This document shows, in pieces, positions 1 through 64,000 of a DNA stretch of 64,000 nucleotides. The notes below the pieces were generated by a model. That model saw only the letters and a list, made by a program, of their open reading frames with translations. It was not told the origin of the DNA and made no database searches. Both the position numbers and the translations under genes were made by a program. The stretch is from Candidatus Vallotiella hemipterorum. Its GTDB lineage: Bacteria > Pseudomonadota > Gammaproteobacteria > Burkholderiales > Burkholderiaceae. Numbering within the stretch: the stretch's first letter is position 1; the number at the start of each line of letters is the position of its first letter. The stretch spans positions 434,001 to 498,000 of the forward strand of contig NZ_OU343031.1 in the NCBI RefSeq assembly GCF_910593725.1, written 5' to 3'.

Positions 1-735
1 TCACGCCTAGATGTCGTTCACGGTAGCTTCACGAAATTACGAGAAGTACTAACGTCATACGGAAATATCCGTCTATCTGGTATATTACTTGATTTGGGCG
101 TGTCATCGCCACAAATTGATGATCCGGCTCGAGGTTTTAGCTTTCGTCATGACGGTCCACTAGATATGCGAATGGATCCGACGTGCGGTGAGTCCGCTGC
201 GCAATGGCTTGCGCATGTGGACGAGCGGGAGTTAATCAGGGTGATACGGGATTACGGGGAGGAGCGGTTTGCGATTCAGATTGCAAAGGCGATTTCTGCT
301 CGTCGCGCAGCATCTAGGTATCTTGGTCCTCTTGAGCGTACAAGTGAACTTGCTAAGATTGTTGGGCGCTCTGTTAAGACTCGCGAGAAAGGTCAGGACC
401 CAGCTACCCGTACCTTTCAAGCAATACGGATTCATATTAATCAAGAGCTTTCAGAGCTACCTATAATTCTCGAGACCGCATTAGAATCGTTAGAGCAAGG
501 GGGGCGTTTAGTGGTTATCAGCTTCCATTCTCTAGAAGACCGTATTGTCAAGCGGTTCCTACAATCGAACTCGCGCGCTCCAGCTATAAACCGTTACATA
601 CCTATTCGGGTAGCGGATTTACCTACTCCACCGCTACGTATTCTAGGGCGTGTTTTTGCTAGCGAAGCAGAGGTTGTAGCTAACCCACGTGCTAGATCTG
701 CCGTAATGCGTATTGCCGAGCGGGTATTAGAATAA
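1..735 (+). CDS. rsmH: 16S rRNA (cytosine1402-N4)-methyltransferase RsmH (MraW), 5' end missing
   Basis: RsmH uses S-adenosylmethionine to methylate C1402 in the decoding centre of 16S rRNA. The frame is open from the first base, so the gene begins before the window; about 244 codons are present against roughly 310 in the family, so some 70 N-terminal codons are absent. Visible family signatures are [11 protein letters not shown] followed by [16 protein letters not shown] near the window start, and [15 protein letters not shown] near the C-terminus. It is the first gene of the dcw cluster seen here. It ends in TAA, which overlaps the presumed start of ftsL by four bases (ATAA in place of the usual ATGA). 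Confidence 0.95.
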
Positions 736-1079
736 GCCGGCTTAATTTTTCCCTGCTTATTGTTATGCTTACCCTAGAGGTGGGTTGTGCGTTGTCGGTC
801 GTGAACGCAACGAACAGGCAACGCGAGGTGTTTATTGATCTTCAGCATGCCCAGTTTGAAGAGTATGAGCTACACTTAAACAATGCGGAATTACAATACC
901 AACAAAGTGTACTATCTAAAACCTTACGAATTGTACGTATTGCTACAGCCGATTTAAATATGCGGCCAGTAGTTTTAGATTGTACTCAGTTAGTGCAGGA
1001 CTCTCCACAAGCAAGCGATACAAGAGCGACAGCATCTGGTCTCCAGACGTCAATTTTTATGGCAGAAACAGTCCAATGA
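732..1079 (+). CDS. ftsL: Cell division protein FtsL, probable non-canonical ATA start
   Basis: FtsL is a small single-pass membrane protein of the FtsQLB divisome complex that activates FtsWI. Reading in frame from 732 gives a short polar start (SRLNF), a hydrophobic segment [17 protein letters not shown], then the ATNRQRE motif and a coiled-coil region. Burkholderia FtsL proteins also begin with M-S-R-L-N directly at the rsmH stop. Here the expected ATG reads ATA (732-734), because the rsmH stop is TAA instead of TGA in the shared ATGA. The first in-frame ATG is 765, which would cut the membrane segment by about a third. I therefore place the start at 732. The gene overlaps ftsI by four bases (ATGA). 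The C-terminal tail after residue 90 is not recognisably conserved. Confidence 0.8.
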
Positions 1080-2866
1080 AACTGCCAGATTATGATCGCA
1101 GTCGTGTGTTTCCCTCATCAGCCTCCGTATGCTCAGTTCACTTATTAATGTGGCGCTCTAGGCTTGTCGTATTTCTTCTATTTATTGCGTTTATTATACT
1201 AGTAGTGCGTGCATTTTGGATTCAGGGACCAGGTAGCGCATTTTATCAAAAACAAGGTGAAAGCCGCTACCGTAGAACCATAGAGTTGCCTGCCACTCGC
1301 GGCAGGATCCTAGATCGTAATGGACTAGTATTGGCTATAAGTGTGCCAGTTCAGGCGATTTGGGCTATTCCTAAATTAGTGCCGCATGATTTGGGCCAAA
1401 ATAAATGGGCAGAGCTTTCCAGGCTGCTCTTAATAAGTGAAAAAAAACTGCGGGCAAAGTTGTCGAGAGACAAGACATTTGTCTATGTAAAACGGCAGGT
1501 ATCATTAAAAATAGCTCAACGAGTGGTCTCACTAGATATCCCCGGTATATACGCACGCCACGAATATAAACGCTTTTATCCGGAAAGTGAGATTACCGCG
1601 CATATGATCGGCTTTACTAATATTAAAGACGAAGGACAGGAAGGAATAGAACTGGCGAACCAGAAAGAGCTAGCAGGTGTCCCGGGTATCCGCCGCGTGA
1701 TTCAAGATCGAATGGGACGTATTATCGATGATGTTGGTGAGTCAGTTAAACCACGCAATGGTTCGGATATTGCATTATCGCTAGATAGAAAAATCCAGTA
1801 TATCGCGTTTGCCAACCTTAAAGCAGCAGTTACTCAGTTTAAGGCGAAAGCTGGCAGTGCGATTGTTATTGACACGAAGACGGGCGAAGTACTTGCGCTA
1901 GCTAACTATCCAACATATAACCCGAATGACAGATCGCACATTACTAGCCAACAGTTACGTAATCGTGCGTTAATTGACGTATTTGAGCCCGGTTCAGTTA
2001 TGAAGCCGTTTATTATATCACTAGCACTAGATCTACACTGCGTGTCGCCTACGACATTAGTTGATACCGGAAGTGGGTACTTTATATTGGATGGTTCGAC
2101 AATTACAGACGAGGCTAGCTTTGGCATTTTAACTATCAGTAGCGTCATTCAGAAGTCTAGTAATATCGGCGCGACAAAAATCGCGATGCGGTTAAGGCCT
2201 GAGGAAATGTGGAATATGTACATGAGCATCGGACTCGGGCAGGCGCCGAAGATCAACTTCCCTGGCGCAGCAGCTGGACGATTACATCCTTGGCAGGACT
2301 GGCGTCGAATCGAGCAGGCAACAATATCGTATGGATATGGCTTATCTGCGTCGCTATTTCAGCTGGGGGGTGCTTATACTGCGCTCGCGCATGATGGCCG
2401 TGTTATTCCCCTTACTCTGATCCGGGGTAACAACGACGACGCCCCCCAAGGCATACAAGTTTTTTCAGCTACCACGGCGCATCAGGTCCAGTCGATGCTG
2501 GAAACTGTGACACAGTTAGGCGGTACATCGCCTGACGCGGCGGTGCCGGGCTACCGTGTCGGCGGCAAAAGCGGCACTACATATAAGCACGTAGGACGGG
2601 GCTATGACCATAGTAAGTATCGAGCATCATTTATTGGTATAGCACCGCTGCCGCATCCGCGTATCGTTGTAGCAGTATCTATTGATGAGCCAACAGCTGG
2701 AAGTCACTTCGGTGGACGGGTTTCTGGTCCCGTATTTTCAGAGATTGTTAGCGATACCCTGCGTTTGCTAAATGTGCCTCCTAATATGTCATATAACCAG
2801 ATTATAGTTGGCAAAGACTCTCAGTCAATTACCAAGGTAGGCGCGTCGCAAAGGACTATTCGATGA
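1076..2866 (+). CDS. ftsI: Peptidoglycan transpeptidase FtsI (PBP3)
   Basis: Class B penicillin-binding protein that cross-links septal peptidoglycan with FtsW. The start is ATG 1076, overlapping the ftsL stop; the protein then begins MKLPDYDRS and has one membrane segment at about residues 29-47, giving 596 aa, a normal family length. The dimerisation domain follows (GRILDRNG). The transpeptidase domain has all three active-site motifs: S307-V-M-K, S361-S-N and K498-S-G-T. It overlaps murE by four bases, so the proteins are probably translationally coupled. A longer open frame back to 980 exists but lies within ftsL and adds no family sequence. Confidence 0.97.
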   Translation: MKLPDYDRSRVFPSSASVCSVHLLMWRSRLVVFLLFIAFIILVVRAFWIQGPGSAFYQKQGESRYRRTIELPATRGRILDRNGLVLAISVPVQAIWAIPKLVPHDLGQNKWAELSRLLLISEKKLRAKLSRDKTFVYVKRQVSLKIAQRVVSLDIPGIYARHEYKRFYPESEITAHMIGFTNIKDEGQEGIELANQKELAGVPGIRRVIQDRMGRIIDDVGESVKPRNGSDIALSLDRKIQYIAFANLKAAVTQFKAKAGSAIVIDTKTGEVLALANYPTYNPNDRSHITSQQLRNRALIDVFEPGSVMKPFIISLALDLHCVSPTTLVDTGSGYFILDGSTITDEASFGILTISSVIQKSSNIGATKIAMRLRPEEMWNMYMSIGLGQAPKINFPGAAAGRLHPWQDWRRIEQATISYGYGLSASLFQLGGAYTALAHDGRVIPLTLIRGNNDDAPQGIQVFSATTAHQVQSMLETVTQLGGTSPDAAVPGYRVGGKSGTTYKHVGRGYDHSKYRASFIGIAPLPHPRIVVAVSIDEPTAGSHFGGRVSGPVFSEIVSDTLRLLNVPPNMSYNQIIVGKDSQSITKVGASQRTIR

Positions 2867-4398
2867 GTCGCTTTCCGCTGACGCCAGAGCAAATCGAGAA
2901 TGCAACTGCCGAGGTACTCGCATGGTTGCGCACCCGCCTTCTTGCGCCTCATGCACAACTGCATGTAGATAGTCGTGCGGTATGCAACGGTGATGTATTC
3001 ATCTCGTATACACTGGACGACACAAACAGTCATCTTTATATCGTGGATGCACTACAGCGTGGCGCGGCAGCGGTGCTCGTTCAAGCTGGTCAGCAGACCC
3101 CTATTAACCTGCCAGTGCTTGAAATCCCTGAACTTAAGCAGCTTGCTGGCTATATTGCGAGTGCATGGTATGGCAAGCCAAGTTGCGGCATGCTAGTAGT
3201 TGGCATAACTGGTACTAATGGTAAGACCACAACTAATCACTGGATTGCAGGGGCGTTGAGCAGCAGTGGCATTCCTTGTGCGATTATTGGAACATTAGGA
3301 ACTGGATTATTAGGGCATCTTTCCTATACCGGGTTTACAACCCCGGATGCACCACAGGTACACCATAGTCTTTCAGTGCTGCGCTCACTAGGCGCACACG
3401 CAGTTTCTATGGAAGTTTCATCTCATGCACTACATCAAGAGCGAGTGAATGGAGTCAATTTTGACATCGCGGTTTTTACTAACCTAACACAAGACCATTT
3501 AGATTATCACAAAGATCTTGCGTCGTACGAATCCGCTAAGGTACGGCTATTCGATTGGCCGAGTTTGCGCGCAGCAGTCATTAATCGAGACGATGAGGTT
3601 GGGCGACGGCTAATAAAGCATGTGGCCACGCGAGTACGTGTAATCTCGTATGGCATATCTTTGCCCTCTAGGGACAGCGATGCCTCGCTATATGCGATAG
3701 AAATCCGTGCTATTAACACCGGAACGGCTTTTACCGTGCTATCTGATTGGGGGCGCGCTGAGGTCGAAGTGAGCGCCTTAGGAGCATTTAATGTAGCCAA
3801 TCTGCTTTCTGTCCTCGGTGTACTACTGGCTGCTGACGTACCATTCGACACGGCAGTATCGCAGCTCGCTCAGTTGGAGCCAGTTAACGGCCGGATGCAG
3901 AAATTCGGAGGGCGCATAAATATGGGTGAGCCGTTAGTAATTGTTGATTACGCGCATACGCCGGATGCATTAGAAAAAACGCTCGAGGCCCTACGACAAA
4001 TTTCTACTCAGCGAGGCGGAAAACTTATCTGCGTCTTTGGTTGTGGGGGTGACCGTGATGCAGTAAAACGACCGATAATGGGGGCAATTGCCGAACGACT
4101 TGCCGATAGCGTTATCGTAACAAGCGATAACCCGCGTAGTGAACAGCCACTTTCAATTATTAAGCAAATCGTCGACGCGATGCGTGAACCCAAACGAGCA
4201 CGAATCATCGAGTATCGCGCTAGCGCGATACTCGATGCTGTTCGTGCCGCTGCTGCCGATGATGTTGTTCTAATCGCTGGAAAAGGACATGAAACAACAC
4301 AGGAAGTAATGGGTAGAAAGTTTCCGTTTTCTGATCAAAATCACGCACGTCTTGCGCTTGAATTATGTGCTATTCAAGCTCAAACAAAATCTGAATGA
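2863..4398 (+). CDS. murE: UDP-MurNAc-L-Ala-D-Glu:meso-diaminopimelate ligase MurE
   Basis: Adds meso-diaminopimelate to the UDP-MurNAc dipeptide in the cytoplasm using ATP. The 511-aa protein is full length. The ATP-binding motif GTNGKTTT lies at residues 117-124, and the DNPR motif that marks diaminopimelate-specific MurE is present in SDNPRSEQPLS near the C-terminus, as is GKGHETTQE. The start overlaps the ftsI stop by four bases, and the stop overlaps murF by four bases. The gene contains a 32-bp perfect palindrome at 4206-4237 (residues around IEYRASAILDA). Burkholderia MurE normally has Asp where this protein has Tyr in EYRAS. Confidence 0.97.
   Translation: MSRFPLTPEQIENATAEVLAWLRTRLLAPHAQLHVDSRAVCNGDVFISYTLDDTNSHLYIVDALQRGAAAVLVQAGQQTPINLPVLEIPELKQLAGYIASAWYGKPSCGMLVVGITGTNGKTTTNHWIAGALSSSGIPCAIIGTLGTGLLGHLSYTGFTTPDAPQVHHSLSVLRSLGAHAVSMEVSSHALHQERVNGVNFDIAVFTNLTQDHLDYHKDLASYESAKVRLFDWPSLRAAVINRDDEVGRRLIKHVATRVRVISYGISLPSRDSDASLYAIEIRAINTGTAFTVLSDWGRAEVEVSALGAFNVANLLSVLGVLLAADVPFDTAVSQLAQLEPVNGRMQKFGGRINMGEPLVIVDYAHTPDALEKTLEALRQISTQRGGKLICVFGCGGDRDAVKRPIMGAIAERLADSVIVTSDNPRSEQPLSIIKQIVDAMREPKRARIIEYRASAILDAVRAAAADDVVLIAGKGHETTQEVMGRKFPFSDQNHARLALELCAIQAQTKSE
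4206..4237. repeat. 32-bp perfect palindrome inside murE
   Basis: Two 16-base arms with no spacer, centred between 4221 and 4222 (centre GCGCT|AGCGC). It lies in the reading frame and encodes residues around E-Y-R-A-S-A-I-L-D. The murE frame is intact through it. Confidence 0.95.
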
Positions 4399-5789
4399 TT
4401 ATGTTAACGCTACGTGAGGCAGCAGCACTAATCGATGGTGCAATAATATTAGGCGACGACGATACGATCACTTTTGAACATATCTCAACTGACACTAGAG
4501 ATTGCAGGCCAACAAGCCTATTCGTCGCGCTTCAGGGGGCACGTTTCGATGCACATGATTTTTTGTCAGAGCTATCGCAACGCAACATAGCTGCTGCGTT
4601 AGTGTCACGCACCCCAAGAGATTGGTATGTTCCGACAATACGCGTAGCCAATACTCGGGCTGCGCTCGGCGAGCTTGCAGCTGGCTGGCGTCGAAGATTC
4701 ACGTTGCCACTAATTATTGTGGCTGGCAGTAACGGGAAAACCACGGTTAAGGAAATGATCGCATCGATCTTTTCCGCCGCTCTCGCACATCACACGCAGT
4801 GGCTTTCAACGCAAGGCAATCTAAATAATGATATTGGCTTGCCGCTCACGTTATTGCGTCTTAGGCCGCAACATCGGCTCGCCGTCGTAGAGCTCGGTAT
4901 AAATCATCCTGGAGAAACACGGCAGCTAGCTCGGATTGCTGGACCTACAATTGGGCTAGTAAACAACGCGCAGCGCGAGCATCAAGAATTTATGCTTACG
5001 GTCGAGAGCGTAGCTATAGAGCATGCTAACGTGCTCTATGCGCTGCCACCGGGTGGCACGGCTGTGTTCCCCGCAGATGATCTGTATACAGAAATATGGC
5101 GAGTGGCGGCTACTGGTAATCCTATCGTAGACTTTGCGATGTGTCGGCCTGGTACTAGTAGCACTGCAGCAGTGCAAGGCACGATTATGGACACTGGTGC
5201 ACTACGCATTAAGACTCGAACTGGTATGTTTGAGGTATCGTTACGTGTGCCCAGCGCACATAATGCACTTGCCGCCACCGCAGCGACGCTTGCTGCTGGT
5301 GTTGGACTGGCTGCTATACGACGTGGGCTAGAAGCTTTCGAGCCGGTTGACGGGCGGCTGCAGACTAAGCTGGCTCAGATAATGCCATGGGCCGGTGCAA
5401 TGGTAATTGATGATACTTATAATGCGAACCCAGATTCAATGCGTGCGGCAATCGATGTTCTGGCTATGCGTCCAGAACCACGCGTGTTCGTGATGGGTGA
5501 CATGGGTGAAGTTGGAAAAAATGGCCCCGCGTTTCATCACGAGGTTGGTTCTTATGCCCGTAATCGCGGGCTCACTGTAATGTACGCGCTTGGTGACGCG
5601 AGTCGAAATGCGTGCATAGCATTCGGCCAGAACGCCTATCATTTTGATTCAGTTGATGCACTCGTTTCAGCGCTGCTGCATAAAGATGCCGTCCCATTAC
5701 ATGGGGCAGCTAGCGCGACAATCTTGGTTAAGGGTTCTCGTTTTATGTGCATGGAGCGTGTGGTTCGGGCTTTAAGCACTCCTATGTAA
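4395..5789 (+). CDS. murF: UDP-MurNAc-tripeptide:D-Ala-D-Ala ligase MurF
   Basis: Completes the UDP-MurNAc pentapeptide by adding D-Ala-D-Ala. The protein is 464 aa, close to family length. The ATP-binding motif GSNGKTT is at residues 111-117 and a TQGNLNNDIGLPLTLL motif follows, with YNANPDSM near residue 341 as in other MurF proteins. Start ATG 4395 is chosen over ATG 4401 because Burkholderia homologues begin M-x-M-L-T-L-R-E-A-A, matching MIMLTLREAA here. It overlaps murE by four bases. A 45-base gap separates it from mraY. Confidence 0.96.
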   Translation: MIMLTLREAAALIDGAIILGDDDTITFEHISTDTRDCRPTSLFVALQGARFDAHDFLSELSQRNIAAALVSRTPRDWYVPTIRVANTRAALGELAAGWRRRFTLPLIIVAGSNGKTTVKEMIASIFSAALAHHTQWLSTQGNLNNDIGLPLTLLRLRPQHRLAVVELGINHPGETRQLARIAGPTIGLVNNAQREHQEFMLTVESVAIEHANVLYALPPGGTAVFPADDLYTEIWRVAATGNPIVDFAMCRPGTSSTAAVQGTIMDTGALRIKTRTGMFEVSLRVPSAHNALAATAATLAAGVGLAAIRRGLEAFEPVDGRLQTKLAQIMPWAGAMVIDDTYNANPDSMRAAIDVLAMRPEPRVFVMGDMGEVGKNGPAFHHEVGSYARNRGLTVMYALGDASRNACIAFGQNAYHFDSVDALVSALLHKDAVPLHGAASATILVKGSRFMCMERVVRALSTPM

Positions 5790-5833
5790 ACTGATTCGCT
5801 GGTTAAAACCAGGGCATATTAAAAGGACTTCGA

Positions 5834-7003
5834 ATGCTATTGGTATTGGCGCAATGGCTGCAAGGCGACGCAAGCTATCTGCGTGTCATCAACTATCTGA
5901 CGTTTCGTGCAGTGATGGCGACTATTACTGCGCTATTACTTGGGCTTATCTTTGGTCCCGTAGTAATACAAAGGCTTTCTGCTATGAATATAGGCCAAGC
6001 CGTGCGTAAAAACGGACCGCCGACACATTTAATGAAATCAGGTACTCCAACGATGGGAGGTGTGCTGATCTTGATAAGTATTGCTATGTCGACTTTGCTG
6101 TGGGGTGATTTAACAAATCGCTTCATCTGGATTGTAATGCTGGTTATGTTTTGCTTTGGCATGATCGGCTTCATTGACGATTATCGCAAGGTTATCTATA
6201 AAGACGCTCGCGGTATGTCATTGCTCGAAAAGTACTTTTGGCAATCAATAATCGGTTTATTCGCTGCCGTATATCTTGCATTTTCTGTATCTGGGATGAA
6301 TAACGAAGGCATGTTCGATTTGTTTATGGTGTGGGTGCATAGTCGATTTTCAATCAGCTTGCCAGTCCAAGCAGATTTAGCGCTACCCTTTTTGAAGGGG
6401 ATTAGTTATCCGCTAGGCGTCTGGGGCTTTATTATATTGACCTATTTAGTGATCGTTGGCTCGAGTAATGCAGTGAATTTGACAGATGGGTTAGATGGAC
6501 TGGTAATCATGCCGGTCGTCTTAGTTTCTGCAGTACTCGGTGTATTTGCTTATGTTATTGGAAGTTCTATCTATTCAAGATACTTACTATTTTCTCACAT
6601 CCCTGGCGCAGGCGAATTACTTATATTCTGCGCTGCGATAGGCGGCGCAGGACTCGCTTTCCTTTGGTATAACGCATACCCTGCTCAAGTATTTATGGGA
6701 GATGTTGGTGCTTTAGCACTTGGTAGTGCGCTTGGTACGATCGCAGTGATAGTACGCCAGGAAATTGTGTTACTTATTATGTGTGGCGTGTTCGTTGCTG
6801 AGACCATTTCAGTAATGTTACAGGTCACGTGGTTTCGTTACACGAAGTACCGTTATAGTGAAGGCCGTCGAATCTTCAAGATGGCGCCTTTGCATCATCA
6901 TTTTGAGTTGTCCGGATGGACAGAGACTCAAGTTGTCGTCCGTTTTTGGATTATTACATTAATGCTATGTCTATTTAGTTTATCTACACTGAAATTGCGA
7001 TAG
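5834..7003 (+). CDS. mraY: Phospho-MurNAc-pentapeptide translocase MraY
   Basis: Transfers phospho-MurNAc-pentapeptide to undecaprenyl phosphate, making lipid I at the cytoplasmic membrane. The 389-aa protein is polytopic with about ten hydrophobic segments. Family signatures present are GTPTMGG, the Asp-rich [26 protein letters not shown] and the terminal histidine motif APLHHHFE. An AAAAGGA ribosome-binding site lies 6-12 bases upstream of ATG 5834. It sits between murF and murD as in other dcw clusters. Confidence 0.97.
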
Positions 7004-7026
7004 CCAACAACCGAGAAAAAGAAACA

Positions 7027-8538
7027 ATGTTTGGCAAGAAATTTAGAGAGAGACAGCGCCCAACGACGCTTGTTCTGGGACTCGGCGAATCGGGTCTAGC
7101 AATGGCTCGATGGTGTGTACGCTATGGTTGTCGCTTACACATAGCCGATACCCGAGCAGTGCCACCAAATCTTTTTAGATTAGCAGAGTTAGGTATCAAT
7201 GCTAAATTCGTTGGTGGTGCATTTAGCCCAGCATTACTTGATGACGGTGTAGAATTAATTGGCATTAGTCCAGGTTTATCGCCGTATAGTACAGACTTAG
7301 CCGAATTAATTCGTACAGCTCGTAAGTACAGTATTGAGGTATGGGGTGAGCTCGAGTTTTTTGCGCGGTCGTTGCGGATGCTAGCAAGAAATGGCTACCA
7401 ACCTAAGGTGCTCGCAATTACCGGAACGAACGGTAAGACAATAACTACATCGCTCACTGGGCTACTATGCGAACGTGCTGGTAAAAGCGTTGCAGTAGCC
7501 GGAAATATTAGTCCAGCAATACTCAACAAGATGGCTGAGGCTATTGACTCAAAAAAAATGCCCGATGTTTGGGTACTAGAGCTCTCTAGTTTTCAACTAG
7601 AGAGCTCGTACACATTTAAGCCTGACGCAGCGATTATACTCAATATTACGCAAGATCATCTAGACTGGCACAAAGGGCTAGATGCTTACATTAAGGCAAA
7701 AAGTCGGATTTTTGGGCCTTGCACGATGCGCGTTTTGAATCGCGATGATGCTCGGGTAATGGCATTCGTACCAACTAGCGATGCTACCGTTGCATATCAG
7801 ACCTTTGGGCTTAATATGCCGCAGAATATTGGCGACTACGGTATCCAATACGACGGAGATATCGCTTGGCTCGTCGAAGCATGCGATAGCAATAATATAT
7901 CTACTGAGTATCGTACGCCCGGGCGGCGCAAAAGCGCCGCCCGGGCGTACGATATCGTGATTAATCGACTTATACCTATAGATTCTCTACGCATCCGCGG
8001 CTTACATAACGCCTCGAATGCGATGGCCGCTGTTGCTTTAGCCAAGTCGATTGGTCTGCCAGTTTCAGCGTTACTATGTGGCTTGCGCGAGTATCGCGGG
8101 GAACCGCATCGCGTTGAATGGATTAGATCCATCGCTGGAGTCGACTATCTCGATGACAGCAAAGGTACTAACGTCGGCGCGACTGTAGCGGCGTTAGAAG
8201 GCCTTGCACAACGAATTGTATTGATCGCAGGTGGTGATGGCAAAGGGCAAAATTTTACGGCGCTGGTGCCAGCAGTCTCCCGCCACTGCCGAGCCGTGAT
8301 GTTAATTGGCCGGGACGCTCCTACATTGTATGAGGCATTGGCTAATACCAGTGTCCAACTGACTCTACATTTAAGCCTGCAGTCCGCAACACGTGCTGCA
8401 GCGTCTGTTGCTCAGCCGGGGGATGCGGTGCTGCTATCTCCTGCGTGCGCGAGCTTAGACATGTTTTCCGGATATGTACAGCGCGCACAGGTATTCCGAA
8501 GAGAGATCAAGGACATCGCCGCTGAAAAAGAAGGATAA
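7027..8538 (+). CDS. murD: UDP-MurNAc-L-alanine:D-glutamate ligase MurD
   Basis: Adds D-glutamate to UDP-MurNAc-L-Ala. The 503-aa protein is full length for Burkholderia, which has a characteristic linker before the C-terminal domain. An N-terminal nucleotide-binding region (LGLGESG) is followed by GTNGKT at residues 133-138; the next residue is Ile where most homologues have Thr. ELSSFQLE and [10 protein letters not shown] are conserved. The variable linker, around codon 300, carries a 46-base hairpin (7909-7954) encoding [13 protein letters not shown] in frame. It is 23 bases after mraY and one base before ftsW. Confidence 0.96.
7909..7954. repeat. Hairpin with 21-bp perfect stem and AAAA loop inside murD
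   Basis: Arms 7909-7929 and 7934-7954 are exact reverse complements, separated by AAAA. The core (CGCCCGGGCGGCGC) is far more GC-rich than the surrounding gene. The murD frame stays open through it, in the poorly conserved interdomain linker. Confidence 0.97.
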
Positions 8539-8539
8539 T

Positions 8540-9832
8540 ATGCGTCAAGTTCGTTGTATTCTAGAAAACCTTGCTAGATGCTATATAACGCTTCATAGCA
8601 CTGCTACCACAATCCTATCACGCCCACTAAGACTAGTAGCTAGTGAGGCTGGGGACCGCCGCACGTTTAACGCGTGTATGTGCGATTATGATTACATGCT
8701 GCTCTGGGCAACGATCGCACTATTATCACTTGGTCTTGTAATGGTGTATTCGGCATCAATCGCACTGCCTAACTCAGCCAAGTATTTGGCTTATATGCCA
8801 TATCACTTTCTTATTCGACATATTGCATCTCTTATAAGTGGTGCTCTCGGAGCCCTGCTGGCATTTCGAATTCCGATCAAGATTTGGAATAAGCAAGCGC
8901 TTAGGCTCTTTCTAATCGCATTACTATTGCTGGTGCTTGTACTGATTCCTTACTTAGGCAAAGGTGTAAACGGTGCTCGGCGCTGGATCTCTCTGGGTAT
9001 CACGGGCATACAGCCGTCAGAAATTATGAAGCTGGCGGTAACCATTTATGCCGCTAACTATACTGTTCGAAAACAGGAATACATGCAGCAATTTATAAAG
9101 GGTTTTTTACCGATGGCGCTCTCAATTGGCGTGGTCGGTGCGATGCTGCTACTCGAGCCGGATGTAGGAGCTTTTGTGGTGATTGTAGCGATCGCGATGG
9201 GTGTGTTATTCTTAGGGGGTATAGGTGCTCGCTTATTCAGTAGTCTAGCACTAATTGTTATTGGTACTTTCTGCATTCTAGTTTGGCTCTCGCCATGGCG
9301 GCGAGAGCGCATTTTTGCATATTTAAATCCGTGGGATGACTGCTATTCTCAAGGAAAATCATATCAGCTTATTCACTCGCTTATCGCATTTGGGCGGGGC
9401 GGGTGGTTCGGGGTAGGCCTAGGAAGGGGCCTGGAGAAGCTCAACTATTTGCCTGAAGCACATACTGACTTTATTCTTGCAGTGATTGGCGAGGAGCTTG
9501 GTTTTTTCGGCGTGATAATCGTAGTACTTCTATTTTATTGGATCGTACGACGCGCGTTCGAAATCGGCCATCAGGCATGCTCACTCGATTATACTTTTGC
9601 CGGATTAGTCGCAAAAAGCATTGGCCTATGGATTGGAACGCAAACGTTTATAAATATGAGCGTGAACCTAGGTCTGTTACCGACCAAGGGATTAACGCTG
9701 CCTCTAGTCAGTTATGGTGGTTCTGGAATTTTGATCAACTGCATATCAATCGCACTTCTAATGCGCATAGATTATGAGAATAAAGCATTGATGCGCGGAG
9801 GTAAGGTATGGGCGTACGCACGCTACTTGTAA
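8540..9832 (+). CDS. ftsW: Septal peptidoglycan glycosyltransferase FtsW
   Basis: SEDS-family polymerase working with FtsI at the septum. Start ATG 8540 follows an AAGGA site and lies one base after the murD stop; a longer frame back to 8474 overlaps murD and adds no family sequence. The protein is 430 aa with about ten membrane segments. SEDS signatures are [35 protein letters not shown] (containing the catalytic-region Asp) and [21 protein letters not shown]. The first 55 residues are cytoplasmic and variable. The end overlaps the start of murG by 25 bases. Confidence 0.95.
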
Positions 9833-10935
9833 TGGCGGGCGGTACCGGAGGACACATTTTTCCCGGACTAGTGGTTGCGCAGCGGATGCGCGAGAAGGGC
9901 TGGCGAGTCGTATGGCTCGGCAATCCAAATGGATTGGAAGCAACACTAGTGCCTAAGCACGACATTCCAGTCGAATTTATCCATTTTGGTGGTATACGTG
10001 GCAAGAGTGTTACTACAAAAATATGCTTACCACTAAACCTACTACGCGCGTGCTTAGAAAGTATGGCAGTGCTTCGCCGGGTGCAGCCTGACGTTGTGCT
10101 CGGTATGGGGGGGCATATCACGTTTCCAGCCGGTTTAATATCAGTGCTTGTACGCATTCCACTGGTACTGCATGAGCAAAATTCGGTGGCAGGCTTAGCT
10201 AACAGTTTGTTAGCTAAGCCTGCCAGCCGTGTGCTAGTTGCTTTTCCAGATGTGCTGCCCGGTGCGCACTGGGTCGGAAACCCAATCCGTCCGGAGCTAG
10301 CTCTACTAACCCCGCCCGAAGTGCGGTACGCAGCGCGCACTGGCCCGTTACGAATTCTAGTAATCGGTGGCAGCCTTGGTGCCGCAGCACTGAATAAAAT
10401 AGTACCACGTGCTTTAGCGTTATTTGATCCATCTCGGCGGCCGTACGTTGTACATCAAGCCGGCACCAAGCATATCGAAACACTGCGCATACATTACGCG
10501 GAAGCGGGACTAGCGCAAGATAACGGTATCGAACTGGTTTCGTTCATCGAAGACATGGCGCACGCCTATGCTGAGACTGATCTCGTAATTTGTCGTGCTG
10601 GCGCGATAACCGTATCAGAAATTGCCGCTGTAGGCGTAGCGGCGCTGTTCATACCATTTCCATTCGCCGTTGATGACCATCAAACTGCAAATGCAGCATT
10701 TCTAGTTATGCATCACGCAGCGAATGTAATGCAACAAAATGAATTGTCAGCAGAGAAACTCGCAGACTGGATCGGGCAGCAGACGCGTGCTTCACTTATG
10801 AAAGTCGCAGTCTGTGCGCAGGAATTAGCTAAATGCGATGCTGCCGAATCCGTTGCACAAGTGTGTGCATCGCTCGTCACACGAGACGTAGCATCTAAAT
10901 CGGATAATGCACGGTCTAGTTCGTTAGGAAAGTAA
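9808..10935 (+). CDS. murG: UDP-GlcNAc:lipid I N-acetylglucosaminyltransferase MurG
   Basis: Converts lipid I to lipid II on the inner face of the membrane. The GT-B fold glycine-rich motif [10 protein letters not shown] is at residues 11-20, HEQNSVAGL and the second-domain GGSLGA motif follow, and [13 protein letters not shown] forms the donor-binding region. Length is 375 aa, normal. ATG 9808 is preceded by GAGGTAAG and lies inside the end of ftsW. The gene carries a perfect 16-bp-stem hairpin at 10188-10224 encoding [12 protein letters not shown]. Its stop overlaps the murC start (TAATG). Confidence 0.96.
10188..10224. repeat. Hairpin with 16-bp perfect stem inside murG
   Basis: Arms 10188-10203 and 10209-10224 are exact reverse complements with a 5-base loop (AGTTT). 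The arms encode AGLAN and LLAKPA. The Burkholderia protein in this segment is similar (AGLAN..LAK.A), so a natural near-palindrome probably existed before. Confidence 0.95.
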
Positions 10936-12326
10936 TGAAACATACTATCAAGCATATCCATTTTGTTGGAATCGGCGGTGCTGGAATGGGAGGCATCGCA
11001 GAAGTGCTGCTTAACTTGGGCTACCGGGTTAGTGGCTCGGATATTAGTAGATCGGCTATTACTGAGCGGTTAATCGGACTAGGCGCTGATATCAAGCTTG
11101 GTCACAATGCGAAGTATATTAACGGCGCCGATGCAGTTGTTATCTCTACAGCGGTATGCTCCAATAACCCCGAAGTGCTTGAAGCGCGCCGCAGGCGTAT
11201 TCCAATTGTTCCGAGAGCCGTTATGCTTGCTGAGCTGATGCGACTTAAACAGGGTATAGCGGTTGCCGGCACGCATGGCAAGACTACGACCACTAGTCTT
11301 ATAGCCAGTATCTTAGTGGCTGGCGGACTGGATCCAACTTTCGTGATCGGAGGACATCTAATCAGCGCAGGGACAAATGCACGACTCGGCACGGGTGATC
11401 TTATAGTTGCCGAAGCAGACGAGTCAGATGCATCGTTTCTTAACCTACTTCCAGTAATAGAAGTGATTACGAATATCGATACTGACCATATGGATGCCTA
11501 TGGCCATGACTTTGCTAGGCTCAAGCAAGCGTTTATTACATTTACCTATCGGTTGCCATTTTACGGAATCGCAGTGCTGTGCGTAGACGACCCGAATGTG
11601 CGTGAGATTTTACCATTCGTGTCCAGGCCGATTATTCGTTATGGATTCTCGCAAGAAGCAGACGTACGCGCAACTAAAGTGCTTGCTAAAGAGGGTCAGA
11701 TGCATTTCACCGTCCATCGTGTCGATGCTCCTTCATTAGATATTCTGTTAAACCTTCCTGGCACACACAATGTACAAAATGCTCTTGCGGCTATTGCGAT
11801 TGCTACTGAGTTAGAGGTAGACGATATTGATATCCAGTCAGCGCTTGCTAAATTTAAGGGCGTGAGCCGACGTTTCCAGTGTTATGGCGAAATAGAACTC
11901 ACGCATGGCGGTACTTATTTACTGATTGACGATTATGGCCATCATCCAGTTGAAATGGCAGCCACAATCGCTGCAGCACGTGGTGCATTCCCGGCTCGGC
12001 GCTTAATCCTTGTATTTCAGCTACACCGCTATACGCGCACGCGTGATTGTTTTGAAGACTTTGTTAGGGTGCTTTCAACTGTTGACGCGTTAGTACTAAC
12101 TGAGGTCTACGCAGCCGGTGAGATGCCTATTGTAGCTGCAGACGGCTCCGCGCTAGCTCGCGCTATTCACCTAGCTGGTTGGATTGAACCAGTGTTTGTC
12201 GATAGTATTAATAAAATTCCAGATGTGCTAGCGAAAGTAGTCGCCGACGGCGATATAGTATTGACGATGGGCGCAGGCTCAATCAGCGTCATACCATGCC
12301 AGCTTATAGGGAAGCAAAGGGTGTAA
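10935..12326 (+). CDS. murC: UDP-N-acetylmuramate:L-alanine ligase MurC
   Basis: Adds the first amino acid (L-Ala) to UDP-MurNAc. The 463-aa protein has an N-terminal UDP-binding motif [12 protein letters not shown] at residues 12-23, the ATP-binding motif GTHGKTTTT at 112-120, [10 protein letters not shown], and [11 protein letters not shown] in the C-terminal domain. All are intact. Start ATG 10935 shares one base with the murG stop and the murC stop shares one base with the ddl start, so the whole stretch is tightly coupled. Confidence 0.97.
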
Positions 12327-13264
12327 TGATGCGCATGATCGATCCAAAAGAGTTTGGTAAGGTGGCGGTGCTTTATGGTGGTGAATCGTCTGAGTACAGC
12401 ATATCACTGATGTCAGGACTGCTAGTCTACGAGGGACTGCGCGACGTTGGTGTCGAAGCGCACTTATTCGATCCGAAAGAGCTACCCTTATCGACACTAA
12501 TAGACGAACAGTTCGTGCGCGCATTTATTGCGCTGCATGGCGGATATGGTGAAAATGGCCAGATTCAAGCGGTGCTTGATTTTTACGGGATTCACTATAC
12601 AGGTCCAGGCGTTCTGGGCTCAGCTCTGAGTATGGATAAGTTCCGAACGAAATTAATCTGGCAGCAGGTCGGGATTCCAACGCCACCGTTCGACAGAGTA
12701 TTACTCGGTGATGATTACGATGCGAGGGCACGGCAGATTGTCTCGAACCTTGGGTTGCCCCTATTTGTTAAGCCAGCTTCCGAGGGATCAAGTATCTCGA
12801 TTATTAAGGTCAAAGTTGCCGATAACTTGCCATATGTATTAGCGAAAGCTACACAGCATGATCCAGTTGTACTAGTAGAGAAGAGCATCGAAGATGGGGG
12901 TGAATATACCGTATGTGTCGCTGGTTCACTGCAATTGCCACTAATTCGAGTCGTACCAGCCGGTGAGTTCTATGATTACCATGCAAAATATATTTCCGAA
13001 GATACTCAGTACTGTATTCCATGCGGATTGAGTAATTCAAACGAACAGTGGCTGACGGAGCTGGCGCATCGCGCGTTTGAAATCCTGGCTTGCCCCCGAT
13101 GGGGGCGCGCAGATCTTATGCTTGATAGCCATGGAAACCCGTATTTTTTAGAGGTGAATACTGCTCCCGGCATGACTGCTCATTCATTGCTACCGAAAGC
13201 GGCGCATGCAGCTGGCATCTCATATGGTGAACTACTCATGAATGCACTTTCGCTTACACTGTGA
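12326..13264 (+). CDS. ddlB: D-alanine:D-alanine ligase (DdlB)
   Basis: ATP-grasp enzyme that makes D-Ala-D-Ala for MurF. I start at ATG 12326, which overlaps the murC TAA; ATG 12329 and 12335 are alternatives, and a frame back to 12296 lies within murC. The protein is 312 aa. Catalytic elements remain: the Glu of the N-terminal SxE motif (GGESSE), [15 protein letters not shown] and [12 protein letters not shown]. The usual R-E-V-S after that Glu is replaced by Y-S-I-S, an uncommon change near the substrate site. A short hairpin (13092-13106) encodes C-P-R-W-G-R where relatives have C-x-D/G-W-G-R. Confidence 0.94.
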
Positions 13265-13284
13265 AGTGATGCCTCGCTGCCGAT

Positions 13285-14040
13285 ATGTGGAACAATGTGC
13301 GCCAGCTCAACATAATTACGAGTGCATTGCATGCAGCATTACTAGCTATCGTGCTTTCCTGGGGCGGCCTGTGGCTAGTGAAAAGGCCGTCTTTTGCATT
13401 ACGCGCGCTATTAATCAGCGGCGATATCAATCATATCAACCAGACAATAGTTCGAGAGAGTGTATTAGGAAATCTGCGCGGTAATTTTATAACTCTCGAT
13501 CTAGATCAAGTACGTATCGCATTTGAGCAAATTCCATGGATTCATCATGTGAGCGTTCGGCGCGTGTGGCCGAATAAACTAAGGGTTACCCTTAAAGAAT
13601 ATAAACCACTTGGTGTATGGAACAAAAACCAGCTTGTTAGTGTCAATGGTGAAGTCTTTAATGCCAACCAAGCAGGTTCTGAGCTACCAGTGTTTACAGG
13701 TCCCCTGGAATCAGTACACACTATTGTAACCCGATATTACGATTTTAGAAAATGGTTCTATCCGCTAGGTGCAAAGCTAAAAGAAGTGACGTTATCACCG
13801 TGCTACGCCTGGACTATTAAGCTGACTAATGGCATGCAAATAGAGCTGGGACAAGAACACACCAAGGATACGCTAGCTAGCCGAGCTCAAAGGTTCGTGG
13901 TGGCCTGGCCAATAGTCACGCAGCGCTGGGGCAGCGATATCCAATATGTAGATCTACGGTATCCAAACGGATTCGCGATTCGCGCCACAGGGATCGGCTT
14001 TATTCCTAGTAACCCAAAATCGAATAAGCCGATTCTATAA
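13285..14040 (+). CDS. ftsQ: Cell division protein FtsQ
   Basis: Bitopic divisome protein that scaffolds FtsL and FtsB in the periplasm. The 251-aa protein has a short cytoplasmic N-terminus, one membrane segment at about residues 14-33, then a POTRA domain (FALRALLISGDINHINQTIV, WIHHVSVRRVWPNKLRVTL) and the FtsQ/DivIB domain. It starts 20 bases after ddlB. Homologues in Burkholderia are the same length. No ribosome-binding site stands out. Confidence 0.93.
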   Translation: MWNNVRQLNIITSALHAALLAIVLSWGGLWLVKRPSFALRALLISGDINHINQTIVRESVLGNLRGNFITLDLDQVRIAFEQIPWIHHVSVRRVWPNKLRVTLKEYKPLGVWNKNQLVSVNGEVFNANQAGSELPVFTGPLESVHTIVTRYYDFRKWFYPLGAKLKEVTLSPCYAWTIKLTNGMQIELGQEHTKDTLASRAQRFVVAWPIVTQRWGSDIQYVDLRYPNGFAIRATGIGFIPSNPKSNKPIL

Positions 14041-14076
14041 AGTAATAAACAGACAACCCTCGCAATTGAGTATGCT

Positions 14077-15309
14077 ATGAGCAAAGACTACAAGGATCTG
14101 CTAGTTGCCCTCGACATTGGGACGTCGAGGGTAGTGGCTGTTGTTGCCGAGCTAAAAGACGAAAGCCACTATGAAGTAATTGGACTTGGCCACAGCGACT
14201 CGAAAGGTCTGAAAAAGGGGGTGGTCGTTAATATTGAAGCAACAGTTCAGTCAATCCAGCGTGCGCTCGATGAGGCTGAACTTATGGCAGATTGTAAAAT
14301 TACAAACGTGTTTACCGGTATTACCGGCAGCCATATCCGAAGCTTTAATTCAAGCGGTATAGTAGCGATTAAAGAAAAGGAGGTCACACAGGTCGACGTC
14401 GCGCGTGTGATTGAAACAGCGCAGGTAATTAATATTCCGACTGACCAGCAAGTGCTGCATATCCTAACGCAAGAGTTCATAATCGACGGACAGGAAGATA
14501 TTCGCGAGCCAATTAGCATGAGCGGCATCCGCTTAGAAGTGAAAGTGCACATTGTGACAGGCGCTATCTCTGCGGTTCAAAACATTATTAAATGCGTGCA
14601 ATTTTGTGAACTACAGGTTAATAACCTAATCTTACAGTCGCTAGCATCAAGTCTAGCTGTGCTAACAGAAGACGAGAAAGAGCTAGGTGTTGTTCTTGTT
14701 GATATCGGTAGCGGGACTACCGATATCGCGATCTTTAAAAAAGGTGCAATCCGCTATACGGCAGTGATTCCAATTGCAGGTGATCAGATTACTAGCGATA
14801 TGGCCATGGCGCTATGCGCGCCAACGCCGGATGCAGAAGATATCAAGATATCCTACGGGATCGCTAAGCAGGCACTAGCTGATCCAGATGAAACAATCGA
14901 GATGCCAGGTCTAGGCGATCGTGCCCCGCGAGCTCTATCTCGCCAGGCGCTAGCAGCAGTAATTGAGGCGCGTGTAGAAGAGCTATTTTTATTAGTTCAG
15001 CAAGTTATCCGCGAGTCTGGCTATGAGGCACTGATTAGCTCTGGCGTAGTATTAACTGGTGGAGCAGCAATGATGGCTGGCATGGTTGAACTAGGCGAGA
15101 ATATTTTTCTTAAACCGGTGCGTATCGGCGTACCAGAATATTCTGGTGGACTGGCAGAGGTTGTGTGCAACCCACGCTATTCGACTGCGATAGGGCTGGT
15201 AGCAAAAGGGCATTTACAGCGTATGCGCGGGCGCAATGTAGCTACACAGCCTGGTTATGTAAAACAGATATGGGCCCGGATGAGGGAGTGGTTCCTGGGT
15301 AATTTTTGA
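14077..15309 (+). CDS. ftsA: Cell division protein FtsA
   Basis: Actin-like ATPase that tethers FtsZ to the membrane and recruits later division proteins. The 410-aa protein has the phosphate-1 motif ALDIGTS near residue 10, the phosphate-2 motif DIGSGTTDI near residue 209, the adenosine motif SGVVLTGGAAMM and a C-terminal amphipathic membrane-targeting helix ending REWFLGNF. The third Gly of the normally DIGGGT motif is Ser here. Both phosphate motifs are encoded within short perfect hairpins (14108-14131 and 14701-14727). It is 36 bases after ftsQ. Confidence 0.96.
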   Translation: MSKDYKDLLVALDIGTSRVVAVVAELKDESHYEVIGLGHSDSKGLKKGVVVNIEATVQSIQRALDEAELMADCKITNVFTGITGSHIRSFNSSGIVAIKEKEVTQVDVARVIETAQVINIPTDQQVLHILTQEFIIDGQEDIREPISMSGIRLEVKVHIVTGAISAVQNIIKCVQFCELQVNNLILQSLASSLAVLTEDEKELGVVLVDIGSGTTDIAIFKKGAIRYTAVIPIAGDQITSDMAMALCAPTPDAEDIKISYGIAKQALADPDETIEMPGLGDRAPRALSRQALAAVIEARVEELFLLVQQVIRESGYEALISSGVVLTGGAAMMAGMVELGENIFLKPVRIGVPEYSGGLAEVVCNPRYSTAIGLVAKGHLQRMRGRNVATQPGYVKQIWARMREWFLGNF

Positions 15310-15417
15310 AGTTGTTTGGCAACGCACGGGTGGTGGGTGCATAGTAACGAAATTCCTTAATTATTCAGCCACCGCATAACGTAGAGCGAAGTTGCTTAAT
15401 ACTTGACAGAGGCATTA

Positions 15418-16587
15418 ATGAAATTCGAAATACTAGAAACTGAAATCAATAGCACGGTTATTAAAGTTGTCGGGGTTGGTGGCGCTGGCGGCAATGCTGT
15501 TCAGCACATGATCAACCGTGGTGTGCAGGGTGTCGATTTCATCGTGATGAATACAGATGCTCAAGCACTAAATAGATCTAAGGCTCAGTCTATAATCCAA
15601 CTCGGTAAGACTGGACTTGGAGCCGGAGCAAAACCTGATATGGGGTATGCTGCCGCAGAAGAAGCGCGCGAGCGGATTTCCGATGCTCTACGCGGCGCAC
15701 ATATGGTATTTATTACAGCGGGTATGGGCGGTGGTACGGGTACCGGTGCGGCACCTGTAGTCGCTCAAATTTCTAAGGAGATTGGAATCCTAACAGTCGG
15801 CGTTGTGAGTAAGCCATTTGAGTTTGAAGGTAGTAAACGTATGCGAACTGCCGAGGCGGGCGCACAGAATCTTGAATCGCATGTCGACTCGCTTATTGTC
15901 GTACTTAACGATAAACTATTTGACGTGATGGGTGATGATGCCGAGATGGATAAGTGTTTTCAGTGCGCTGACGACGTGTTACACAATGCAGTAGCTGGTA
16001 TTGCTGAGATTATTAATGTTGATGGCCTCGTCAATGTAGACTTTGAAGATGTCAAAACCGTAATGGGAGAACAGGGTAAAGCAATGATGGGAACTGCAAT
16101 GGTTTCTGGCGGAGAGCGTGCTCGGCTAGCAGCTGAACAAGCTGTAGCCAGTCCATTACTCGAGGGCGTAGACTTGTCTGGAGCGCGAGGTATGCTAGTT
16201 AACATTACATCGAGCCGCTCGCTACGTCTGTCGGAAACCCGTGAGGTAATGAATACTATTAAGAATTACGTAGCCGACGATGCAACGGTGATTTTCGGAG
16301 CAGTATACGACGATGCAATGGGTGATGCGTTACGAGTAACTGTAGTGGCGACAGGTCTTGGCCGAGGCGCTGCAAAACGGCAGACATCTGTACCAATGAC
16401 GCTGCTCCGCACTGGCACAGATAATCATCTGATTTCCTCTACACCGCCTACCGACTATGGCTCGCTAGATACATCGGCTGTACGGCGCAGCTCAAGGGAA
16501 ACAGCTGCATCACATGTGCAGGCATTACAAGACAAGGGTGTAGATACGTACGATATCCCGGCATTCTTGCGCAAGCAAGCCTGCTAA
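15418..16587 (+). CDS. ftsZ: Cell division protein FtsZ
   Basis: Tubulin-like GTPase that forms the Z ring. The start is ATG 15418 (MKFEILETE), matching Burkholderia FtsZ and preceded by AGAGG; a TTG at 15403 opens a frame five codons longer but is not needed. The protein is 389 aa. GTP-binding signatures are [12 protein letters not shown] and [10 protein letters not shown]; the [11 protein letters not shown] motif is in the T7-loop domain. The C-terminal conserved peptide [13 protein letters not shown], which binds FtsA and ZipA, is intact. The 108-base gap after ftsA is the largest in the dcw cluster. Confidence 0.97.
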
Positions 16588-16936
16588 TCATATCACTCGG
16601 ATATATGGGCGTCACGTGAGTCACGCAAAGTAGAGCCCTCCAGCCAGACGCGTGAAGAAAGATGTGTTACACATGTTTCTTTCTTCTAGCTTCAGGTACT
16701 TGCTGATATAAATCCGAAATTGCGAAATATTAATTTCGCAGCTTTAAGCAGCACGCTAGTAATTTACTCAAGACACTAATTAAGTTTTTGACAAGCTTTA
16801 CTGTCTGTAAATATAGTAATTTTAATGACAGTAAGTGGTTTTTAATTTAGAAAATCTGCAGCCCTGCAAATTACCTATCATATAAAGCTATAAGCATAAG
16901 GATGTCAACTAAAATAATCTCTAAAGAGTTTACATA
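16588..16936. other. Spacer between ftsZ and lpxC
   Basis: There is no gene in these 349 bases. An imperfect hairpin at about 16653-16687 (GAAGAAAG..ATGTGT paired with ACACAT..CTTTCTTC) could end the dcw transcript but lacks a strong T run. The lpxC promoter candidate lies at 16788-16817. Relatives often carry a further gene here, of which I see no trace. Confidence 0.6.
16788..16817 (+). promoter_or_regulatory. Candidate sigma-70 promoter of lpxC
   Basis: A perfect -35 TTGACA (16788-16793) and a -10-like TATAGT (16812-16817) are separated by 18 bases, about 120 bases upstream of the lpxC start. It is the best promoter match in the ftsZ-lpxC spacer. Confidence 0.55.
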
Positions 16937-17854
16937 ATGTTAAAGCAGCGGACTATTAAATCGATAGTAAAGGCGGTTGGTATTGGCCTCCACTCTGGTC
17001 GCAAGGTCGAGGTGACATTAAGACCAGCTGTTGCGAATACTGGAATTGTGTTTTGTCGAACAGATTTAGCTGTACCAGTAGATATCCCAGCTAGTGTGAT
17101 GTCAATTAGTGATACTCGCCTTGCTTCGGTATTAGAAAAAGACGGTGCGAGAGTATCAACGGTCGAGCACCTGATGTCAGCCTGTGCAGGGCTCGGGATC
17201 GATAATCTATATGTAGAGGTGACGGCCGAAGAAATTCCAATCATGGATGGCAGCGCATCATCATTTGTATTCCTGCTTCAGTCAGCTGGAATCGATGAAC
17301 AGGCTAGTGCCAAGAGGTTTATTAAAGTCACTCAGCCTGTGGAGGTACGTGATAGCGATAAATTTGCTAGGCTAGAACCATACTTCGGTTTCAAGCTAAA
17401 GTTTACGATCGATTTTCGTCACCCGGCAGTAGATAGAACTAGACAGGAATTAGAAGTCGATTCCGCTAATATATCCTATATACGTGAGATAGCGCGTGCT
17501 CGTACATTCGGCTTCATGCACGAGGTCGAAATAATGCGAGAGTTAGGCTTGGTGCAGGGTGGAAGTATGGACAACGCTATCGTACTCGACGAATACCGTA
17601 TTTTGAATAACGATGGCCTGCGCTATGATGACGAGTTTGTAAAGCATAAGATGCTAGACGCAATTGGTGACTTATATGTAGTTGGTCATCCGTTATTAGC
17701 ATCATATACCGCTCATAAATCCGGTCATAGCCTAAACAATGCGCTATTATGCAAATTACTTGCTCACGCAGACGCATACGAGGTTGTTATATTTTCGGAC
17801 CAGAAAGCAGCTCCACCTAGTTTTTCCTGTGATCCACAAGCTGTGTTCGCCTGA
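16937..17854 (+). CDS. lpxC: UDP-3-O-acyl-N-acetylglucosamine deacetylase LpxC
   Basis: Zinc enzyme of the first committed step of lipid A synthesis, so the cell probably still makes lipopolysaccharide. The 305-aa protein is full length. The metal and catalytic residues are visible in VEHLMSA (first His) and [10 protein letters not shown] (second His and Asp), with [10 protein letters not shown] carrying the catalytic Glu. The N-terminus [17 protein letters not shown] is typical. It is monocistronic here and convergent with dciA. Retention of lpxC with the mur genes indicates a complete Gram-negative envelope. Confidence 0.97.
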
Positions 17855-17900
17855 CTAGAAAATAGAGTGAACTATCGAACTAATAGTCGACATTCTTTTA

Positions 17901-18374
17901 TTATAATCGGATCCAATCAAAGCGGATATTATTAGTAGAGCGATGATGTCTAGTATATCGCTGCGCTATGCGATTGATAGCCCCCTGTAACGGCGATAAT
18001 TTCAATACAGTAGCCAACTGCCTTAAACAATCCACGCCAGTCGATGAAACCTGCGTCCGCTGACTCTCTATCCTCGTAGGGGATCGCGCCTTCGGATACA
18101 CTCGAATTCTAATTGCCAGCAGTGCGAAACCACGTTTCTGTAGTGTAGCTAACACTGTGGGCTCTAAATGACGTAAACGAGCGGCCAAAGCATTATGGGC
18201 CGCAAAAATGGTAAGTGCCTGATCTTTAATTGGGGGAGCATACACATGACTAGCTAGATAATTAGGCAGCATAGCTTTTAGAGCCGAGTCTAGCTCTGAA
18301 ACCTGTTGTATGCCAGCTTGTAGCCTAGCTAGCTCAGCGCTGGATGATATCCATTCAGTGAGTGGTTTAAGCAT
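17901..18374 (-). CDS. DciA-like (DUF721) protein, probable replicative helicase loader factor
   Basis: The 157-aa protein matches the DUF721/DciA family in size and in its N-terminal helical region (DSALKAMLPNYLASHVYAPP, then LTIFAAHNALAARLRHLEP). In bacteria without DnaC, DciA helps DnaB load at the origin. It occupies the position between lpxC and secA where Burkholderia carries this gene on the opposite strand. The C-terminal 50 residues are basic and low in conservation. The family call rests on position and overall pattern, since there is no catalytic motif. Confidence 0.7.
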   Translation of the reverse strand: MLKPLTEWISSSAELARLQAGIQQVSELDSALKAMLPNYLASHVYAPPIKDQALTIFAAHNALAARLRHLEPTVLATLQKRGFALLAIRIRVYPKARSPTRIESQRTQVSSTGVDCLRQLATVLKLSPLQGAINRIAQRYTRHHRSTNNIRFDWIRL

Positions 18375-18681
18375 AAACTACCTACCCGGAAAAAAGTGGT
18401 TTGAATAATGATTTATAGAGTTTGTGTAGAGAATTTTGGGTCGCAACTGTTTAAAAATCAATATATCTCCGCACTCTACACGATTAAGCCGCTGTGACGC
18501 ACTCCGGGAGATATTGTGCTCCCTGTAGCTAACACGGATTAATACTAAACGCGCTAAGGCGGAAGTGTATTATCAGCATGATAAAATCGCACTCTTAAAT
18601 TTTACTAAATATAGTTGAACCGCTATGCGCTAACGGGCCGCGCCGATTCTGCGCCGCGTATCAACTCGAGATCCCGATCTG
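18375..18681. other. Spacer between dciA and secA
   Basis: No gene is visible. Burkholderia has a peptidase M23-type gene here, and I could not recognise any of it. The divergent promoters of dciA and secA must lie in this stretch, which contains several AT-rich -10-like sites but no strong -35 pair that I can defend. Confidence 0.5.
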
Positions 18682-21435
18682 ATGACCACCGGTTTTCTGC
18701 AAAAAATATTTGGTAGTCGCAACCAGCGCCTGCTCAAACAGTATCAAAAGACCGTCTTAACGATCAATGCGATGGAGATGTGGATCGAAAAAATGACGGA
18801 CAAGCAATTATGCGCAAAAACTAACGAATTTAGGCAGCGTATAGCGGCCGGGGAGTTACTTAATAGACTGCTGCCAGAGGCATTTGCGGTGTGTCGAGAA
18901 GCGAGCCGCCGTGTGCTGAAGATGAGACACTTCGACGTACAGCTCATTGGCGGTATGGCTCTACACTATGGCAAGATTGCCGAAATGCGCACTGGCGAAG
19001 GCAAGACGCTAGTAGCTACGCTAGCAGCGTATCTGAATGCACTATCGGGAAGTGGTGTGCACGTAGTAACAGTCAATGACTATCTTGCTAGGCGCGATGC
19101 AGAATGGATGGGCCAGCTTTATAAATTCCTCGGATTATCTGTTGGGATTAATCTTTTGCACATGGGATACAGCCAGAAGCGAGAAGCTTACGCGTCAGAT
19201 ATCACATACGGCACGAATAATGAGTTCGGATTCGACTATCTGCGCGACAACATGGTTTACGAGCTAAATGATCGAGTGCAGCGTACTTTAAATTTTGCAA
19301 TTGTCGACGAAGTCGACTCAATCCTGATCGACGAAGCGCGTACGCCATTAATTATCTCTGGTCAGGCCGAGGATCACACTGAGTTATATCTTCAGATGAA
19401 TACCTTGCCACTTTTTTTAGAGTGTCAGATCGGTGAGGAACGGGCTGATGGTAGCGGAGTTGAGAAATCGGGCGACTATATTCTAGACGAAAAGACCCGC
19501 TCGGTATTCCTCACTGAATCGGGCCATGAAAAAGCCGAGAGACTCCTAGCTGAATGGGATCTTCTAAGTAATAAAGAAAGTCTTTATACACCACAGAATA
19601 TTGCACTGATGCATCATGTATATGCAGCACTACGTGCTCATACTTTATTCTTCCGCGATCAGCACTATGTTATACAGAACGACAAGGTGGTCATCGTTGA
19701 TGAATTTACCGGACGCTTAATGCCGGGACGACGCTGGTCAGACGGCCTCCACCAGGCTATAGAGGCAAAAGAGCATGTCAAGATTCAGCCGGAAAACCAG
19801 ACGCTGGCATCGATCACATTCCAGAATTACTTCCGTATGTATACTAAGCTATCTGGTATGACTGGCACGGCTGAGACTGAGGCATATGAGTTTAACGAGA
19901 TTTATGGACTTGAGACTATTATAGTTCCAACGAACCGGCCATCTAGGCGAACGGATTACCAGGACCAGATTTATAAGGTTGCGAAGGAGCGATATAATGC
20001 AGTGATTCGAGATATTCAAGACTGTTACAAACGCGGGCAGCCAGTGCTTGTTGGCACCACATCAATCGAAAATTCCGAGCTATTGTCGCATCTTCTTAAA
20101 AAAATTGGGCTGCCGCACGAGGTGCTTAACGCGAAGCAGCACGCGCGCGAGGCAGCAATTGTCGCCGAAGCAGGCCGCCCAAGGCATATAACGATTGCGA
20201 CCAACATGGCTGGCCGTGGAACCGATATAGTGCTCGGTGGAAATCCAGATAAGCAAGCATCACTTATCAAGGCTAATCCGTCAATAAGTGATAGCGAGAA
20301 GAAACATCGAGTCGGACAGATCTACGCAGAATGGCGGATGCTGAATGAACAGGTCAAGGCAACTGGTGGCCTGCATATTATTGGAACCGAACGGCACGAG
20401 TCGAGACGAATAGATAACCAGTTGCGCGGACGGTCTGGTCGGCAGAGTGACCCTGGTTCGTCGCGCTTCTACTTATCGCTCGAGGATCCTTTGCTGCGTA
20501 TCTTTGCTGGCGACCGCGTACGCGCAATTATGAATCGGCTTAAGATGCCGGAAGGCGAGGCAATTGAGGCTCGAATGATAACGCGCTCGATCGAATCAGC
20601 GCAACGCAAGGTCGAGGCTCGTAATTTCGATATCCGCAAGCAATTACTTGAATATGATGACGTCTCTAATGAACAGCGCAAGGTAATTTATCAACAACGT
20701 AACGAATTGTTGGAAGCCCAGGAGGTTCGCGAAACAATCATTGCCATGCGGCATAGTGTGCTTACTAAGCTAGTGCGCACCTATGTGCCGTCCGGTAGTA
20801 TAGAAGAACAGTGGGATATTAAAGCGCTTGAAGAAGCGTTGCGTAATGAGTGGTTGCCTGATCTTTTACTGCAAAAGATAATAAACAAGATGGATATAAG
20901 GGAAGCAGATGAGGTACTTGATGCAGTACTCTCGGAGAGTAGTAAAGTGTATGAAGCCAAGGTTATTCAGGTTGGCCGTCAGGAGTTCCGTAGTTTTGAG
21001 CGCTCAGTCATGCTTCATACTCTGGATGCACATTGGCGCGAACACCTAGCTGCACTCGAGCATCTGCGTCAGGGCATTCACTTACGTGGCTATGCACAGA
21101 AAAATCCAAAACAGGAATATAAGATTGAGGCATTCGAGCTTTTTTCGGCAATGCTGGACACAATCAAGTACGAAATAACGCATACTATAATGAATGTAAA
21201 AATTCAGACAGCAGAACAACCTAGGGATGCTTCTAAAGCATATAGAGAGCGGCGGATAGACTATTCAGGGAACACTAAATGCCGAACCGAAGATCTTATA
21301 ACTGATCTAGACTCCGACACCGGTAAATCGTCGATCGCTGCATGCAACAACTCTTATCTAAAAGTTAGCCGTAATGATCGCTGCTCGTGCGGCAGTGGTA
21401 AGAAGTATAAACAGTGCCATGGGCGACTTGTATGA
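18682..21435 (+). CDS. secA: Protein translocase ATPase SecA
   Basis: Motor ATPase that drives proteins through SecYEG. The 917-aa protein is full length. The Walker A motif (TGEGKT) ends at about residue 109 and [15 protein letters not shown] carries Walker B. The preprotein cross-linking domain, [14 protein letters not shown] in the second nucleotide-binding fold and the helical scaffold follow. The C-terminal zinc-binding tail [14 protein letters not shown], which docks SecB and phospholipid, is intact, although this tail is often lost in reduced genomes. The start ATG has no strong ribosome-binding site. Confidence 0.97.
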
Positions 21436-21464
21436 GGCGCTTTTTATGACTAGCGCTTTTAATT

Positions 21465-22600
21465 ACGGCCGTCAATTTTCCACTTTATTCTACTTGATTA
21501 ATCATGTATCGCCCTATATTGTACATATCTGGCTGAGCTGATGTTAATCTACTTACACCGAATCGTAAGAATGTACTAGTAATCGCTATTAATAGGGCTC
21601 AACTGTATCTAGCCGAATATTAAAGAGATGCTCAGAATATCTACAATACAAAGTCTAGGATATTAGCATACGAGGTCCAGGGCACATTCCCATAAGAGAG
21701 TTATACGGCGGAATTGCGTTAAAACCCACCACATCAGGTTCTGCCGCTCTCTTCTGAAGAGTTTCTTGTAGACCTATATACCCGATAAGAGTCTCAAGGC
21801 GGGATTACCTTAAGCTATTACGAGACTCACGTCTGTGCTAGGTGTACTGGTATATAGAGAGAGGCAAGGAAATTATGATAATAAATACGCAGCCTCAGTT
21901 TGGCTCACGGCAGCCCGAAGCTATTCGGAGGTCCAGGAAACCGGGATCAGCAAGGGCGCTCGAATTGATTAACCAAACATAGCGTGGCTATCATACTAGA
22001 ATCTTCGAAACTAACTCAGCAATCATCCAGGCTGAGCTGAATTTAAGGACGTAGCTGGCTAGCTTTAGTTATATACTATTGCAACGATGTATTAAAGAAT
22101 AACTCTTTCATTGTTATGGCGATTACTCGCTTAACGTTGTCGGTAATCACGCCTACGTAAAGTCCCGAATACCACGCGTTACATCATGCTTTAACTCAGC
22201 GGCGTACGAGAACTTTTAGATAATTTATTGCATGCAATAACGAGGGAGCAATAAAATTTATAACGGTGCATGTTAAATAAGGGCGAGATATTGCTAAATG
22301 TCAGCAGATACCACTCATACGACTAACCGATCGGCGTTAGTTAAAGCTGCGTTCTATACAGCCAATACAATCAAGTCGGACTCTAGCAGTAATTGGATGC
22401 GCCAGTATTTCTAATTGAGATGTAAAGAAAATAGACTGGTATTTGGATACCTGACTGGTACCAAAGACTGGTATACGCTAGGTCAGGAGATGGATGGTCT
22501 GCGCATAATTAAGCAAAGTAAAGTTATTATTCCAGCACGTTTAGAACATAGCAATGCTCAATGATACCTTCTCTGATTGCAGACATACAGGGTATGCACA
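21465..22600 (+). pseudogene. argJ: argJ pseudogene (ornithine acetyltransferase / N-acetylglutamate synthase)
   Basis: Directly after secA, where Burkholderia has argJ, conserved ArgJ blocks can be read in order on the + strand through stops and frameshifts. They are: the N-terminus AVNFP with the start codon changed to ACG (21465); PNRKNVLVIAI near 21570; TGISKGA..I.PN near 21930, including the region around the catalytic Thr; NEGAIKFITVHV near 22240; and EMDGLRIIKQSKVIIPAR near 22480. The order and spacing match a full-length gene of about 1.2 kb. It cannot encode a functional enzyme, so the arginine pathway is broken here unless the host or another gene supplies the step. Confidence 0.88.
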
Positions 22601-22869
22601 TACTAGATTAACTATTCACAATAAGTGTGAATAATTCATGAGACGCGCTTAGGTATCTATTAACCTCTCAAACACCCAAAAACCGATTACTATGTCTGGT
22701 ACCTGTAAAATTTCGATGATCAAAGCAAAGCTTGCGTCTCTGATAAGGATCAAAATAGCACACAATGTATATTGTGATAGAGTATCTTTGCTAAAAAGCA
22801 AGAAAGAAAGTCCAGATATAAAATTATGAAGGTATCCCTGGATAGAACTTAATGCAGTTAAGACTAACA

Positions 22870-23346
22870 ATGTCCCCCACATCCAATGCTACTCAAATCC
22901 TCTGTGCGGGCTGGCAGCATGATGTGTTGCAGATGCGTTCTGCCGCCCATACTATTGATGGACGAAAAATCACGGAGGTGGCCGTTGGTATAATGCTTCG
23001 TAAGGATAAGCGTTTCTTGCTCACGCAGCGCCCTCCCAGCAAGCCCTACGGGGGCTATTGGGAATTTCCAGGTGGCAAGCTAGGTACGGGTGAAAGTATT
23101 GAAGACGCATTAGCTCGGGAGCTACATGAAGAACTCGGTGTCTCAGTGATCAAGAGTATTCGTTGGCGGGTTCTCGAACACAATTACTCGAACGCTTGTG
23201 TGCGGTTGTTCTTCTACAAAGTGATTAAATGGAACGGTAATTTGAGCGGTCGAGAAGGACAAGCATTTATCTGGCAAACGCCGCCAATCGCAGTTGCACC
23301 ACTTCTACCTGGGATGTTAATAGTAATCGATTGGCTCACTGCTTAA
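22870..23346 (+). CDS. mutT: 8-oxo-dGTP diphosphatase MutT (Nudix hydrolase)
   Basis: Removes oxidised dGTP from the nucleotide pool. The Nudix box GGKLGTGESIEDALARELHE followed by ELGV fits GX5EX7REUXEEXGU. The core EVAVGIMLRKDKRFLLTQRP is typical, as is GREGQAFIW. I prefer ATG 22870; ATG 22852 is possible, and homologues vary here. The first 40 residues are not conserved, so the true start may even be near the KITEVAV segment. It follows the argJ pseudogene and faces the yacG pseudogene, as in Burkholderia. Confidence 0.9.
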   Translation: MSPTSNATQILCAGWQHDVLQMRSAAHTIDGRKITEVAVGIMLRKDKRFLLTQRPPSKPYGGYWEFPGGKLGTGESIEDALARELHEELGVSVIKSIRWRVLEHNYSNACVRLFFYKVIKWNGNLSGREGQAFIWQTPPIAVAPLLPGMLIVIDWLTA

Positions 23347-23349
23347 CAG

Positions 23350-23490
23350 GCGATTCTCGATGCTAACAACATATTTTCCGATTTCTCATGCACCGAGATC
23401 AATTTGCTTGCAGCGCTCAGAACAAAAAGGGCAGAACAGACTTTCTATTTCCACTCTACTGTCTCGCTACAAATCGGGAAGTTAATGAAA
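23350..23490 (-). pseudogene. yacG: yacG pseudogene (small zinc protein, DNA gyrase inhibitor family)
   Basis: Between mutT and zapD, where Burkholderia has yacG, the minus strand reads P-I-C-S-E-T-V-E-W-K (first zinc knuckle and the VEW motif). After a frameshift it reads FCPFCSERCKQIDLGA, the second zinc knuckle and family signature, then a TGA where Trp is expected. The downstream part (EIGKYVV) can still be followed. The two halves are in different frames, so the gene is broken. Confidence 0.85.
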
Positions 23491-23522
23491 GTTTCATAAT
23501 CGAAGAGAGTTTATTATCTGTA

Positions 23523-24278
23523 TTATAGGGTGCATAGTACCAGTTGGAATGGCACATCAACTTCAACTGTTCGAGGACGTGAGTCTCCCTCCTGCTCAGT
23601 AAAGCGTACCCATAACATATATTTGTTGGCGCTAGCCTCCGGGATAACACAGAGGTCTGGTGCTACACACACTCGCATTAATTGATAGATCCGTCTTGAT
23701 AACATTTGTTGATAACTACCATGCAGCGCTATGACCTTTGTTGCCTGCCCTGATTCACGCGCAAGACGTAATATAATTACTATCGCATCGCGTAGTGGCA
23801 TCAACGGTATTGCCCATCTCACAATATCTGCTCGGCGTTCTTCCGCAGTACGACGCTGCCATGCGTAATATGCTGGTAAATCGAAACGGCAAGTTGCGCC
23901 GGGAATAATAGCTCGACTTCGAATACTAGTGAGCCATTCATTATTAGCTATATTCTGTCCTGTTTTTCCTTGCATTTGTGAAAGACCGGCTAGACTTTTC
24001 TCGATTTGCGTGAGAATTATCTCTAGCGCATCCTGTTTAATCCCGGGGCTGCCTCGAAAAGATTCCAAGGTTTGGCGCTGGCGCTCGAGTTCCTTCATTA
24101 AATCCGACTTTAACTCGCTGCGACTCGTTACTTCGGTAATCTCAAAGAGTGTAGTGAGGGCAACATGATGTTCTCTCGGGTCTTCTCGCGCCAAGAAAAA
24201 CGTAAAACGATCAAATAGATCTTCAAGGCGTAATAGCGTTCGGATGCGCTCGTTGAGCGGATACTCGTATAGAATCAA
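23523..24278 (-). CDS. zapD: Cell division protein ZapD (YacF)
   Basis: FtsZ-binding protein that bundles protofilaments and stabilises the Z ring. The 251-aa protein has the typical start [24 protein letters not shown], the block [15 protein letters not shown], and the C-terminal beta-strand domain ([20 protein letters not shown]). Length matches the family. It lies between yacG and coaE in the conserved Burkholderia order, transcribed in the coaE-zapD direction. Confidence 0.92.
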
Positions 24279-24382
24279 GCGTAAGCGCCTTTCACTTTAG
24301 AATATACAACAGCGGAAGAAATGTTAGCATTATTCTAATGCGGCCGCATCTCTGTAGCAATTGTCTAGAAATTTTGACTGTC

Positions 24383-25015
24383 TTAAACATTACTTAGTAT
24401 GCGTCTTTGTAATGGAATACTACAGCGCGCTAGATACAAATAGAGCTGATGTAGCAATGCTATTTGAGGTAAGAGTGACCTGTTAATCTCATTAATAAGA
24501 ATATCATCAGCAACGGCGAGTCGTGTCTGTCGCGTAGCCTGAGATGCAATAATGGCTTGCACTTGTTTGCACGTAAAACTATTGCGCCGTATCACGTTCG
24601 CAACCTGCGTTTGCACAGCACAATCCACCACAAGAAAGCGATCGACACGTTTGCGCCAATTTCCTTCCTCAGCCAGTAACGGCACTACACAGATTACATA
24701 TGGGCCACTTATAGCTTGCATTTCGCGGTCCATCTCGATGCGGATTAGTGGATGCAGGATAGATTCAAGTAGTTGCTTTGCCTGCGCATTATTAAATACT
24801 AACTCGCGCATCTTCGTGCGGTTCATTGCTCCTTCTGTCGTGATGAAGGTGCTACCAAATTGCTCCCGAATGCTATGCATCGCTGTACCACCCGACGCAG
24901 TAACGCGATGTGCGATGAGATCGGTGTCCACGATTGGCACGCCATAGGCTGCGAAAGTATTGGCAACCGTTGTCTTGCCGCTGCCGATCCCGCCAGTGAG
25001 TCCAACTTTAAACAT
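24383..25015 (-). CDS. coaE: Dephospho-CoA kinase CoaE
   Basis: Last step of coenzyme A synthesis, phosphorylating the 3'-hydroxyl of dephospho-CoA. The P-loop GGIGSGKT is at residues 8-15 from the chosen start ATG 25015 (MFKVGLTGG); ATG 25021 is two codons earlier and less like homologues. VDTDLIAH, LHPLIR and VPLLAE follow the family pattern. The 210-aa length is normal. Upstream, where Burkholderia has the pilB-pilC-pilD genes, the DNA is gene-free. Confidence 0.95.
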   Translation of the reverse strand: MFKVGLTGGIGSGKTTVANTFAAYGVPIVDTDLIAHRVTASGGTAMHSIREQFGSTFITTEGAMNRTKMRELVFNNAQAKQLLESILHPLIRIEMDREMQAISGPYVICVVPLLAEEGNWRKRVDRFLVVDCAVQTQVANVIRRNSFTCKQVQAIIASQATRQTRLAVADDILINEINRSLLPQIALLHQLYLYLARCSIPLQRRILSNV

Positions 25016-25021
25016 TGTCAT

Positions 25022-26316
25022 CTCCTAATCAGCTGATCAAGCTGTATGTCGCTGAAAAGCGTAGGTCCTGCTAATCTAGACGGAGACGGATCCGGGTTAT
25101 TCTTTTTTAAGAACATTGGCTAAAGAAGATGGTGCTAAATCTAGTCATCGACCAACAGCGCGAAATAACTAGCATGACTTATAATAGCAAGTAAGTGTCA
25201 ACCTAACCATACACTTAATAGCAGCAAACCAACTGCTGGACGGCTCGCAGTAATACAACATACTTAGCCTCTACTATGATTAAAGATGTGTTTAGTACGC
25301 GATGTATATATTAATTAGCACCCCTCTAGAATAGAGGTAACGTTAGAGAATTGAGTGGAAGCTTAAGTTCGCAGATTAATAGCGCTGATTAAGAGTAGAG
25401 AAACGCGGCAGGCATTTTGCGGCGGGCTCTAGATATGCAGAGCCCGCCGCAAAATAGAAGGTCGTAAATATCATACCGGATGCCTAAATCAGTAAATAGC
25501 TCAATAGATCTATGTGCCACGCACTACACATCGACCGCGCAATGTACGTCCTAATGGCTGAATCTCTGTAATTAACGGCTGTATTGCTTCTTTAAATTTG
25601 TTCGGTTCTGGAATCTGTGGGCCGAGAGAGAATTTTTATTGAATTATGCGTATGCCGTAGTCAAGTAGTAAATGACCGGTCTATATAGAATAACTGGAGT
25701 AGTTTCCGTCTCACGGATCCTACTAATCTTAATGATGTTTAGGATCTTACCTCAGTAACGCTCGTAGGGTTATAGTTAAACCTAGGCTTGTGTAATAAGT
25801 TAATAGATACTCGTTTATCCTAGTAATTTGCAGCTAGGTATGTAGAGACGCCCGTACGGTATTCAATCCTAGTGCTATTGAATATAGATAATTGGGCAGT
25901 TCATCAAAGCCATGTAACGCAGCTGCTTTATGAAATACCGTGAATAGTAATCGACATACGGAATTTGGAAAACCTTATACTGAGGGAAATACGATGTACA
26001 ATCAGCTAACCTCCCTCTCCGATAGTAATAACGCACAGCACACCTTGCTTTGTATAAATATCCCGTTATACGAGTGCGTAGATAAATTATCCAGACGATT
26101 GATCTGATCTTCGATTTATAGCTACATCTATTATAAATACCGTCAAAAGTATGTAGAATCTTACAAACAGCAATAATCCGTACAATACTATTGACATCTC
26201 GATGGCACGAATAGCTCTATACAATTGGATATGCGTAGATGTTAAGGACTACACTTATGCGCACTGCTAGTGCAGCGTAAGCATCTTACTATTACACAGT
26301 CGTCAGTATATTAATA
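25022..26316. other. 1.3-kb gene-free stretch between coaE and the CorC-type gene
   Basis: No intact gene. In Burkholderia, type IV pilus or type II secretion genes (pilB, pilC, pilD) lie here, but I could not match their motifs on the minus strand. One unrecognised minus-strand stretch of about 40 codons (25635-25510) reads smoothly as LGPQIPEPNKFKEAIQPL, then ITEIQPLGRTLRGRCVVRGT before a stop, and may be a fragment of a lost gene. A strong GC-rich hairpin lies at 25414-25455. Confidence 0.6.
25414..25455. repeat. Hairpin with 17-bp perfect stem in spacer
   Basis: Arms 25414-25430 and 25439-25455 are exact reverse complements (ATTTTGCGGCGGGCTCT and its complement) with an 8-base loop. It is much more GC-rich than its surroundings. 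It has the shape of an intrinsic terminator with A/T flanks but follows no recognisable gene end. Confidence 0.9.
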
Positions 26317-27615
26317 CTACACTGCTGCGGTGTGTATAGAGTCTAGCTGACTTGGTCGGAATAGTTTCACTGTACGAATAGCTTGGTTATCAATCTGCAT
26401 AACCTGGATGCGTGTGTTGCTAATTACCAAACTCACATCGGCTTCCGGGATAGACTCTAGTAATTCTAGGATTAGCCCATTTAAAGTTTTAGGCCCGTCG
26501 AGTGGCAACCTCAAGCCAAGCCGACGATTTAGCTCTCTCAACGAAGTACCCCCTGTTACAATACATTCCCCTTGTGCATTCCAGCTATTTGCTATACCAC
26601 TTGGTATACGTGGCAATGTCGTCGTAAACTCGCCAATTAACTCCTTAATAATGTCCTCTAGCGTTACAAGCCCTTGGATTTCACCATATTCATTAACGAC
26701 TAGCGCCATTTGGTTCTGATTTTCTTGAAAGTATTGTAACTGTTGAAAAACAGGCGTGCCACTTGGAACAAAATATGGTTCTACAAGTAACTCTCTAAAT
26801 TTTTCACGTCTGAATTTTTGGTTCTGCAGAGCCGCAAGAATCTTACGCACATGAAGCATACCCAGAACACGGTCAATATCGCCTCGATAGACAACTAATT
26901 GATTGTGATAACAAGTTTCCAGCTGTTTAACGAGCTGATCAAATGGCATATTAAAATCTAGTGCCTCGATACGCTGTCTCGGGGTCATGACGTCATCGAC
27001 AGAGATGTTCTCCAGGTTGAACAGGTTAAGCAGAATACTTTTGTGCTTACTGGGTATAAAGTTACTCGATTCTAATACAACACTACGCCATTCTTCGTTA
27101 GACATGCGTAAATCGCGGCTCCTTTTCATATTGATGTGTAAAATGAATAGGATACTGTTGGTTAGCAGGTTTATAAACCAGATTAGAGGTCGAGCGATTG
27201 TAATAAGGGGCTTAATGACGAGACTTGCCGGCAACGCGATTTTCTCTGGAAAGGCTGCGCCGACAATTTTCGGTGTGATTTCGGCAAATACAATAATCAG
27301 GAATGCCACGATACCGGTGGTAATAGAAAGCACTGCACTATGATTTCGGAATGCGCGCAGTGCGATTGATGTAGTGAGAACTGGGATAATGACGTTTATC
27401 AGATTATTACCGATTAAGATCACACATAACAACTGGTCGGTATGAGCAAGCAAACGCTGCGTTGTTTTCGCACCCATCACCTCCTTAACCGCTAACTCTT
27501 TGAGTTGATGACGATTCAACGACATCATTGCAGTCTCTGAGATAGAAAAAAAGCCAGATATAAGCAACAGTATAACTACGGCGCCGATTTGCGCCCAAAG
27601 AGGAAGAATTTCCAC
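26317..27615 (-). CDS. CNNM/CorC-family membrane protein (HlyC/CorC, CorB-like)
   Basis: The 432-aa protein starts with a DUF21/CNNM membrane domain of about four hydrophobic segments (residues about 5-150). Two CBS domains follow: DDVMTPRQRIEALD near 210 and NQNQMALVVNEYGEIQGLVT near 300. A C-terminal CorC/HlyC domain begins near 335. This family is linked to Mg2+/Co2+ resistance or efflux; the old name hemolysin is misleading. Sequence shows the domains; the transported ion is inference. Position, near tRNA-Pro and ispB, matches Burkholderia. Confidence 0.88.
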   Translation of the reverse strand: MEILPLWAQIGAVVILLLISGFFSISETAMMSLNRHQLKELAVKEVMGAKTTQRLLAHTDQLLCVILIGNNLINVIIPVLTTSIALRAFRNHSAVLSITTGIVAFLIIVFAEITPKIVGAAFPEKIALPASLVIKPLITIARPLIWFINLLTNSILFILHINMKRSRDLRMSNEEWRSVVLESSNFIPSKHKSILLNLFNLENISVDDVMTPRQRIEALDFNMPFDQLVKQLETCYHNQLVVYRGDIDRVLGMLHVRKILAALQNQKFRREKFRELLVEPYFVPSGTPVFQQLQYFQENQNQMALVVNEYGEIQGLVTLEDIIKELIGEFTTTLPRIPSGIANSWNAQGECIVTGGTSLRELNRRLGLRLPLDGPKTLNGLILELLESIPEADVSLVISNTRIQVMQIDNQAIRTVKLFRPSQLDSIHTAAV

Positions 27616-28325
27616 ACTAAAAAGCCGGATGCCGACTAATAAACAATAAAATCAACTATATCAGGGTGTCGTCAAAGACCTCGGTCTAGTAGCTTACCGA
27701 GGGAGACTATTACTGTAAGTATTCTCGCGTTTTGTCCTCAGATTTATTAAGGATTGTGATAGCTTCCTCAGCCTTCGGCATATAAAGTAAGAGAGCGACC
27801 TATAAGACTGAGATGGCACATACTACAGCGTGACCAGAATTTACATGCAGATAGCGCCCCGCATATTATCTATATGCCTAACACTATTACATTATTTTTT
27901 AAGCATAGAAATAGTGCTGGCGCCTAGCTCTTAAGATTATTGTCATCCGCTCTGTCACTTTCTGGCTTATAAGAACAATAAAAAGCCTAAAATTGATTGG
28001 TAGATGAATATTGCCCACCACCACCACTTAACAAGTATTGTTAGTCATCGGTCGATCTAAAGATTAGATGGGATATTTTATATTCTTTGTTTAAATAAAA
28101 ATTGATTTTTTGATGTCCCGGTGTGATGACATAAAGTTTATAAAACATTCTATGTTTCTAGTTATAGCGCTGGCAGATATGAATGCTAATGCAATAAAAA
28201 TAGCAAAAATAACCACCTAGTCAGATTGAGAAGATATATTGCGACAAGACCCAAAAGCTATTTGGGCTCAACATACAAGATATTAGGTCCAAGTGTTCGG
28301 TGCATTAATAATCTTAGTGTAAATT
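27616..28325. other. 710-bp spacer between the CorC-type gene and tRNA-Pro
   Basis: AT-rich with no gene that I can support on either strand. A weak hairpin at about 28250-28271 (GACCCAAA..TTTGGGCTC) follows the tRNA on the minus strand and could be a relic terminator. Confidence 0.5.
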
Positions 28326-28402
28326 TGGTCGGGGTGAGAGGATTTGAACCTCTGGCCTCTACGTCCCGAACGTAGCGCTCTACCAGACTAAGCTACACCC
28401 CG
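28326..28402 (-). tRNA. tRNA-Pro (anticodon CGG)
   Basis: On the minus strand 77 bases fold as a cloverleaf. The acceptor stem CGGGGTG pairs with CACCCCG, the anticodon stem CTACG/CGTAG encloses TTCGGGA, and the T-loop arm reads GAGGTTCAAATCCTC. CCA is encoded (TGG on the + strand at 28326-28328). The anticodon CGG reads CCG codons, which the neighbouring genes use. The tRNA lies about 24 bases from the ispB pseudogene. Confidence 0.96.
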
Positions 28403-28425
28403 AATTAAATTAGTTTAGTATTTTT

Positions 28426-29420
28426 TTAGGACTGGCGAGACGCTGAGTAATTACATAATCCTAGCAGTGATTCTTTAAATTTGGAATCTGGAAATGCAAA
28501 AATAACTCATGCTACTGCCTGTGCTTCTACTTTAGGGCAGCATAAAGTGTAGTAAGATTCGCCAGACTAAGTGACAGCAGTAACAATAGTTTCGAACTGG
28601 TTGATGCTGCCGCGCTGGATTTCTTCCCGAGTTAATTACGCTTGCTTATCTATCTGTTCCGTGTTTAATTAGATCAGCGGTAGTGTTGGTTTTCCTTCTT
28701 ATAAGTCATCACCAGTATTCTGACCCATTGACTCGGAGGGGCGTGTCAGGCTAGTTATCTATAACCTAGCAGGCTAGTATAAATCGTTCGGCTAAACTCG
28801 GTGGCGTCAGTTTCTATGCCGGTATTACGCCAGCAATAACAGCTCTCCAGGCTAAGCTGCTACCTAGAGCAGCTTAGCCTATCTTATAGTAGACATACTA
28901 TGCGTGTAGCGCTCTTACTGTCTACATCTGAAATGCATATTAGTAACTAAAGTACTTCGCCTTCTGTTATCACGTTGGTAGTTCCAGATGGAATCTGCAT
29001 TACTCGTAAGTTATTGCATGCGACTCTCATCTGGGTTTGAAATGCAGGTGAATAGAATATAAGAACTCTCCGACGCGTACGCTAACAGCGTTCCGAATAA
29101 TGCATTCGCGGTTTTCTACCCCGTCTTAATGACGATTCGTCGACTATATGTGTCATAGAGTAATGTTGCTGTATAGGTCAAACTCAATGACCGCAGCCAG
29201 CTCATGCCAGTAGCCGCTGCAGTCTCCTAGTGAGTTTGCAATAAGTAATGGTAGAACGGGCGTAGGCGTTTGACACTAGCACTAATAATGTATTCGGCGA
29301 TTTAATTGATGAGAGCAACGTTAGATGTAAGATAAGTACGGATTACATGATTGACTTGTTGTATATCATCGACAATCAGACTGAGCATAGCCGCAGTGGA
29401 TAGAGAGTAGTGGCTATCAA
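28426..29420 (-). pseudogene. ispB: ispB pseudogene (octaprenyl diphosphate synthase)
   Basis: Divergent from rplU, as in Burkholderia. On the minus strand, blocks of a trans-polyprenyl diphosphate synthase follow in order through stops and frameshifts. They are: IVDDIQQVNHVIRTYL then TSNVALIN near 29380; KRLRP near 29270; HELAAVIEF and YTATLLYD near 29200; VDESSLRRGRK near 29140; AVIAGVIPA near 28835; NTGDDL.EGKPTLPLI near 28700; and FPDSKFKESLLGLCNYSASR at the end, with a stop at 28426. The enzyme makes the ubiquinone side chain. The hairpin at 28849-28880 replaces the segment before AVIAG. Confidence 0.92.
28849..28880. repeat. Hairpin with 13-bp perfect stem inside the ispB pseudogene
   Basis: Arms 28849-28861 and 28868-28880 are exact complements (AGGCTAAGCTGCT), with a 6-base loop. 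It occupies the place of the conserved K-T-A-K-L-F-E-A-A-A-Q-L-G block. That block's codons can naturally form an imperfect inverted repeat, so the perfect hairpin probably arose from it. Confidence 0.9.
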
Positions 29421-29561
29421 CAACGTCGCTAGAAAAGGAGTGGGCAGAAAAAATAGATGAATTATAAGATCTAGGGGCAACGGCTCATGCCTTACAACTA
29501 GTTTATTAATCAAAACTTAAACATCATGACCTATCTAGTATATCTAGATCTCATCAGAATT

Positions 29562-29590
29562 TTGACCTGCCTTAGAAATCTCTATACAAT
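29562..29590 (+). promoter_or_regulatory. Sigma-70 promoter of rplU-rpmA
   Basis: TTGACC (29562-29567) and TACAAT (29585-29590) with a 17-base spacer, 128 bases upstream of the rplU start. Both hexamers miss the consensus by one base, and the spacing is optimal. Confidence 0.7.
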
Positions 29591-29718
29591 TAATCGTTCC
29601 TGTGCATAAGTACGCTAGTATTTACGAAAAAGTAGTGCTTGCGGAATAAAAAAGTGAAAAAACGCGTATTAAAATAGATATGGTTCAAATTTAAATTGCT
29701 TTGTAAGCGAGGTACAGA

Positions 29719-30030
29719 ATGTACGCGGTCGTAAAAACTGGTGGCAAGCAATATAAAGTTGCTACCGGAGAAAAATTAAAAATAGAACAGATACCAGCCG
29801 AAGTCGGCACTGAGATTACTCTAGACCAAGTGCTTGCAGTGGGTAAAGGCGAATCTATGAGGTTCGGTATTCCCTTGGTTAATGGGGCTTCTGTTAAAGC
29901 TACTATAGTAGCGCATGGACGGCATGCAAAAGTTATCATTTTTAAAATGCGTCGTAGAAAGCATTATCAGAAGCATAGCGGTCACCGTCAGAATTATACC
30001 GAATTACATATCGACGAAATTAAATCGTAA
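29719..30030 (+). CDS. rplU: 50S ribosomal protein bL21
   Basis: The 103-aa protein matches bL21 from end to end: [20 protein letters not shown], an [15 protein letters not shown] block and the C-terminal basic motif [20 protein letters not shown] that binds 23S rRNA. It is the first gene of the rplU-rpmA pair, read from the promoter at 29562-29590, with GCGAGG as a weak ribosome-binding site. It is divergent from the ispB pseudogene, a standard Burkholderia arrangement. Confidence 0.97.
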
Positions 30031-30048
30031 TAAGCAGTGGGGCTATAA

Positions 30049-30309
30049 ATGGCGCATAAAAAAGCGGGTGGCTCTTCTCGGAATGGCCGAGATTCCGACA
30101 GTAAGCGGCTCGGTGTCAAGGTGTTCGGAGGACAGGCAATTAATTCTGGTGGAATCATCGTTCGTCAACGCGGTACTCGGATGCATGCCGGCGTCAACGT
30201 TGGGATTGGCAAAGACCATACTTTATTCGCTCTAATAGATGGATATGTCTTCTTTGCGATCAAAGGCCTAGCGAAGAAACATGTTGTTGGTGTAAGCCCG
30301 ACTACTTAA
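30049..30309 (+). CDS. rpmA: 50S ribosomal protein bL27
   Basis: The 86-aa protein has the bL27 N-terminus [20 protein letters not shown], which reaches the peptidyl transferase centre, and the motif [20 protein letters not shown]. It follows rplU after 18 bases and is co-transcribed. About 50 bases after the stop lies a 60-bp palindrome that should act as the transcription terminator before obg. Confidence 0.97.
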
Positions 30310-30359
30310 ATCTCGAGGCTTAGCAGGCGGAAAACAGACTCATAAATTAGTCTCTTGCT

Positions 30360-30419
30360 ATACCCCACTATTAATAAAAGGCCTCGAAATTTCGAGGCCT
30401 TTTATTAATAGTGGGGTAT
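30360..30419 (+). terminator. 60-bp perfect palindrome, probable rpmA terminator
   Basis: Bases 30360-30389 and 30390-30419 are exact reverse complements with no spacer; the centre is CTCGAAATTTCGAG. The inner part, AAAAGGCCTCGAAA with its complement followed by TTTTATT, has the form of a bidirectional intrinsic terminator. The outer arms (ATACCCCACTATTAAT) extend it well beyond what a terminator needs. Confidence 0.85.
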
Positions 30420-30464
30420 TTGTACCAACAAAACCTTATGAGAATAACTCAGTTAGCGCGCTAA

Positions 30465-31550
<1,086 letters not shown>

Positions 31551-31662
31551 CTATAGGATAGCGCACAGACCCGTGGCAAAGACATACTACGCGCCGTTGA
31601 TATAGCGACTATTAAAATATATACAACATGCTCCGAAACGGGAGAGTAAGGATAACGGAACG

Positions 31663-32781
31663 ATGCATTCAAGCATTGCTAATGCAAGACGGCTAATTGT
31701 AAAAGTAGGCTCAAGCTTAGTAACTAATAATGGACGCGGGCTGGATCATAACGCGATTAGGTGCTGGGCTTCTCAAATAGCTACGTTGCGTCAACAGGGA
31801 AAAGAAGTGGTATTAGTAAGTTCTGGAGCAATCGCGGAAGGCATGCAACGACTAGGCTGGAGCCGTCGTCCCTATAAGATTGCCAAACAACAGGCTGCAG
31901 CAGCGGTCGGCCAAATGGGGCTGGCACAAGTCTATGAAAGTCACTTTTCCAAATATTCAATCCGAACGGCGCAGATCCTGCTTACACACGCAGACCTTAT
32001 TGATCGAGAGCGGTACCTCAATGCGAGTTCAACGCTACTCACATTACTTAAGCTTGGCGTAGTGCCAATTGTTAATGAGAATGATACGGTTATCACCGAT
32101 GAAATTAAATTTGGAGATAATGACACATTAGCTGCATTAGTTACGAATTTAATTGAGGGAGATGTGCTAGTTATTCTGACTGACCAACATGGTTTATACA
32201 CAGCCGATCCGCGTAAGGATCCTTCTGCGACGCTAGTCAAAAAGGCTAATGCTGGTGATCCGGCATTAGAAATAATAGCGGGTAACACTAGTACAGGAAT
32301 TGGTCGGGGGGGAATGCTAACTAAAATACGGGCTGCTAAGCGCGCAGCATATAGTGGAGCAGACACGATAATCGCGAGTGGTAGGGAACCTAATGTACTA
32401 GTCCGGCTAGCTGCGGCAGAGCTCATTGGTACCCAACTTGCTGCACAGACTACTCGCATTACTTCGCGCAAGCAATGGATTGCAAACCATCTACAAGTGC
32501 GCGGTTATATAGTCATTGATTCCGGTGCGATCGAAAAGTTAACTTTTGGTGGAACAAGCCTGTTACCAGTTGGTATTGTCGATGTACAAGGAATTTTTAC
32601 CCGGGGCGAAGTAATTGCATGCTTAAACGAAACGGGCCACGAGGTAGCTCGTGGATTGACAAACTACAGTAGCGTCGAAACGAAAATGATTAGCCGTCAT
32701 CCCAGCGTAGAAATTAACTTGATTCTTGGTTATATGCTTGAGCCAGAAGTCATCCATCGAAATAACCTTGTAATATTCTAG
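31663..32781 (+). CDS. proB: Glutamate 5-kinase ProB
   Basis: First step of proline synthesis. The 372-aa protein has the amino-acid kinase domain ([14 protein letters not shown] at residues 10-23, [38 protein letters not shown]) and a C-terminal PUA domain beginning near residue 280. It starts 112 bases after obg, in the same order as in Burkholderia, with AGGAT upstream. Its partners proA and proC are not in the window, so the pathway cannot be judged. Confidence 0.95.
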
Positions 32782-33643
32782 TCTAATTTAGGTACAGTGC
32801 ACGAAGCCGCCTATTGTAGAACAATATAATACATATAACAGGACTGAACTGCCTTAGCAGTTTGCTATTAATCGTGTGACGTGGCAATTTACTTGTAACA
32901 GATATTTTTTGGAATTTATTCCCGCACATATAAGGGGGGGCGAAAGCAAATTGCCGCTAGAAAAGATACGCGCTCTCAACTAACTCTTCCGATACGTTAC
33001 GTGTAGGTCAACTAAGGCATCCTCCCCTTAGTATCTTCCTATTATTATCAGCTGCATATTAACTATTTAATAGACTCTGAAGTACCAGGATAATTATTAT
33101 ATGTAATACACTACAGGCGTATAATCATAAGCGTACAGCGCGCTATCCCTCGGTACCTATACAGCTCTCTTAATTATTTCGAAAGAGCCTCTAAGTGGCC
33201 TAGAAGGCGTAATGCGCTAATATGCATAAACCTTCACCAGTCTTAGCTGAATCTAGTGTTTAATATAGTTCAAGTGGTGAGTAGATAAAGTCTTGCTTGA
33301 TTTTAACTCTTTATTCCAGCGAGATAAGCACACGCCTATGCAGCATTTCGGTGTGATAGATAGAAAATGGGTGATAGCATTTCAATAGGAATACTCAGAC
33401 TTAGGTTTTATGCTTAAGAGCAAGGCATAATTTTACTTAGTCATTTTCTACAATTGAGTCTCCTCACTACGACCAATAGTATCAATAGTCGTACTGTACT
33501 GATTTAGTAAACTCATAGCAGTTATAATTTTGGCTTGACCTTGATAGGATCTATGATAGAGATACGCAGTACTATGGTAGTCTCTCGTTCTAGATCAGGC
33601 CCGGAGTTTAAACGTGCCCTCTGAATTAGTATTATTATTAATC
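32782..33643. other. 862-bp gene-free stretch between proB and rppH
   Basis: Both flanking genes point inward. Relatives carry a small CNP1-like gene here; I searched the minus strand by eye and could not identify it. I see no structure beyond general AT-richness. Confidence 0.5.
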
Positions 33644-34177
33644 TTATATTCGACTGTAAATGGTGTCCTTCATAATGTGAGGCATAGCCCCGTAGCGTAT
33701 AGGCTTTCTTTGTAGGCAGCTAGAAAGCTCAGTTAAAGCCATCTGATATACATCTCTTTTGAATTCGATTACCGTATCTAACGGTACCCAGTAATTACTC
33801 CAGCGCCATGCGTCGAACTCCGGATGAGTGGTTGCGCGTAGGTGGATATCGCAGTCTCGCCCGCTCATTCGCAATAAAAACCACAGCTGCTTTTGTCCAC
33901 GATAATGCCCGCGGACCTCTCGTCTAATATATTTGTCTGGCACTTCGTAACGTAACCAATTTCGGGTTCGACCCATAACTTTAACATGCTCAGGTCTTAA
34001 ACCAGTTTCTTCGTATAACTCCCTAAACATTGCTTTTAGTGGTGTTTCGCCGTACTTAATACCTCCTTGAGGAAATTGCCAGGAATGTTCATGTAGTCGT
34101 TTGCCCCAAAACACCTTATTACTTGTGTTCAAGAGGAGGATGCCGACGTTCGGGCGAAAGCCTTCACAATCCAGCAT
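33644..34177 (-). CDS. rppH: RNA 5'-pyrophosphohydrolase RppH
   Basis: Nudix enzyme that removes pyrophosphate from triphosphorylated mRNA 5' ends, triggering decay. The N-terminus [17 protein letters not shown] and the Nudix box [20 protein letters not shown] followed by TGL are typical, as are [16 protein letters not shown] and GQKQLWFLL. The 177-aa length is shorter than Burkholderia proteins, which have an Ala/Arg-rich C-terminal tail; the catalytic domain is whole. It is divergent from proS. Confidence 0.95.
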
Positions 34178-34291
34178 ACAATCACCTTAAAATCCTTTAA
34201 AATTGTTCTAATTATAAACAGTTCATAGGCGCTGTGCGACCCAACATAAAAATGGGTGTGCTTGAGCCTTCGTTTTGGAAACCCATCAAGA

Positions 34292-36028
34292 ATGAAAGCT
34301 TCGCGTTTTTTCATCAGCACGTTGAAGGAAGCGCCGGCCGATGCCGAGATTATCAGTCATCAACTGATGGTTAGGGCGGGGATGATTCGCCGCATTGCTG
34401 GCGGTATCTACAACTATATGCCAATTGGGTTGCGTTCAATTCGCAAGGTAGAGGCTATTATTCGTGAAGAGATGAACCGCACGGGAGCGATTGAGCTGTT
34501 GATGCCCGCAGTGCAGCCGGCTGAGCTATGGCACGAATCTGGACGCTTGGAGCAATATGGACCCGAACTGCTGCGTGTAAAAGATCGATATGACCGAAAC
34601 TTCGTTGTTGGACCGACACATGAAGAGGTAGTTACTGATCTCGCTCGAAGGGAGATTAAAAGCTACCGCCAGTTACCTATAAATTTTTATCAGGTACAAA
34701 CTAAGTTCCGAGATGAAATTCGCCCTAGGTTCGGAGTAATTCGGGGGCGGGAGTTTATCATGAAGGACGCGTACTCATTTGACCGAGACCATGCGGGATT
34801 GCAGCTCTCTTATCAGAAGATGTACGACGCGTACATGAGAATCTTCACCCATCTTAGGCTGGAGTTCCGTGTGGTAGCGGCTGACAACGGCTCGATCGGA
34901 GGCACTCAATCCCACGAATTCCATGTAATCGCTGCAACTGGCGAGGATGTTATTGCATATTGCCCTAGCTCGGACTATGCTGCCAATATCGAGGCAGCTG
35001 AAGCTGTATCGTTAATCGAGTCGCGAGCGGCTCCGAGTGAGCCGCTAACTAAGAAATCTACACCAGGCAAAGTAAAATGCGAGGAGGTAGCTGATTACCT
35101 TGGTATTACATTGGAGAGAATAATCAAGTCGATCGTACTGGCTGTAGATAATGAGGGTGCCGACCCAACAATTTGGTTACTACTCTTGCAAGGCAACCAT
35201 GAACTCAACAAAACTAAGACTAAAAAGATACCGGGTCTAGCCGATTATCGCTTCGCTACCGAGAAAGAGATCTTTAATTGGTTCGGCGTACCGCCTGGCT
35301 ATTTGGGGCCGCTAAACACACGAAAGCCGGTAAAAGTAGTAGCCGATCGAACCGTAGCAAACATGAGCGACTTTGTAATCGGCTCGAACGAGATGAATTG
35401 CCACATAACAGGAGTGAACTGGGGGCGAGACTTGCCTCTACCAAAAGTAGCAGACTTAAGAAATGTAAGAAAAGGTGACCCATCACCAGATGGCTATGGC
35501 GAACTAAATCTATGCCGTGGCATAGAGGTCGGACATGTCTTTCAGCTTGGCACTAAATACTCAAAATCTATGGGCGCCATATTCTTAGATGAAAATGGTA
35601 AGCCGACACCAATGACAATGGGTTCCTATGGAATCGGTATCACTCGGATTCTGAGTGCCGCGATTGAGCAAAACTTTGATGAGCGCGGCATTATTTGGCC
35701 TGAAGCTATTGCGCCATTTCATCTAGTTCTATGCCCTATAGATTATAAACGTAACGACGCAGTGCGAAAGCAGGCGAACCAGCTCTATAACGAACTACTC
35801 GACTCGGGCATTGAAGTGATCCTAGATAATCGTGGTGAGCGTCCAGGCGTGATGTTTGTAGACTGGGAATTAATTGGCATACCTCACCGGCTTGTAATCG
35901 GCGAGCGCAGTCTCAGGGATAAGAAAATAGAATACCAGGGTCGACGCGATGCGGAGCCAACGCTATTACCACTTAAACAGGCAGCACCCTGGGTAGTCGA
36001 GCGGGTGTGTTCGGCACTAGTACACTGA
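34292..36028 (+). CDS. proS: Prolyl-tRNA synthetase ProS
   Basis: Charges tRNA-Pro, such as the one at 28326-28402. The start is ATG 34292 ([20 protein letters not shown]), as in homologues; an upstream in-frame codon at 34256 adds 12 foreign residues. The 578-aa protein is the bacterial type with an editing (INS) domain between class II motifs 2 and 3. Motif 2 lies in [20 protein letters not shown] and motif 3 in GSYGIGITR. The anticodon-binding domain is C-terminal. The protein is complete. Confidence 0.96.
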
Positions 36029-36039
36029 CGGAACACGCC

Positions 36040-36636
36040 ATGCAATACACATTTCTATCTGTGACAGTCCTGCTAATCCTGATTACAGATCCATTAGGTA
36101 ATATTCCACTCTTTATTAATGTACTGAGAAATGTTGCACTAGAACGGCGCCCAAAGGTAATCTTACGTGAAGTGGCGATTGCGTTTATTATTCTGCTCGT
36201 ATTTATGATCGCAGGCCATACATTCCTGAGTATGATGCACCTTACAGATCTTTCACTGAGGCTAGCCGGTGGGATCGTATTATTTCTGATTGCACTTCGG
36301 ATGATCTTTCCGCACGCAGAAGGTCCACTAGGCAGTGAACCTCTGGGAGAGCCACTGATTGTACCGCTTGCAATTCCAGCACTAGCTGGGCCCTCGGCTA
36401 TTGCAACTGTTATGTTACTAACGTCGCAAGCACCCGGGAAAATGCTTGAATGGATTAGTGCGCTTACCGTAACGATGGCCGTATGCGCAATTGTGCTACT
36501 TCTAGCTGATAAGATTCAGAGATGGCTCGGTGCGCCAACTGTTACTGCGTTCGAGCGGTTAATGGGACTCGTATTGGTTGGAATTTCCGTAGAGATGATT
36601 CTAGAAGGTATTCGGATCTTTATGCGACAGCTTTAA
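36040..36636 (+). CDS. MarC-family integral membrane protein
   Basis: The start ATG 36040 (MQYTFLSV) is 11 bases after proS and is preferred over the overlapping 36007. The 198-aa protein has about six membrane segments and the MarC/YhgN signatures TDPLGNIPLF and PLAIPALAGPSAIATVM. The biochemical function of the family is unknown; despite the name, a role in antibiotic resistance is not established. It probably shares a transcript with proS. No signal peptide is apparent. Confidence 0.88.
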   Translation: MQYTFLSVTVLLILITDPLGNIPLFINVLRNVALERRPKVILREVAIAFIILLVFMIAGHTFLSMMHLTDLSLRLAGGIVLFLIALRMIFPHAEGPLGSEPLGEPLIVPLAIPALAGPSAIATVMLLTSQAPGKMLEWISALTVTMAVCAIVLLLADKIQRWLGAPTVTAFERLMGLVLVGISVEMILEGIRIFMRQL

Positions 36637-36981
36637 GGCTAAGCTGCCCCGACGGCTAACAGCATAGGATTTAGTTGTCATCATTTAACTAGTGTATATT
36701 AAGCGGCAACTGAATATAGCTTTTACTTAATTCAACATATTCTATATGCTGGTAACATTATTGCCTGTAAGGCTGTAATCTTAATACAGTAGTAAAACAT
36801 AAAAAACCTTACTATGGTCAATATCTGTACAACTACAGAGCCATAGCGATTTTTAATCTTTAAATACCGTGAGAGTTTGTCAATTCCTTTAGACCCCGGC
36901 AATTATAATGGGGAATATGTATTTCAGAAACATGAAAGCTTGTGATAGAACAGGTGTCGGCAGATTAATGTATAGTAAGTA
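36637..36981. other. 345-bp spacer between marC and ffh (convergent)
   Basis: No gene. The flanking genes converge, so terminators are expected, but I see only a weak imperfect pairing (CTATGG..CCATAG near 36813-36845) followed by TTTTT. Confidence 0.5.
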
Positions 36982-38346
36982 CTATCTAGCCGGCATTATT
37001 CCTGTCATATTTCTTATTGTCTTAGATAAGCTACCACCCTGTAGCTTCTTCATCATACTGCGCATCTGTTCAAACTGGCTGAGCATCCGGTTTACCTCTT
37101 GTATTTGCACGCCGGCACCAGTAGAAATTCGGCGTTTTCTGCTAGCTTTTATTAATTCGGGTTTTGCGCGTTCGGCGGGCGTCATTGAAGTGATGATACC
37201 TTCCATACGGCGTATATGTTTCTCAACTTGAGACATGTCGCTATTACTAGCAGACTGCTGAAATTGCGCTGGTAGCTTTTTTATTAGCGTCGAGAAGCCG
37301 CCTATTTTTTTCATTTGTGACAGCTGGGCTCGGAAATCATTCAAGTCGAAAACACCTCCTTTTTTTACTTTCTTAGCGAGTGTTTTAGCAGCTTGCGCAT
37401 CTACAGTAAACTGCGCTCCTTCGACTAGCCCCAGAATATCTCCCATGCCTAAGATCCTATTAGCCATTCTTTCAGGGTAGAATATCTCTAGGTCGTTAAG
37501 CTTTTCACCAACACCAATAAACTTAATTGGCTGTCCGGTTACGTACCGGACCGACAGCGCCGCACCGCCGCGAGAGTCGCCATCTAGCTTAGTTAGTACA
37601 ATACCAGTGAGCTGTAGTGCATCATTGAATACCTTCGCAGTATTAATCGCATCTTGTCCAAGCATTGCATCTATAACAAATAATGCTTCTGCTGGCTTAA
37701 GCTTAGCGTATAACTGAGCAATTTCTTGCATTAATTTGTCATCGATGCCGAGCTGACCTGCTGTATCTACAATTAGTATGTCATAGTAGTGTCGCTTGGC
37801 CCAGTCTAATGCATCTTGCGCAATATCTAATGGTTTTTGATTTTGTTGGGATGGGAAGAAATCTGCACCGACCTGCTCAGTGACGATCTTCAGCTGCGAA
37901 ATTGCCGCTGGCCTGTATACGTCGCACGACATAGTTAAGACTTTCTTCTTTTGTTTCTCACGTAAAAGTTTGGCTAACTTTCCAACTGTAGTAGTCTTTC
38001 CAGCGCCCTGAAGACCTACAATCAAGATCACAGCCGGCGGCGTGACCGCTAGGTTCAGCTCAGCCGCCTTGCTATCGTAGCAACCACCAATTAGCATGGT
38101 TAGTTCGCGTTGCACAATACTCACCAGCATCTGTCCGGGCGTAAAACTGCTAATTACCTCCTCACCAAGTGCTTTTTCACGGATCTTTGTAATAAATTCT
38201 TGTATTACCGGCAGGGCAACATCTGCTTCAAGCAGTGCCAGGCGCACCGTGCGTAGCATTTCTTGTATGTTAGGCTCGGTGAGCCGGGCTTCGCCACGCA
38301 GCGTCTTCATGACGCGTGCCATACGCTGTGTAAGGTTGTCGAGCAT
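36982..38346 (-). CDS. ffh: Signal recognition particle protein Ffh
   Basis: SRP54 GTPase that, with 4.5S RNA, targets nascent membrane proteins. The 454-aa protein has the N domain, the G domain with P-loop GLQGAGKTTT near residue 107, DTAGQL, TKLDGDSRGGAAL, and the Met-rich M domain (MRSMMKKLQGG). The C-terminus ends shortly after the M domain with no extended tail. It is divergent from the ccsA pseudogene, the usual Burkholderia order. Confidence 0.97.
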   Translation of the reverse strand: MLDNLTQRMARVMKTLRGEARLTEPNIQEMLRTVRLALLEADVALPVIQEFITKIREKALGEEVISSFTPGQMLVSIVQRELTMLIGGCYDSKAAELNLAVTPPAVILIVGLQGAGKTTTVGKLAKLLREKQKKKVLTMSCDVYRPAAISQLKIVTEQVGADFFPSQQNQKPLDIAQDALDWAKRHYYDILIVDTAGQLGIDDKLMQEIAQLYAKLKPAEALFVIDAMLGQDAINTAKVFNDALQLTGIVLTKLDGDSRGGAALSVRYVTGQPIKFIGVGEKLNDLEIFYPERMANRILGMGDILGLVEGAQFTVDAQAAKTLAKKVKKGGVFDLNDFRAQLSQMKKIGGFSTLIKKLPAQFQQSASNSDMSQVEKHIRRMEGIITSMTPAERAKPELIKASRKRRISTGAGVQIQEVNRMLSQFEQMRSMMKKLQGGSLSKTIRNMTGIMPAR

Positions 38347-38470
38347 AAAAATTATGTGTAGTTTGCCGGGGGGGGCGATTAGAGACCAAACGGATATTTT
38401 GGTCCTTATGTATTAAAATCTACAAGGGAAACAAGATTTGAATCAACAGCAGAGTTCTGCTGTAAACTAA

Positions 38471-38870
38471 ATGACAGTACGCATTGTACTGTACGCGCTT
38501 ACCATCCTTTTAATATCGCAGTGTTGACATTACCCATCTAATAAACACTATGGGCGCGTCTGCATATGCCAATTTTCCTAGCTGATAGGAGGTAGTTCGC
38601 TTTGTATATACATTGTCGTTAATACCGTGATTCGTCTAGGGTGTTTATATCCCTAAAATTTACTTTTCCAGCTCGATAGGTTTGAAATTACTATCCATGC
38701 GTAATTGCTTACGTTGCTATGCTAATACAGCTTTTATTCGGTGGCGCAGGATACCTATACGCCGGCTGCTCTATCTAAGAGCGGCCGGCGTATATAGATT
38801 ACTAGCGATTGCTGCATTTCTGCAAGCCTAGTGCTGATGTTTAAGTGCTGCTCATATGCATTTTGTGGCA
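38471..38870 (+). pseudogene. ccsA: ccsA pseudogene (cytochrome c biogenesis / heme handling protein)
   Basis: Divergent from ffh, as in Burkholderia. The + strand starts MTVRIVLYALTILL, matching the family start (M..IVLYALTALLY), then hits a stop. Further blocks can be followed through frameshifts: FQLDRF near 38670, LLFGGAGYLYA near 38735, LLAIAAF near 38800 and SLVLMF near 38830, in the right order but with a deletion around the hairpin at 38756-38794. Beyond 38870 I lose the trail. The gene is clearly non-functional. Confidence 0.75.
38756..38794. repeat. Hairpin with 17-bp stem (one G-T pair) inside the ccsA pseudogene
   Basis: Arms 38756-38772 and 38778-38794 pair except for one T/G position, with a 5-base loop (ATCTA). 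The core GCCGGC is GC-rich in an AT-rich relic. Confidence 0.9.
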
Positions 38871-39715
38871 TTTCCATACGCCTCGGGTCAGGTACTCATA
38901 TGCGACTACTTATCGAGTGGATTCAATGTTTTATCGTCATTTGACTTATATTCTAGATATTACTGCTAAGCTATCGCCGATATAGTTAGCATAGTCAAGC
39001 AGCACGGCATAAAGTGATTACATCGTTTACGCCAGCGCTATGCGCTTATATAGCGCGACGTTACTTTATACCGAAGGCTACATGCTACATGCATAAACTA
39101 TCGTTATAATGTAGCATAGTCATATGCTGTATCTAATCTATACAGCCCTCTTTATATTTGGGAGGTTTATTATGATTCATATCCTATTTAGATTTTTATC
39201 TCGCTATTCTGTTTTTATAGAATGAAGGTAGGTAGAGATCCTGGTTCTCATCCTACAGAAATTAATCAGGTATTTTCCTTAAATAACTTCATTTCGCTAC
39301 ATATGTAGGCTTACGTATGAGCACGCTATGCTAGGTGCTCAGTTTCGTTATCCACAGAGTGTTGTTATGAGCTTTTTTGGTATCACACTAGAAAGCCTAA
39401 ATAAGCAATTGTCGAAACAACTCAAATACAATATACACTAACGCGATTCTGTGTAGTGCCATATGATGGCTATCTAATCATCACTAGCCGGTTATGTGGG
39501 TATTACCTAGATCTACTCAACTAGAGCATCAGTTATATATGTAAACAGCGCTATTAGCGATGTTTGTGAATATATTTCGCGTAGGGTCCATGCTGCGATA
39601 CTTAGGCATATAGCGTCTCTAAACTTGTGCGTAGAATATACTTGCAATCATATTAGGAATTCTTAAATTTTCGGTTAGCACCCGAAAATTTATTCGTGGA
39701 ATCTAGTATAGATTT
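38871..39715. other. Gene-free stretch upstream of nrdA
   Basis: Relatives carry a pilin gene and ampD between ccsA and nrdA; I could not recognise either. The stretch contains a perfect DnaA box (39348-39356) and a small hairpin AAATTTTCGG/CCGAAAATTT at about 39665-39691. The NrdR boxes follow directly. Confidence 0.5.
39348..39356 (+). promoter_or_regulatory. Consensus DnaA box TTATCCACA
   Basis: A single perfect match to the strongest DnaA-binding 9-mer, about 370 bases upstream of the NrdR boxes of nrdA. DnaA regulates nrdAB in Escherichia coli. Whether this one functions or is chance is unknown. Confidence 0.4.
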
Positions 39716-39731
39716 ACACTATAGTTAGTGT
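39716..39731. promoter_or_regulatory. NrdR box 1 upstream of nrdA
   Basis: ACACTATAGTTAGTGT matches the NrdR consensus acaCwAtATaTwGtgt at 14 of 16 positions. It lies 31 bp (three helical turns) upstream of box 2, the spacing known for paired NrdR sites. Confidence 0.8.
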
Positions 39732-39746
39732 GTATTTGTATCTAAT

Positions 39747-39762
39747 ACACTAGATATTGTGT
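39747..39762. promoter_or_regulatory. NrdR box 2 upstream of nrdA
   Basis: ACACTAGATATTGTGT matches the NrdR consensus at 15 of 16 positions. With box 1 it forms the standard tandem operator, about 170 bases before the nrdA start. NrdR represses ribonucleotide reductase genes when dATP is plentiful. Confidence 0.85.
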
Positions 39763-39930
39763 ATTTTGTAATGCTGTATCTACGGTAATTCCAGCGCATT
39801 ACTTTCCTCTAATATCGTTTTATAGGGTGGTACTGTGGCAATACGCCGGGCCACGCCTTATTCGTTCTAGGCATACAGATTCCACCGCACAAGATAAGAT
39901 TAGGAGTTTTGCCCATACAACGAGAACGCT

Positions 39931-42840
39931 ATGTCCCATCATCCTGATGCCGCAGCTGGCTTGCCGTATAGCGACACCATTTTATATGAGTCGAGCTCAT
40001 TACCACCTCAGACGAAGTTTACTAACTATAAAGTTATTCGCCGAAACGGGAGCGTAATGTCGTTCGAGCCATCTAAGATCACGATCGCAGTAAGCAAGGC
40101 TTTTATTGCTGTTAATGGCGACCAAGGTGCCACGTCGACACGTGTGCGAGAATTAATTGAGACGCTAACGAATAGGCTTATATGCGCACTTATTCGCAGC
40201 CGGCCGAATGGCGGCACGTTCCATATAGAGGATATTCAAGACCAGGTCGAACTCGCGTTGATGCGCGCTGGCGAGCACAATGTTGCTCGCGCCTACGTGC
40301 TATATCGAGAGAAACGCGCTGCAGAGCGTACGTATAAAGTGGAACAGAAACCGGTGCAAGGAGGGTTAAGCGTTATCGATAACGGTGTTATGCGTCCATT
40401 AGATCTTACTGTCTTATGTCATGTGATCACCGCGGCCTGTGACGGATTCGGCGATGTGGTTAGTGCGGAGTCGGTTATTGCTGAAACGATTAAAAATCTT
40501 TATGACGGCGTCCCATTGACGAGAGTTTATAACTCAGCAATCCTTGCCGCGCGTACAATGATTGAGAAAGAGCCGGCCTATAGTCAGGTTGCTGCTAGGC
40601 TACTGTTGCATATGATCCGTCGCGAGGTTCTTGGCGAAGAGGTTTTGCAATCTGAGATGGAGGGGCGGTATGCGGAATACTTCTCGCAGTTCTTGAGGCG
40701 AGGGGTCAAGGCCGAGTTACTCGACGAGCAGTTACTGCAGTTCGATCTCAAACAGCTAGCTAATGCATTAGATGCGTCACGTGATCTAAAATTTAGCTAT
40801 CTCGGTCTACAGACGCTGTATGACCGTTATTTCTTGCACGTAGATGGGGAGCGCATTGAAATGCCGCAGGCGTTTTTCATGCGGGTAGCTATGGGTCTGG
40901 CGCTAAACGAGACCGACCGCGAGGCAAGGGCGATCTCGTTCTATAACGTACTATCGACATTTGATTTCATGAGCTCGACCCCAACGCTATTTAATTCTGG
41001 TACGCGCCGCTCACAAATGTCGTCATGTTACTTAACAACCGTTTCAGATGATCTAGATGGTATATACGAAGCACTAAAAGAAAACGCACTCCTATCTAAG
41101 TTTGCTGGCGGGCTTGGAAACGACTGGACTCGCGTGCGTGCGCTTGGCTCCCCTATTAAGGGCACTAACGGAAAGTCACAAGGCGTAGTTCCATTTCTGA
41201 AGGTTGTTAACGATACGGCAGTTGCTGTTAATCAAGGTGGCAAGCGTAAGGGCGCAGTATGCGTATATCTTGAAACTTGGCATCTGGATATTGAAGAGTT
41301 TCTAGAACTACGCAAGAATACCGGAGACGATCGCCGACGTACGCACGATATGAACACCGCAAACTGGATCCCAGATTTATTTATGAGGAGGGTAATTGAG
41401 GGGGGCGACTGGACACTATTTTCGCCGTCAACCTGCTCAGATCTTCATGATAAATTCGGTATTGAGTTTGAGAGGGCATATATCGCATATGAAGAAAGAG
41501 CCTTGTGCGGCGAACTAAAGTTATTTAAGAGGATCCCGGCCGTACAGCTATGGCGTAAGATGCTTGGGATGTTATTTGAGACCGGTCACCCATGGATTAC
41601 ATTTAAGGATCCATGTAATGTATGCTCACCACAACAGCATGTAGGCATCGTTCATTCCTCGAACCTCTGTACTGAAATCACGTTAAATACAAGCGATAGC
41701 GAGATTGCTGTCTGCAATCTCGGCTCGGTCAATCTAGTAGCACATATGAAGCAGAGCCTAGACGGCAGCTATATACTAGACCATGATAAGCTCAAACGTA
41801 CGATCAGCGTTGCAATGCGCATGCTTGATAATGTTATCGATATTAATTATTACGCGGTTGATAAGGCGCGAAATTCGAATTTGAGACATCGGCCAGTCGG
41901 GATAGGCATCATGGGATTCCAGGACTGTTTGCACCTGCTACGTACGCCCTATGCGTCGCAGAGGGCGGTAGAATTCGCAGATCGCTCAATGGAGGCCGTC
42001 TGCTACTACGCATATTGGGCGTCTGTTGAATTAGCAAGCGAGCGCGGACGCTACTCGTCTTACCGAGGCTCGCTATGGGATCGCGGAATTCTCCCGCAGG
42101 ACACACTACAACTACTCGCTAATTCGCGTGGCGGCTATGTCGAGGTAGACTCGTCTGAGACGATGGACTGGAACGCGCTACGCGAGCGCATTACCATACA
42201 TGGTATTCGAAACTCGAACTGTGTTGCAATCGCGCCGACTGCGACAATCTCTAATATTGTTGGCGTGTCTGCGTGTATCGAGCCAACATTCCAGAACCTA
42301 TATGTAAAATCGAACTTGTCAGGCGAATTCACGGTCATTAATGGATACTTAGTGCGGGACCTAAAATCGCGCGGGCTTTGGGATGAGGTAATGGTAGCTG
42401 ATTTGAAGTATTTCGATGGATCTCTGGCGCGTATCGATCGTATTCCTATAGATCTTCGTGAGACATATGCAACCGCATTTGAAGTAGACCCTAAGTGGCT
42501 CGTCGAAGCAGCAGCGCGCCGGCAGAAGTGGATCGATCAAGCGCAATCTTTAAATATCTATATGGCTAGTGCTTCAGGTAAAAAGCTAGAGGAAATCTAT
42601 AAGCTAGCCTGGCTACGTGGTCTAAAAACGACGTACTACTTGCGCACACTCGCTGCGACGCACGTCGAGAAATCGACGGTTACACACGGCGCACTTAATG
42701 CAGTTCGATCTAGTGCGTCGGCGCGTTATACCGATATGTGTATGCCTATCGATTCGAGATCACATGATGAGATCGCGGCTCAGGTCTGTATTCTGAGTCC
42801 TGGCGATATAGGGTTTGATGAGTGCGAGTCCTGCCAATAA
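39931..42840 (+). CDS. nrdA: Class Ia ribonucleotide reductase, large subunit NrdA
   Basis: Reduces ribonucleoside diphosphates to deoxy forms. The 969-aa protein has an N-terminal ATP-cone (residues about 27-120, allosteric activity site) and the catalytic barrel. The active-site triad is N578-L-C580-T-E582. The C-terminal redox pair C965-E-S-C968, reduced by thioredoxin or glutaredoxin, is present. The PTATISNIVGVSACIEPTF block is typical. The tandem NrdR boxes are about 170 bases upstream. nrdB follows after a 301-base spacer, so the two are probably one operon. Confidence 0.97.
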   Translation: MSHHPDAAAGLPYSDTILYESSSLPPQTKFTNYKVIRRNGSVMSFEPSKITIAVSKAFIAVNGDQGATSTRVRELIETLTNRLICALIRSRPNGGTFHIEDIQDQVELALMRAGEHNVARAYVLYREKRAAERTYKVEQKPVQGGLSVIDNGVMRPLDLTVLCHVITAACDGFGDVVSAESVIAETIKNLYDGVPLTRVYNSAILAARTMIEKEPAYSQVAARLLLHMIRREVLGEEVLQSEMEGRYAEYFSQFLRRGVKAELLDEQLLQFDLKQLANALDASRDLKFSYLGLQTLYDRYFLHVDGERIEMPQAFFMRVAMGLALNETDREARAISFYNVLSTFDFMSSTPTLFNSGTRRSQMSSCYLTTVSDDLDGIYEALKENALLSKFAGGLGNDWTRVRALGSPIKGTNGKSQGVVPFLKVVNDTAVAVNQGGKRKGAVCVYLETWHLDIEEFLELRKNTGDDRRRTHDMNTANWIPDLFMRRVIEGGDWTLFSPSTCSDLHDKFGIEFERAYIAYEERALCGELKLFKRIPAVQLWRKMLGMLFETGHPWITFKDPCNVCSPQQHVGIVHSSNLCTEITLNTSDSEIAVCNLGSVNLVAHMKQSLDGSYILDHDKLKRTISVAMRMLDNVIDINYYAVDKARNSNLRHRPVGIGIMGFQDCLHLLRTPYASQRAVEFADRSMEAVCYYAYWASVELASERGRYSSYRGSLWDRGILPQDTLQLLANSRGGYVEVDSSETMDWNALRERITIHGIRNSNCVAIAPTATISNIVGVSACIEPTFQNLYVKSNLSGEFTVINGYLVRDLKSRGLWDEVMVADLKYFDGSLARIDRIPIDLRETYATAFEVDPKWLVEAAARRQKWIDQAQSLNIYMASASGKKLEEIYKLAWLRGLKTTYYLRTLAATHVEKSTVTHGALNAVRSSASARYTDMCMPIDSRSHDEIAAQVCILSPGDIGFDECESCQ

Positions 42841-43141
42841 TAATATATTAGCAGTATTCATAAGCGTGTTGCTGATACTAATACGGCCTATAGTAAAGCG
42901 CCTAAAGATTACTTCATATGCACACGGTGTGTATATAGAACGCTCGGTGAATAGGCATGCAACACAGGGGGTGTACTGCGCTGCACTGACCGGAGTAAAA
43001 GAGAGAGAGATGCTAAAGCCTTAAAGATTAAGTATTGCATGAAGGTCTTCATGGAAGATAATAAAAAAGCGTTTTTGTCAGTAGACCTTTTATTGAAAGT
43101 TCAAAGTTGGTATAACCCGATCAAAATTAATAGTAAAACCT
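42841..43141. other. 301-bp spacer between nrdA and nrdB
   Basis: I see no second NrdR pair and no supported gene. A 69-codon open frame (42815-43024) starts inside the nrdA end and has no recognisable family features. Confidence 0.5.
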
Positions 43142-44380
43142 ATGCCCCACTGGAATAATCCAATTGCTGCGAAAATTTTCACGAATGATGTTATGCAACC
43201 TACAGCGAGAAAAACAATGGCTGCCGGAGCTGTAGAAACGTCTACCAGGTACAAAGCGCAAGCTTCTAGTACGCCATCTCAAGCAGAGGATCTCTTGAGG
43301 AGCGATGCTACTATTACACTGGGCCAGAAACCTAACGTATCGTCTTCAACGCCCCTACCTAGAGCGCGCGTGAACGTAACTGACAAGCGAATTATTAATG
43401 GTAAGACAGATGTTAATCAACTCGTGCCATTCAAGTATAAATGGGCGTGGGAAAAGTACCTTGCTGGCTGTGCAAACCACTGGATGCCGCAGGAAATTGA
43501 TATGTCCCGAGACATTGCGCTTTGGAAGGATCCGGGCGGTTTAACCGACGATGAGCGTCGCATTGTTAAGCGCAATTTAGGTTTTTTCGTTACAGCTGAT
43601 TCACTTGCGGCTAATAATATCGTGCTTGGCACATATCGTCATATTACCGCCCCAGAATGCCGACAGTTCCTGCTACGACAGGCATTCGAGGAGGCTATCC
43701 ATACGCACGCGTACCAATACATCGTCGAGTCACTTGGCTTAGATGAGGGCGAAATCTTTAATGCGTACCGTGAAGTGCCATCGATCTATGCGAAGGACGA
43801 ATTTCTAATTCCATTTATTTATACACTAACCGACCCATCATTCAAGACTGGAACGCTCGCAGCAGACCAAGAGCTGCTAAAGTCGTTAATCGTTTTCGCA
43901 TGCCTTATGGAGGGTCTATTCTTTTACGTCGGGTTCACGCAAATACTGGGGTTAGGTCGACAGAATAAAATGACTGGTGCTGCTGAGCAGTATCAGTATA
44001 TCCTTCGTGATGAGTCAATGCATTGCAACTTTGGTATCGATTTAATTAACCAAATCAAACTTGAGAATCCAAATTTATGGACTTTAAAATTTTGCGAAGA
44101 GATTCGTAGCTTATTCAAGCATGCAGTCAAGCTCGAGTGTCAATATGCAGAGGACACGATGCCGCGCGGCGTGCTAGGATTAAACGCTGAGATGTCTAAA
44201 AGTTATTTACGCTTTATCTGTAATCGCCGGTGTCAGCAGATTGGTTTAGAACACTTGTTCCCAAGTGAAGAAAATCCTTTTCCATGGATGAGCGAGATGA
44301 TTGATTTAAAGAAAGAGCGAAACTTTTTTGAGACACGAGTGTTCGAGTACCAAACGGGTGGCGCCCTAAGCTGGGAATAA
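43142..44380 (+). CDS. nrdB: Class Ia ribonucleotide reductase, small subunit NrdB
   Basis: Houses the diiron-tyrosyl radical needed by NrdA. The 412-aa protein has every key residue: D153 (TADSL), E184 and H187 (EEAIH), the radical Tyr Y191, E257 (LMEG), and E291 and H294 (DESMH). The presence of Tyr argues for class Ia and against the Phe-bearing class Ic. A Ser/Thr-rich N-terminal extension of about 95 residues precedes the ferritin-like fold, as in Burkholderia. The C-terminal tail that binds NrdA is present (GGALSWE). Confidence 0.97.
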
Positions 44381-44676
44381 TATGCTAGTAAATAATCTAG
44401 AATACAGTGAGAGATAGCAGGAACAACACTATACAAACTTTTTGATACAACAGGCAAACTCACTTCCTAAAACCCGGTATAGTGCCGCAGACTACTTAAA
44501 TATTACTAATAGTGATCATAACCATACATCCTAGTGGGTATATGCTCAATGCGAAAGCGAAATGCAAAAAGTGCACATGATGACAAATAATCTGTCATGC
44601 AATTACCGCGTTTAAGGTAGTCCTAGAAAAGAGCAATAAAAGTTGTTGTAACTCCTATTTGGATATAAAGTAAAAA

Positions 44677-44898
44677 ATGTTTGCTTTAAAGAAAGTCATA
44701 GCTCAAAAAAAATCAGCGTCGGCTGAAAAGAGCACTATAAAGAGCACTATAAAAAAGCCGATACTGTCCCAAGAAACTCTGATTAAAAAGTCTTCACCTG
44801 AAAAAAGGGCACCAATTATTCAGCCTAATACGACAACAGTTCAAACTACGTTGAATCCGACTGCGGCATGGCCATTCCCAACTGGAAGCCATCCATAA
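44677..44898 (+). CDS. Small basic histone H1-like nucleoprotein, shortened
   Basis: The 73-aa reading frame downstream of nrdB is Lys/Ser/Thr-rich (KKVIAQKKSASAEKSTIKST with the repeat KSTI), and ends TALNP-like/AAWPFPTGSHP. From memory, Burkholderia carries an Ala/Lys-rich H1-like DNA-binding protein next to nrdB with a conserved LNPAAAWPFPTG end, and this matches that end. The repeat region is much shorter than in relatives (which are roughly 150-200 aa). I see no strong ribosome-binding site. The conserved tail is the main argument that the gene is real. Confidence 0.55.
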   Translation: MFALKKVIAQKKSASAEKSTIKSTIKKPILSQETLIKKSSPEKRAPIIQPNTTTVQTTLNPTAAWPFPTGSHP

Positions 44899-45388
44899 TC
44901 AATTTTATTAAAATAGTAGATCCTATATTGCTCTATCTAAGATGTTTCTGTTATACATATCGCAAGTGATATTACCTGCGAGCGGAAACCGGACGCAGTT
45001 GCCCGTATAGAGCATACTACCAATTATTAACTATGTGGTATAGGTCAGGTAATCAAGTCCATATCACTGTTTTTAATCAGTATCGTAATATACGGGCTGT
45101 AAAAGATAACAGACTTTTTTAAAATCATTGATTGCTACTGCATCCCTAACGCCAATTAAGCGCTAAAATCTATTGTTTCTAATATAAACCTACCCGACAC
45201 TGTGTTAAAGAACCTAACTAAGCATCTAACATTTAGCGGTATTTTATTATATAGTGGTCTGCACCAGGCGCCGTAATGTACATATTATATTAAACGAGCT
45301 AGCAGATATAAAGTAGGTTTAATCAAGGGGCAAAGAAGAGCCCAGAGATATAAGCATTGTATTTGCTGTTTCAGCAAACTACTAGCGA
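44899..45388. other. 490-bp spacer, convergent genes
   Basis: AT-rich, with no gene or convincing terminator. Confidence 0.5.
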
Positions 45389-46327
45389 TTAGAATAATCG
45401 ATAGTTAAATACGGTTTCGAACCGGTCCCTAATTTCTATTTGATTTAACACGTAGGTTTGTGGTCCTTGATGCTCAATCTTGATTGAGCCCATCAAGCTT
45501 GCTAAGCGTCCGGTAGTAGACCAGTCTAACCCTTTTTCGATGCCATAGAGTAATCCGCTTCTAAAAGCATCACCACAACCAGTAGGTTCGACAATCCGTT
45601 CTGCAGGCACGACCGGAATAGCTTCGATGCTGTTTCTATGATAAATTGTCGCCCCCTGTGCGCCGCGTGTGATAATTAGGGCGTCGACGAGCCGTGCGAT
45701 GTTGGTTATAGACCAACCTGTCTTTTTGCTTAAGAGTTTTGCTTCAAAAGCATTAACTGAAACATAGGTTGCGAGTTCAATTATTTGGCGTAACTGATCG
45801 CCATTTAAAATTGGCAATCCTTGACTTGGATCAAACATGAACGGAATATCCGCTCGCGCAAATTGCTTGGCATGCTCATACATACCTTGTGCGCTATCCG
45901 GCGCGACAATTCCGAGCGTGATATTTTGAGCGTCGTCGATATGGTTCAGGTGACTGAATAGCATAGCCCCAGGATGAAATACAGTAATCTGATTATTTTC
46001 CCGGTCGGTGGTTATCATGGCCTGTGCTGTGTACGTATCAGGTAGCACGCGCACGCAATCACGGCATATACTCAGTGAGTCAAGTCGATCTAGGTAGCAT
46101 TGAGCGTCGATCGCCCCGACTGTCGCCATGATTAGCGGATCACTACCAAGCAACTTGAGGCCGTATGCAATATTTCCAGCGCAGCCGCCAAATTCACGGT
46201 GCATAGAGGGAGCGAGAAAGCTTACATTTAGAATGTGAATTTGATCAGGCAAGATATGCTCACGAAAGTGTCCTTCGAACGTCATGATATTGTCGTACGC
46301 AAGAGAACCACAAATTAGCGTAGCCAC
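45389..46327 (-). CDS. PfkB-family carbohydrate/nucleoside kinase (adenosine kinase-like)
   Basis: The 312-aa protein has the two PfkB signatures: the N-terminal FGGCAGNIAYGLKLLG near residue 47 and the C-terminal EPTGCGDAFRSGLLYGI near residue 250, with the catalytic Asp in GCGDAF and an anion hole. Burkholderia homologues are annotated as carbohydrate or adenosine kinases; the substrate cannot be read from sequence. Its neighbourhood downstream of accBC-prmA is the Burkholderia order, with an eroded gap before it. Confidence 0.85.
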   Translation of the reverse strand: MATLICGSLAYDNIMTFEGHFREHILPDQIHILNVSFLAPSMHREFGGCAGNIAYGLKLLGSDPLIMATVGAIDAQCYLDRLDSLSICRDCVRVLPDTYTAQAMITTDRENNQITVFHPGAMLFSHLNHIDDAQNITLGIVAPDSAQGMYEHAKQFARADIPFMFDPSQGLPILNGDQLRQIIELATYVSVNAFEAKLLSKKTGWSITNIARLVDALIITRGAQGATIYHRNSIEAIPVVPAERIVEPTGCGDAFRSGLLYGIEKGLDWSTTGRLASLMGSIKIEHQGPQTYVLNQIEIRDRFETVFNYRLF

Positions 46328-47200
46328 AGTAGTGATTCCTTATTATTAATTCAGTGCCGGATCCGGCGATATTCAGATGCGTACTTTCCCTGGACACAAT
46401 ACGCTTTTTGTAAGCTTCGATATTAAAGGGCTCTCGCCGCGATAGAGGGGCGGTATAGAGTTTATTCAGGTACTTAAGATGTTCTAAGGGATAGGTAGCT
46501 TGTATGACCAGGTTAGGTAGTGAGTTTACAAGTTTAGAGTTTTAGGCTTTTATCATACTTTTAATGCGTTTAATCGTGGAATACACTAATACAAACTGTG
46601 AATTAGTCTTTATTTCCATAACAGCTTTTTAGAACTGGCGTATTTTATTCACCTCATCGTGACTTGATACCACTGCCTCTAACTAATAATATAGTTACAG
46701 AGCTAGATAGGCGAGTATAACTCGAGTGGTGTTATAGTGATGAATCACATACCCTAAAATAGGTAAGTTCTATTACTAGACTATCAATACTTTATAATAA
46801 CAACTTAATATAAATAAGCGCTTATTCTTGTTTATATTACTGCTCCGTATTCAAAATAAATAAAATAGTCCAAGTAAGCTAGATGCGCTAGGGTGCATAC
46901 CCTAAAAGTTAGGGGCTGATATATACGTAGGTAATATCTATGGTTTGTTCTCGGTAAGCAGGCTCGGTGTCTCGCATGGACTGTTATATATTTAGAGCTG
47001 TATGCTCCTATCGCAGGTATTAGGGCCTAATTTTTTAGCTCTCATCGTTAAAGATTGCCTAATTATAGCTATAATATATTAAGCTTTAGCGCTATAATTT
47101 AGCGGTGCTACAACGGTAGACAATACTGAAACGAAACTGGATATTGGTGTCTAGTTTTTGGTTAACAGATTACTGTGATAGTATAAGACTACATACTACG
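46328..47200. other. 873-bp gene-free stretch between prmA and the PfkB kinase
   Basis: Burkholderia has a zinc-ribbon DUF3426 gene and sometimes tpx here. I looked for the CPxC..RC ribbon and the peroxidase motif on the minus strand and did not find them. Only scattered short palindromes (for example GCCGGATCCGGC near 46358) are seen. Confidence 0.5.
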
Positions 47201-48103
47201 CTAGTTAATTGTTGGGCGTCTGCCGGCTAAACAAACCCATCCATTACATTCTCGCCATACGGCAAGCTCTATATGGCCCGTATAAGCTGCTACGACTGAA
47301 TCTACTTGGCAAGTTAGTATGCCGGATAGCACAAGTCTCCCTCCCGGCTTTACCCTGGAGGTTAGCATCGGAGCCATTAGCTTTAGCGGATTGGCCAGTA
47401 TATTAGCGATAACTACATCTAATTCGTTTTCATGGCACTCGCATGGAAGTCCATACGAGATCCGGACATGATTGCGCTCACTGTTGAGCTGAGCCAGCTC
47501 AACAGCCTGTGGATCGGTATCGATTCCTACAACTGGAGAAGCACCGCACTTAAATGCAAGTATTGCTAGGATGCCAGAACCACATCCATAGTCTAGCAGA
47601 GAATCTCCGTCCCGCACGTGCTGCTCGATCCATTCCATGCATAGACGCGTAGTCGGATGGCTACCAGTTCCAAAAGCTAGCCCTGGGTCAAGTTCCAGTA
47701 CTATAGCGTCTTTTTTTTGAGTATTATTCCATGATGGCATAACCCAAATCCGATGACCGATATGAATCGGCTCTATGTAAGATTGCATAAAACGAACCCA
47801 ATCCTGCTCAGGAAGATCGCGAGTAGTAAAGACTGGGCACGTGGGTAGGGAGGCTTTATTCGCGGCTGCTGCCAACAAAACCGCAGGATCTTGTTGTGGC
47901 CTAAGCATTGAAATTACTCGAGAGCGCATCCAGGCGATCTGATCTGTTACGAATCCCGATTCACTAAACAACGCCTGTTCATGCGGCATTTCTGCATCCG
48001 CATCTTCAATACAAACCGACAAAACGCCTAGCTCGAGTAATGCGTTTGACAAAGCCTCGGTGTTATCGCGATCAATTTCTAAGATAATTTCGCGATAGTT
48101 CAT
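47201..48103 (-). CDS. prmA: Ribosomal protein L11 methyltransferase PrmA
   Basis: Trimethylates lysines and the N-terminus of uL11. The 300-aa protein has the N-terminal L11-binding domain (residues 1-90) and the methyltransferase domain with [20 protein letters not shown], the SAM motif [13 protein letters not shown] near residue 170 and [10 protein letters not shown], the PrmA variant of the NPPF-like motif. It lies 24 bases downstream of accC in the same direction and is probably co-transcribed. Confidence 0.95.
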
Positions 48104-48127
48104 ATTTATACGCCTATTAGAGGCAGC

Positions 48128-49474
48128 TTACTGCTTAGTAGCTAATTTAGCTTCAAGGTAATGAATGCTAGTGCCTCCTTGGACAAACTTGGCATCTAGA
48201 ATCAATTCCCGGTGTAACGGAATATTCGTCTGAATGCCTTCGACTACCACCTCAGATAACGCAATACGCATACGGTTGATTGCTTGTTCTCGAGTTGCAC
48301 CGTACGCAATGATTTTTCCAATCATCGAATCATAGTTCGGGGGTACACAATAACCATTATACGCATGCGAGTCAACCCGAATACCAGGTCCACCGGGCGC
48401 ATGCCATGATGTAATTCGTCCTGGCGATGGTGTAAACTTGAAGGGATCTTCCGCATTAATACGGCATTCTATTGCATAACCACGGAATACGATATCGCGT
48501 TGTCGTATTGATAATTTCTCACCTGCTGCGATGCAGATTTGCTCCTGAACAATATCTACTCCTGTAATTAGTTCTGTCACTGGGTGCTCAACTTGGAGAC
48601 GAGTATTCATTTCAATGAAATAAAATTCGTTATTCTCATACAAAAACTCGAACGTGCCTGCACCTAGGTAGCCCATTTTTTTGCATGCCTCTGCGCAACG
48701 ATCGCCGATCCGGTCGATTAACCTGCGTGCGATATGGGGCGCCGGTGCTTCTTCAATTATCTTTTGATGGCGCCGCTGCATGGAGCAGTCGCGCTCGCCA
48801 AGCCAGACTGCGTTTTTAAATGAGTCGGCTAGTACCTGGATCTCGATATGACGAGGATTCTCTAGGAATTTTTCCATGTAGACTTGAGGGTTGCTGAAGG
48901 CCCTACTAGCTTCTTCACGCGTCATGTTGACAGCGTTGACAAGTGCTGCTTCCGTATGTACAACTCTCATACCGCGCCCCCCACCACCGCCAGCCGCTTT
49001 AATAATAACCGGATAACCAATTGAGCGTGCGATCTTAACGATTTCTTTCGGATCGTCTGGTAAAACGCCCTCTGAACCAGGAACGCATGGCACTCCTGCC
49101 TTAATCATCGTTTGTTTGGCGCTAACCTTATCGCCCATAAGCCTAATAGTTTCTGGTCGTGGTCCAATAAACGTGAAGCCGGACTGCTCGACTCGCTCAG
49201 CAAAGTCAGCATTCTCGGATAGAAAACCATAGCCCGGATGAATCGCTTCAGCATCGGTTACTTCTGCTGCACTAATAAGTGCAGGCATGTTTAGATAGCT
49301 TAGGTTCGATGAGGCTGGTCCAATGCAAACCGCCTCGTCAGCAAGACGTACGTACTTTGCTTCTTTATCGATCTCTGAATAAATAACAACCGTTTTAACG
49401 CTAAGTTCGCGACATGCGCGCTGAATGCGTAATGCAATCTCGCCGCGATTAGCAATGAGTATTTTCTCAAACAT
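48128..49474 (-). CDS. accC: Acetyl-CoA carboxylase biotin carboxylase subunit AccC
   Basis: Carboxylates the biotin of AccB with ATP and bicarbonate, the first step to malonyl-CoA. The 448-aa ATP-grasp protein has [17 protein letters not shown], the Gly-rich ATP loop [30 protein letters not shown] and [14 protein letters not shown], which contains catalytic residues. The length is normal. It follows accB after 15 bases, a standard accBC operon. Confidence 0.97.
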
Positions 49475-49489
49475 TAGCAGAGAAACCTA

Positions 49490-49957
49490 TTAATCGATTA
49501 CAAATAGCGGCTGGCCATATTCGACAGCCTGGCCATTGTCAACAAGGATTTCCTTGATTGTTCCTGTCTTATCCGATTCGATCTCATTAAGTAGCTTCAT
49601 AGCTTCAATAATGCAAATTATCTGACCCTTTTTAATAGAGTCACCTACTTGTACGAACGGATCGCTTCCCGGCGAAGGTGCTCGGTAAAATGTGCCGACC
49701 ATCGGTGAATTAACCATGTAACCTTTCGGCAGAGTAATAGTGCTCGAAGCTGTATCTGACTCAACCGACGTAGCAGTAGCTGCAATACCGGACGCTCCGA
49801 TGATCTGCGGTGCAGAAGTATATTGTGCTTGGGACAAATAGATGGGTGCTGTATTCTTGACAATCCGGACCTTACCTTCGCCTTCAGTAACTTCAAGCTC
49901 TGAAATGCCGGATTCGGATACTAGGTCAATTAAGGTTTTAAGTTTGCGTAGGTCCAT
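49490..49957 (-). CDS. accB: Biotin carboxyl carrier protein AccB
   Basis: Carries biotin between AccC and the carboxyltransferase. The 155-aa protein has an N-terminal domain ([20 protein letters not shown]), a Ser/Thr/Ala-rich linker (residues about 40-78) and the biotinyl domain with E118-A-M-K121, where K121 is the biotinylated Lys. The 'thumb' [12 protein letters not shown] is present. The aroQ gene that normally precedes accB is missing. Confidence 0.96.
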
Positions 49958-52519
49958 CGGGGTCCCTAAATTTATGTGGCATTCTGCCCATATTTAGAAT
50001 AGCAAAAGTGTTGTTCTATACGAAAAAAATATATAAATGCGGGCGATATATGCCAGTCTAAGGCGAAGTCTATCGTGTCAGATGGATTCATGAGCTTATT
50101 TTGCAGTTTATGCTTTTATTAAGTTTAAGAAATACGGCGCTTGATTGGAAATCTCGCATTAATGCGCAACATAATAATCTAGCTTTCGTGATTTTTCCGG
50201 GGCAATTAACCACCCACACAGCGCCGATTTTTTCTACCGGTGACTCCTCAAGAAAACCCCATAAAAGTTTGTTTATGCAAAGTTTCGCGCACTTTACCGA
50301 TAATATAAAGAAAATGGCGCATTTTAGTCTACTTGACATGAAAAGATCAGATATGTTCTTCAATATAGTGACCACAGCATTTACTCAATCAAGAGAAAGG
50401 ACTCATAACTACAATAGATCTTTATAATTTACCAAGAAATCCTGGTGCATTGCGCTATCAATAATTAGCTTATAAGCATAAGGCTATACATACTGTACAC
50501 TGACTACAGTTTAGTGTAGCTTACGTACCTACATTATTGATGGTCATAATAAGTGGTAATCTACTTCTTTTTTTAAATTCTCGCATTAAATCTATCCTTA
50601 CCTAAGCTGTCTACATAGACCGAATAATGGATGTGCTATCTTAAGGGGATCTAAATATGCTTAGTTATAAAACCGAGACTAGCGTCACCACAGTACGCGT
50701 TTATATTCGTAACTGCGCTAAAAACCGGATAGCACTAGCAGTCTATGCGAGCATCAAAGAATGGCCCGACACGATAAAAATTAACCAAGACGACTTTGCT
50801 ACGATACCAGTACCTCTCTAGATAGGGTAAGTAGAGTACTACCGAGAGAGAGATAGACAAAAGCCTAAATACCAGGCTATTTTTAACTTATACTTGGATA
50901 GCCGCTACATTTGTATTTGCTTACTAAGCGTCGCTATCAAAATGACATACTAAGATCTCTAACCTCGCCTATGATAGGCAAGCAGATAGGCACGCAATCT
51001 CTCCTAACCACCATTTAAGTGATGAATTAAGTATCAGAAATAGTCATATCTGTAGATTGGCGTTTAACAGGTTGAATTATACGCTTATCAAATTTTTGAA
51101 AAAATTTAGACTTGTGAATCTACAGATAGGTATCAGCCAAATGATGATGACCACGGTCTAAGTTACGTCAATATCCGAGATGCACATGATATTGTCATCT
51201 GGTTTAGGTCGGCTTCGTGTAATGGCTATTATGAGAACATTCTAAATATTCAAGCATTTCTTCCTTAACTTAGTCACCACTAAATTACCCTAAGATAGGC
51301 GTGCATATTTTAATGATTTTCGGCGTGTTTATAAGTAGTTTAGCAGGCTAGCATTAGCATCTAGTTGTAGAGTAAAGGATTAGACTAATCCAAGGGGCCA
51401 AAGAATTTCTGGCTGCGATGCTCGGCTTTGGGTCCCATCGAACTTATAGTGGCTAAAAAGTACGCGCCGGACGACAGGCTATAGAAGCCCTCTTCGAGCA
51501 CTATTATTTTCGTAGTCCCCTCTCGGATTGTAATTAGTCATATACCTTATTGTGGGGGGAGTACTCAGGCGTCTTTACCAGTTTAATTAATATAGGTTTA
51601 TGTGTGATTGCAGTGGATAGTCAATACCGCATTCTTCGAAAAATGTTCTACTATTCGATCAGATCAATATCTTTTCTGTGATTTCTAAAGCGAGGCGAGC
51701 TGATGCGGAGTGGGGGGCGAATGGCTAGCGCGCCCCCAGTTAATAAACTTGTTCTGATAGATAAACGTTTTATTATATCTTTAGTAAAGTGTAATCAGTC
51801 AACTTGCCTTATATCCCCGCCTCTGGCTAGAGGTATGCCAGTGTGTGGCTTGGCAAACTTCGAAACATAGAGCGTTATATAAAGCTGAGTAAGTCCTAAT
51901 CCTTTAATGCTCGATTAACAACTCGAAAACAATGAATTAGACATAATAGAAGCTCAGTTTCCGGTAAATCTTAGTAAGCATTAATTGTGTATCAGTTTCA
52001 GCATATCCTAAAACAAGTACATGCTCTAGTTTGGAGCTAGGTCGCACACTTTCTTAATACGGCTTGATATCTAGTTTTAGCCCAGCTCTTCACAAGATCG
52101 TCGTATGAATGAGTAACTTCCTGCATAGCCTGAATAAGCACGTGTAGCAGTATTTTTTATATGCAGATTACTATAGTACGGCTACCTAGCTTAAGTTTTG
52201 TTACCTATTTTAGAAAAATATGATTGGCTGATGATACTGCTTCACCCATATTTGATGGCTCATCACTACTCGTAAGCGCATCTAAGTAAATAGACGTTAT
52301 AATATGAGACAGGTAGCTTAATTATTTATGATCCGCTATATTTCTATAAGTTATCATGTACTTTAAATCGACGCAATCATGCAGTTCGCACAGTATTGTT
52401 TAATCTCTGGCATGCATAACGTGCTTGAGTTTGGTAGGGGGCATCCTCATCAGGCCTTGTCAAGGCGTAGAACTAAGCCCTAGAGCAGCGTATGCAGCTT
52501 TTTGTTTCGAGAATACTGA
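49958..52519. other. 2.6-kb gene-free stretch, the largest in the window
   Basis: In Burkholderia, aroQ, tlpA, mpl and an esterase gene lie between accB and the RNase II-family gene. None is intact here. I see a possible mpl remnant at about 51301-51900 on the + strand. Two mutually antisense open frames at 50088-50427 contain no motif I know. The rest shows only short hairpins such as AAAAGCCT/AGGCTATTTTT near 50862. Confidence 0.6.
51301..51900 (+). pseudogene. Possible mpl remnant (murein peptide ligase)
   Basis: The + strand reads VHILMIFGVFISSLAG, which resembles the Mpl start (M-H-I-H-I-L-G-I-C-G-T-F-M-G-G-L-A). Further on, ILNIGLCVIAVDSQYRIL resembles the ILDRGLPYVSGPQWL region in spacing. 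The position upstream of the RNase II-family gene fits Burkholderia. The matches are short and broken by stops, and the ATP-binding GTHGKTTT motif was not found, so this is tentative. Confidence 0.3.
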
Positions 52520-54457
52520 GTGAATGTTTTTTTTGAAGAATCCGGTGGCCTGAAAGTTGGCATAGTATTAAATCAGCAGGGTGATATATTTCAGGTTGAG
52601 TTGCCGAGTGGGCGTCGCTCTAAAGTTCGTAGAAAAGACGTGCTTATTGAGTTTAACAGCCCGAGCGCTGCCGATCTAATCCAGCAGGCTAATTCAGCAT
52701 CAAAGGAAATCGACCTAGATTTCTTGTGGGAAATTTCTCCGCTAGACAAGTTTTTCTTTGTCGACCTGGCTAATGAATATTTCGGTGGCACACCAGATCC
52801 TGTGCAAAAAAGTGCCCTGATACTGTGCATGCACAGCTCGCCTATCTACTTCCGACGCAGAGGGCGTGGAGAGTACCAGCGAGCACCTGAGGAGCAGTTG
52901 AAAATGGCGCTTATAGCTCTTGAGCGGAGGCGCCAACAAGCTCTCATACAGCAGCAGTACGAAAATGAGCTTAAGTCCGGTAGACTACCTGCTTCTTTTA
53001 ATGGAAAAGTGCTTAGCTTACTCACGCGTGCAGATAAGAATTCGATTGAATATAAAGTACTAGAATCAGCCGCGCTCGCATTGGGTAAGTCAGCAGCACA
53101 GTTGATGTTAGACATCGGTGGTATACCATCGGCGCGCGAGTTTCATGAGGCGCGTTTCCTATCTGAGTATTTCCCGAATGGCACTGATTTCCCTGCGTTG
53201 AATGTTGGTCCGTTACCGGAGAACCTAAGTAAAGCGATTGACGTGCAAGCATTTTCCGTCGACGACGTGACTACTACTGAGATAGACGACGCTTTTTCTG
53301 TGAAACGCCTATCAGGTGAACGCGCTAGAATTGGTATTCACATAGCGGCTCCAGCATTAGGGATTAAAGGCGGCGATGCTGTTGATGTAATCGCGCGCGC
53401 TCGATTATCAACCGTCTATACACCTGGTAAGAAGATTACTATGTTACCAGATGATGTCGTCAAAACGTTCACCTTACAAGAAGGTGGATTTAGACCAGTA
53501 GTGTCATTATACCTAATCATCGATACGACTACACAGGATATCATAATGTCTGAGACGGTGGTCGAGCGCGTGTACGTTCTCAGAAATTTGCGACATAACA
53601 TACTCGATGAGATTATTACTGAACAAACTCTCCTAGACGGTATTCAGGACTATCCTTATAAGGATGAGATCGATATGCTTTGGCCTTTTGCTAAGTCGCT
53701 TTACGAGCGACGACAGCGAGCGCGCATTGGCTACGGTCTTAGGCGAGAGGTACCTAGCAACCTTGATTATAACTTCCACATCTACGGCGAGCATGTTAGC
53801 ATCACACCACGCCGGCGTGATGCGCCACTTAATCTAATTGTCGCAGAACTTGCAATTTTAGCCAATAGCCACTGGGGTGCGTTCTTGCATGATTATGGGG
53901 TTCCGGGTATCTATCGCGCACAGCGAGCATACGGCCCGCATAGAACACGAATGCAGACTACACCAGCACCGCATGAAGGGCTTGGCGTTATGCAGTATGC
54001 GTGGACTACTTCCCCGCTGCGCCGATATGTTGACTTAGTTAATCAGTGGCAGCTATTAGCGTGTGTCCGACATGGAATTACAGCGAAGCTAGCTGCGCCT
54101 TTCAAACCTAAAGATCTGGAGCTATACGCTATAGCTCGGAATTTTGATGAAATTTATATGGCCTATGCTGATCATCAGCGGTGTATGGAACACTTTTGGT
54201 GTCTGCGCTGGCTAAAGCAAGAGCGTCGGAACCGAGTGGTGGCCACTATCGTTAAAGACGGCGTTGTGCGACTTGAGGAAGTACCACTCCTCTTGCATGT
54301 ACAAGGATTAGGTGTGCATGCAAGAGGCGTACGTGTTCTAATCGAGGTAATAGCAATTGACGAATTACGGGTAGAGGCGCTGTGCCGACTTATTAAAGTA
54401 ATAGACGTGGCACAAGTAACCTGTAGCAATGAGAATAATAGTAAAGTGATTCAATAA
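52520..54457 (+). CDS. RNase II/RNase R-family 3'-5' exoribonuclease
   Basis: The 645-aa protein has an RNB catalytic domain: TTEIDDAFSVKR (the metal-binding Asp cluster) near residue 252, RIGIHIAAPA, STVYTPGKKITMLPDDV, and TTSPLRRYVDLVNQWQL with the conserved Arg/Asp. The N-terminal RNA-binding region is shorter than in classical RNase II or R, and the C-terminal S1-like domain is weak. Burkholderia has such a protein in this place. I do not assign rnb or rnr, since the domain pattern does not decide. A 14-bp-stem hairpin with one G-T pair lies at 54289-54327. Confidence 0.88.
   Translation: MNVFFEESGGLKVGIVLNQQGDIFQVELPSGRRSKVRRKDVLIEFNSPSAADLIQQANSASKEIDLDFLWEISPLDKFFFVDLANEYFGGTPDPVQKSALILCMHSSPIYFRRRGRGEYQRAPEEQLKMALIALERRRQQALIQQQYENELKSGRLPASFNGKVLSLLTRADKNSIEYKVLESAALALGKSAAQLMLDIGGIPSAREFHEARFLSEYFPNGTDFPALNVGPLPENLSKAIDVQAFSVDDVTTTEIDDAFSVKRLSGERARIGIHIAAPALGIKGGDAVDVIARARLSTVYTPGKKITMLPDDVVKTFTLQEGGFRPVVSLYLIIDTTTQDIIMSETVVERVYVLRNLRHNILDEIITEQTLLDGIQDYPYKDEIDMLWPFAKSLYERRQRARIGYGLRREVPSNLDYNFHIYGEHVSITPRRRDAPLNLIVAELAILANSHWGAFLHDYGVPGIYRAQRAYGPHRTRMQTTPAPHEGLGVMQYAWTTSPLRRYVDLVNQWQLLACVRHGITAKLAAPFKPKDLELYAIARNFDEIYMAYADHQRCMEHFWCLRWLKQERRNRVVATIVKDGVVRLEEVPLLLHVQGLGVHARGVRVLIEVIAIDELRVEALCRLIKVIDVAQVTCSNENNSKVIQ
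54289..54327. repeat. Hairpin with 14-bp stem inside the exoribonuclease gene
   Basis: Arms 54289-54302 and 54314-54327 pair, with one T/G position and an 11-base loop. The encoded residues are L-L-L-H-V and V-H-A-R-G. Confidence 0.8.
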
Positions 54458-55401
54458 ACCCCATCTTTCCACGTCTAGTGCCCAGCAGTGAGGTAGATTA
54501 ACGAGAAGTGGCGCGCTCAGCTAGGACTGAGGCGTCTCAGGCAGCACGTACACTATCAGTGAGGGCTACCTCTACCACTACAAGTACCCGTAGTATTTCT
54601 TTTTTGTAGCATGAGATTCGGCGTGGTGTTCTCGACTGAGCTTTAGCGCTTACAATGCCTCTACATATAAATATAGGCACATACATTTCGTTTATACGTC
54701 ATAGCGAGAACCGTTATTTAGTGCTACCTTGACTCTACAAGAAAGTTACTTAAAACCTCAAGCGTGCTATCCGTGCATCTATGGATGCGCATTTTCCTAG
54801 TAATTATAATCCGACGAAGTGCTACACAGGTTTAAGGGGATAATAAACCTAGTGGTATATTCACTGTGAGCTTGCTAATTACCTAGCAGGTGGTGCATGA
54901 CTTATTTGTGTATCGAGATAATAGCCGCCCCATCTACTAAACCCAGGGTTAGCTATCACGCAGATTAAAAAGGAGTGTCGATCGACAAAGTCAGAATTTC
55001 CTCATTACTGTAGTTAACTACGGTGGAGTGGGGGCGGTGGAGTTTTTTTATGTGGATGACAGCGCAACATATCTCTATGAAGAGCTCAATTTATATGACA
55101 TGAGTGTAAGTGAATATAGAGGGGTACTAGGAGAAGTGAAGCAACGACGCACATATTATCTAAACGATGATGGGCACTATATTATCTTGACCGGATTGCC
55201 ATGAGATTGCGTGTTTTTATCGAAGGATAGTAGCTCGAGCTACAACACTCTTTCTACGCGGAGAAGAGACTTTAATGAATACTATGCACTGTAGTTCCCT
55301 GGAATAAAACCAGGCGAGAAATCCCAAGAGGGTCCTATGCATAAGCAGAGCTAAACTAACCATTCGTTACGTTATTAACGATTATTTTTAAAAGTCTAAT
55401 C
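54458..55401. other. 944-bp stretch between the exoribonuclease gene and pyrF
   Basis: aroE and mtgA, expected after this exoribonuclease gene in Burkholderia, are not recognisable. The only coding-like signal is the small broken frame at 54953-55204. Confidence 0.5.
54953..55204 (+). pseudogene. Small unrecognised reading frame, probably frameshifted
   Basis: An 84-codon open frame on the + strand with no ATG. Its second half reads like real protein: VVNYGGVGAVEFFYVDDSA, then LNLYDMSVSEYRGVLGEVK and YYLNDDGHYIILTGLP before TGA. A good ribosome-binding site (AAAAAGGAGT, near 54968) precedes a GTG at 54975 in another frame that reads V-S-I-D-K-V-R-I-S-S-L-L before a stop. A single frameshift near 55013 would join the two into a protein of about 75 aa. 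I do not recognise the family. Confidence 0.35.
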
Positions 55402-56214
55402 ATGTCTTTTATTACTGCCCTTGAGGATGCTTGGAAAAACACGCAATCATTACTATGCATCGGACTAGACCCTGAGCCATCGCGCTTTCCACCACATCTA
55501 GCTGGGCGCGATGATGCTATCTTTACGTTCTGCCGAGATATTGTTGATGCTACTATGCCGTATGCCTGCTCATTTAAGCCACAAATTGCTTATTTCTCCG
55601 CACATCGGGCGGAGGATCAACTTGAGGCATTAATTGATCACATTCACTCCTGTTACCCAGGGCTTCCAGTCGTACTAGACGCTAAGCGTGGAGATATCGG
55701 TAGCACTGCTGAGCAGTATGCACGTGAGGCATTTGAGCGATATCAAGCTGATGCGGTAACGATTAATCCTTATCTAGGATTCGACTCGATTAAACCATAT
55801 CTCACATATCAGGACAAGGGTGTAATTATTTTATGCCGGACTTCTAATCAAGGTGGATCGGATTTACAATTTCTTAACATTAGCGGGCGGCCGCTATATC
55901 AGCATGTAGCGGTGCTTGCTGCCGAGGAATGGAATATAACTGGACAGCTCGGTCTCGTAGTGGGCGCGACTTTTACAAATGAAATCTATGCGGTCCGCCG
56001 GCTTGTTTCTACTATGCCTTTACTGATCCCGGGAATTGGTGCGCAAGGCGGCGATATTAAGGCAACAGTTAATGCAGGTCGTACAGCTAACGGCACAGGT
56101 ATGATTATCAACTCATCACGCTCGATTTTATATGCGGGTAGCGGTGAGGACTTTGCATGCTTTGCGGCTAGCGCTGCGCGTGATACGCGCGACGCGATTA
56201 ATACTTACCGTTAA
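55402..56214 (+). CDS. pyrF: Orotidine 5'-phosphate decarboxylase PyrF
   Basis: Last step of UMP synthesis. The 270-aa protein has the catalytic cluster D93-A-K95-R-G-D98, together with FKPQIAYF and PGIGAQGGD near residue 213 in the phosphate-binding region. This is the longer subgroup of bacterial OMP decarboxylases used by Burkholderia. A gap of about 250 bases separates it from the end of convergent pgpA; cinA, which lies there in relatives, is gone. Confidence 0.95.
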
Positions 56215-56469
56215 CAGCGCTCCCCCGACGGATTACCCAGTATTTTTATTATATAATGCTTTAGTCTTTCAAAAGTAGGTTGGTATATTAACCAGCTAAA
56301 AGTAGACCACCAATATTTTCGGTATCAGTTACGGACATCATAACCATGATGCCGATATTTAACAGCCAAAGTAGTGATTATCCGCTAGGTATCATTTAAA
56401 TAGTTATTAGTTGTTAATAGCCAGTAAATAAAACTTTCTAGCATTATTTAGCATTAAAATGCTACGTGG

Positions 56470-57048
56470 CTATCGCTTAACTATCAGAGATAGTGATGCC
56501 ATCATAATAACAATTAACGTGAGTAATGCCGCAATCATATCGTCTAGCATAATGTCGAATCCCCCTGATAGCCGTCTATTGAAATAGCGGATAGGCGGTG
56601 GTTTAGCTATGTCGAAAAATCGGAATATTAGAAACGCGCTGAGTTGGTAGGTAAAGTTTGCTGGCGTGATAAACAGCATTACCACCCAAATTGCGACGAT
56701 TTCATCCCAAACTACTGCACCTGGATCCTTCTCGCTCATCTGTCGTGCCGTGAAGCCGGTAAATCCACACCCAGCAGCTAAGCTAGATGCAATTAGTACC
56801 CACCATTGCATGCTGTTTAAGTATGTATTTAATACGGTGAACGACATCCAGCCGAACAAAGTTCCAAGTGTTCCTGGGATTACCGGCGACAAACCACTAC
56901 CAAACCCAAATGATAACACGTGCAGAGGATGGGATAACATAAATTGTATAGTGGCGCTTGATCGTGGTTTCGTGGCGGGGCTAGGCTTAGTTACTAATAA
57001 AGCGGCACGCGTTTTATACGGATCAGAGCGGGAGGAATCATTCTTCAT
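56470..57048 (-). CDS. pgpA: Phosphatidylglycerophosphatase A
   Basis: Dephosphorylates phosphatidylglycerophosphate to phosphatidylglycerol. I choose ATG 57048 (MKNDSS), which overlaps the thiL end; TTG 57060 is an alternative. The 192-aa protein has a variable basic N-terminus of about 35 residues, then the membrane domain with GSGLSPVIPGTLGTLFGW, the Asp/Glu motif VVWDEIVA, and FRFFDIAKPPPIRYF followed by LDDMIAA. These are the PgpA family signatures. Confidence 0.92.
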   Translation of the reverse strand: MKNDSSRSDPYKTRAALLVTKPSPATKPRSSATIQFMLSHPLHVLSFGFGSGLSPVIPGTLGTLFGWMSFTVLNTYLNSMQWWVLIASSLAAGCGFTGFTARQMSEKDPGAVVWDEIVAIWVVMLFITPANFTYQLSAFLIFRFFDIAKPPPIRYFNRRLSGGFDIMLDDMIAALLTLIVIMMASLSLIVKR

Positions 57049-58063
57049 AGAAATGATCAAAGCTACGCCAGGTTGTGCTAATCGGAGAGCCGAATCTATC
57101 GTACCAATGTACTGTGTTTGTGTTAATAATACTAGTGCTGCCCTCAGCTAAATCTGCAGGGGCATCTATTGTGCCTATCCGCGTAAGCGGCACGCCGATA
57201 CGTGGGATAAGCGCAAGCAGCATGTCACGACGACTGGGCGGCGCGGTAAAACATAGCTCGTAGTCATCACCGCCTTCAACTGCGCACCGGTATTGAATAG
57301 AGAGGGGTTGCGCGCGTAGAGCGGCCGAGCGGGGTAGCGCGTCGACGTCTACGCGCGCTGCTACGTTAGAGCGCTTAAGAATATGCGCTAAATCTCCGGC
57401 TAGTCCATCAGACAGATCGAGTGCCGCATGCGCGATGCCTCTTAGCGCTATGCCGAGCGCGATACGCGGCTCAGGCATTTGTAACGCATAACGTAGTGCA
57501 GGTAATTCATCTGTAGCGAGTGGCCATTCGCCACGCAGAGCGCCTAGTGCTAGGCGCGCATCACCCAGTGCGCCGGACACCCAGATATCATCGCCAGGCT
57601 GGGCAGCATCGCGGCGCAGTGCTTGACCGCAGGGCACATCGCCAAATACGGTGATACAGATATTCAGTGGTCCCGCAGTAGTATCGCCGCCAACTAACTC
57701 GCAGCCATGGTAATCCGCTAGCGCGAATAATCCGCGCTCAAATGCGCTCAACCAGTCCTGTCGTGACGCGCCGGCGTCCGGCAGAGCTAGTGCGAGTGTG
57801 AACGCCCGTGGTTCAGCGCCCATTGCCGCTAGATCTGATAAGTTAACAGCTAATGCCTTATGCCCCAGTGTCACAGGCGGGACGTCAGCGAAAAAGTGGC
57901 ATCCCTCGATCAGCATATCGGTAGATACAGCTAATTCGTGATCTGGTCGCCCAGCAAGTAAAGCGCAATCGTCTCCAATTCCCAGCACGGCTGCGTGTCG
58001 TGGTTGCTTGCGCTGAGCAGAATAGCGGTTAATAAGGCTGAATTCGGATAAAAATGTCGGCAT
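57038..58063 (-). CDS. thiL: Thiamine-monophosphate kinase ThiL
   Basis: Makes thiamine diphosphate, the cofactor used by transketolase (at 62549). The start ATG 58063 (MPTFLSEFSLINRY) corresponds to homologues; a longer frame to 58135 adds 24 foreign residues. The 341-aa protein has GIGDDCALL, STDMLIEGCHF, LAVNLSDLAAMGAEP and GGDTTAGPLNICITVFG, the metal and ATP sites of the PurM-like fold, and GGDDYELCFTA near the end. The end overlaps the pgpA start by 11 bases. GC content looks higher than in the neighbours. Confidence 0.95.
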   Translation of the reverse strand: MPTFLSEFSLINRYSAQRKQPRHAAVLGIGDDCALLAGRPDHELAVSTDMLIEGCHFFADVPPVTLGHKALAVNLSDLAAMGAEPRAFTLALALPDAGASRQDWLSAFERGLFALADYHGCELVGGDTTAGPLNICITVFGDVPCGQALRRDAAQPGDDIWVSGALGDARLALGALRGEWPLATDELPALRYALQMPEPRIALGIALRGIAHAALDLSDGLAGDLAHILKRSNVAARVDVDALPRSAALRAQPLSIQYRCAVEGGDDYELCFTAPPSRRDMLLALIPRIGVPLTRIGTIDAPADLAEGSTSIINTNTVHWYDRFGSPISTTWRSFDHFYEE

Positions 58064-58228
58064 GATGCGAGACGAAGCTTGCATGACAAGAATACGCACT
58101 ACGTTGTGTGCGCTGTGGTCATATAGTACGGTCACCCCTGCGGCTACTGTAAAGTACCCGTTTGTGGTTGGCTAGTAACGTTACAATGCGGCTCAAACAT
58201 GCATTCTAATCCGCACTGGCAGGCCATT

Positions 58229-60553
58229 ATGTCGACATCGATCAATAGTAAGTTGCGCGAAGCTGCGCTTGATTATCACGAATTCCCAACACCAGGGAAG
58301 ATCTCCATCGTACCAACTAAGCAGATTATTAATCAGTGCGATCTTGCCCTAGCCTATTCGCCCGGCGTCGCGGCTGCGTGCGAGGAAATCGTCGCCAATC
58401 CTCTCAATGCAGCGCGTTTCACTGCGCGCAGCAATTTGGTGGGCGTAGTGTCAAACGGTACAGCCGTTCTCGGTCTAGGGGATATCGGACCGCTTGCGGC
58501 TAAGCCGGTCATGGAAGGTAAAGCTGTGCTTTTTAAGAAGTTTGCGGGCATTGATGTGTTTGATATTGAACTAAATGAGAAAGACCCACAAAAGCTGATC
58601 GAGGTCATTACCTCTTTGGAACCTACCTTCGGGGGCATTAATCTGGAGGATATTAAAGCGCCCGATTGCTTTACAATCGAGCGCGAGTGTCGCAAGCGGA
58701 TGAAGATACCAGTATTTCATGACGACCAGCATGGTACTGCAATTGTAGTTGCCGCAGCAGTGACTAACGGGCTGAAGATCGTCGAAAAATTAATCGGCGA
58801 AGTAAAAGTTGTTGCTTCTGGTGCTGGTGCTGCAGCATTAGCATGCCTGAATCTACTGATTGATCTCGGGCTGAAGCGTGAGAACGTATTTGTTACAGAT
58901 CTAGCAGGTGTTGTATACGAAGGCCGTACGGAGCTAATGGATGCAGATAAAGCGCTGTTCAAGCAGGTTACCGACGCTCGGACGTTATCCGATATAATTG
59001 GTGATGCTGACGTATTTCTTGGTTTGTCTGCTGCCGGCGTGCTCAAGCCGGATATGGTTAAGAAGATGGCGGCTCGACCGCTAATTCTAGCGCTAGCTAA
59101 TCCAACGCCTGAAATATTGCCGGAGGTTGCGCTCCAAGTACGTCCAGACGCAATTCTAGCGACTGGACGTGCAGATTATCCGAACCAAGTTAACAATGTT
59201 CTATGTTTTCCTTTTATTTTTCGCGGCGCACTCGACTCTGGCGCGACTACGATTACTAAGGAGATGGAAATAGCTGCGGTCAACGCGATTGCCGAACTAA
59301 CACGCCAAGAGCAAAGCGACATCGTGACAACGGCATATGGGATCCAGGGTATAACGTTTGGGCGAGAGTATCTCATTCCGAAACCATTCGATCCGCGCCT
59401 AATTATAAAAATTGCACCAGCGGTAGTGCAGGCCGCAATGGATTGCCATGTCGCGACGCGGCCAATCGAAGATATGGAAGCTTACAAGCAACATCTTGAG
59501 CAATTTGTATATCACAGCGGCACGGCGATGAAGCCAGTTTTCCACATCGCGCGGGGGGTTAGTGCAGATAAGAAGCGCATCGTATTCGCTGAGGGGGAGG
59601 AGGAGCGAATTCTGCGGGCAGCGCAAATTATAGTCGACGAGCGACTGGCCAAGCCTATCTTGATCGGGCGACCAGCTATAATCGAGCAACGCGTCGCGCG
59701 CTACGGGCTACGCCTCATGGCGGGAGAGGATTTTACGATTGTCAATACTGACCATGATAAGCGCTATCAAGATTTCTGGCAGACATATTTTAATATAATG
59801 GCGCGCAAAGGCATTACGCAGCAGCTTGCGAAGGTTGAAATGCGGCGGCGCACTACGTTAATTGGCTCTATGCTGGTGCTTAAGGGTGAAGCTGACGGGA
59901 TGATCTGCGGTACGATTTCAACTACGCACAGACACCTGCATTTTATAGACCAGGTTATTGGCAAGCGAGCAGGCTGCTCAGTCTACGCAGCAATGAATTG
60001 CCTAGTGTTACCAAGTAGACAGATTTTCTTAGTTGATACCCACGTCAACGTTGACCCTACTCCGGAGGAACTAGTTGAGATCACGTTAATGGCCGCTGAT
60101 GAAGTACGTCGTTTTGGCATTGAACCAAAAATTGCCCTATTGTCCCATTCTAATTTTGGTTCAAGCAACGCGCCAAGCGCTAGGAAGATGCGCAACACAC
60201 TTGCGTTACTGAAAAAGTATGCACCACAATTACATATCGACGGAGAAATGCATGGTGATGTCGCGCTCAACGCAAGCCAGCGAAAGTGCGCGCCGCCGGA
60301 GGAAATGCTTAACGGCGAGGCAAACCTATTGATACTGCCTAACATAGATGCAGCTAATATTTCATATAACTTGCTTAAAACCGCGGCAGGAAACGATATT
60401 ACAATCGGACCTATTTTACTGGGCGCAGCAAAACCTGTGCACGTACTAACCGAGTCCGCGACTGTACGACGTATCGTGAATATGACAGCACTACTAGTCG
60501 CTGATGCAGCCGCAGCTACTAAGCAGTTTGAGAAGATATTAAACGGTAGTTAG
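58229..60553 (+). CDS. maeB: NADP-dependent malic enzyme MaeB with phosphotransacetylase-like domain
   Basis: Oxidatively decarboxylates malate to pyruvate. The start ATG 58229 (MSTSINSKLREAALDYHEFP) agrees with homologues; 58199 adds 10 residues. The 774-aa protein has a malic enzyme half (residues about 1-430: AYSPGVAAACEEI, HDDQHGTAIVVAAA, GAGAAALACLNLL) and a C-terminal phosphotransacetylase-like half (from about 440: IVFAEGEEERILRAAQI, ADGMICGTISTT, LPNIDAANISYNLLK). The second half usually regulates the first by binding acetyl-CoA and has no proven PTA activity. It is divergent from thiL. Confidence 0.96.
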   Translation: MSTSINSKLREAALDYHEFPTPGKISIVPTKQIINQCDLALAYSPGVAAACEEIVANPLNAARFTARSNLVGVVSNGTAVLGLGDIGPLAAKPVMEGKAVLFKKFAGIDVFDIELNEKDPQKLIEVITSLEPTFGGINLEDIKAPDCFTIERECRKRMKIPVFHDDQHGTAIVVAAAVTNGLKIVEKLIGEVKVVASGAGAAALACLNLLIDLGLKRENVFVTDLAGVVYEGRTELMDADKALFKQVTDARTLSDIIGDADVFLGLSAAGVLKPDMVKKMAARPLILALANPTPEILPEVALQVRPDAILATGRADYPNQVNNVLCFPFIFRGALDSGATTITKEMEIAAVNAIAELTRQEQSDIVTTAYGIQGITFGREYLIPKPFDPRLIIKIAPAVVQAAMDCHVATRPIEDMEAYKQHLEQFVYHSGTAMKPVFHIARGVSADKKRIVFAEGEEERILRAAQIIVDERLAKPILIGRPAIIEQRVARYGLRLMAGEDFTIVNTDHDKRYQDFWQTYFNIMARKGITQQLAKVEMRRRTTLIGSMLVLKGEADGMICGTISTTHRHLHFIDQVIGKRAGCSVYAAMNCLVLPSRQIFLVDTHVNVDPTPEELVEITLMAADEVRRFGIEPKIALLSHSNFGSSNAPSARKMRNTLALLKKYAPQLHIDGEMHGDVALNASQRKCAPPEEMLNGEANLLILPNIDAANISYNLLKTAAGNDITIGPILLGAAKPVHVLTESATVRRIVNMTALLVADAAAATKQFEKILNGS

Positions 60554-61481
60554 CGGGAATTATTCTGTTATTACAGCATAGCGCTTAACATACCAGGGAA
60601 TATATGCACCAAATCTAAATAAATCAAAAGTATGACCTAGTAGGTGGGGTATATTAGTCTAAGGTTAGAGGGGGTAAGCGTTTCTATCGTTTCAGCTTAA
60701 TCTGCCGTCTGTTCTATCCGCGACATCGAAAACAACATGCGCCCTGGTATGTTTGATTTCTAGCATTTAAGCATCCGGATATTATTCGAGCAATATTCCG
60801 GATGTCAGCTAATTGAGGGCGCCAATTACCTAAATTTATATGTCGTTATAAATATTTTGGTCTAATAGAATTCTAGCTCACATACTAGTAGTGCTAAAGC
60901 ACCTTGGCATTTTCTAATACCATTGATTATTAATGTGATTCGGGATAACCTAATATTTTTAATATATGTATATGTGCATGCTTCCCAAAATAGGAGACAG
61001 AATCGGGAAGTGGCGTTATTATAACATACTTTCAGTAACTATGTCCGCTACTTACTAGATACCAATCTGGTTTCCATGGCGTATGGCGCGATACTATTCA
61101 CCCTCGGACCTCCTTATAGGCATAAGGCTCGGTGAGCGGTTCGGTAATTTCGAGTCGTGTGAACACCTCCCGGTGTTCACACCATTGAACTTATAGTTCG
61201 CAACGAAAACGCCGTTCGGCGTGTAGCAAAGCAAAAAAATTATCTTTGAAGATGCGCTGCGTTATACCGAGTAAATATTATTTTACTAGTGACCATTACA
61301 ATTTTTTTAAACAAATTTAAGAATGATTGCGGTGATAAGCAATAACATGTATTCCCGATAAGATGGGGTCTCGAGCGGATGTCTTCGTGCCGAGCAATTA
61401 TAGATTGCTTAGGCGGCGCATAAAAACGCCGAACGTGAGCAGCGCCGTGTTGTCGACGCTCTTCTGTCCAATGGAGGGAAT
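60554..61481. other. 928-bp stretch between maeB and barstar
   Basis: No intact gene. It contains an imperfect inverted repeat near 60770-60809 (CATCCGGA..TCCGGATG), a perfect 11-bp hairpin at 61157-61182, and at the 3' end a probable barnase-type relic. Confidence 0.55.
61157..61182. repeat. Hairpin with 11-bp perfect stem in spacer
   Basis: GTGTGAACACC (61157-61167) and its complement (61172-61182) with loop TCCC. No T run follows, so a terminator role is uncertain. Confidence 0.85.
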
Positions 61482-61485
61482 ATGA
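61339..61485 (+). pseudogene. Possible C-terminal remnant of a barnase-type ribonuclease
   Basis: Immediately upstream of barstar, an open frame with no start codon reads ADVFVPSNYRLLRRRI. This resembles the barnase-family C-terminus (Y-x-Y-T-x-D-H-Y-x-x-F-x-R-I) but has Asn in place of the catalytic His and has lost one residue. The frame ends with a TGA that overlaps the barstar ATG by four bases. Burkholderia has such an RNase directly before barstar. The upstream part of the gene is unreadable. Confidence 0.4.
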
Positions 61486-61880
61486 GTCTTTTCAAGACGG
61501 TACGCACGAATATAGTGCAATCGATCCGTGCGTTCCGTGTACCGGAGTTGGTCGACGAAGCAGCCCGGTTGGGCCACCATTTCCTATATGCAAATTGTTC
61601 AGCTGCGCAAACAAAATCGGAGGTACTTGAGTCGATTTCAATATCGTTTCTTTTCCCAAAGCAGTTTAGAAAGAACTACGATGGGCTCTATGACTGTCTG
61701 ACAAGTATCGTGCACCAAGCGGGAGTGCAACCCGGTTTCGTAATTGTGCTCGAAGGTTTACCTGCAACGCAGAAATTCGACAAAGAAGCGCGAGAAACTC
61801 TACTTGATGTGTTTCGCGAGGCCGCTGAATTTTGGGGGGAACGGAAAGTCAATTTCCGTGTGTTCTATTCGTTTACTTGA
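61482..61880 (+). CDS. Barstar-family RNase inhibitor
   Basis: The 132-aa protein matches Burkholderia barstar-like proteins along its length: SIRAFRVPELVDEAARLGHH, FLYANCSAAQTKSEVLESIS, SFLFPKQFRKNYDGLYDCLT and RKVNFRVFYSF. Barstars block guanyl-specific RNases by inserting an acidic helix. GGAGGG lies just before the ATG, a strong ribosome-binding site. The toxin gene expected upstream is broken, so this is an orphan inhibitor, or it now serves another role. Confidence 0.88.
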   Translation: MSLFKTVRTNIVQSIRAFRVPELVDEAARLGHHFLYANCSAAQTKSEVLESISISFLFPKQFRKNYDGLYDCLTSIVHQAGVQPGFVIVLEGLPATQKFDKEARETLLDVFREAAEFWGERKVNFRVFYSFT

Positions 61881-62548
61881 TTACATTTAGCTGAAGCTTA
61901 TCGCTTTCTTATCAAGTAGTGGAGTTAGTATAAGAGCGAAGATGATGCTGATCTGCTTATTTCGCAGCACGATTAGCCTACACTGACCCATATAGAGTGT
62001 AGTATTACGTTGCTTGGTCACTAGAAAACCCCTCGGGCGCTTGCAAGCCCATCTTTCGGCTGAACTATCCGCTATAAGTTGTCTATGTTGGCCACTAAAA
62101 TAATGCTTTATGCTACTACAATATATGTATTAGGAATTGCTGGAACGTCTTGTCTGTGAAGATACAAAGGCACCCGTAGGTAGTAGCCCGCATATCGATA
62201 GAGCAAGCTCCGAAATAATGCGTACTATCCATGCCCTGCATATGCACTATGGCCGTCTTGTGATTTGTCTCCGCAAAGAGAATAATTGGAGCACGTTATA
62301 TCAGGATGCGCTGGATAAGCATATAGGGTGGTAGCTCATGCTTTTTTGGTTAGTGGGTATCTATATGAGTGCAGATACTATCAGTGTGCCGCATTGTTTA
62401 TGTCTATATGGTCCGGGTGTCGTCAGTATCCCTGATAGGCCTGTCTGTTAAACTCCAGTGTTTTGCGAAGCTTCTCACGCGGGTGTGTACCCGCCGTTTT
62501 ATTCCTTCAGCCCCGCGAGGCCTTGTTCTTTCTGAGTCTGGACCTGAT
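61881..62548. other. 668-bp spacer between barstar and tktA
   Basis: No supported gene. A 65-codon frame from TTG 62137 (62137-62334) has no recognised motif. A small hairpin GCGGGT/ACCCGC (62478-62493) followed by CGTTTTATT may be a terminator on the + strand. speE, next to tktA in Burkholderia, was not found. Confidence 0.5.
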
Positions 62549-64000
62549 ATGAAAACCCAGCCCTCTACACAGACTAGCAGAATGGCCAATGCAATCCGTG
62601 CATTAGCTATGGATGCTATTCAGCAAGCAAATTCTGGCCATCCGGGCATGCCCATGGGTATGGCAGAAATCGCTGTAGCACTATGGCAGCGCCATCTGCG
62701 ACATAATCCTGTTAACCCGTATTGGGTGGACCGAGATCGATTTATTCTATCCAATGGGCATGGGTCGATGCTGCTATATGCGTTGCTACACCTAAGCGGC
62801 TATGATTTGCCAATGGACGAATTAAAGCGTTTCCGGCAATTACATTCGAGGACGCCGGGACATCCAGAGGTAGGGATTACACCGGGTGTAGAGACGACTA
62901 CTGGGCCATTAGGTCAGGGGTTAGCTAATGCAGTAGGTATGGCGCTGGCGGAGGCATTATTAGCGGCCGAATTCAATCAGCCTGATGCAAAGATTGTTGA
63001 TCATTATACGTATGTGTTCGTCGGAGATGGATGCATGATGGAGGGAGTATCGCATGAGGCCTGCTCTCTAGCAGGTACACTTGGTCTATCGAAGCTGATC
63101 GTTTTGTATGACGATAATGGTATTTCGATAGATGGGGATGTAAAGCATTGGTTTGCCGATGATACGCCAAAGCGTTTCGAAGCTTATGGATGGAACGTAA
63201 TCCGTGCGGTCGATGGCCATAATGTAGACGAAGTTGATGCAGTTATCCGCATCGCAAAAAAATCGAATAAACCTACACTAATTTGCTGCCGAACTATTAT
63301 TGGTAGAGGAGCGCCAAACAAAGCTGGCAGCCACAACGTACATGGCGCACCACTAGGTGAGGTCGAGATCGCCGCGACACGCCTAGAGATCGGTTGGGAC
63401 CCTGAATCCTTCGTAATTCCACCTGACGTTTATGCATTATGGAGTGCGAAGAAAACGGGCATTCAGGCTGAGTGTGATTGGCGTAAGAATTTCGATGCAT
63501 ATCGCATAAAGTATCCGCAGAAAGCAGCCGAGTTTAAGCGCCGTATCGCCGGTCAGCTACCGGCGCATTGGGCCGATGTCGTACAGCGGCTGATCGCTGA
63601 CGTTAATAAGCGTGCTGAGGCAATCGCGACTCGTAAAGCGTCGCAGCAGGTGATCGAGCTGCTAGCTGCGGATCTGCCGGAGCTACTCGGCGGTTCAGCT
63701 GATCTTGCTAGTTCGACTTTAACCTACTGGAAAGCTAGCAAGTCGGTACGCGCTAGATACGAAAGAGACATAAAGCTGTTAGAGTGGGGTAATCATATCA
63801 ATTATGGTGTGCGCGAGTTTGGCATGAGCGCTGCGCTTAACGGTATTGCGCTACATGGAGGCTATTTGCCTTTTGGCAGCACGTTCTTAATCTTCTCGGA
63901 TTACAGCCGTAATGCATTGCGGATGGCTGCACTGATGAAGACTCGATCTATTTTTGTATTTACACACGATTCAATCGGACTCGGAGAGGATGGCCCGACG
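62549..64000 (+). CDS. tktA: Transketolase TktA, 3' end missing
   Basis: Thiamine-diphosphate enzyme of the pentose phosphate pathway. The 484 codons present start [20 protein letters not shown], as in Burkholderia, and run off the window end without a stop; roughly 180-190 codons are missing. Visible motifs are [37 protein letters not shown], the thiamine-diphosphate motif GDGCMMEG (GDGX..E) followed by DDNGISIDG, and [14 protein letters not shown]. Supplied with cofactor through ThiL (57038-58063). Confidence 0.97.

Follow-up and report, generated by a model that had tools for sequence, protein, structure and literature searches.

The window, a stretch of 64,000 nucleotides, comes from the genome of Ca. 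Vallotia tarda (G000), an adelgid symbiont. The genome report by Szabo et al. 2021 (PMC8692619) gives 1,123,864 for the chromosome and 72,431 for the plasmid and describes six pseudogenes in the ubiquinone pathway; the species name V. tarda for this genome is found in PMC8857208. The locus considered here holds a dead ispB gene, a perfect hairpin inside it and two live neighbours (Table 1). Two stop-containing PF00348 fragments on the minus strand (28606-28749 and 28941-29147) flank the hairpin on both sides, and the relic continues beyond the tabulated span in the direction of rplU. Its alignment with intact ispB of relatives showed 64-66% identity across the region, that is, about 35% divergence. 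The minus-strand frame across the hairpin reads IR*AKLL*VAA*PGELLLL, its intact counterpart in the relative G007 reads YKTAKLFEAAAQLGAVIAG, and the hairpin occupies the codons matching KTAKLFEAAAQLG of the intact relatives' ispB. This comparison of frames shows that the initial annotation had named the right codon block (K-T-A-K-L-F-E-A-A-A-Q-L-G); it had also rightly placed the hairpin within a dead ispB.

Table 1. Features at the ispB relic (positions in the window)
Feature	Position	Strand	Evidence or remark
tRNA-Pro	28326-28402	-	live gene; the hairpin sits between tRNA-Pro and rplU
Dead ispB (polyprenyl diphosphate synthase)	28606-29147	-	span of two PF00348 fragments with stops; alignment with intact ispB of four relatives
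Left hairpin arm	28849-28861	+	AGGCTAAGCTGCT; repeat search
Hairpin loop, 6 nt, ACCTAG	28862-28867	.	sequence and repeat search
Right hairpin arm	28868-28880	+	AGCAGCTTAGCCT; repeat search
rplU, intact, divergent from ispB	29719-30030	+	anchor for ortholog comparison

The hairpin itself is real. A repeat search of the window returned the exact 13-bp stem and 6-base loop that had been described, with 13 of 13 positions paired (100% complementary). When the segment 28840-28890 was folded as single-stranded DNA, it reached -14.7 kcal/mol (z -4.40), a value equalled by none of 200 shuffles. The hairpin was present as a single copy in the whole genome of G000.

Among its genus mates, G002, G004 and G005 are reduced, and G001, G003, G006 and G007 have genomes of 3.3-3.8 Mb with intact ispB. 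We take these four large relatives to be Mycetohabitans, which fits statements in the papers that we cite. The initial annotation had proposed that the ispB codons nearly formed an inverted repeat, which was perfected by template switching after the death of the gene. The intact relatives bear out the starting point, since their repeat is partial in the register of the hairpin, the best cases (G006 and G007) having 5 Watson-Crick and 3 G-T oppositions at 12 aligned positions and the others fewer. None of the four large relatives had a perfect repeat in this register of its intact ispB. Thus, of the two ancestral states named as contrary to the proposal, a repeat that was already perfect and the lack of any partial repeat, neither was encountered.

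The proposal further implied that the differences from intact ispB would be confined to one arm, copied from the other. This was not observed. Compared with the aligned relatives, the left arm has 3 private bases and the right arm 2, the flank rate being 0.21. Both arms have changed in the alignment, neither of them above the flanks, and the directions are mixed, each arm retaining an old base at one or another site at which its partner changed. The changes toward A-T yield several of the new pairs, G-T oppositions having become A-T, in a relic where C to T was found at 114 of 352 sites and G to A at 132 of 384 in comparison with intact ispB. For the inner C-G pair, an A of the right arm had to become G, and at the outer end one base was gained per arm, placing GG opposite CC. 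The partial ancestor and the perfect descendant are in keeping with quasipalindrome correction; a one-way switch is not demonstrated at this hairpin, because both arms changed at the rate of the flanks. With about 35% divergence between the relic and intact ispB and no close relative for comparison, the order of the steps is not recoverable; nor is there an intermediate relic that would show one switch.

We considered the possibility that point mutation alone made the hairpin. Decay was simulated in 4000 relics of 1201 bases each, with indels and with substitutions drawn from the observed table. The simulated relics contained 68, 14, 3 and 0 hairpins with stems of at least 10, 11, 12 and 13 bp, respectively, and 2, 0, 0 and 0 at the site of the hairpin. 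In a simulation restricted to the site, in which seven starting sequences were given 12000 runs each, a 13-bp stem arose in 1 of 84000 runs; the single success started from G002, whose relic already holds an 11-bp hairpin there, and the other six starts gave 0/12000 each. The ancestral sequence in the simulation was ispB from the large relatives; the quasipalindrome of the Vallotia ancestor may have been better. The absence of a 13-bp stem from 4000 neutral relics makes a process beyond independent point mutation likely. The hairpin of the G002 relic lies in the same block but is a different one, with 11 perfect pairs (TATTAAACACT / AGTGTTTAATA, L024:711-733), which suggests that this block of ispB is prone to hairpin formation.

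The window contains 13 hairpins with stems of at least 11 bp and loops of up to 20 nt; alignment with one or more relatives was possible for 12 of them. To judge from these alignments, some of the nearby coding hairpins appear to have been rewritten. The clearest case of change in one arm is the hairpin at 7909-7954, in an open frame, with private bases at 8/21 positions of the left arm and 0/21 of the right; the outer part of the right arm matches G002. In the open-frame hairpin at 10187-10225, the left arm is near that of G002 and the outer right arm is now the complement of the left arm. At 4206-4237, again in an open frame, a 16-bp palindrome is exactly the same in G000 and G004, the other relatives are without it, and the outer right arm has changed. 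One arm also seems to have been rewritten in a perfect hairpin at 7579-7607, likewise in an open frame. At 25414-25455 there is a perfect 17-bp hairpin with a loop of 8 nt, to which only one relative could be aligned, and poorly.

A terminator-like perfect 30-bp palindrome (30360-30419) lies between rpmA and obg. Its counterparts in G002, G004 and G005 are perfect over 28, 14 and 22 bp, with differing outer sequence, and those in G003 and G007 are imperfect (79-80%). We rejected this terminator as proof of one-sided rewriting: the ancestral-arm test was not significant for G000 and G002 and was weak for G005, so that no donor arm is claimed for it.

To extend the comparison, we counted private bases in hairpins with stems of at least 12 bp from four genomes; 37 of the 160 had at least two orthologs, the other 123 lacking orthologs in the samples. 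The arms of these 37 hairpins carried 241 private bases, compared with a mean of 183.5 for flank placements of the same shape (controls as high in 9 of 2000). The asymmetry between arms that is expected of one-way copying came to 65 in the same hairpins, against a control mean of 61.1 (681 of 2000 controls as high). Being no higher than in the controls, between-arm asymmetry was rejected as a general signature.

Hairpins were then surveyed in samples of 400-464 kb, counting perfect stems of at least 13 bp with loops of up to 12 nt, with second-order Markov simulations as the null. G000 had 37 such stems, G002 15, G004 40, G005 28 and G003 10 per sample, whereas simulated stems amounted to 0 to 0.25 per sample and mirror repeats to 0; for the 464-kb sample of G000, none appeared in 4 simulations. 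Controls were also rich in stems: G016, whose genome is reduced but has an intact mutS, had 24, and a set of 80 rplU loci from Burkholderiales had 31. Within open reading frames, densities were alike, 19.8/Mb in the four reduced genomes and 20.7/Mb in the controls (p = 1.0); the idea that coding hairpins, at about 20/Mb in both, are peculiar to the symbionts was therefore discarded. Non-coding hairpins without a T-run numbered 25 in G000, 26 in G004, 17 in G005 and 11 in G002, all reduced and mutS-less (130/Mb), against 4 in G003, 6 in G016 and 3 in the 80 loci (50/Mb; binomial p 0.0003), where non-coding means outside frames of at least 120 aa and thus includes short genes, the reduced genomes contain more relic DNA, and two of the three controls differ in base composition (0.59-0.61 G+C). 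Only one duplicate was found among all these hairpins. Stems of at least 18 bp were counted 39 times in 1.66 Mb of the reduced genomes and 6 times in 1.28 Mb of controls. The excess of G000 over G016 alone was marginal (p 0.047). Hairpins were about 6 times as dense in non-coding as in coding DNA, in agreement with the earlier description of the relic as DNA free of protein constraint.

In Vallotia, mutL, mutS, recG and recQ are described as pseudogenes (PMC8692619). In our searches mutS scored above the cut-off in 4 of 8 genus members, namely the four large ones; the four reduced genomes (G000, G002, G004 and G005) had broken fragments only, that of G000 being at C1:775199-775396. Both xseA and recJ are intact in 8/8. 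SbcD gave no TIGR00619 match in 8/8 members, the large genomes included; missing from large and reduced genomes alike, it cannot explain a difference between them and was ruled out as a special cause of the hairpins. On account of the short genes counted as non-coding, the larger share of relic DNA and the composition gap, the link with mismatch repair is a correlation within one clade.

Because point mutation is improbable and other hairpins abound in the genome, we favour template switching as the source of the ispB hairpin, with quasipalindrome correction, probably in more than one step, as its likely origin in kind. On this reading the codons for KTAKLFEAAAQLG were a natural quasipalindrome, though a weak one. 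Once ispB was dead in Ca. Vallotia tarda, decay from C to T and from G to A converted several G-T oppositions into A-T pairs, as the alignment shows; the leftover mismatches, together with the additional G-C pair for which both arms gained a base, would then have been fixed during replication by template switching, either intrastrand or interstrand. This fixing, an enzymatic step that we infer, probably took two or more rounds, and the finished hairpin would be without function. With a divergence high enough to accommodate several switches, membership in this class is claimed as likely only. Chance formation from a favourable quasipalindrome, through small indels and point mutations that arose independently with an AT bias, would account for the several steps that are the commonest decay changes, turning G-T into A-T, and for arms no more diverged than their flanks. 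Yet this explanation is rather unlikely, as the 13-bp stem was missing from every simulated relic and nearly every site run, and the 37 hairpins of the G000 sample, set against none simulated, are far too many for chance.

Selection for the hairpin, for instance as a transcription terminator or as a structure that protects RNA between tRNA-Pro and rplU, would explain the stable fold and its place between two live genes. However, the hairpin lies inside the relic, away from a gene end, has no counterpart in the three related reduced genomes and does not figure among the terminator-like sites of the window; an intrinsic terminator would be a GC-rich stem with a T-run after it, and no T-run follows on either strand. 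We consider selection very improbable. Still less credible is an origin from a palindromic element that was mobile or repeated (REP-like, or the end of an insertion sequence), which would fit the perfect arms and the short loop: such elements have several genome copies, this hairpin has one, and both arms align with ispB codons except for short gaps.

Quasipalindrome correction by template switching is itself a known process, described in E. coli at the thyA hotspot and with lacZ QP reporters (PMC7202029). The ispB hairpin resembles the cases reported there in that an imperfect inverted repeat with short arms and a loop became perfect. It differs in that those events were observed directly and in a single step, whereas the relic hairpin would be the outcome of an old chain of events without visible one-way copying. 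Template-switch mutations are reported as a source of new hairpins (Monttinen and Loytynoja 2022, PMC8794818) and of homogenised repeat arms in the genes of yeast (PMC8604942); as in these reports, we deduced homogenisation of arms by sequence comparison, coding genes included (here 7909 and 10187). Those studies could use reconstructed ancestral nodes, but the present relics are at least 35% diverged and no node is near. The general excess over shuffled sequence agrees with the excess of short perfect inverted repeats reported for genomes (van Noort 2003, via PMC6649704; PMC13155455). Unlike those reports, we separate the excess by coding, terminator-like and remaining non-coding DNA and compare repair-poor symbionts with relatives. 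A literature search, covering few subscription papers, found no publication that addresses template switching in insect-symbiont relic DNA.

The ispB relic thus offers a new example of this process, good yet unproven, and the side result on repair-poor symbionts is the wider and testable matter. The decaying DNA of the symbiont seems to have recorded such copying slips many times. We suggest, tentatively and with considerable doubt, that template-switch hairpins build up in the decaying DNA of Vallotia, which belongs to a genus without an SbcD match, because mismatch repair has been lost; the relic genes of such symbionts would then serve as a natural mutation-accumulation record of template switching. 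Where selection purges such changes, the frequency of template switching is difficult to measure; the dead genes of repair-poor symbionts may preserve a neutral record of it.

Follow-up and report, generated by a model that had tools for sequence, protein, structure and literature searches.

A perfect 60-bp palindrome behind rpmA in Candidatus Vallotiella hemipterorum is probably a template-switch scar on an ordinary terminator

What lengthened the stem-loop behind rpmA in Candidatus Vallotiella hemipterorum into a perfect, spacer-free palindrome of 60 bp? The palindrome was found in a 64-kb stretch of this genome (the window), in which rplU, rpmA, the palindrome, obgE and proB follow one another with all genes on the + strand. 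We propose that its outer arms are probably a template-switch scar on an ordinary terminator, one of many such scars in these symbionts. The locus was compared between the focal genome (G000), three other reduced genomes, namely G002 and G005 (1.2 Mb each) and Candidatus Vallotia lariciata (G004), the closest named relative found, and the large-genome congeners G001, G003, G006 and G007 (3.3–3.8 Mb).

Results

The palindrome (30360..30419, assigned to neither strand) consists of two arms of 30 nt each, at 30360-30389 and 30390-30419, that are 100% complementary and 0 nt apart, as the first-pass annotation had recorded, and it is the longest inverted repeat in the 64 kb scanned. At the window's composition, ∼7e-14 such palindromes are expected per 64 kb, which rules out a chance origin, and the probability that the 16 outer pairs arose by luck, given the terminator core, is ∼3e-10. 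Pairing breaks off sharply at both borders, where 10 of 40 flanking positions pair, which is the chance level. The predicted fold of the palindrome stretch is very stable as RNA (z −13.4), and the corresponding value for single-stranded DNA is z −14.2. A genome-wide search found the palindrome in one place only within the 1.196 Mb genome, which rules out a REP or other dispersed palindromic element. In a plasmid collection, the hits were all partial, at 65-72% identity; those that carried an annotation were rplU, rpmA or obgE, and none was specific to the palindrome.

Palindromes are difficult for sequencing and assembly, and the first-pass annotation had allowed that the outer arms might be an artefact, missing from the real chromosome. 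However, the published genome of the adelgid symbiont Vallotia is reported to have been closed at 323x with a hybrid of 2x100 Illumina and Nanopore reads (PMC8692619), and reads of 2x100 are long enough to cross 60 bp. That genome is given as a chromosome of 1,123,864 bp and a plasmid of 72,431 bp (PMC8692619); the two contigs of the assembly used here add up to 1,196,295 bp. Repeats of this class are also present elsewhere in the clade, among others in V. lariciata, whose assembly used only Illumina reads, and the repeats that lie inside genes preserve the reading frame. Given this read coverage and the like repeats in related genomes, an artefact is very improbable.

The palindrome is preceded by rplU (29719..30030, +), which encodes ribosomal protein L21, and rpmA (30049..30309, +), which encodes ribosomal protein L27, and is followed in the same direction by the genes for the GTPase ObgE (obgE, 30489..31550, +) and for ProB (proB, 31663-32781, +). 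A pattern search for a GC-rich stem-loop followed by a T-run placed an intrinsic terminator 3′ of rpmA. The inner 28 bases, AAAAGGCCTCGAAATTTCGAGGCCTTTT (30376..30403, +), are accordingly predicted from their sequence to be an ordinary Rho-independent terminator, of a kind conserved between rpmA and obgE across the family. The upstream outer arm (30360..30375, +) lies outside the A-tract and the downstream outer arm (30404..30419, +) outside the T-tract, and neither is conserved. From the way in which intrinsic terminators work, a transcript that ends at the U-tract would exclude the downstream outer arm, and the outer arms are therefore presumably dispensable for termination. This agrees with the first-pass annotation, which had described an ordinary inner terminator with redundant outer arms.

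The same type of stem stands between rpmA and obgE in the congeners and at most Burkholderia-type loci. The palindrome arms are centred on this older, shorter inverted repeat: perfect arms measure 14 bp in V. lariciata and 7-17 in the other relatives where a perfect stem was found, compared with 30 in the focal genome, 28 (spacer 7) in G002 and 22 (spacer 5) in G005. Neither V. lariciata nor any large-genome congener has the extension, and the outer arms of G000, G002 and G005 are unlike one another, so that across the congeners the core is kept while the outer arms differ or are missing. The arms are thus lineage-specific, and the recent formation considered in the first-pass annotation is borne out in the sense that the extension arose within this lineage. 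The age of the arms was addressed by anchored alignment with the relatives' flanks, a weak comparison of 30 uncorrected tests. In G000 it matched the upstream arm to that of V. lariciata (p=0.018) but the downstream arm to no relative, and in G002 and G005 it was the downstream arms that resembled those of relatives (best p 0.032 and 0.0067, respectively). By eye, the downstream arm of G000 is partly matchable to relatives.

The rpmA–obgE terminator is the only one extended past its T-run in G000, G002 and G005, of 5, 5 and 9 terminator-like stems, respectively; given the first, the rough chance that the same terminator is extended in all three is 1/5 × 1/9, or ∼0.02. Such recurrence might mean that selection keeps the long stem, and its perfect pairing, for a role in RNA, either as a reinforced barrier to read-through before obgE or as a double-stranded processing site in read-through transcripts. 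The very stable RNA fold agrees with this, as does the fact that the arms pair perfectly in each of the three genomes while their sequences differ. However, long arms are missing from V. lariciata and from every large-genome congener, the downstream outer arm lies past the U-tract and would fall outside the terminated transcript, and many other long perfect repeats in these genomes have no terminator core; selection for an RNA element is unlikely. The shared position in three reduced genomes, together with short motifs common to the arms that can be seen by eye, would also fit a single ancient extension that the reduced genomes inherited from their common ancestor, that repeated template-switch correction kept perfect as the sequence drifted, and that was lost in V. 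lariciata. Anchored alignment, however, gave no similarity between the arms of G000 and G002 (p 0.84 and 0.87), and G005 shares 82% amino-acid identity with the large-genome G003, which lacks the extension, but only 76-77% with the other reduced genomes. An ancestral extension is quite unlikely.

Template switching, as opposed to independent point mutation, predicts that change is confined to one arm, and repeats inside genes were compared codon by codon with orthologues. Three in-gene repeats of the clade have one ancestral arm and one arm that is its copied-in complement. The first is the window's second long perfect repeat, in murD (7909..7954, +; arms 21, spacer 4), where bases found in no relative make up 6/21 of the left arm and 1/21 of the right; the left arm has been overwritten relative to the orthologues and brings amino-acid changes. 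The second, in an ftsI-like gene of V. lariciata that was named from its place and motif, has 0/18 such bases on the left and 5/18 on the right. The third, in a gene of G005, has 10/22 on the left, including a 6-nt in-frame insertion, and 2/22 on the right. The altered arm departs from the background rate of its gene in each case (p=0.001 for murD, 0.018 for the ftsI-like gene and 0.0015 for the G005 gene), whereas the opposite arm shows no departure, and the reading frame is kept. We interpret this one-sided overwriting as the footprint of template switching. The asymmetry is not significant in the murG repeat (10187..10225, +; arms 18, spacer 3) or in the shorter in-gene repeats, which weakens the scar reading to that extent. 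In murE, a perfect 32-bp spacer-free palindrome (4206-4237) is shared without change by V. lariciata and is almost complete in other congeners, and may mostly reflect coding constraint.

The load of long perfect repeats was estimated by a scan for perfect arms of at least 18 nt with a spacer of at most 10, using 400-kb stretches of the reduced genomes. The scan gave 11 repeats per 400 kb in G000, 14 in V. lariciata (two of them copies of one sequence), 5 in G002 (after removal of two runs of N) and 11 in G005, compared with 1 in 400 kb of G003 and none in the 200 kb scanned from each of G017, G018 and E. coli K-12. The sums, for focal genomes that were not blindly chosen and with G016 omitted from both sides, are 41 in 1.6 Mb for the four reduced genomes versus 1 in 1.0 Mb for the four controls (p=4e-8). 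This genome-wide excess persists when non-coding DNA is roughly allowed for (p=4e-5), a correction in which 35%, from the published coding density of 64.9% for the focal genome (PMC8692619), was applied to all four reduced genomes and 20% was assumed for the controls. First-order Markov sequences contained zero such repeats. A spacer of 0 is the most frequent, in 16/59 repeats with arms of at least 16. The pattern is not unique to the clade, since 6 repeats, with arms of up to 32, lie in the first 400 kb of G016, a 1.2 Mb genome from a different genus in which mutS is intact. Endosymbionts are reported to be over-represented among genomes with a high frequency of inverted repeats (PMC10434271). 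The gene-poor stretches of the focal genome hold many AT-rich perfect repeats with arms of 20-25 and no terminator core.

The gene content of these genomes suggests which repair losses may have let the palindrome form or persist. The first-pass annotation had supposed a weak palindrome defence and had proposed a search for sbcC and sbcD. SbcD has no match anywhere in the genus, and SbcC has only the weak matches expected from other ATPases, none above background; exonuclease I was found neither in the genus nor in the sampled family members. The supposition stands as far as these genes are missing. However, they are missing also from the large congeners with an ordinary, short terminator, so that SbcCD loss is insufficient and is ruled out as the sole cause. 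The accompanying statement that palindromes of this size are normally cut by SbcCD is not established in vivo: the in vitro limit of SbcCD hairpin cleavage is reported to correspond to palindromes of 20-36 bp (PMC4245961), so that one of 60 bp could be a substrate, but the in vivo SbcCD work that we found used palindromes of 246-480 bp. The genes for exonuclease VII, RecJ and RecB are intact in the focal genome, which rules out the loss of any of them as the cause. The match above the recB cut-off lies on the second contig, the plasmid, in all four reduced genomes (G000:C2:24565-28245 in the focal genome), and a plasmid-borne recB is a possible reason for plasmid retention besides argG and tyrB.

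Mismatch repair is eroded in the reduced genomes: in all four, MutS is broken into fragments with stops and MutL is missing or a fragment, whereas the large congeners have a whole MutS. The published list of Vallotia pseudogenes includes mutL, mutS, recG and recQ (PMC8692619). Outside the genus, however, mismatch-repair loss and repeat load do not track, which weakens the scar reading in this respect: G018 lacks MutS and has no long repeat in its 200 kb, while G016 has MutS together with its 6 repeats. Mismatch-repair loss as the sole cause is ruled out by these two genomes. Of the reduced genomes, only G002, the one with the fewest long repeats, has a whole RecG, while the other three have a broken one; this is a hint, from four genomes only, that the state of RecG tracks the number of long repeats. 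In the focal genome, recG (G000:C1:524730-526538) is in fragments with stops. A larger amount of non-coding DNA probably contributes, as does drift.

Discussion

We infer that the kind of event recorded in the three overwritten genes also made the palindrome at 30360-30419. The terminator of the rplU–rpmA operon would serve as a fold-back seed during DNA replication. A fork stalled at the terminator hairpin would allow the nascent 3′ end to switch template, either onto itself or onto the opposite strand, to copy outward past the old stem and then to realign, so that one flank would be rewritten as the reverse complement of its partner and a stem of ∼14 bp would become a 30-bp perfect palindrome. 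The outer arms would thus be a mutational scar with no required function, and such scars would build up in small, drift-prone genomes with eroded repair. The scar reading is weakened by the alignments of the arms at this locus, which do not tell the older arm from the newer, and by the extension of the same terminator in three of the four reduced genomes, which is more than a random scar suggests. Tentatively, and with less confidence than we place in the scar itself, the rpmA–obgE terminator might be a recurrent hot spot where, in lineages of insect symbionts, long perfect arms are built anew time after time by template switching. Together with the clade-wide load of scars, which includes amino-acid changes in cell-wall genes, this would make template switching a major uncounted source of mutation after mismatch-repair loss.

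The fixed differences between these symbionts would be a natural record of how template switching converts terminators and parts of genes to long perfect inverted repeats, in which each event can rewrite several codons together in essential genes. The dozens of such repeats in this symbiont and its relatives suggest that template-switch error has a durable imprint on genomes undergoing reduction, and if the load is tied to repair-gene loss, long repeats would serve as a marker from which that loss can be read. The mechanism is already known; neither the repeat load of this clade nor the in-gene cases appear to have been described in the portions of the literature available to us, and a term search of the accessible Vallotia and Mycetohabitans genome literature found no mention of the palindrome.

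Several known systems resemble the locus in part. As in other intrinsic terminators, a GC-rich stem of a type common to relatives, with an A-tract before it and a T-tract after it, lies just 3′ of rpmA, but here the arms extend 16 bp past both tracts without mismatch. Template switching at quasipalindromes is established in E. coli, where RecB opposes it (PMC7202029, PMC6357072), and in yeast (PMC3820800). As described for E. coli lacZ reporters (PMC7202029) and for yeast without RNase H2 (PMC3820800), such correction or extension turns imperfect flanks into perfect arms, and the one-arm overwriting elsewhere in the clade is of the same form. The present cases, however, are fixed species differences rather than measured mutations, and at rpmA–obgE the template arm is not told apart from its copy. 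An RNA-gene hairpin has been argued to stem from one template-switch event (PMC8794818), which likewise yields a long perfect stem at once, whereas here an existing terminator was lengthened into an untranscribed or dispensable flank. Perfect inverted repeats within protein-coding genes are also reported for Nematomorpha (PMC6649704), where they are mitochondrial and reach 284 bp, while those in the genes of these bacteria span at most ∼50 bp.
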